Virus record (IMG/VR): IMGVR_UViG_3300021961_000794
Coordinates: 1-20,507 of that record
Source of the DNA: a virus
Length of the DNA: 20,507 nt
Strand: one strand, 5' to 3'
Under the pieces are notes generated by a model, which worked only from the letters and a program-made list of their open reading frames with translations, was not told the DNA's origin and made no database searches. Within the stretch, counting starts at the first letter, position 1; every line of letters starts with the position of its first letter. This document shows positions 1 to 20,507 of this stretch, in pieces. The position numbers and the translations under genes are program-made.

Positions 1-166
1 GGTAACGCGCGACCCCGGTAAATTCTCAGGGATAGAATTTCAATAAAAACAAGAACTTAGGAACCGAGGCAAAATCACCTTCAAAATCAATAAGAAGATC
101 GCGCCTTGATCTTCAAGAAAATCCAGAGAATAATATATCTCTGAGATAACGCTGAGAGGGCAAAAG
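1..166. other. Non-coding leader upstream of the terminase genes; possible end of an upstream gene and candidate cos region
   Basis: No complete gene is visible here. One + frame is open from base 2 to a TAA at 44-46 and could be the last 14 codons of an upstream gene. The rest is AT-rich with three inverted repeats: GAAGATC/GATCTTC (94-100 and 108-114), CAGAGA/TCTCTG (124-129 and 138-143), and TATCTC-T-GAGATA (136-148). In lambda-type phages cos lies just upstream of the small terminase gene, so this is where a packaging site would be expected. I cannot identify a nicking site by eye. Confidence 0.45.
106..134 (+). promoter_or_regulatory. Candidate sigma-70-like promoter for the late operon
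   Basis: A -35-like TTGATC (106-111) and a -10-like AATAAT (129-134) are separated by exactly 17 bases, in the only AT-rich stretch ahead of the operon. A perfect 13-base palindrome (136-148) starts just downstream, where a start site would fall, and could be an operator. The matches are 4/6 and 5/6 to consensus, so this is plausible but unproven. Phage late promoters often depend on an activator or antiterminator not visible here. Confidence 0.35.
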
Positions 167-577
167 ATGGCGACTCCGAGTTTCGAGAGCGCAAGAACCC
201 GCAAGATGCTGGTCGATGCCGCGATCTCCGAGATGGAACTCGCGAAGGCGCGGCGCGAATATGTCTCGGCGGATGATGTCGAGGCGGTCTGGTCCGATGT
301 CTTTGCGAACGCCAAGGCTCGCCTTCTCTCGATCCCGTCAACGCTGGCACCGATGTTGCGCGGGCAAACCGATCTCGCAACGATCAAGGACATTCTCGAG
401 AAGGCGGTTCACGACTGTCTGGAGGAACTTTCAAGCTATGAGCCACGAATCGACATCGCACCCAGAGATGATTCAGGCGATGAGGGAGGTGGTGCGGAAC
501 TCGATTTCGACACTCCGCCCGCCGCCGCGACTAAGCGTAAGCGAGTGGGCAGACCTCGAAAGGCGGCTAAGTTCTGA
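167..577 (+). CDS. Terminase small subunit, Nu1-like, with AT-hook-like tail
   Basis: A 136-aa protein in the small-terminase position directly before a GpA-type large terminase. It should bind the packaging site and recruit the large subunit. Residues about 8-90 resemble the part of lambda Nu1 after its DNA-binding domain: an Arg/Lys-rich helix, an E/A-rich helix, then a helical region including a LxSIPxxLAPxL stretch. The N-terminal winged helix of Nu1 is missing, and the upstream frame is closed by stops (44, 110 and 131 region), so it is not an annotation error. After an acidic linker (about 100-117) the protein ends in a basic tail with GRPRK (residues 128-132), which resembles an AT-hook. 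A GAGAGGG ribosome binding site (154-160) supports this start. The last 140 bases overlap the large-subunit gene in another frame. Confidence 0.75.
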   Translation: MATPSFESARTRKMLVDAAISEMELAKARREYVSADDVEAVWSDVFANAKARLLSIPSTLAPMLRGQTDLATIKDILEKAVHDCLEELSSYEPRIDIAPRDDSGDEGGGAELDFDTPPAAATKRKRVGRPRKAAKF

Positions 578-2330
578 GGCATCCGCCGCGCCTGGTCGAT
601 GGTATACTGAGCGCACCGAATATCTGCGCGGGATCATGGACGCCTCGAGCGACCCGAACGTGACCGAGATCGTCGTGATGGCGGGGGCGCAACTTGGCAA
701 GACCGAGGTGATCCTGAACATTATCGGTTATCATATCGCCCATGATCCCGCGCCAATTTTGTGCGTCCAGCCAACAGGTCACAAAGGCATGGCGGAGACA
801 TTTTCGAAAGACCGACTTGCGCCGATGCTCCGCGATACGCCTTGCCTCAAGGGCAAGGTGAAAGACCCTCGCTCGAGGGATAGCGGAAACACGACACTGC
901 AAAAGAATTTCCCTGGCGGACGGATTTCGATGATCGGCGCGAACTCGCCAGCGCAACTTGCCTCGAGGCCGATCCGCATTGTTTTGCTCGATGAGGTCGA
1001 TCGCTATCCCGCGTCATCTGGGTCCGAAGGCGATCCGATCGAACTCGCCAGGAAGCGATCGGCGACCTTCTGGAACCGCAAGGTGGTGATGGTCTCAACG
1101 CCGACGAACAAGGGCGCTTCGATCATCGAGGAGCGTTATCTTCAAAGCGATCAAAGAAGATTCATCACAATCTGCCCTCATTGCGAACACGAACAAACGC
1201 TCGAATGGCGCAACGTGAAATGGCAGAAAGATCGACCCGAAACTGCTGGCTATATGTGCGAAGGGTGCGGAGTTCTATGGTCTGACGCGGAGAAGAACCG
1301 AGCGGTCAAGGCTGGTTTTTGGGAAGCGACTCAAGGGTTCAATGGCGTGGCAGGGTTCCAGATTTCGGCTATATATTCGCCGTGGGTCACGCTCGAGGAG
1401 GGAGTGCGAGATTTCCTAAAAGCGAAGAAACTCCCCGAGATGCTCAAGGTGTGGACGAACACTTATCTGGGCGAGACATTCGAGATCGATGGCGATGGTG
1501 TGGACGATCAAGACATTCCAGGGAAAAACGGCTTTGATCCCGCGATCGTTCCCGAGGATGTCGTCATCATCACCGCTGGCATCGACGTTCAAGACGATCG
1601 CCTCGAGATGGAGATCGTCGGGCATGGGCGGGATCAAGAAACTTGGTCGCTCGATTACAAAATCCTTTATGGCGACCCGTCATCGCCTGGCGTCTGGGGC
1701 CTCCTCGATGCGGCTTTGAGCGAGACTTGGGATCATCCGAGCGGCCTCGAACTCCCGATCCGCTGCGCTTGCATCGATAGCGGGGGCCACCACACGGGGG
1801 CGGTTTATAATTTCGTCAAGCCTCGAGAGGGGCGTCGAGTGTTCGCGATCAAGGGTGTCGGCGGAGAAGGAAAGCCGATTGTAGGTAAGCCCTCGAAAAA
1901 CAATCGGCAATCTGTTAGACTTTTTCCTGTGGGGGTCGATGGGATCAAGGAGATGGTTTATTCAAGGCTCAAAATCCGAACGCCTGGGCCTGGGTTCTGT
2001 CACTTCCCCGAGGGACGGTCGGATGAGTTCTTCGCGCAACTCACCGCTGAAAAGATGGTAACGCGCTTCAGAAAAGGTTATAAGAGGCGAGAATGGGTGC
2101 AAACGCGCCCGCGAAACGAGGCTCTCGATTGTCGAGTGTATGCGATCGCGGCGCTTGGCATCTTGAACTTGAACGTGAACAGTCTGGCAAATCGGTTCGC
2201 TGCGAAGGCGGCACAAAGCGAGGATGATGAGCCTGAGAAGATAGAACCCGAGGTCACGCCGCAAGCGCGACCGTCACAACGTCCAGTTCGTCGGCAAGGC
2301 GGCGGTGGCTTTGTGAACTCATGGAGATGA
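438..2330 (+). CDS. Terminase large subunit, GpA family
   Basis: ATP-driven DNA packaging motor and nuclease, 630 aa from ATG 438 (lambda gpA is 641 aa). The frame is open further upstream, but that part is a shadow of the small-subunit gene. ATG 438 follows GGAGGA at 421, and the N-terminus then aligns with lambda gpA, including an EWAD segment near residue 36. Visible motifs are a Walker A-like GAQLGKTE (83-90), Walker B IVLLDEVD (181-188), a CPHC...CEGC cysteine pair set (246-277), the nuclease aspartate in AGIDVQDDR (D383), a CIDSGG motif, and a C-terminal NEALDC motif. Downstream starts at 468 or 480 are possible. It overlaps the small-subunit gene by 140 nt, suggesting translational coupling. 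Confidence 0.95.
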   Translation: MSHESTSHPEMIQAMREVVRNSISTLRPPPRLSVSEWADLERRLSSEASAAPGRWYTERTEYLRGIMDASSDPNVTEIVVMAGAQLGKTEVILNIIGYHIAHDPAPILCVQPTGHKGMAETFSKDRLAPMLRDTPCLKGKVKDPRSRDSGNTTLQKNFPGGRISMIGANSPAQLASRPIRIVLLDEVDRYPASSGSEGDPIELARKRSATFWNRKVVMVSTPTNKGASIIEERYLQSDQRRFITICPHCEHEQTLEWRNVKWQKDRPETAGYMCEGCGVLWSDAEKNRAVKAGFWEATQGFNGVAGFQISAIYSPWVTLEEGVRDFLKAKKLPEMLKVWTNTYLGETFEIDGDGVDDQDIPGKNGFDPAIVPEDVVIITAGIDVQDDRLEMEIVGHGRDQETWSLDYKILYGDPSSPGVWGLLDAALSETWDHPSGLELPIRCACIDSGGHHTGAVYNFVKPREGRRVFAIKGVGGEGKPIVGKPSKNNRQSVRLFPVGVDGIKEMVYSRLKIRTPGPGFCHFPEGRSDEFFAQLTAEKMVTRFRKGYKRREWVQTRPRNEALDCRVYAIAALGILNLNVNSLANRFAAKAAQSEDDEPEKIEPEVTPQARPSQRPVRRQGGGGFVNSWR

Positions 2331-2336
2331 TGGTCG

Positions 2337-2921
2337 ATGGCGAACCTCTTTGATGCCGCAAACTCCCCGACCCAAGAACCGCTCGAGCTAGTCGTCGGAG
2401 ATTTCATCCAATGGCGGAAAACGGAACTCGGCTCGGATTATCCCAACGACGAATATACCGCGACTTATGTGGCTCGCCTCACGGCTGGCGGATCGAGCGA
2501 GATTCAGCTAGTCGGAACCGCCTATGGTTCTGATTATTTGTTCTCAGTCTCGAGCGCGGTTTCGGCTGATTTCACGCCAGGCTATTACCACTGGCAGCTT
2601 GAGATGGTTCGGGACTCGGATTCTGAACGGGTGGTCGTCGAGCGTGGAACCTTTACGGCGCTTGCCGATCTAGATGTCAATGGCGCTGATCCTCGATCCC
2701 ATGCCGAGATCATGGTCGATAAGATCGAGGCTCGCCTCGAGAACCGCGCCGATGTCGATGTTTCAAACTACTCGATCAACGGGCGCTCTTTGGTCAAGAT
2801 GTCGATCGATGAACTTATGAAGTGGCGCGACTATTATCGCGCCGAATTGGCGATGCAGAAGCGAAAAGAGCGGGTTCGCCGAGGTAAATCGACGGGCGCA
2901 ACGATCAAGGCGAGGTTCTAA
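2337..2921 (+). CDS. Head-tail connector protein with gpW-like C-terminus
   Basis: A 194-aa protein between terminase and portal, the position of gpW in lambda. Residues about 147-185 (GRSLVKMSIDELMKWRDYY followed by a Lys/Arg-rich stretch) resemble the gpW pattern of a short strand, helix and basic tail. The first about 115 residues look like a beta-rich domain (alternating hydrophobic pattern, YYHWQLEM segment) not found in lambda gpW, which is only 68 aa. This suggests a gpW-like domain fused to an additional beta domain. GGAG at about 2322 supports the start; the gene begins six bases after the terminase stop. The connector role is inferred from position and the C-terminal resemblance. 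Confidence 0.6.
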   Translation: MANLFDAANSPTQEPLELVVGDFIQWRKTELGSDYPNDEYTATYVARLTAGGSSEIQLVGTAYGSDYLFSVSSAVSADFTPGYYHWQLEMVRDSDSERVVVERGTFTALADLDVNGADPRSHAEIMVDKIEARLENRADVDVSNYSINGRSLVKMSIDELMKWRDYYRAELAMQKRKERVRRGKSTGATIKARF

Positions 2922-2923
2922 AT

Positions 2924-4429
2924 ATGGGCGTTTTTGACTTCATGAAGCGCGAAAAGAAGCCTGTCGCTCGCCGATCCTACAAGGCGGCGCAAGGCGGGCG
3001 CTTGTTCTCGGACTTTGTGGCATCGAGCCGTTCGGCGGATTCGGAGATCAAGGCGGCGCTGCAAACGCTTCGCTATCGATGCCGCGATCTCTCTCGCAAC
3101 GATGAATATGCGCGGCGCTTCCTGACGCTCATCAAAACGAACGTGGTCGGCGATCGAGGTGTTCAAGTCCAGGTCAAAGCGAAGAACGCCGATGGCACTT
3201 TCGACGCGCCTGGAAATTCGATCATAGAGAACGCTTGGTCCGCTTGGGGTCGAAAGGGTATCTGCACAGTAGATGGTCGCTATTCATGGAAGGACGCGCA
3301 ACGCTCCGCCGCTGAAGCGATCGCCCGCGATGGCGAAATCTTGGTTCGCTTGGTCAGCTATCCCAACAATTCGCACGGGTTCGCGATTGAGTTTCTCGAG
3401 GTCGATCTCCTCGATGAGAATCACAACGAAACGCTCAAGAATGGCAACAAGGTTCGCATGGGGGTCGAGATCGATCGGTTCCATCGTCCCGTGGCATATC
3501 ATCTTTTGACCGCTCACCCAGGCGACAACGAGTATTCGAGCCATGCTGGATCGCGCCGCATTCGCGTTCCAGCCGACAAAATTCTTCACATCTTCCTTCC
3601 CGAGCGGGCGCAACAAACGCGCGGGGTTCCGTGGATGGCGGCGGCGATCGCACCGCTCAAGCAACTGAACGGGATGCGCGAGGCGGTCCTAGTCAATGAG
3701 CGCATTTCGGCATCCAAGATGGGTTTCTTCACGACCCCGAGCGGCGATGAGTTCGTCGGCGATGATGTCGAAAATTCTTATACACCGATCATCGAGGCGG
3801 AGCCTGGCACGTTCCATCAACTCCCCGCTGGCGTGGACTTCAAGACGTTCGACCCGTCATCGAGCGCAAACACATTTGCGGACTTCGAACGCGCGATCCT
3901 TCGCGGCATCGCCTCGGGCCTCGGGGTCTCTTATGCTTCGCTCTCGAACGATCTGACGCAAACGTCATATTCCTCGATCCGCCAAGGTGCGCTCGAGGAT
4001 CGCGACTTTTACAAGGTGCTGCACGATTTCATGATCGAACATTTTGTCCAACCGATCTTCCGCGCTTGGCTGATGGCGGTGATGGACAACGGCGCGATTC
4101 CGATCCCGCCAACGCGCTTTGACAAATTCGCCGAAAATGTGGAGTTCCGCGCTCGAGGCTTTGCTTGGGTCGATCCGCAAAGAGAGATGTCGGCTTCGGT
4201 TATGGGCATGGCGAACGGCATCCTCTCGATGCAAGATGTCGCGAACCAATACGGGCGCGACATCGAGGACGTTATGGACCAGATCGTTCGCGAAAAGACG
4301 ATGGCAGCGGAGCGCGGTCTCAAGATCGCGTTCGAGCCGTTCGGCGGCGGTCAATCTGGCTATGGTCCGATCAAGATCGCGCCCGAGGACTTGGTGAACC
4401 CGCCGAGCGATGGTGGTGTCGATGGCTGA
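2924..4429 (+). CDS. Portal protein, lambda family
   Basis: Forms the dodecameric ring at the capsid vertex through which DNA is packaged and to which the tail attaches. At 501 aa it is close to lambda gpB (533 aa). It shows the family pattern: a basic N-terminus, LRYRCRDLSRNDEYARRFL followed by NVVGDRG near residues 47-77, an SAWG segment, a conserved RDGEILVR segment, and a GIASGLGVSYASLSND...YSSIRQG region near residues 325-352 that is characteristic of this portal family. An AGGCGAGG-like ribosome binding site lies in the end of the preceding gene, two bases away. The 3' end overlaps the next gene by about 8 nt, consistent with coupled translation of head genes. Confidence 0.95.
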   Translation: MGVFDFMKREKKPVARRSYKAAQGGRLFSDFVASSRSADSEIKAALQTLRYRCRDLSRNDEYARRFLTLIKTNVVGDRGVQVQVKAKNADGTFDAPGNSIIENAWSAWGRKGICTVDGRYSWKDAQRSAAEAIARDGEILVRLVSYPNNSHGFAIEFLEVDLLDENHNETLKNGNKVRMGVEIDRFHRPVAYHLLTAHPGDNEYSSHAGSRRIRVPADKILHIFLPERAQQTRGVPWMAAAIAPLKQLNGMREAVLVNERISASKMGFFTTPSGDEFVGDDVENSYTPIIEAEPGTFHQLPAGVDFKTFDPSSSANTFADFERAILRGIASGLGVSYASLSNDLTQTSYSSIRQGALEDRDFYKVLHDFMIEHFVQPIFRAWLMAVMDNGAIPIPPTRFDKFAENVEFRARGFAWVDPQREMSASVMGMANGILSMQDVANQYGRDIEDVMDQIVREKTMAAERGLKIAFEPFGGGQSGYGPIKIAPEDLVNPPSDGGVDG

Positions 4430-6932
4430 GAACATACCAACCGATGCAATGGTCGAGGAAGCCGAGCGCGGCCTCGCCTGGCGTTCTGAGTTCGGACGCG
4501 GTGGCACCGAGGTCGGGATCGCTCGCGCTCGCGACATCGTGAACCGCAAGAACCTCTCCGACGACACGGTGGTTCGCATGAACTCCTATTTCGCTCGGCA
4601 TGAGGTGGACAAGGATGCCGAGGGTTTTCGTCCAGGCGAAGAAGGGTATCCATCGAACGGGCGTATCGCCTGGGCGCTCTGGGGCGGCGATGCGGGCCAA
4701 GCCTGGGCCTCGGCAAAGGTCGAGGACATGATCGCGGCGAAGGCAGAGGATGCTCGGCCTTATCCGAACGAACACGCCGCTAGGATTACCGATCCAGATC
4801 GATATGATTCTTTCGCCAGGGTGAACGATGCCTTTGGAGATGGAATCGATGCGATTTATGGTGTAAAAGAGGGAGAGGGGGCCGAACTGCAAGCGATCCG
4901 ATTTGATGCGGTTCGCTTCACGGTGGCAGAGGCGAAAGCCTGGCTTGATGAACACGACTATTCCCCGATTTTATTCGAGGAAGCTATTGGAGAAAGGGCC
5001 GAGCCGATGAGCGAGGAACTGGAACAAAGACAAGAGATCGACACTCAGATCGAAACCAATGAGCCTGAGATCGCCGAGGAAACGGTCGCCACAGCCGCGG
5101 ACAGCGCCGCTGATGGGGATGTCGAGGTTTCTGAGGGTGATCGCAAGGCTCCGCTCGAGATGCACCACCGCTCGATCGGCATGGAGGCGGAGGTCGAGGA
5201 CGATCGCCGCGTTCGAATGTCGATCTCGAGCGAAAAGCCTGTCGAGCGTTCATTTGGCATCGAAATACTAGATCACAACGAACGGTCGATCGACCTTTCG
5301 TTTCTGAACTCGGGCAACGCTCCACTGTTGCTCGATCACGACCCCGAGAGACAAATCGGGGTTATCGAATCTGTGAACCTCGATTCCTCGGCGCGGCGAC
5401 TCCGCGCGACTGTGCGTTTCAGCAAAGGCGCACTTGGTTCCGAGGTTCTGGATGACGTTCGAGATGGTATCCGCAAAAATGTATCGATCGGGTATCGGAT
5501 CGCGCGTATGGAACGCGACGAAAAGGCGGCGGGTGGGAACACTTACCGCGCTCGCGCGTGGACCCCGATGGAGGCTTCCATCGTTTCCATTCCTGCGGAC
5601 GAAACCGTGGGCGTGGGGCGCAAAGCCGAAATCAAATCACCTGCAAACCCTGAGAAAATGGAGGCTCAAATGAGCGAACATGAAATCCAGGCAGTTGAGG
5701 AACGCGCCCGCGCGGAATACGCCAAAACTGTCAACGAAATCCTTGAAATCGGCGCGGCCAAGGGCAAGCGCGATCTGGCAAATCAGGCGGTCAAAGATGG
5801 CCTGACTGTTGCTCAGTTCCGCGGCATCCTTGCTGTTGCCTCGGCAGATCAACCGATCGACACTCCTGACAACGTGGGCATGAACACCCAAGAGCGCAAG
5901 CAATACTCGCTGCTCAATGCGTTCCGTGCCGCCGCTGCTGGTCGTGAAATCGGTGGCTTCGAGCGTGAAATCTCTGACGAAATCGCGAAGCGCACGGGCA
6001 AGGAAGCCCGCGGCTTCTACATTCCGTCCGACATCTTCAAGCGCGATCTGACTGTCGGCACCAACTCCGCTGGCGGCTACCTCAAGCCGACTGACCACCT
6101 GGGCGGCGAGTTCATCGACGCTCTGCGTCCGAACCTTGTGACTGCCAACCTCGGCGCTCGCATGATGTCGGGCCTCAAAGGTGACATTGCGATCCCTGCA
6201 CTGAATGCGAAAACCGCTGTCGGTTTCGTAGCAGAGAACTCCGCTCCTGGCTCAGAAGGCGCTCCGACCTTCCGTCAGGTCACAATGTCGCCGAAAACGA
6301 TCGCTCAATATGTCGATCTGTCGCGCAAATTGATGATGCAGTCTGACCCCTCGGTCGAACAAGTTATCCGTGACGATATGCTGCGTCAGTTCGCAGCCAA
6401 GATCGATGAAGTCGCGATCGAAGGCGGTGGCTCGAACGAACCGACTGGTATCACTCAAACCTCGGGCATCGGTTCGGTCGCAATCGGCACCAACGGCGGC
6501 GCGATCACTTACGCCGCTGCGGTAAACCTCGAGCGCGAAGTTGCTATCGACAACGCTCTCGGTGGTCGCCTGTCCTACCTGACGAACCCGAAGGTGGTCG
6601 CTTCGATGCGGACGACTTCGCGTCAGGCATCCGGTGTTGAAGGCAACTTCATCCTGAACGACTCGAACACCCTTCTGGGCTATGGTGTGGCTTCCTCGAC
6701 CCTTGTGCCGAGCGACCTCACCAAAGGCACCTCCTCGGGCGTTTGCTCGGCCATGATCTTCGGCAACTTCGCCGACCTCATGATCGGGATGTTCGGCGGT
6801 CTCGATGTTCTGGTCGATCCTTACACTGGTTCCTCGACTGGTGCGACCCGCGTGGCAATGTTCCAGGATGTCGATGTGGCTGTTCGCCATGCCGAATCGT
6901 TCGCTGCGATCTTGGACATCACCACCGCCTAA
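4422..6932 (+). CDS. Prohead protease (S78) fused to HK97-fold major capsid protein, with two N-terminal accessory domains
   Basis: A single ORF of 836 aa (840 if ATG 4410 is used). Residues about 1-105 form one accessory domain (RGLAWRSEFGRGGTEVG...GRIAWALWGGD), and about 110-188 a second (RPYPNEHAARI...AIRFDAVRFT), both of unknown role. A Glu-rich linker follows. Residues about 245-405 are the HK97 prohead protease, with candidate catalytic His306 (LLLDHD), Ser355 (KNVSIGYR) and Glu384 (MEASIVSIPAD). From residue 417 comes the HK97 major capsid protein. HK97 itself uses separate protease and capsid genes. Codon choice shifts near 5670 toward GAA, CTG, CGT and GCT, as expected for a highly expressed coat protein. 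The ORF overlaps the portal gene. Confidence 0.92.
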   Translation: MAENIPTDAMVEEAERGLAWRSEFGRGGTEVGIARARDIVNRKNLSDDTVVRMNSYFARHEVDKDAEGFRPGEEGYPSNGRIAWALWGGDAGQAWASAKVEDMIAAKAEDARPYPNEHAARITDPDRYDSFARVNDAFGDGIDAIYGVKEGEGAELQAIRFDAVRFTVAEAKAWLDEHDYSPILFEEAIGERAEPMSEELEQRQEIDTQIETNEPEIAEETVATAADSAADGDVEVSEGDRKAPLEMHHRSIGMEAEVEDDRRVRMSISSEKPVERSFGIEILDHNERSIDLSFLNSGNAPLLLDHDPERQIGVIESVNLDSSARRLRATVRFSKGALGSEVLDDVRDGIRKNVSIGYRIARMERDEKAAGGNTYRARAWTPMEASIVSIPADETVGVGRKAEIKSPANPEKMEAQMSEHEIQAVEERARAEYAKTVNEILEIGAAKGKRDLANQAVKDGLTVAQFRGILAVASADQPIDTPDNVGMNTQERKQYSLLNAFRAAAAGREIGGFEREISDEIAKRTGKEARGFYIPSDIFKRDLTVGTNSAGGYLKPTDHLGGEFIDALRPNLVTANLGARMMSGLKGDIAIPALNAKTAVGFVAENSAPGSEGAPTFRQVTMSPKTIAQYVDLSRKLMMQSDPSVEQVIRDDMLRQFAAKIDEVAIEGGGSNEPTGITQTSGIGSVAIGTNGGAITYAAAVNLEREVAIDNALGGRLSYLTNPKVVASMRTTSRQASGVEGNFILNDSNTLLGYGVASSTLVPSDLTKGTSSGVCSAMIFGNFADLMIGMFGGLDVLVDPYTGSSTGATRVAMFQDVDVAVRHAESFAAILDITTA
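5660..5672 (+). promoter_or_regulatory. Internal ribosome binding site and start codon for the capsid protein
   Basis: GGAGG (5660-5664), a five-base spacer, then ATG (5670-5672), inside the long protease-capsid ORF and exactly at the boundary between the protease C-terminus and the capsid N-terminus. An in-frame ATG at 5658 also exists but would overlap the Shine-Dalgarno. Confidence 0.7.
5670..6932 (+). CDS. Major capsid protein, HK97 fold, probable internal translation product
   Basis: A 420-aa in-frame product starting at an internal ATG of the protease-capsid ORF. GGAGG (5660-5664) sits five bases upstream of ATG 5670, a near-ideal ribosome binding site. The N-terminal about 100 residues (MSEHEIQAVEERARAEY...) are helical and charged like an HK97 delta or scaffold domain, which the protease would remove. 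The coat fold follows from about residue 125 (NSAGGYLKP, then ALNAKTAVGFVAENS, MSPKTIAQYVDLSRKLM, and a P-domain-like GLDVLVDPYTGSSTG near the end). It would supply the large molar excess of coat over protease that capsid assembly needs. The internal start is inferred from the sequence and not proven. Confidence 0.75.
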   Translation: MSEHEIQAVEERARAEYAKTVNEILEIGAAKGKRDLANQAVKDGLTVAQFRGILAVASADQPIDTPDNVGMNTQERKQYSLLNAFRAAAAGREIGGFEREISDEIAKRTGKEARGFYIPSDIFKRDLTVGTNSAGGYLKPTDHLGGEFIDALRPNLVTANLGARMMSGLKGDIAIPALNAKTAVGFVAENSAPGSEGAPTFRQVTMSPKTIAQYVDLSRKLMMQSDPSVEQVIRDDMLRQFAAKIDEVAIEGGGSNEPTGITQTSGIGSVAIGTNGGAITYAAAVNLEREVAIDNALGGRLSYLTNPKVVASMRTTSRQASGVEGNFILNDSNTLLGYGVASSTLVPSDLTKGTSSGVCSAMIFGNFADLMIGMFGGLDVLVDPYTGSSTGATRVAMFQDVDVAVRHAESFAAILDITTA

Positions 6933-6943
6933 TGAGGCAAAGG

Positions 6944-6971
6944 CTGGCGGGGGAAACCCCGCCAGTTTCTT
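6944..6971 (+). terminator. Intrinsic terminator or attenuator after the capsid gene
   Basis: CTGGCGGGG (6944-6952) pairs perfectly with CCCCGCCAG (6957-6965) around a GAAA tetraloop, followed by TTTCTT. It sits 11 bases after the capsid stop codon. A 9-bp GC-rich stem with a short interrupted U-run suggests partial termination or 3'-end protection of the capsid message, because the downstream head and tail genes must still be expressed. Confidence 0.75.
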
Positions 6972-6986
6972 CGAAAGGGGATTGAG

Positions 6987-7196
6987 ATGAAGATTGAACT
7001 GACTCGCGGAACCGTGATCGCTGGCATCGGTATGAATGCGGGCGATGTGGTCGATGTGAACGAAAGCCTCGCCTCGATGCTCATCGGCTCTGGCAAAGGC
7101 GTTCCGTTTACCGAAAAGGAGCAAAAGATCGATCGTTCGATCGGACTAGAGACCTCGAGCGCACCTAAAACAAAAACGCGCAAGGCTGAAAAATAA
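6987..7196 (+). CDS. Small protein downstream of capsid, unknown function
   Basis: A 69-aa protein with a strong AAAGGGGA ribosome binding site. Its N-terminal about 45 residues read as a small beta-rich domain (TRGTVIAGIGMNAGDVVDV, then a helix NESLASMLIGSGKG), and the rest is a polar, lysine-rich tail (KTKTRKAEK). I do not recognise it. The position after the capsid gene is where lambda carries FI, and such small proteins are often head-completion or accessory factors, but nothing here proves a role. Its helix-plus-basic-tail layout resembles the product at 7962-8141. The stop overlaps the next start by one base. Confidence 0.7.
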   Translation: MKIELTRGTVIAGIGMNAGDVVDVNESLASMLIGSGKGVPFTEKEQKIDRSIGLETSSAPKTKTRKAEK

Positions 7197-7507
7197 TGGC
7201 TGTTGAGACCGCTGACGATCTGGCGATTTTTGTGAGTGTCGATGATTTCGGCACCGCTGCGACTTATACGCCTTTCGGCGGTTCGGCCTCGACGGTCAAC
7301 GGCATATTCGACAACGACATCGTGGAAGTGGATGCTGGCGGGAACATTCCGATGGCGATCCGCCAGCCGCGCTTTTTGTGTCGCACTCAAGACATCTCGA
7401 ACGCTGTCGATGGCGATGCGATGACGGTTAATTCGACCAACTACACGATCCGCGTAGTGGATCACGATGGAACTGGAATGACAACTTTAGTTCTGGAGAA
7501 GAACTAA
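7196..7507 (+). CDS. Putative head-tail joining protein, FII-like
   Basis: A 103-aa beta-rich protein. It begins MAVETADDLAIFVSVDDFG, then has a TYTPFGGSASTVNGIFDND segment and ends in IRVVDHDGTGMTTLVLEKN. This pattern of a short barrel with an IFDN motif and a late IRV..DGTG..TLxLE strand is typical of lambda gpFII-like attachment proteins, which cap the filled head to receive the tail. Length (lambda gpFII is 117 aa) and position between capsid and tail terminator fit. It overlaps the previous stop by one base, and the next ATG follows its stop directly, so translation is probably coupled. Confidence 0.7.
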   Translation: MAVETADDLAIFVSVDDFGTAATYTPFGGSASTVNGIFDNDIVEVDAGGNIPMAIRQPRFLCRTQDISNAVDGDAMTVNSTNYTIRVVDHDGTGMTTLVLEKN

Positions 7508-7948
7508 ATGGCGCACGTTCGAAAGTTGATCCGAGACAATATCGAAACCACACTCACGGGCCTCACGACTACGGGAACCAATGTTTTCGCGTCGAGGGTT
7601 TATCCAATACAAAGCGCGAGGATGCCTGGCCTTTGTATCTACACCTCGAGCGAGCAAGTTGAGGCTCTCACGATTAAGCCGCCGCGTGGTCTCATCCGCT
7701 CGCTCGAGGTGTCAGTTGAGGCATATGTCGAGAGTTCGGTCGCGGATGATGTCCTCGATGGTATCGCGGCGGAGATCGAATCGGCGATGGCGACTGACAT
7801 CACGCGAGGCGGCAACGCAAAGGACACGAAACTCAGATCGTTCGATGCGGAGTTTGCTGGAGAGGGTGAAAAGCCTGTTGTCGTGGGTCGCTTTATCTAC
7901 GAAATCCTGTATTCTACAACCGAGGCGGACGCCGAAACAGTTTACTAA
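7508..7948 (+). CDS. Putative tail terminator protein, gpU-like
   Basis: A 146-aa protein with an N-terminal helix (VRKLIRDNIETTLTGL), a strand followed by PIQSARMPGLCIYTS, and a long helical segment DDVLDGIAAEIESAMATD before closing strands. The order helix, RxxP..PGLCIY, Leu-rich strand EVSVEAYVE, helix, then VVGRFIYEILY matches the gpU/Z-type proteins that stop tail tube growth and join tail to head (lambda gpU is 131 aa). GGAGAAG upstream supports the ATG, which abuts the preceding stop. The assignment rests on fold pattern and position only. Confidence 0.7.
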   Translation: MAHVRKLIRDNIETTLTGLTTTGTNVFASRVYPIQSARMPGLCIYTSSEQVEALTIKPPRGLIRSLEVSVEAYVESSVADDVLDGIAAEIESAMATDITRGGNAKDTKLRSFDAEFAGEGEKPVVVGRFIYEILYSTTEADAETVY

Positions 7949-7961
7949 AGGAGGTCCGATA

Positions 7962-8141
7962 ATGGCAAAACGGATTCAAGTATTCCCACCGAACGGCGGC
8001 GAGCCGATCGAAATCTGGGATCAAGACTTGGCCTCGATGGAGGCTAAGGGATGGCGAACGGAGACCCCGCGCTCATCCAAACCAAAAGCAACCAAAGCGA
8101 AAGCCGAGGTCGCAGAAACCGAAACCCCAAAAGAGGAATAA
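7962..8141 (+). CDS. Small lysine-rich protein before the tail tube gene, unknown function
   Basis: A 59-aa protein with the best ribosome binding site in the window (AAAGGAGG, 7947-7954). The first about 37 residues (MAKRIQVFPPNGG, then EIWDQDLASMEAKGW) form a small ordered part, and the remainder is an Ala/Lys/Glu tail likely to be disordered. I do not recognise a family. It sits between tail terminator and tail tube, where many phages keep short accessory proteins. The LASM helix and basic tail recall the product at 6987-7196, so the two could be distant relatives, though the similarity is short. Confidence 0.7.
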   Translation: MAKRIQVFPPNGGEPIEIWDQDLASMEAKGWRTETPRSSKPKATKAKAEVAETETPKEE

Positions 8142-8144
8142 GCT

Positions 8145-8537
8145 ATGGCTACTTTTGCAGGAAGCGGGGGCGTTATCAAAATCGGCAGCAACGCAGTTGC
8201 CGAGGTTCGCTCCTATTCGATCGACGAAAACATGGACACCCTAGAGGACACGGCCATGGGGGATACGTCCCGAACATACAAGGCGTCCCTCAAGACGTTC
8301 TCGGGTTCGGCTGATGTGTTCTTTGACGACACTGACACAACGGGCCAAGGCGGTCTGACTGTCGGTTCTACTGGCACCATTTCGATCCTGATGGAAGGCG
8401 ACACTACTGGCGATCATAGCCTGTCGGGTTCGATCCTTGTAACTGGTCGCACGATCACCGCCTCTTTCGATGGCATGGTCGAGGCATCGATCACGTTCCA
8501 GGGAACGGGTGCGCTGACTGAAGGCACTGTTGCCTAA
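8145..8537 (+). CDS. Major tail tube protein
   Basis: A 130-aa beta-rich protein that would polymerise into the tail tube. Features typical of tube proteins are the opening FAGSGGVIKIGSNAVAEVRS, a Ser/Thr/Gly/Asp-rich body with a DTAMGDTSRTYKASLKTFSG segment (the conserved tube pattern of a -T-- loop followed by a SGSADVFFDDTD strand), and a closing ASITFQGTGALTEG strand. The ribosome binding site GAGGAA lies in the end of the previous gene, with three bases between stop and start. Position before the tail chaperone pair matches siphophage order. Codon choice is nearer the capsid gene than its neighbours, consistent with high expression. Confidence 0.85.
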   Translation: MATFAGSGGVIKIGSNAVAEVRSYSIDENMDTLEDTAMGDTSRTYKASLKTFSGSADVFFDDTDTTGQGGLTVGSTGTISILMEGDTTGDHSLSGSILVTGRTITASFDGMVEASITFQGTGALTEGTVA

Positions 8538-8553
8538 ACGCTAGGAGAAGAAG

Positions 8554-8919
8554 ATGGCGGCTAATTCTAAATCCTCGGGCCTAAGCGCGATCGAACGCGC
8601 GAAGGCTCATTACCTAAATCAGCCCATTCGGGAGATCACAGTTCCCGAGTGGGCTGACGAAGATGGAAATCCTTTTGTCTTTTATGCGCGACCTTTCACG
8701 CTGCAAGATCAAGGAAAACTCCAGTTCGCGGTCAAGAACCAATCCGAGGCGGATGCTCTCGCCGAGGTTCTGATTATGAAAGCGATCGACGCTGACGGGA
8801 ACAAGGTGTTCAGCGTGGGCGACAAACAAACGCTGCGAGGTTCGGTCGATGCGAACATCCTCGCGCGGGTCGCGAATCAGATCATGGGAGGCAACTCCGA
8901 GGAACTGGAAAAAAACTAA
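8554..8919 (+). CDS. Tail assembly chaperone, short form (gpG-like)
   Basis: A 121-aa protein in the chaperone slot between tail tube and tape measure. It should coat the tape measure and recruit tube subunits, as lambda gpG does. The sequence has a helical start (SAIERAKAHYLNQP), a strand section with WADEDGNPFVFYARPFTLQDQG (a pattern of gpG-type chaperones that handle tail tube and tape measure), then helices rich in Ala, Asp and Glu. TAGGAG precedes the start. The stop codon comes directly after a canonical -1 slippery heptamer, so a fraction of ribosomes should make the longer form listed separately. Confidence 0.8.
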   Translation: MAANSKSSGLSAIERAKAHYLNQPIREITVPEWADEDGNPFVFYARPFTLQDQGKLQFAVKNQSEADALAEVLIMKAIDADGNKVFSVGDKQTLRGSVDANILARVANQIMGGNSEELEKN

Positions 8920-9119
8920 GGGGGAGCGAGGAACGGCAGTTCAAGTTTTTTCTCGCTGAGAAACTGGGCAAAACGGTCGAGCAACTCGAAACCGAAATGT
9001 CTGTTGATGAATTTTTGGAATGGTCGGTGTATATTCAAGTCATATCCGATCGACAAAAACAGGCGATGAAAAAACATGGCAACAACCAGGCTCGAAACCC
9101 GCCTCACCGCAAGAGATGA
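8554..9119 (+). CDS. Tail assembly chaperone, long form by -1 frameshift (gpGT-like)
   Basis: Predicted fusion of 188 aa: 121 codons of the short form, slippage at 8910-8916, then 67 codons in the -1 frame (re-reading base 8916 as the start of a CTA codon) to a TGA at 9117-9119. The extension, beginning LRGSEERQFKFFLAEKLGKT and including the EFLEWSVYIQVISDRQKQAM segment, is charged and helical and ends in a basic Asn/Arg-rich tail. It looks like the gpT part of lambda gpGT, with a typical W-S/A..Y motif. No start codon with its own ribosome binding site is visible for this frame. It overlaps the tape measure start (9076) by 44 nt. Depends on frameshifting, which is inferred. Confidence 0.8.
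8899..8916 (+). promoter_or_regulatory. Programmed -1 ribosomal frameshift site
   Basis: Slippery heptamer A AAA AAC (8910-8916) in the correct phase of the short chaperone frame, immediately before its TAA (8917-8919). A Shine-Dalgarno-like GAGGAA (8899-8904) lies a few bases upstream, as with the stimulatory element of E. coli dnaX. A long open -1 frame follows. Confidence 0.85.
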
Positions 9120-11868
9120 AACCGCTCGCGCGTTTCGCACACTCCAAGGCAGTCTAAACACTGTCAATGCCGCGTTTTCGCGCGTGGCTAAGGTCGCGGC
9201 TGGCTTGGGTGTCGTTTTCGGTGGCTTGTTCGTTCGAGACTTGATCTCGGTCAACAGAGAGTTTCAGAGCCTTAAAGCCTCGCTCATTACCTTCACGGGG
9301 TCGGTGGAGAATGCGGACGGAGCGTTCCGCATTCTTCGCGACTTCGCCAGCAAGACGCCTTTTTCGCTGCAAGAGGTGGTCACATCTTTCAACATCTTGG
9401 TTTCGCGCGGCATCCGTCCGACTGAGGAACAACTTTCGTCCTTCGCGGACATAGCGGGCGGCACATCGAAATCGATCGAGCAATTCGCCGAAGCGGTGGC
9501 GGATGCTTCTGTCGGCGAGTTCGAACGCCTCAAAGAGTTTGGCATTCGCGCCTCGAAAGAGGGGAACAAACTCACCCTGTCGATGGGTGACTACACCAAG
9601 ACCATCAACAACGATTCCGCTTCGATCTTGGCGGCACTGCAAGAGATTGGGCAACTAAAATTCGCGGGCGGCGCAATTCGCCAAGCCGAAACCCTTGGCG
9701 GCTCGATCACCAACTTGCGCGATAGTTTCGATGCCTTTCTTTACGCAATCGGTGAGGCTGGATTCGCTGGCGAACTTTCGAAGGCGGTTCGCATCCTCAC
9801 ATCGATGATCTCGGGCAACGATGATCTCGCCAAATCAATTTCGAATCGACTGAACACTGCCCTCTATGCCGCTGTCGCTGCGATTCGTTTTGTGGTGGAT
9901 AACCTCGACACGCTCTTAATGGCATTCAAGGTCGCCTTTGCGGTGGCGGTTATAAGTCGAATCTTGACTGTGGGAAAAGCCTTTATCGATTTCGGAAAGG
10001 CTGTTGCAAAGAGCCAACTGGCGGTCACGGTTTTCAGCGCAATTATGCAAAAAGTATCGACTAGGATGAAACTCGGCGCGGCGGGTTTTCTTCTTAGCAC
10101 GGCAGCATTGATCGAATTTAGCGATGAGATTCGAGGCTTCCTCGGCGATCTAGTCGATACGATCGACCTCACTGGCGCACTTGATCGAGTGTTCGGAACT
10201 CTCGGCCTATCAACTGAATCGCTCGAGAGCCGATTCAATGAATTGGCCTCTGAACTTGATGGGACTGATACGGAGTTCGTTAAAAACAACAATTCGATCC
10301 TCGATTTCCTTCCGACAATGGATGGCGCGGGGAGTTCAATTTCTAACACGACTGACGCCGCCTCAGAGTTGCGTCGAGCCTTGGATGACATCAAAAAGAC
10401 GATCGATCCTGTTGGTGTCGCTCTCAAAGGTCTTGCCGCTGAGAACACTTTGCTCAAAAGAGCGGTCGCCGATGGCACGATGACACAAGAAGATGCGATT
10501 AGTGTTCTCAATCGTTTGACCAGACAGGCGCTCGGCCTCGATGACACGATGGGCGAACTCCAAGATCAACAACTCAAGGTCGAGGCGGCTTTCAAGGCTG
10601 GCGTGATCTCTGGCGCGGAATATGAAAAAGCGATCTCTGACATTCGCAGCGGGATCATCGACTATCGCGCGGAAACCGAAAAGACCTTTGGTGCGGGTGC
10701 GATCCGAGGGATCAAGAACTACTATCAATCGATCTCGGACAACGCCGCGAACGCTACCGATTTTGTGTCTGACGCATTCGGATCGCTCGAGTCCTCGCTC
10801 TCGGATTTCTTCTATACTGGGAAATTCGATTTCCAGACTTTCACGAACGCGATTAAGAAGGGTCTCGCCGACCTCGCCGCAAAGGCGGTCGTCACGGTAG
10901 GCTTGAACTTTCTGGGCAAGATATTCCCTGGCCTTCAGTTCGCCGATGGTGGTCTTGTCCCTGGGTCGGGTGGACCTAGAGCCGATGACGTTCTCGCACG
11001 GGTTTCGTCGGGCGAATATGTCATCAAAGCCTCGAGCGTTAGCAAGTTCGGCTCGGGTTTCTTCGATGCCATAAACGCGGGGCAGATGCCGAACACTGGT
11101 GGCGGCGGATTTTCGATCGATGCTGGCGTGATGGAGGGCGTGACTCAAGGTTTCGGCTTTGGCGGTTTCTTGAAAGACCTTTGGGAGGGCATCACCAACA
11201 CGATCAAAAACATCCTCAATGGTATTTTCAACACGATCAAAAACATCGTCGGCGCGATCACCAACGCGGTGAAAGGCTTGGTCTCCGCGATTATGAGCGG
11301 CGACATCCTTAGCATTGCCGCCTTCGCTCTGCCGTTCATTCTCCCTGGCGTGGGGTCGGCAATCGCTGGGAATCTGGCGGCTGGTAGCGGCTTGATCGGA
11401 TCGATCAGCGGCGGCATTTCTAGTGCGTTCGCTGGTGGCATCCTCGGCGCTGGAAACCTCTCCGCGATCGCCACATCGGTCGGCATCGAGTTCGCGAAAG
11501 GCGCGGTCATCGATGGCTTGACCGAGGCAATCACGACCCAGGTTCTCAAGATCACTGGCAACATGGCCCTCTCTGGCGGCGCTTATGAGGCAGATCGCTC
11601 CGAACGCTTCGGGAAGCTATATAGCGATGCCGCGCCATATTTGGCGGGGATGACGGGTTCGCGCTTCAATGCTGGCGACAATGTTCGCGTGGGAGAGCGT
11701 GGCGAGGAACTCCTGATCCCTGGGCGGAACGGTATGGTCGCGCCGATCAAGGGTTCCGCTAACGACCTCATCGATGTCGTGAAAGATATGAAGGAGGAGA
11801 TCGTTCTCCTCCGCCGCCAGATGAGCCGCGTGATCGCTGGCGGTCAACTTGTGGGGGCGCGTTCGTAA
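9076..11868 (+). CDS. Tail tape measure protein
   Basis: Sets tail length and is ejected with the DNA; 930 aa. The N-terminus shows the usual tape-measure pattern (ARDETARAFRTLQGSL, then FASKTPFSLQEVVTSF, and a GEFERLKEFGIRASKEG segment within about residues 100-170). Hydrophobic stretches lie about residues 275-300 and in the Ala/Gly-rich C-terminal third (about 730-830). A short tandem unit with NTIKNI repeated 11 residues apart is near residue 710. Near the C-terminal third are GGPRADDVLARVSSGEYVI and later VGERGEELLIPG, motifs often seen at the ends of tape measures. The gene starts inside the chaperone -1 frame. Confidence 0.93.
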   Translation: MATTRLETRLTARDETARAFRTLQGSLNTVNAAFSRVAKVAAGLGVVFGGLFVRDLISVNREFQSLKASLITFTGSVENADGAFRILRDFASKTPFSLQEVVTSFNILVSRGIRPTEEQLSSFADIAGGTSKSIEQFAEAVADASVGEFERLKEFGIRASKEGNKLTLSMGDYTKTINNDSASILAALQEIGQLKFAGGAIRQAETLGGSITNLRDSFDAFLYAIGEAGFAGELSKAVRILTSMISGNDDLAKSISNRLNTALYAAVAAIRFVVDNLDTLLMAFKVAFAVAVISRILTVGKAFIDFGKAVAKSQLAVTVFSAIMQKVSTRMKLGAAGFLLSTAALIEFSDEIRGFLGDLVDTIDLTGALDRVFGTLGLSTESLESRFNELASELDGTDTEFVKNNNSILDFLPTMDGAGSSISNTTDAASELRRALDDIKKTIDPVGVALKGLAAENTLLKRAVADGTMTQEDAISVLNRLTRQALGLDDTMGELQDQQLKVEAAFKAGVISGAEYEKAISDIRSGIIDYRAETEKTFGAGAIRGIKNYYQSISDNAANATDFVSDAFGSLESSLSDFFYTGKFDFQTFTNAIKKGLADLAAKAVVTVGLNFLGKIFPGLQFADGGLVPGSGGPRADDVLARVSSGEYVIKASSVSKFGSGFFDAINAGQMPNTGGGGFSIDAGVMEGVTQGFGFGGFLKDLWEGITNTIKNILNGIFNTIKNIVGAITNAVKGLVSAIMSGDILSIAAFALPFILPGVGSAIAGNLAAGSGLIGSISGGISSAFAGGILGAGNLSAIATSVGIEFAKGAVIDGLTEAITTQVLKITGNMALSGGAYEADRSERFGKLYSDAAPYLAGMTGSRFNAGDNVRVGERGEELLIPGRNGMVAPIKGSANDLIDVVKDMKEEIVLLRRQMSRVIAGGQLVGARS
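11196..11247 (+). repeat. Short tandem repeat in the tape measure gene
   Basis: Nineteen identical bases (CAACACGATCAAAAACATC) at 11196-11214 and 11229-11247, 33 bases apart, encoding two NTIKNI units 11 residues apart in the hydrophobic-rich part of the tape measure. Tape measure length can change by gain or loss of such units. Confidence 0.7.
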
Positions 11869-13374
11869 ATGGTCGCAACAACCCTCGCCGATCTGGTCGC
11901 TGATCCATATGCCAAAAAGAAATATCTGGTCATCCTCAAGGCTTACAACTTAGACACCTCGAGCGAGATCACCCTTTACTATTCGGGCGAGGGTTTCATC
12001 ACCGAGCCAACCGATACGCCAGCGAATACTTTGTTCGAGCCGCGCTTGGTCGAGCCGATCTCATTCTCGAGATCGATGTTCGGATCGGGTCGGATCGGGG
12101 GGTATTCGGTCCCTGGATATGGGGAACTTATCCTGACGAACGCCGATGGCGGTCTCGATGCGCTTGCCCAATATGGATGGGATGGTCGATCGGTCGAGGT
12201 GAAGGTCGGCGAAGGCGGCGCGGATTATCAGTATTATTTCACGATCTTCACGGGCCAGGCTAAGCCGGTCGAGTTCGATGACGTATTCATTCGCGTGATC
12301 CTCCGAGACGATCAAAACGATTTCGAGCGAGACTATCCCGAAACGCTATATGCTGGCACTGGTGGCAATGAAGGATCGAGCGAACTCGAGGGTAGACCAA
12401 AACCTCACTGCTATGGACAGGTCTACAATATCGAGCCTGTGTTGGTCGATGCGACGAACCTCGTTTATCAGGTCCATGATGGCGCGATCCAAGCGATCGA
12501 TGCTGTCTATCAAAACGGGATCGCTCTGACCCCGACAACCGACTACACGGTCGATCTGACAAATGGGCGGTTCACTTTAGTCTCAACGCCTACTGGGGTT
12601 ATAACGGCGGATGTGAAGGGTTCCAAGCCGAGCGGGACTTACATCACAACGGTGGCGGATATTGTCCAGCACATCGTCGAGGAACACGCTGGTTTCACAT
12701 ATCCAAGCGATTTTGATACGGCATCTTTCTCCGCGCTCAATACGTCGAACTCCTCAACTGTCGGCTTATATGACACCGAGACCACAACGATCGCCGATGT
12801 CCTCGATCGCCTCATCAACACGATCGGCGGATTCTATGGGTTCGACCGCGATGGCAAGTTCCAGGTCGGTCGCGTTGAACTTGCCAGCGGCACAGCAGAT
12901 GCAGAGTTCGATAGCACAACGATCATCGAGATCACGCGCTTGGCATCGGCAATCCCGAACTTTCAAACGCGCGTGGGTTACAAAAAGAACTATCGACCGA
13001 TGAGCGAAACCGAACTCGATGCCTCGGTGTCATCGGCTCGACGGGATTTCCTTACACGCGATGGCGGTCTATCGATCGACACAGATTCGGCGATTTTAAC
13101 CGCATATCCAAACGCAACGGCGCTGATGGTCGATGCCTTGTTTTCTGGCTCATCGGCGGCGGCAACCGAAGCCTCGAGGCTTTTGACGATCTACAAGACG
13201 CAGCGAGACGTTTATCGAATCTTGGTGAAAACTCAGCCGTATGTTCTCAAGTTGAACGATGTGGTGAAAATCACTTTCAACCGCTATAATCTTGGAAGCG
13301 GCAAGCTGTTCCGCGTGATCTCGATCGTCGAGGACGCTGCGAACAACGAGGTCGAACTGGAACTTTGGGGATGA
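11869..13374 (+). CDS. Tail tip / hub-like structural protein
   Basis: A 501-aa protein starting directly after the tape measure stop, in the position of tail tip and hub proteins. It is almost wholly beta-rich. Early segments (TLYYSGEGFITEPTDTPA and FGSGRIGGYSVPGYGELILT) and the middle (KPHCYGQVYNIEPVLVD) lack a motif I can tie to a named catalytic domain. The Asp, Ser, Thr and Gly-rich middle and a C-terminal half with KNYRPMSE and VRILVKTQ-like strands could serve as a tip protein that joins the tube to the fibre. I do not recognise a named family with certainty. No strong ribosome binding site is seen, so coupling to the tape measure is likely. Confidence 0.6.
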   Translation: MVATTLADLVADPYAKKKYLVILKAYNLDTSSEITLYYSGEGFITEPTDTPANTLFEPRLVEPISFSRSMFGSGRIGGYSVPGYGELILTNADGGLDALAQYGWDGRSVEVKVGEGGADYQYYFTIFTGQAKPVEFDDVFIRVILRDDQNDFERDYPETLYAGTGGNEGSSELEGRPKPHCYGQVYNIEPVLVDATNLVYQVHDGAIQAIDAVYQNGIALTPTTDYTVDLTNGRFTLVSTPTGVITADVKGSKPSGTYITTVADIVQHIVEEHAGFTYPSDFDTASFSALNTSNSSTVGLYDTETTTIADVLDRLINTIGGFYGFDRDGKFQVGRVELASGTADAEFDSTTIIEITRLASAIPNFQTRVGYKKNYRPMSETELDASVSSARRDFLTRDGGLSIDTDSAILTAYPNATALMVDALFSGSSAAATEASRLLTIYKTQRDVYRILVKTQPYVLKLNDVVKITFNRYNLGSGKLFRVISIVEDAANNEVELELWG

Positions 13375-13378
13375 TGTG

Positions 13379-14233
13379 ATGGCTCGAAACATTATTATTT
13401 CCTCGACAAATTATGTCGATGCAGCGACCTCGATCACCGCCGATGATGAGGTCGCAAGCCTTCCTGTCGAGAACTTACAAGATCGGCAGATCGTGAGAGT
13501 CTGGCGCAACACTCAGACCACCGCTCAGATCGATGTCGATTTCGGATCGGCGAAGATCGTCGATTTTGCGGCAATCATCAAACACAATTTCTCGCAATAT
13601 GCCACAATCCGCTGGCGGTTCTCGAATGCCTCGGATTTCTCGACCACTGTTTACGATAGCGGCGCGGTCGATGCTTGGCCTGTCGTCGAGGAGTTCGGAA
13701 CGCTTCCCTGGGGCGTCTTTCAATGGGGCGGCTACCTCAACCCCGAGGTGGCGGCGGCTTATACGATCTCGAGTTTCTTGGTCCTCGATGCGGTCGTGGC
13801 GGCTCGATATATGCGGGTCGATGTCTCTGACCCGACGAACTCCTCTGGTTATCTCCAAGCGGGTCGCCTGATCTCTGGGCCTTCCTACAAGCCCTCGATT
13901 AACTATGCCAACGGAGTTGAGTTCGAGTTCATCGATCAATCGCGGATCACGAAATCGCGAGGCGGTCAAACCTTTGTGGATGAGGTCGAACGCTTCCGCC
14001 GCATGAGATTCGAACTCATCAATCTCCCCGAGGCGGAAATTTTCGGGAACATCTTTAACCAGATCGATCGCCTTCGCGGTATCGCGCAAGACATTCTTGT
14101 CATTCCGCAGCCCGATGATCCGACAACGTGGATCACGCAAAACATCTATGGTAGAATCGCGCAAACGGGTCCGATCGTGAACTCGGCTCTCGACTATTAT
14201 TCTCGGCTCATCGAGGTCGAGGAACTTATCTAA
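13379..14233 (+). CDS. Tail tip accessory protein, probable beta-sandwich
   Basis: A 284-aa protein, beta-rich, beginning MARNIIISSTNYVDAATSI. An in-frame GTG at 13376 is an alternative start. The region about 45-165 (DFGSAKIVDFAAIIKHNF, then a segment with strands and AARYMRVDVSD) has the order of a discoidin or galactose-binding-like sandwich: a buried W, I and F pattern followed by RYxRVxV. Such domains occur in tail tip proteins that may bind host surface sugar. The C-terminal part (FGNIFNQIDRLRGIAQDIL) is helical. It overlaps or abuts the upstream stop and precedes the fibre gene by 12 bases. The sugar-binding idea is inference only. Confidence 0.6.
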   Translation: MARNIIISSTNYVDAATSITADDEVASLPVENLQDRQIVRVWRNTQTTAQIDVDFGSAKIVDFAAIIKHNFSQYATIRWRFSNASDFSTTVYDSGAVDAWPVVEEFGTLPWGVFQWGGYLNPEVAAAYTISSFLVLDAVVAARYMRVDVSDPTNSSGYLQAGRLISGPSYKPSINYANGVEFEFIDQSRITKSRGGQTFVDEVERFRRMRFELINLPEAEIFGNIFNQIDRLRGIAQDILVIPQPDDPTTWITQNIYGRIAQTGPIVNSALDYYSRLIEVEELI

Positions 14234-14245
14234 GAGGAACGCACA

Positions 14246-16525
14246 ATGGCCTTTCCAGTAACGCTAAACGGTCGCACCTACACTCTCGCGGATTTCGCGG
14301 GAACGAACTATGTCGAGGGTCTCCCTGACGCCTTCGAAGATTTCGTTACCCAAGCGGGGAGCCTCTACTCCACCACCTCGACCACCTCGAACACGATCGG
14401 CACAGGTTCAAAGACCTTCACGGTCGAAGCCTCCAAGCCTTACCAGGTCGGGACGCCTTTGCGGATCGCGGACACCGCCGCGCCTTCGACGAACTGGATC
14501 GATGGCATCGTGACCGCTTACTCGGGAACTACCCTCACGGTGAACGCGGTCGCCTATGCGGGCAGCGGCACCAAAACGGCTTGGTCGATCAACATCGGCG
14601 GCGGTCCGATCGCATACACTGGAACCCTTCCTGTCGCCCAGGGCGGCACGGGTGCAACAACGGCGGCGGATGCTCGCACGAACCTCGACACCTATTCCAA
14701 AGCCGAGGCGGACTCGCGCTTCCTCAACGTATCGGGTGAGGCGTCCGATGTCACGATGACGGGGAACGTCACGATCGGCGATGCGGCTGGAGATACGCTG
14801 ACGGTGAACGCGACCGCTGACTTCAATACTGGGATCAATGTGGATGGCACGATCACCAGCGATGGGCTGACTGTGGCTAGTAATGGTGCGCAAATCCTAG
14901 TCCAAGATGTAAATGACATAGGTTCGATTAGCTTTAAAATGCTCAACAGCTCTGGTGTTGGCGCTACGTTTAATCATGCCTCAGATACTCGCTTGCTGTC
15001 ATTATCTGTTAATGACACATTGGCTATGACGATTAATAACGGAAACGACATCTCCTTCTACGAGGACACAGGCACCACGCCTAAGCTCTTCTGGGATGCG
15101 AGTGCTGAGGCGTTGGGCATTGGCACAAGCAGCCCAGCATGGAAGCTAGAGATTGATAACGGTGCTGACAACAGCCTCATTCAAGTTGTCCGTGGTGCTG
15201 GGAATGGTTACATCGGTCTTGGTATGGATGGCGACACCGCAGTTTTGACTGCTGGCACGTCTGCTGCCACAGAACCAAGGTCTCTTGTATTCCGAACTGC
15301 AAACTCGGCAGGTGTTGAATCTGAAGCCATGCGTATCGACAGCAGCGGTAATGTTGGGATTGGGACGAGCAGCCCTGCGGCTAAACTGCATACTCTAACA
15401 GCATTTAATTTTGGTCTGGGATACAATGACTATTCTGGAGATGGTCTTCTTATAGAGTGTGAGGCACTTAATGCTAGTGATGGGGGGTATGCTGGCGGTA
15501 TATCTTTCACAGATATTCAGGGTGGAGGTCGTCACGCAGGCATTGCTCCCGTCCAAACTGGGTCAGATAACAATCAGATAGGTCTTGCGTTTTTCAGTAA
15601 AGCAAGCACCTCTTCTACAAGCGACCTCGCCGAACGCATGCGTATCGACAGCAGCGGTAAATTGCTGGTTGGTAAGACTAGTGATGACAACACTTCACCT
15701 GGTTTGGTGGTGAATGGCAATGGTTACACTAAAATAGTTCGACAATCTGCGACAGCTAACGTAAACACAGTTTTGGCACTAAACCGATTGACAACGGATG
15801 GCAGCATTGCTGATTTCCAAAAAGACGGCGACGGTGTGGGGAGTATTGGGAACATTGCAGGCAGGTTTGCCATTTATGGGACAAACAATGTTGGGATCGC
15901 CTTCGATGTGAACCAATTAATCCCGACCAATGGTTCTGGCAGTCTTGCTGATAATGTAAAAGACCTTGGCAATATTTCCTATCGCTGGGACGACATCTAC
16001 GCCACCAACGGCACGATCCAAACGTCTGACCGCAACGAAAAGCAAGACATCGCTGAACTGGACGAAGCTGAGAAGCGGGTTGCCATTGCAGCTAAAGGTC
16101 TGATCCGCAAGTATCGCTGGAAGGATGCCGTTGCTGAGAAGGGTGACGAAGCCCGTATCCATGTCGGTATCATCGCACAGGACTTGCAGGATGCTTTCGC
16201 TGCTGAAGGTCTGGACGCTGGTCGTTACGCCATGTTTATCTCAAGCACTTGGTGGGAGAAAGAGCGAGTGATCCCCGCGATCGAGGCTCAAGATGCGGTT
16301 TATGAAACCGTCACGATCCCCGCGGTCCTCGATGATGAAGGCAATGAGATCGAACCCGAAACCACCGAGGAACGTCTCGTTTCAGAGGCTGTTGAGGGGC
16401 GCGAGGAACAAACGGTCATCGATACATTCGAAACCGCCGAGGAAGCACCCGAGGGCGCAACCGAACGCACCCGTCTCGGTGTTCGTTATCCCGAACTCCT
16501 GGCATTCATCATCGGCGCTCTGTGA
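14246..16525 (+). CDS. Tail fibre / spike with C-terminal peptidase S74 intramolecular chaperone
   Basis: A 759-aa receptor-binding fibre candidate. The N-terminal about 210 residues are a virion-anchor and stem region (VAQGGTGATTAADARTNL is a common fibre motif). The middle has repeats such as MRIDSSGNVGIGTSSPA that typify beta-helical or trimeric fibres. From about residue 590 comes an S74 domain: Ser594 and Lys599 in TSDRNEK fit the Ser/Lys dyad (five residues apart, as in K1F endosialidase), with self-cleavage before Ser594 releasing about 166 residues. The domain ends LGVRYPELLAFIIGAL. About 16300-16470 encodes a Glu/Thr-rich acidic insertion. AAGAGGAA precedes the start. Base composition differs between about 14880 and 16260 (see findings). 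Confidence 0.9.
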   Translation: MAFPVTLNGRTYTLADFAGTNYVEGLPDAFEDFVTQAGSLYSTTSTTSNTIGTGSKTFTVEASKPYQVGTPLRIADTAAPSTNWIDGIVTAYSGTTLTVNAVAYAGSGTKTAWSINIGGGPIAYTGTLPVAQGGTGATTAADARTNLDTYSKAEADSRFLNVSGEASDVTMTGNVTIGDAAGDTLTVNATADFNTGINVDGTITSDGLTVASNGAQILVQDVNDIGSISFKMLNSSGVGATFNHASDTRLLSLSVNDTLAMTINNGNDISFYEDTGTTPKLFWDASAEALGIGTSSPAWKLEIDNGADNSLIQVVRGAGNGYIGLGMDGDTAVLTAGTSAATEPRSLVFRTANSAGVESEAMRIDSSGNVGIGTSSPAAKLHTLTAFNFGLGYNDYSGDGLLIECEALNASDGGYAGGISFTDIQGGGRHAGIAPVQTGSDNNQIGLAFFSKASTSSTSDLAERMRIDSSGKLLVGKTSDDNTSPGLVVNGNGYTKIVRQSATANVNTVLALNRLTTDGSIADFQKDGDGVGSIGNIAGRFAIYGTNNVGIAFDVNQLIPTNGSGSLADNVKDLGNISYRWDDIYATNGTIQTSDRNEKQDIAELDEAEKRVAIAAKGLIRKYRWKDAVAEKGDEARIHVGIIAQDLQDAFAAEGLDAGRYAMFISSTWWEKERVIPAIEAQDAVYETVTIPAVLDDEGNEIEPETTEERLVSEAVEGREEQTVIDTFETAEEAPEGATERTRLGVRYPELLAFIIGAL
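15328..15660 (+). repeat. Direct repeat in the fibre gene
   Basis: The same 24 bases occur at 15328-15351 and 15637-15660, encoding the MRIDSSG unit of the fibre twice. Key bases: both copies begin CATGCGTATC and end AGCAGCGGTAA. They are typical of repeated fibre motifs and could promote recombination. Confidence 0.85.
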
Positions 16526-16534
16526 GGTTAAAAA

Positions 16535-16774
16535 ATGGAAATGGGCCTTTTGTGGAGTGCAACCCTCACCGCTGGCATGGGTGTCATCGGATGGATTCTC
16601 AAATCATACGCCGATGAGGTCAAAAGGCTATCCATTCTCCTCAACCGAACCCGCGAGGAAATCGCGCGGGACTGCATCACCAAAGGCGAGGTGCATCACG
16701 ACATCGATCGCGTGATCTCTCGCCTCGATGCTATGGATGCCAAGATCGATCGCATAATGGAACGCGGCAAATGA
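16535..16774 (+). CDS. Small membrane protein with coiled coil
   Basis: A 79-aa protein with one N-terminal membrane segment (about residues 3-22, LLWSATLTAGMGVIGWIL) and then a charged heptad-like helix to the end (DRVISRLDAMDAKIDRIMERGK). It follows the fibre gene by nine bases, and its stop overlaps the lipoprotein start as ATGA. This pairing and layout are reminiscent of an inner-membrane spanin next to an outer-membrane one, but the lysines right after the membrane segment suggest the C-terminus stays inside, which would not fit. It could equally be a holin accessory protein. I do not assign a role. Confidence 0.65.
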   Translation: MEMGLLWSATLTAGMGVIGWILKSYADEVKRLSILLNRTREEIARDCITKGEVHHDIDRVISRLDAMDAKIDRIMERGK

Positions 16775-17001
16775 TCCGCCTCGTTCCGCTCATCCTCCTC
16801 GCGGGATGCGGGACGATCGAAATGCCAGCACCTATTGCCTATACCGCCGCCTGTCCTCTCGGGGATAGACGATGCGAACTCAATCAAACCGCTCAAACGC
16901 TGGCCTATATCGGGCAACCCTTCGCGGCGACCAGGCTCATGTGCAACGATATGGACGCAAAGAACGCGCTCGGTGAAGAATGTGGCGAACCGCAATTCTA
17001 G
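16771..17001 (+). CDS. Small lipoprotein, Cys-rich
   Basis: A 76-aa lipoprotein. A hydrophobic start MIRLVPLILLAG is followed by Cys13 in a clear lipobox (LAGC). The mature part has four further Cys (in ACPLGDRRCELN, LMCNDMD and EECGEP), so disulfides in the periplasm are possible. It overlaps the previous gene by four bases and the next by 22. The mature part is Cys-rich rather than the Pro-rich mature region usual for small outer-membrane spanins, so that role is only a possibility. Function unknown. Confidence 0.75.
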   Translation: MIRLVPLILLAGCGTIEMPAPIAYTAACPLGDRRCELNQTAQTLAYIGQPFAATRLMCNDMDAKNALGEECGEPQF

Positions 17002-17690
17002 CGTCGATCATTGGCACCGCCGCCATTGCCCAAGACATCGGGGACGGATCGGTTTCGGGCGATCTGAACACCAACATCGGCGCGGGATCGACGGTCGATT
17101 CGAACAACGAAACCGAGAGCATCACGAACAACTATAATTCGGGCGCACCTGGCGCATTCTCGAATCCTGTTCCGACCGCTTCCGCGCCGACCGTCATGGG
17201 CGCTGGCGGCAATCAATCCTGTCTGATACCCAGTTCGACGGGGTTTCAAATCTCTCTTTTCGGTGTCGCGAAAGGCGAGATGCTCCAAGACGAAGAATGC
17301 AATCGTCGCCGCGATGCGGTCATCATGGCAACGCCAAACGCGAGCGGTGGCATGGGTCTCCAGGTCTCGGGGATCGCGGTGATGTGCGAAAACAATCCTC
17401 GAGTGTTCCGATCGATGGCAATGGCGGGAACGCCTTGTCCAATCTATTCGATCACAGATCGGAAACTTTTGCTCGGGTTCGACGCCTATGCTATGATGCG
17501 CGAGAAACCAGAACTATACATTCCCGATTATGCGGCTGATCGGCGGTTCTGGGACGAACTATTGATGATCGGACAGGAGTTGCCGCCCTATGAACCGCCT
17601 GAGAATAATTCTGCCTCTTTGTCTGATAGGTTCCGCCGCAACGGCGGAACAAACAATGTCCGATCTTCTGGCGGCGGCGCAAGCGATTGA
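16980..17690 (+). CDS. Secreted protein with signal peptide and four cysteines, unknown function
   Basis: A 236-aa protein with a Sec signal peptide (MWRTAILASIIGTAAIAQ, predicted cut after A17 in AIA). The mature chain has a low-complexity Gly/Asn/Thr/Ser stretch (about 20-60), then a folded part with four Cys (SCLIPSS, EECNRR, MCEN, GTPCP), suggesting two disulfides. Residues about 200-236 are a disordered tail encoded in the overlap with the next gene. I associate the pattern of the Cys-containing part with secreted proteins found in marine phage genomes, but this is recollection and I cannot name a function. Only a weak Shine-Dalgarno precedes the start, suggesting coupling to the lipoprotein gene. 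Confidence 0.65.
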   Translation: MWRTAILASIIGTAAIAQDIGDGSVSGDLNTNIGAGSTVDSNNETESITNNYNSGAPGAFSNPVPTASAPTVMGAGGNQSCLIPSSTGFQISLFGVAKGEMLQDEECNRRRDAVIMATPNASGGMGLQVSGIAVMCENNPRVFRSMAMAGTPCPIYSITDRKLLLGFDAYAMMREKPELYIPDYAADRRFWDELLMIGQELPPYEPPENNSASLSDRFRRNGGTNNVRSSGGGASD

Positions 17691-18345
17691 GGATCAACTA
17701 AGCCTCGCGAATAACCTGTCGGGTAGCCTTCACGGTTATGGACATTCGACCTATGTGGTCGAGGATGGCGTCACCGATGCGGCTCTCATCGATCAAACGA
17801 TGGTGGACGCCTACAACGCCGCGATCGATAATGTCCTCGCGACCTCTTATCTCACCGCCGCCGATGTTCTCCTCGATGAACATAGCGTTGCGATCAACAA
17901 CCTCCACACTGCGATCAATGATCTTGTGGAGGCGACGACCGTTCTCGCAACGGTCTCGGTGGTGGCGGATATGGCGGCATCGGCGGACACGACACAAGAG
18001 CAACTCCAGGTCCAAGCTGCCCTCGCCACCACCGATATGTCGATCTCGGAATCCGATGTCGATAACTACAACGCCGCCCTCACCGATCTGAACACCTACG
18101 CGACCCAAGCGGGCGCGTTTTTAGCGGCGGCAAACAATCAAAACGTCACGGCGGCGATCGATTCGTTTGCAGCGGCGAACAACGTGGCGGTGTCGTCTTA
18201 TACGGCGATCTCCTACACCCAAGGCATCGACCAGATGCTCATTATGTGGGGTTCGAACACCTCGATCGCTTTGAGCGGATACAACTCGGGCAACACGATC
18301 ACCGCCGATCAAATCTATAATCAGGTCGGATTCTATGGCGGATGA
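17590..18345 (+). CDS. Secreted Ala/Asn-rich helical protein, unknown function
   Basis: A 251-aa protein with a signal peptide (MNRLRIILPLCLIGSAATA, likely cut after A19). The context L8-P9-L10 before C11 does not make a lipobox, so it is probably a secreted rather than lipid-anchored product. The mature chain is Ala, Asp, Asn, Thr-rich with many helical segments (for example DLLAAAQAIEDQL and LTDLNTYATQAGAFLAAANN) and no Cys. AGGAG (17575-17579) sits ten bases before the ATG, supporting this start despite a 101-nt overlap with the previous gene. Its last 11 bases overlap the next. Function is unknown; a periplasmic or virion-associated role is possible. Confidence 0.7.
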   Translation: MNRLRIILPLCLIGSAATAEQTMSDLLAAAQAIEDQLSLANNLSGSLHGYGHSTYVVEDGVTDAALIDQTMVDAYNAAIDNVLATSYLTAADVLLDEHSVAINNLHTAINDLVEATTVLATVSVVADMAASADTTQEQLQVQAALATTDMSISESDVDNYNAALTDLNTYATQAGAFLAAANNQNVTAAIDSFAAANNVAVSSYTAISYTQGIDQMLIMWGSNTSIALSGYNSGNTITADQIYNQVGFYGG

Positions 18346-18757
18346 GGAAGCGACATCGATCAAGGTCGGAGGGTTCGATCTCAAGGGATGGTATCTTGCT
18401 GCTGCTGTGCCTGTGCTGTCTGGCATCTCTGGCGCTGTTTATTTCGGTTATGATGCTCTTTCACGATTTCAGTCTGTTGAGAGTTCTATTGAACCCCTGA
18501 TGAATGTCGAGAGCCGCGTTCAAACGCTCGAGCAAGCGATCCAAGATAATGATGTCCGAGGTCTCGCAAGCCGCCTCTCCGAAATATCGACCCAGATGGC
18601 GACGATCCTCGAGCAACAGAGAACCCTCCTAGACCTTAGATCAAAGGTCGAAAGATCAACAACGATCACTGATGGCCTTGGAACTAAACTCGATCGATAC
18701 GATCAAGAGATCGAGGACTTGTGGCGGGCGATGGATGAACTCGCCAAGCCTCTCTGA
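18335..18757 (+). CDS. Membrane-anchored coiled-coil protein
   Basis: A 140-aa protein with a membrane segment about residues 19-40 (WYLAAAVPVLSGISGAVYFG), then a long charged helix with heptad-like pattern to the C-terminus (VESRVQTLEQAIQDN, then TQMATILEQQRTLLDLRSKV). It looks like a single-pass protein with a coiled-coil tail. It overlaps the previous gene by 11 bases, and only a weak ribosome binding site is visible. The layout repeats that of the 79-aa product at 16535, which also has one membrane segment then a coiled coil. Role unknown; candidates are an inner-membrane spanin-like or holin-accessory protein. Confidence 0.65.
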   Translation: MADEEATSIKVGGFDLKGWYLAAAVPVLSGISGAVYFGYDALSRFQSVESSIEPLMNVESRVQTLEQAIQDNDVRGLASRLSEISTQMATILEQQRTLLDLRSKVERSTTITDGLGTKLDRYDQEIEDLWRAMDELAKPL

Positions 18758-18768
18758 AAGGAACAAGA

Positions 18769-19071
18769 ATGTCGAACGAATATGATTTCAATGGCAATGG
18801 CGTCATCGATCCCGAGGAGCGGGAGATTATGATCGAGGATCGGCGGCGAAAGATGCTCGATGCCGATGCCAAGCGCGATGCCCAACGGCGGATGGCATGG
18901 TTCTCGCTAACGGGAATGTTGGTTTTTCCGTTCGGGGTGGTGCTGACAGAATGGCTAGGCTTGCCAAACGCGAGCAATCTCCTATCGTCAATGAGCAATA
19001 TCTACTATGTCTCGATCGCCGCGATCGTGGCGGCTTACTATGGATTCACAAATATGGCGAAGGGCGAATGA
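18769..19071 (+). CDS. Two-TM membrane protein with an EF-hand loop
   Basis: A 100-aa protein. Residues 6-17 (DFNGNGVIDPEE) match an EF-hand calcium loop: D6, N8, N10, D14 and E17 fall on the ligand positions 1, 3, 5, 9 and 12, with the invariant Gly at loop position 6. A Lys/Arg/Asp-rich linker (about 18-42) follows, then two membrane segments (about 43-62 and 76-92). AAAGGA precedes the start. I associate this type of protein with marine phages (recollection). Calcium binding is suggested by the loop and not shown. It lies just before the holin, so a link to lysis timing is a hypothesis. Confidence 0.75.
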   Translation: MSNEYDFNGNGVIDPEEREIMIEDRRRKMLDADAKRDAQRRMAWFSLTGMLVFPFGVVLTEWLGLPNASNLLSSMSNIYYVSIAAIVAAYYGFTNMAKGE

Positions 19072-19072
19072 T

Positions 19073-19471
19073 ATGCTAGACAAACTCATCGGACCCGTTG
19101 CGGGTATCCTCGACAAATTCATCGAGGACAAGGATCAAAAGAATGTGCTGGCGCACGAGATCGCCACGATGGCGGAGCGTCATGCCCAAGAACTCGCAAA
19201 GGGTCAACTCGAGATCAACAAAGCCGAAGCCGCCAGCGGTTCGCTTTTCAAAGGCGGATGGCGTCCTTTCATCGGATGGGTGTGCGGGTTCGCCTTTGTC
19301 TACCATTTCATCTTGCAACCGATCATCGTGTTCTCGGTGACGGTGGCGGGCGTCATCTTGCCGCCGCTTCCAGAGTTCGACATGGGAACCCTGATGCCTG
19401 TCCTGATGGGGATGCTCGGCCTCGGCGGTCTGAGAACGGTCGAGAAGCTGCAAGGGAAGGCGGCAAAATGA
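19073..19471 (+). CDS. Holin, three-TM GTA-holin type
   Basis: A 132-aa protein that would form inner-membrane lesions to release the endolysin. The frame is open further upstream, but ATG 19073 follows GAAGGG (19059-19064), and its N-terminus (MLDKLIGPVAGILDKFIEDK) fits the family. The core motif KGQLEINKAEAASGSLFKGG followed by WRPFIGW is characteristic of the GTA_holin_3TM family. Three hydrophobic segments lie about residues 66-82, 84-98 and 104-120, ending in a basic tail. Its stop overlaps the endolysin start as ATGA, so the two are translationally coupled. Confidence 0.85.
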   Translation: MLDKLIGPVAGILDKFIEDKDQKNVLAHEIATMAERHAQELAKGQLEINKAEAASGSLFKGGWRPFIGWVCGFAFVYHFILQPIIVFSVTVAGVILPPLPEFDMGTLMPVLMGMLGLGGLRTVEKLQGKAAK

Positions 19472-20310
19472 AACTGACGACCGACCAACTTGCCGCGATG
19501 ATCCCAACGAATCCCGATGTCGAGGGATGGTGCGCGGAACTGAACAAGGCGCTCGACAAATATGACATCACTAGCGCCAGGCGGATCGCGGGTTTCATCT
19601 CGCAATGCGCTCATGAGAGCCGCGATTTCACCGCCCTCGAGGAGAATCTGAATTATTCAGAGGACAGGCTCAAAACTATATACGGGCCTCGCTATTTCGG
19701 CGAGGGCAAACGCAATGCCGCCGAATATGCTAGGAACCCCGAGAAGATCGCCAACTATGTCTATATGGACGAAAACAGGAGCAAAGGCGGCGCTCTTGGG
19801 AACACTCAGCCTGGGGACGGATGGCGCTTCCGCGGTCGAGGTCTGAAGCAGTTGACGGGTCGTTCAAATTATGAACGCTTCGCCAAGGATTACGGCATGA
19901 GCGCAGAGGAAGCGGCGGAGTGGCTCGATACAAAGGAGGGCGCTCTCGCCTCGGCTCTCTGGTTCTGGGCCACGAACAAACTCAATGCTATTGCCGACAC
20001 GGGTGATATTCGCGCTCTCACCAAGAAGATCAACGGCGGCGACATCGGCCTCGCCGATCGTGAGCAGAGGTTTTCGATCGCGTTCGAGGCTCTCACTGGT
20101 GAAATTCTACCTCGATCGCAAATCACCGAGACTATTCGCCTCGGATCAAGAGGCGATGCGGTCAAACGGGTGCAACGCAAACTCGGCCTTGCCTCTGATG
20201 GAGTGTTCGGACCCGCCACCGAGAAGGCGGTCAAAGCCTGGCAAGAAGCAAATGGTCTCACCGTCGATGGCATCGTCGGACCTAAAAGCCTCGAGAAGAT
20301 GCTCGCTTGA
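19468..20310 (+). CDS. Endolysin, GH19-like lysozyme with C-terminal peptidoglycan-binding domain
   Basis: A 280-aa cell-wall hydrolase. ATG 19468 overlaps the holin stop (ATGA) and follows AGGGAAGG. The longer upstream frame is a shadow of the holin gene. Residues about 1-205 resemble the GH19 chitinase/lysozyme group: candidate catalytic Glu50 in QCAHESRDF, acidic residues E58/E59 in ALEENLNYS, then YFGEGKRNA, GRGLKQLTGRSNY and a WFWATNKL segment. Residues about 223-280 form a PG_binding_1 domain (IRLGSRGDAVKRVQRKLG, then DGVFGPATEKAVKAWQ). There is no signal peptide, so export depends on the holin. It should cut the glycan backbone of host peptidoglycan. Confidence 0.9.
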   Translation: MKLTTDQLAAMIPTNPDVEGWCAELNKALDKYDITSARRIAGFISQCAHESRDFTALEENLNYSEDRLKTIYGPRYFGEGKRNAAEYARNPEKIANYVYMDENRSKGGALGNTQPGDGWRFRGRGLKQLTGRSNYERFAKDYGMSAEEAAEWLDTKEGALASALWFWATNKLNAIADTGDIRALTKKINGGDIGLADREQRFSIAFEALTGEILPRSQITETIRLGSRGDAVKRVQRKLGLASDGVFGPATEKAVKAWQEANGLTVDGIVGPKSLEKMLA

Positions 20311-20441
20311 TAACCTGGGACATCGATCACCTCGGAACCCTCACGATCTGGCGCGATGATGTCGAGGTCGTGAGGGTCGCGCTTCCCGAGAAAGAGAGGA
20401 TCGAGATGATCCTTTGCTTTCTTCGATCGATGGGGAAATAA
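20307..20441 (+). CDS. Small ORF after the endolysin, unknown
   Basis: A possible 44-aa protein starting at a TTG that overlaps the endolysin stop, ending at a TAA in the A-rich run. It reads LITWDIDHLGTLTIWRDDV at the start and ends IEMILCFLRSMGK, with a balanced mix of charged and hydrophobic residues and no stop across 44 codons. Codon choice (GATCG and CTC-rich words) matches the neighbouring genes. No strong start other than TTG is visible, and I do not recognise the product. It might be a genuine small late gene or a chance reading frame. Confidence 0.4.
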   Translation: MITWDIDHLGTLTIWRDDVEVVRVALPEKERIEMILCFLRSMGK

Positions 20442-20465
20442 AAAAGACCCGCTCGAAAGCGGGTC
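20436..20465 (-). terminator. Intrinsic terminator, reading leftward
   Basis: GACCCGCT (20446-20453) pairs with AGCGGGTC (20458-20465) around CGAA. On the minus strand the stem is followed by six T, then ATTT; on the plus strand there is no U-run after the stem. It therefore faces leftward and suggests a leftward transcript arriving from beyond the right edge. Some weak bidirectional action is possible. Confidence 0.7.
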
Positions 20466-20507
20466 TGAGTTGGACATCAAGACAGTATGGATGGGATCAA
20501 TTATATC

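What the first reader, a model, noticed from the sequence alone, without database searches (positions are those of the whole stretch)
8899..9119. Canonical -1 frameshift makes a gpGT-type tail chaperone
The short chaperone frame ends A AAA AAC TAA, with the heptamer in exact X XXY YYZ phase and the stop right behind it. A Shine-Dalgarno-like GAGGAA lies a few bases upstream, as in dnaX. The -1 frame then continues for 67 codons with a plausible charged helical sequence and no start of its own. This gene is easily missed by automated annotation. Lambda uses a different slippery site (GGGAAAG) for the same purpose.
Basis: partly seen in the sequence, partly recalled or inferred. Interest (0 to 1): 0.65.

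Follow-up and report, generated by a model that had tools for sequence, protein, structure and literature searches.

The report
Frameshifted tail-assembly chaperone in marine phage
This marine phage makes two versions of a tail-building helper protein by letting some ribosomes slip back one base at AAAAAAC; relatives keep the site almost without exception, but the trick itself has been known since phage lambda.

Summary
The 121-aa frame 8554-8919 ends GAA AAA AAC UAA. The heptamer A_AAA_AAC lies at 8910-8916 in exact X_XXY_YYZ phase and the stop follows it. The -1 frame (8916-9119) adds 67 codons, with no ATG/GTG/TTG before residue 28, and overlaps the start of the tape-measure gene at 9076.

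The short protein matches a tail-assembly-chaperone PHROG, and its AlphaFold model has the HK97 tail assembly chaperone (2OB9) as best PDB match. The -1 extension matches a tail-protein PHROG and is under purifying selection. The heptamer is kept in 85 of 86 distinct relatives (30 clusters below 85% DNA identity), with 0/435 synonymous differences at each of its two codons against about 57% elsewhere in the gene. One relative (L022) has GAAAGAAAC.

The comparison with dnaX is loose.

This is a new member of a known kind. The same heptamer beside the chaperone stop is published for Acinetobacter phage Loki, and A_AAA_AAC for Caulobacter phage phiCbK. Frameshifting itself was not measured.

The parts
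8554..8919 (+). G-type tail assembly chaperone, zero-frame product of 121 aa
   Evidence: ORF; phrog_344 tail assembly chaperone 9.4e-8; Pfam Phage_TAC_13 below cut-off, matched by 17 of 25 family members; AF2 model pLDDT 83.8, best PDB match 2ob9 HK97 tail assembly chaperone E 6e-4
8899..8904 (+). Shine-Dalgarno-like GAGGAA upstream of the slip site (role uncertain)
   Evidence: GAG codon kept in 10 of 11 near-clade clusters but absent in the L043 group and moved in L036
8910..8916 (+). slippery heptamer A_AAA_AAC in frame-0 phase
   Evidence: conserved in 85 of 86 distinct relatives; 0/435 synonymous differences at each of the AAA and AAC codons among 30 clusters
8917..8919 (+). zero-frame stop UAA directly behind the heptamer
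   Evidence: position kept in relatives except L134, identity varies (UAA, UGA, UAG)
8916..9119 (+). -1 frame T extension, 67 codons plus stop
   Evidence: phrog_337 tail protein 2e-6, 13 of 17 family members; median dN/dS 0.18; helical AF2 model pLDDT 82
8925..8957 (+). candidate stimulatory stem-loop, 9-bp lower stem (arms 8925-8933 and 8949-8957) beginning 8 nt after the heptamer
   Evidence: synonymous sites invariant in the stem codons AGC, GAG, CTC (0/165 differences) in the near clade; no compensatory changes
9076..11868 (+). tape measure protein, overlaps the T extension by 44 nt
   Evidence: phrog_1716 tail length tape measure protein 2e-45, Pfam TMP_3 and Tape_meas_lam_C above cut-off
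8145..8537 (+). major tail (tube) protein directly upstream
   Evidence: phrog_1407 major tail protein 1.4e-11

Best explanation
The gene is a gpG/gpGT-type tail assembly chaperone gene of a siphovirus-like marine phage. Most ribosomes read frame 0 and stop at UAA 8917, making the 121-aa G protein. A minority slip back one base with tRNA-Lys and tRNA-Asn on A_AAA_AAC and continue for 67 codons, making a 188-aa GT protein. By analogy with lambda, G coats the tape measure protein and the T domain recruits the tail tube protein. In this clade a hairpin 8 nt downstream probably raises the slip rate. Shown here: the sequence anatomy, homology, fold, conservation and selection. Inferred: that slippage occurs, its rate, and the roles of G and GT in assembly.
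For: Phase, stop and -1 frame. Position between major tail protein and tape measure. PHROG matches of both halves. HK97 tail assembly chaperone as best structural match. Heptamer kept in 85 of 86 distinct loci while protein identity falls to 26%, with zero synonymous change among 30 clusters although AAT outnumbers AAC 122:55 elsewhere in the same genes. A scan selected on the hairpin rather than the heptamer gave 45 true homologues, all with GAAAAAAACTAA. Same anatomy in cultured Pelagibacter and Roseobacter phages, some with A_AAA_AAG. T frame under purifying selection, with no usable start before residue 28. Hairpin stem codons synonymously frozen.
Against: No protein or reporter data. A_AAA_AAC is a low-efficiency heptamer in E. 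coli (PMC4066793). L022 keeps both frames with GAA AGA AAC. The hairpin is absent from the pelagiphage and L098-L105 clades. Window hairpin energy alone is unremarkable (z -0.59 over 114 nt; p 0.09 against synonymous shuffles).
Confidence: 0.95

Rival explanations
1. T is translated separately, by re-initiation or from a non-standard start just after the G stop, rather than as a fusion.
For: G stop and T frame abut; a purine-rich GGGGGAGCGAGGA follows the stop. An in-frame ATG exists at 8997.
Against: No ATG, GTG or TTG in the T frame before residue 28 in the window; candidate starts differ between relatives, while residues L1, E6, A14 and L17 upstream of M28 are conserved. It does not explain the frozen heptamer.
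Confidence: 0.02
2. Transcriptional slippage on the A run, not ribosomal slippage, produces the frame change.
For: Run of 7 A in the window and 9 A in the pelagiphage clade.
Against: L105 and Psymv2 have only 6 A, the minimum for the heptamer. Phase and proximity to the stop are conserved, which polymerase slippage does not need. The run stays short in the window's clade.
Confidence: 0.03
3. The -1 frame is a decayed or accidental reading frame and only the 121-aa protein is made.
For: No expression data; L022 lacks a perfect heptamer.
Against: dN/dS about 0.18 and conserved length of about 50-70 codons across 30 clusters; homology to a tail-protein PHROG.
Confidence: 0.01

Closest known systems
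Acinetobacter phage vB_AbaS_Loki gp12/gp13 (PMC5313236)
   Same: AAAAAAC immediately adjacent to the chaperone stop codon, with a -1 extension of the chaperone
   Different: different host group; also predicted, not assayed; no hairpin described in the passage read
Caulobacter phage phiCbK gp93/gp94 (PMC3556154)
   Same: pre-tape-measure chaperone with -1 extension and slippery AAAAAAC; alphaproteobacterial host
   Different: large prolate siphophage; sequence relation to the window not tested
Phage lambda gpG/gpGT
   Same: same gene position, two-product logic, -1 direction, low-level frameshift (G:GT about 30:1, PMC5009743)
   Different: heptamer is G_GGA_AAG; no sequence similarity claimed here
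HK97 tail assembly chaperone (PDB 2OB9)
   Same: best fold match of the G model
   Different: 22% identity in the structural alignment; no sequence match found by profile
Pelagibacter phages HTVC026P/202P/111P/112P and Roseobacter phages CRP-406/821/823/831
   Same: homologous G (30-39% identity), in-phase A_AAA_AAC or A_AAA_AAG at the stop, -1 extension reaching the tape measure start
   Different: -1 extension not annotated in the deposited records examined

Membership tests
gpG/gpGT-type frameshifted tail assembly chaperones | gene lies between the major tail protein and the tape measure protein | tested here: met
gpG/gpGT-type frameshifted tail assembly chaperones | zero-frame product belongs to a tail assembly chaperone family or fold | tested here: met
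   phrog_344; 2ob9 top PDB match, then 3klu YqbN
gpG/gpGT-type frameshifted tail assembly chaperones | in-phase slippery site near the end of G and open -1 frame extending G | tested here: met
gpG/gpGT-type frameshifted tail assembly chaperones | T extension conserved and related to phage tail proteins | tested here: met
gpG/gpGT-type frameshifted tail assembly chaperones | slippery site conserved in relatives that keep both frames | tested here: met
   85 of 86 distinct loci; exception L022
gpG/gpGT-type frameshifted tail assembly chaperones | GT product made at a low ratio to G and required for tail assembly | not testable with these tools
   needs mass spectrometry, a reporter or mutant phage
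dnaX-type signal (upstream Shine-Dalgarno plus heptamer plus hairpin) | Shine-Dalgarno-like element about 10 nt upstream of the heptamer, conserved | tested here: inconclusive
   GAGG ends 7 nt upstream; GAG codon kept in 10 of 11 near-clade clusters, lost in the L043 group
dnaX-type signal (upstream Shine-Dalgarno plus heptamer plus hairpin) | downstream hairpin at 5-9 nt spacing | tested here: met
   8-nt spacer, stem 8925-8957, clade-restricted

The most novel reading that the evidence does not exclude
A_AAA_AAC, a weak heptamer in E. coli, is the near-exclusive slip site in a broad group of marine phages related to cultured Roseobacter and Pelagibacter phages. This could mean that alphaproteobacterial ribosomes or their tRNA-Lys/tRNA-Asn modification slip on it more readily, so that the phage signal is tuned to host decoding.
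Probability: 0.15. Interest if true: 0.45.

Novelty: new member of a known kind. Interest (0 to 1): 0.25.

Why it matters
It gives a well-supported GT call in a phage group where the T half goes unannotated. It also gives a clean comparative data set of one slip site frozen over 30 clusters with a clade-specific hairpin, in which the need for a downstream stimulator and the choice of A_AAA_AAC rather than A_AAA_AAG could be tested. It does not change the understanding of the mechanism.

Tried and rejected
Pfam on the T extension gave nothing reliable. A profile search of solved structures with G gave no match, though the fold search did. No relative of G was found in bacterial genome contigs in two scans, so no prophage or host was identified. 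A DNA-level search of annotated phages gave no match. RNAalifold found no covariation in the stem, so support for it rests on frozen synonymous sites and not on compensatory changes. A 15-base pattern meant to find further copies of the L022 variant was too short and returned chance hits. Papers on frameshifting in Pelagibacter phage chaperones: none held. The second + strand AAAAAAC (9069-9075) was considered and rejected as a slip site because it is out of phase in the -1 frame.

Full report
Observation. The window is a 20,507-base IMG/VR virus record. Reading the bases directly, the frame 8554-8919 ends ...GAG GAA CTG GAA AAA AAC TAA. The heptamer A_AAA_AAC is 8910-8916, in exact zero-frame phase, and the stop follows with no intervening codon. 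The -1 frame has no ATG, GTG or TTG before codon 28, so 'no start of its own' is right for the conserved front part. AAAAAAC as a bare string is not unusual in the window (3 found, 2.6 expected). In-phase heptamers of any X_XXY_YYZ kind occur at only 10 of 5,257 codon positions of 13 window genes, and this is the only one near a gene's end.

What the two halves are. The gene sits between a major tail protein (phrog_1407, 1.4e-11) and a tape measure protein (phrog_1716, 2e-45; two Pfam tape-measure models above cut-off). The 121-aa protein matches phrog_344 tail assembly chaperone (9.4e-8). Pfam Phage_TAC_13 is only sub-threshold but is matched by 17 of 25 family members. An AlphaFold2 model built on 25 sequences (mean pLDDT 83.8) has HK97 tail assembly chaperone 2OB9 as best PDB match (E 6e-4 and 9e-4 for two chains), followed by YqbN 3klu (0.016). 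The TM-score is modest (about 0.5), so this is family-level rather than close support. The -1 extension matches phrog_337 tail protein (2e-6; 13 of 17 family members) and is predicted helical. It is under purifying selection (median dN/dS 0.18 against 0.08 for G; dS is near saturation, so these are rough).

Conservation of the slip site. Forty-eight related viral contigs were fetched with the window's G protein, and further, more distant ones with an alignment. After removal of duplicates there are 86 distinct G+T sequences in 30 clusters below 85% DNA identity. All but one carry A_AAA_AAC in phase, including L048 at 26% protein identity. Among the 30 cluster representatives there are 0 synonymous differences in 435 comparisons at the AAA codon and 0 in 435 at the AAC codon. 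The rest of the gene shows 13,065 in 23,032 (57%), and AAT is twice as common as AAC elsewhere in these genes. The representatives share ancestry, so these comparisons are not independent. The exception, L022 (GAA AGA AAC TAA), belongs to the L005 cluster and is therefore not among the representatives; it may be real or a sequence error. The stop codon's identity is free (UAA, UGA in L098 and L105, UAG in L100) and in L134 it is one codon later, so selection acts on the heptamer and not on the stop. As a check against selection bias, a scan that fixed the downstream stem and only loosely the heptamer found 50 loci: 45 true homologues, all reading GAAAAAAACTAA, and 5 unrelated chance matches.

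Cultured relatives. Pelagibacter phages HTVC026P and HTVC202P have AAA AAA AAC at the stop; HTVC111P and HTVC112P have A_AAA_AAG followed by a strong potential hairpin. Roseobacter phages CRP-406, -821, -823 and -831 have A_AAA_AAC.

Stimulators. Eight nucleotides after the heptamer the window can form a stem-loop, 8925-8957. Within the window's clade the stem codons AGC, GAG and CTC show 0/165 synonymous differences against 41% in the rest of T. Folding energies beat synonymous-codon shuffles in most clade members (z -1.0 to -4.8), but for the window itself only p = 0.09. There is no compensatory change, and the hairpin is absent from the pelagiphage and L098-L105 clades. I take it as a probable, clade-specific stimulator. 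The upstream GAGGAA is less convincing: its core ends 7 nt before the heptamer against about 10 in dnaX (own knowledge). It is kept in 10 of 11 near-clade clusters but missing in the L043 group.

Mechanism. The most likely course is tandem -1 slippage of tRNA-Lys and tRNA-Asn on A_AAA_AAC. The UAA in the next codon and, in this clade, the hairpin would add a pause. The heptamer is poor in E. coli but is used by bacterial IS elements (PMC4066793). A low rate suits this gene: lambda needs about 30 G per GT (PMC5009743), and measured chaperone frameshifts of HK97-like genes are 6-7% (PMC3711429). Separate initiation of T, polymerase slippage and a dead frame are disfavoured for the reasons given under rivals; the 6-A runs of L105 and Psymv2 speak against polymerase slippage.

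Comparison with what is known. AAAAAAC immediately adjacent to the chaperone stop is described for Acinetobacter phage Loki (PMC5313236), AAAAAAC for phiCbK and relatives (PMC3556154), and A_AAA_AAC for the archaeal virus HCTV-2 (PMC5009743). The case meets every sequence-level defining feature of gpG/gpGT genes. The functional feature (GT made and needed) was not testable here. It is a new member of a known kind.

Noticed in passing
window 4410-6932: One 840-aa frame carries a prohead serine protease domain (Peptidase_S78, residues 298-401) and a major capsid domain (Phage_capsid, 555-833): a protease-capsid fusion.
   Followed up: partly
L053 (Prochlorococcus phage MED4-184) around 1980-2010: A similar T extension lies in the -1 frame but with no X_XXY_YYZ heptamer at the G stop; an A_AAG tetramer (GCA AAG) nine bases before the stop could serve instead.
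   Followed up: no
L055 and L056 (Pelagibacter phages HTVC112P, HTVC111P) just after the G stop: These two use A_AAA_AAG and have AGCGACC...GGTCGCT, a strong potential hairpin about 5 nt after the heptamer, unlike their A_AAA_AAC relatives.
   Followed up: no
L022, end of the chaperone frame near 3352-3366: Only relative with a broken heptamer (GAA AGA AAC TAA) while both frames stay intact; real variant or sequence error is undecided.
   Followed up: partly
window 9069-9075: A second AAAAAAC, directly before the tape measure ATG at 9076 and out of phase in the -1 frame.
   Followed up: yes
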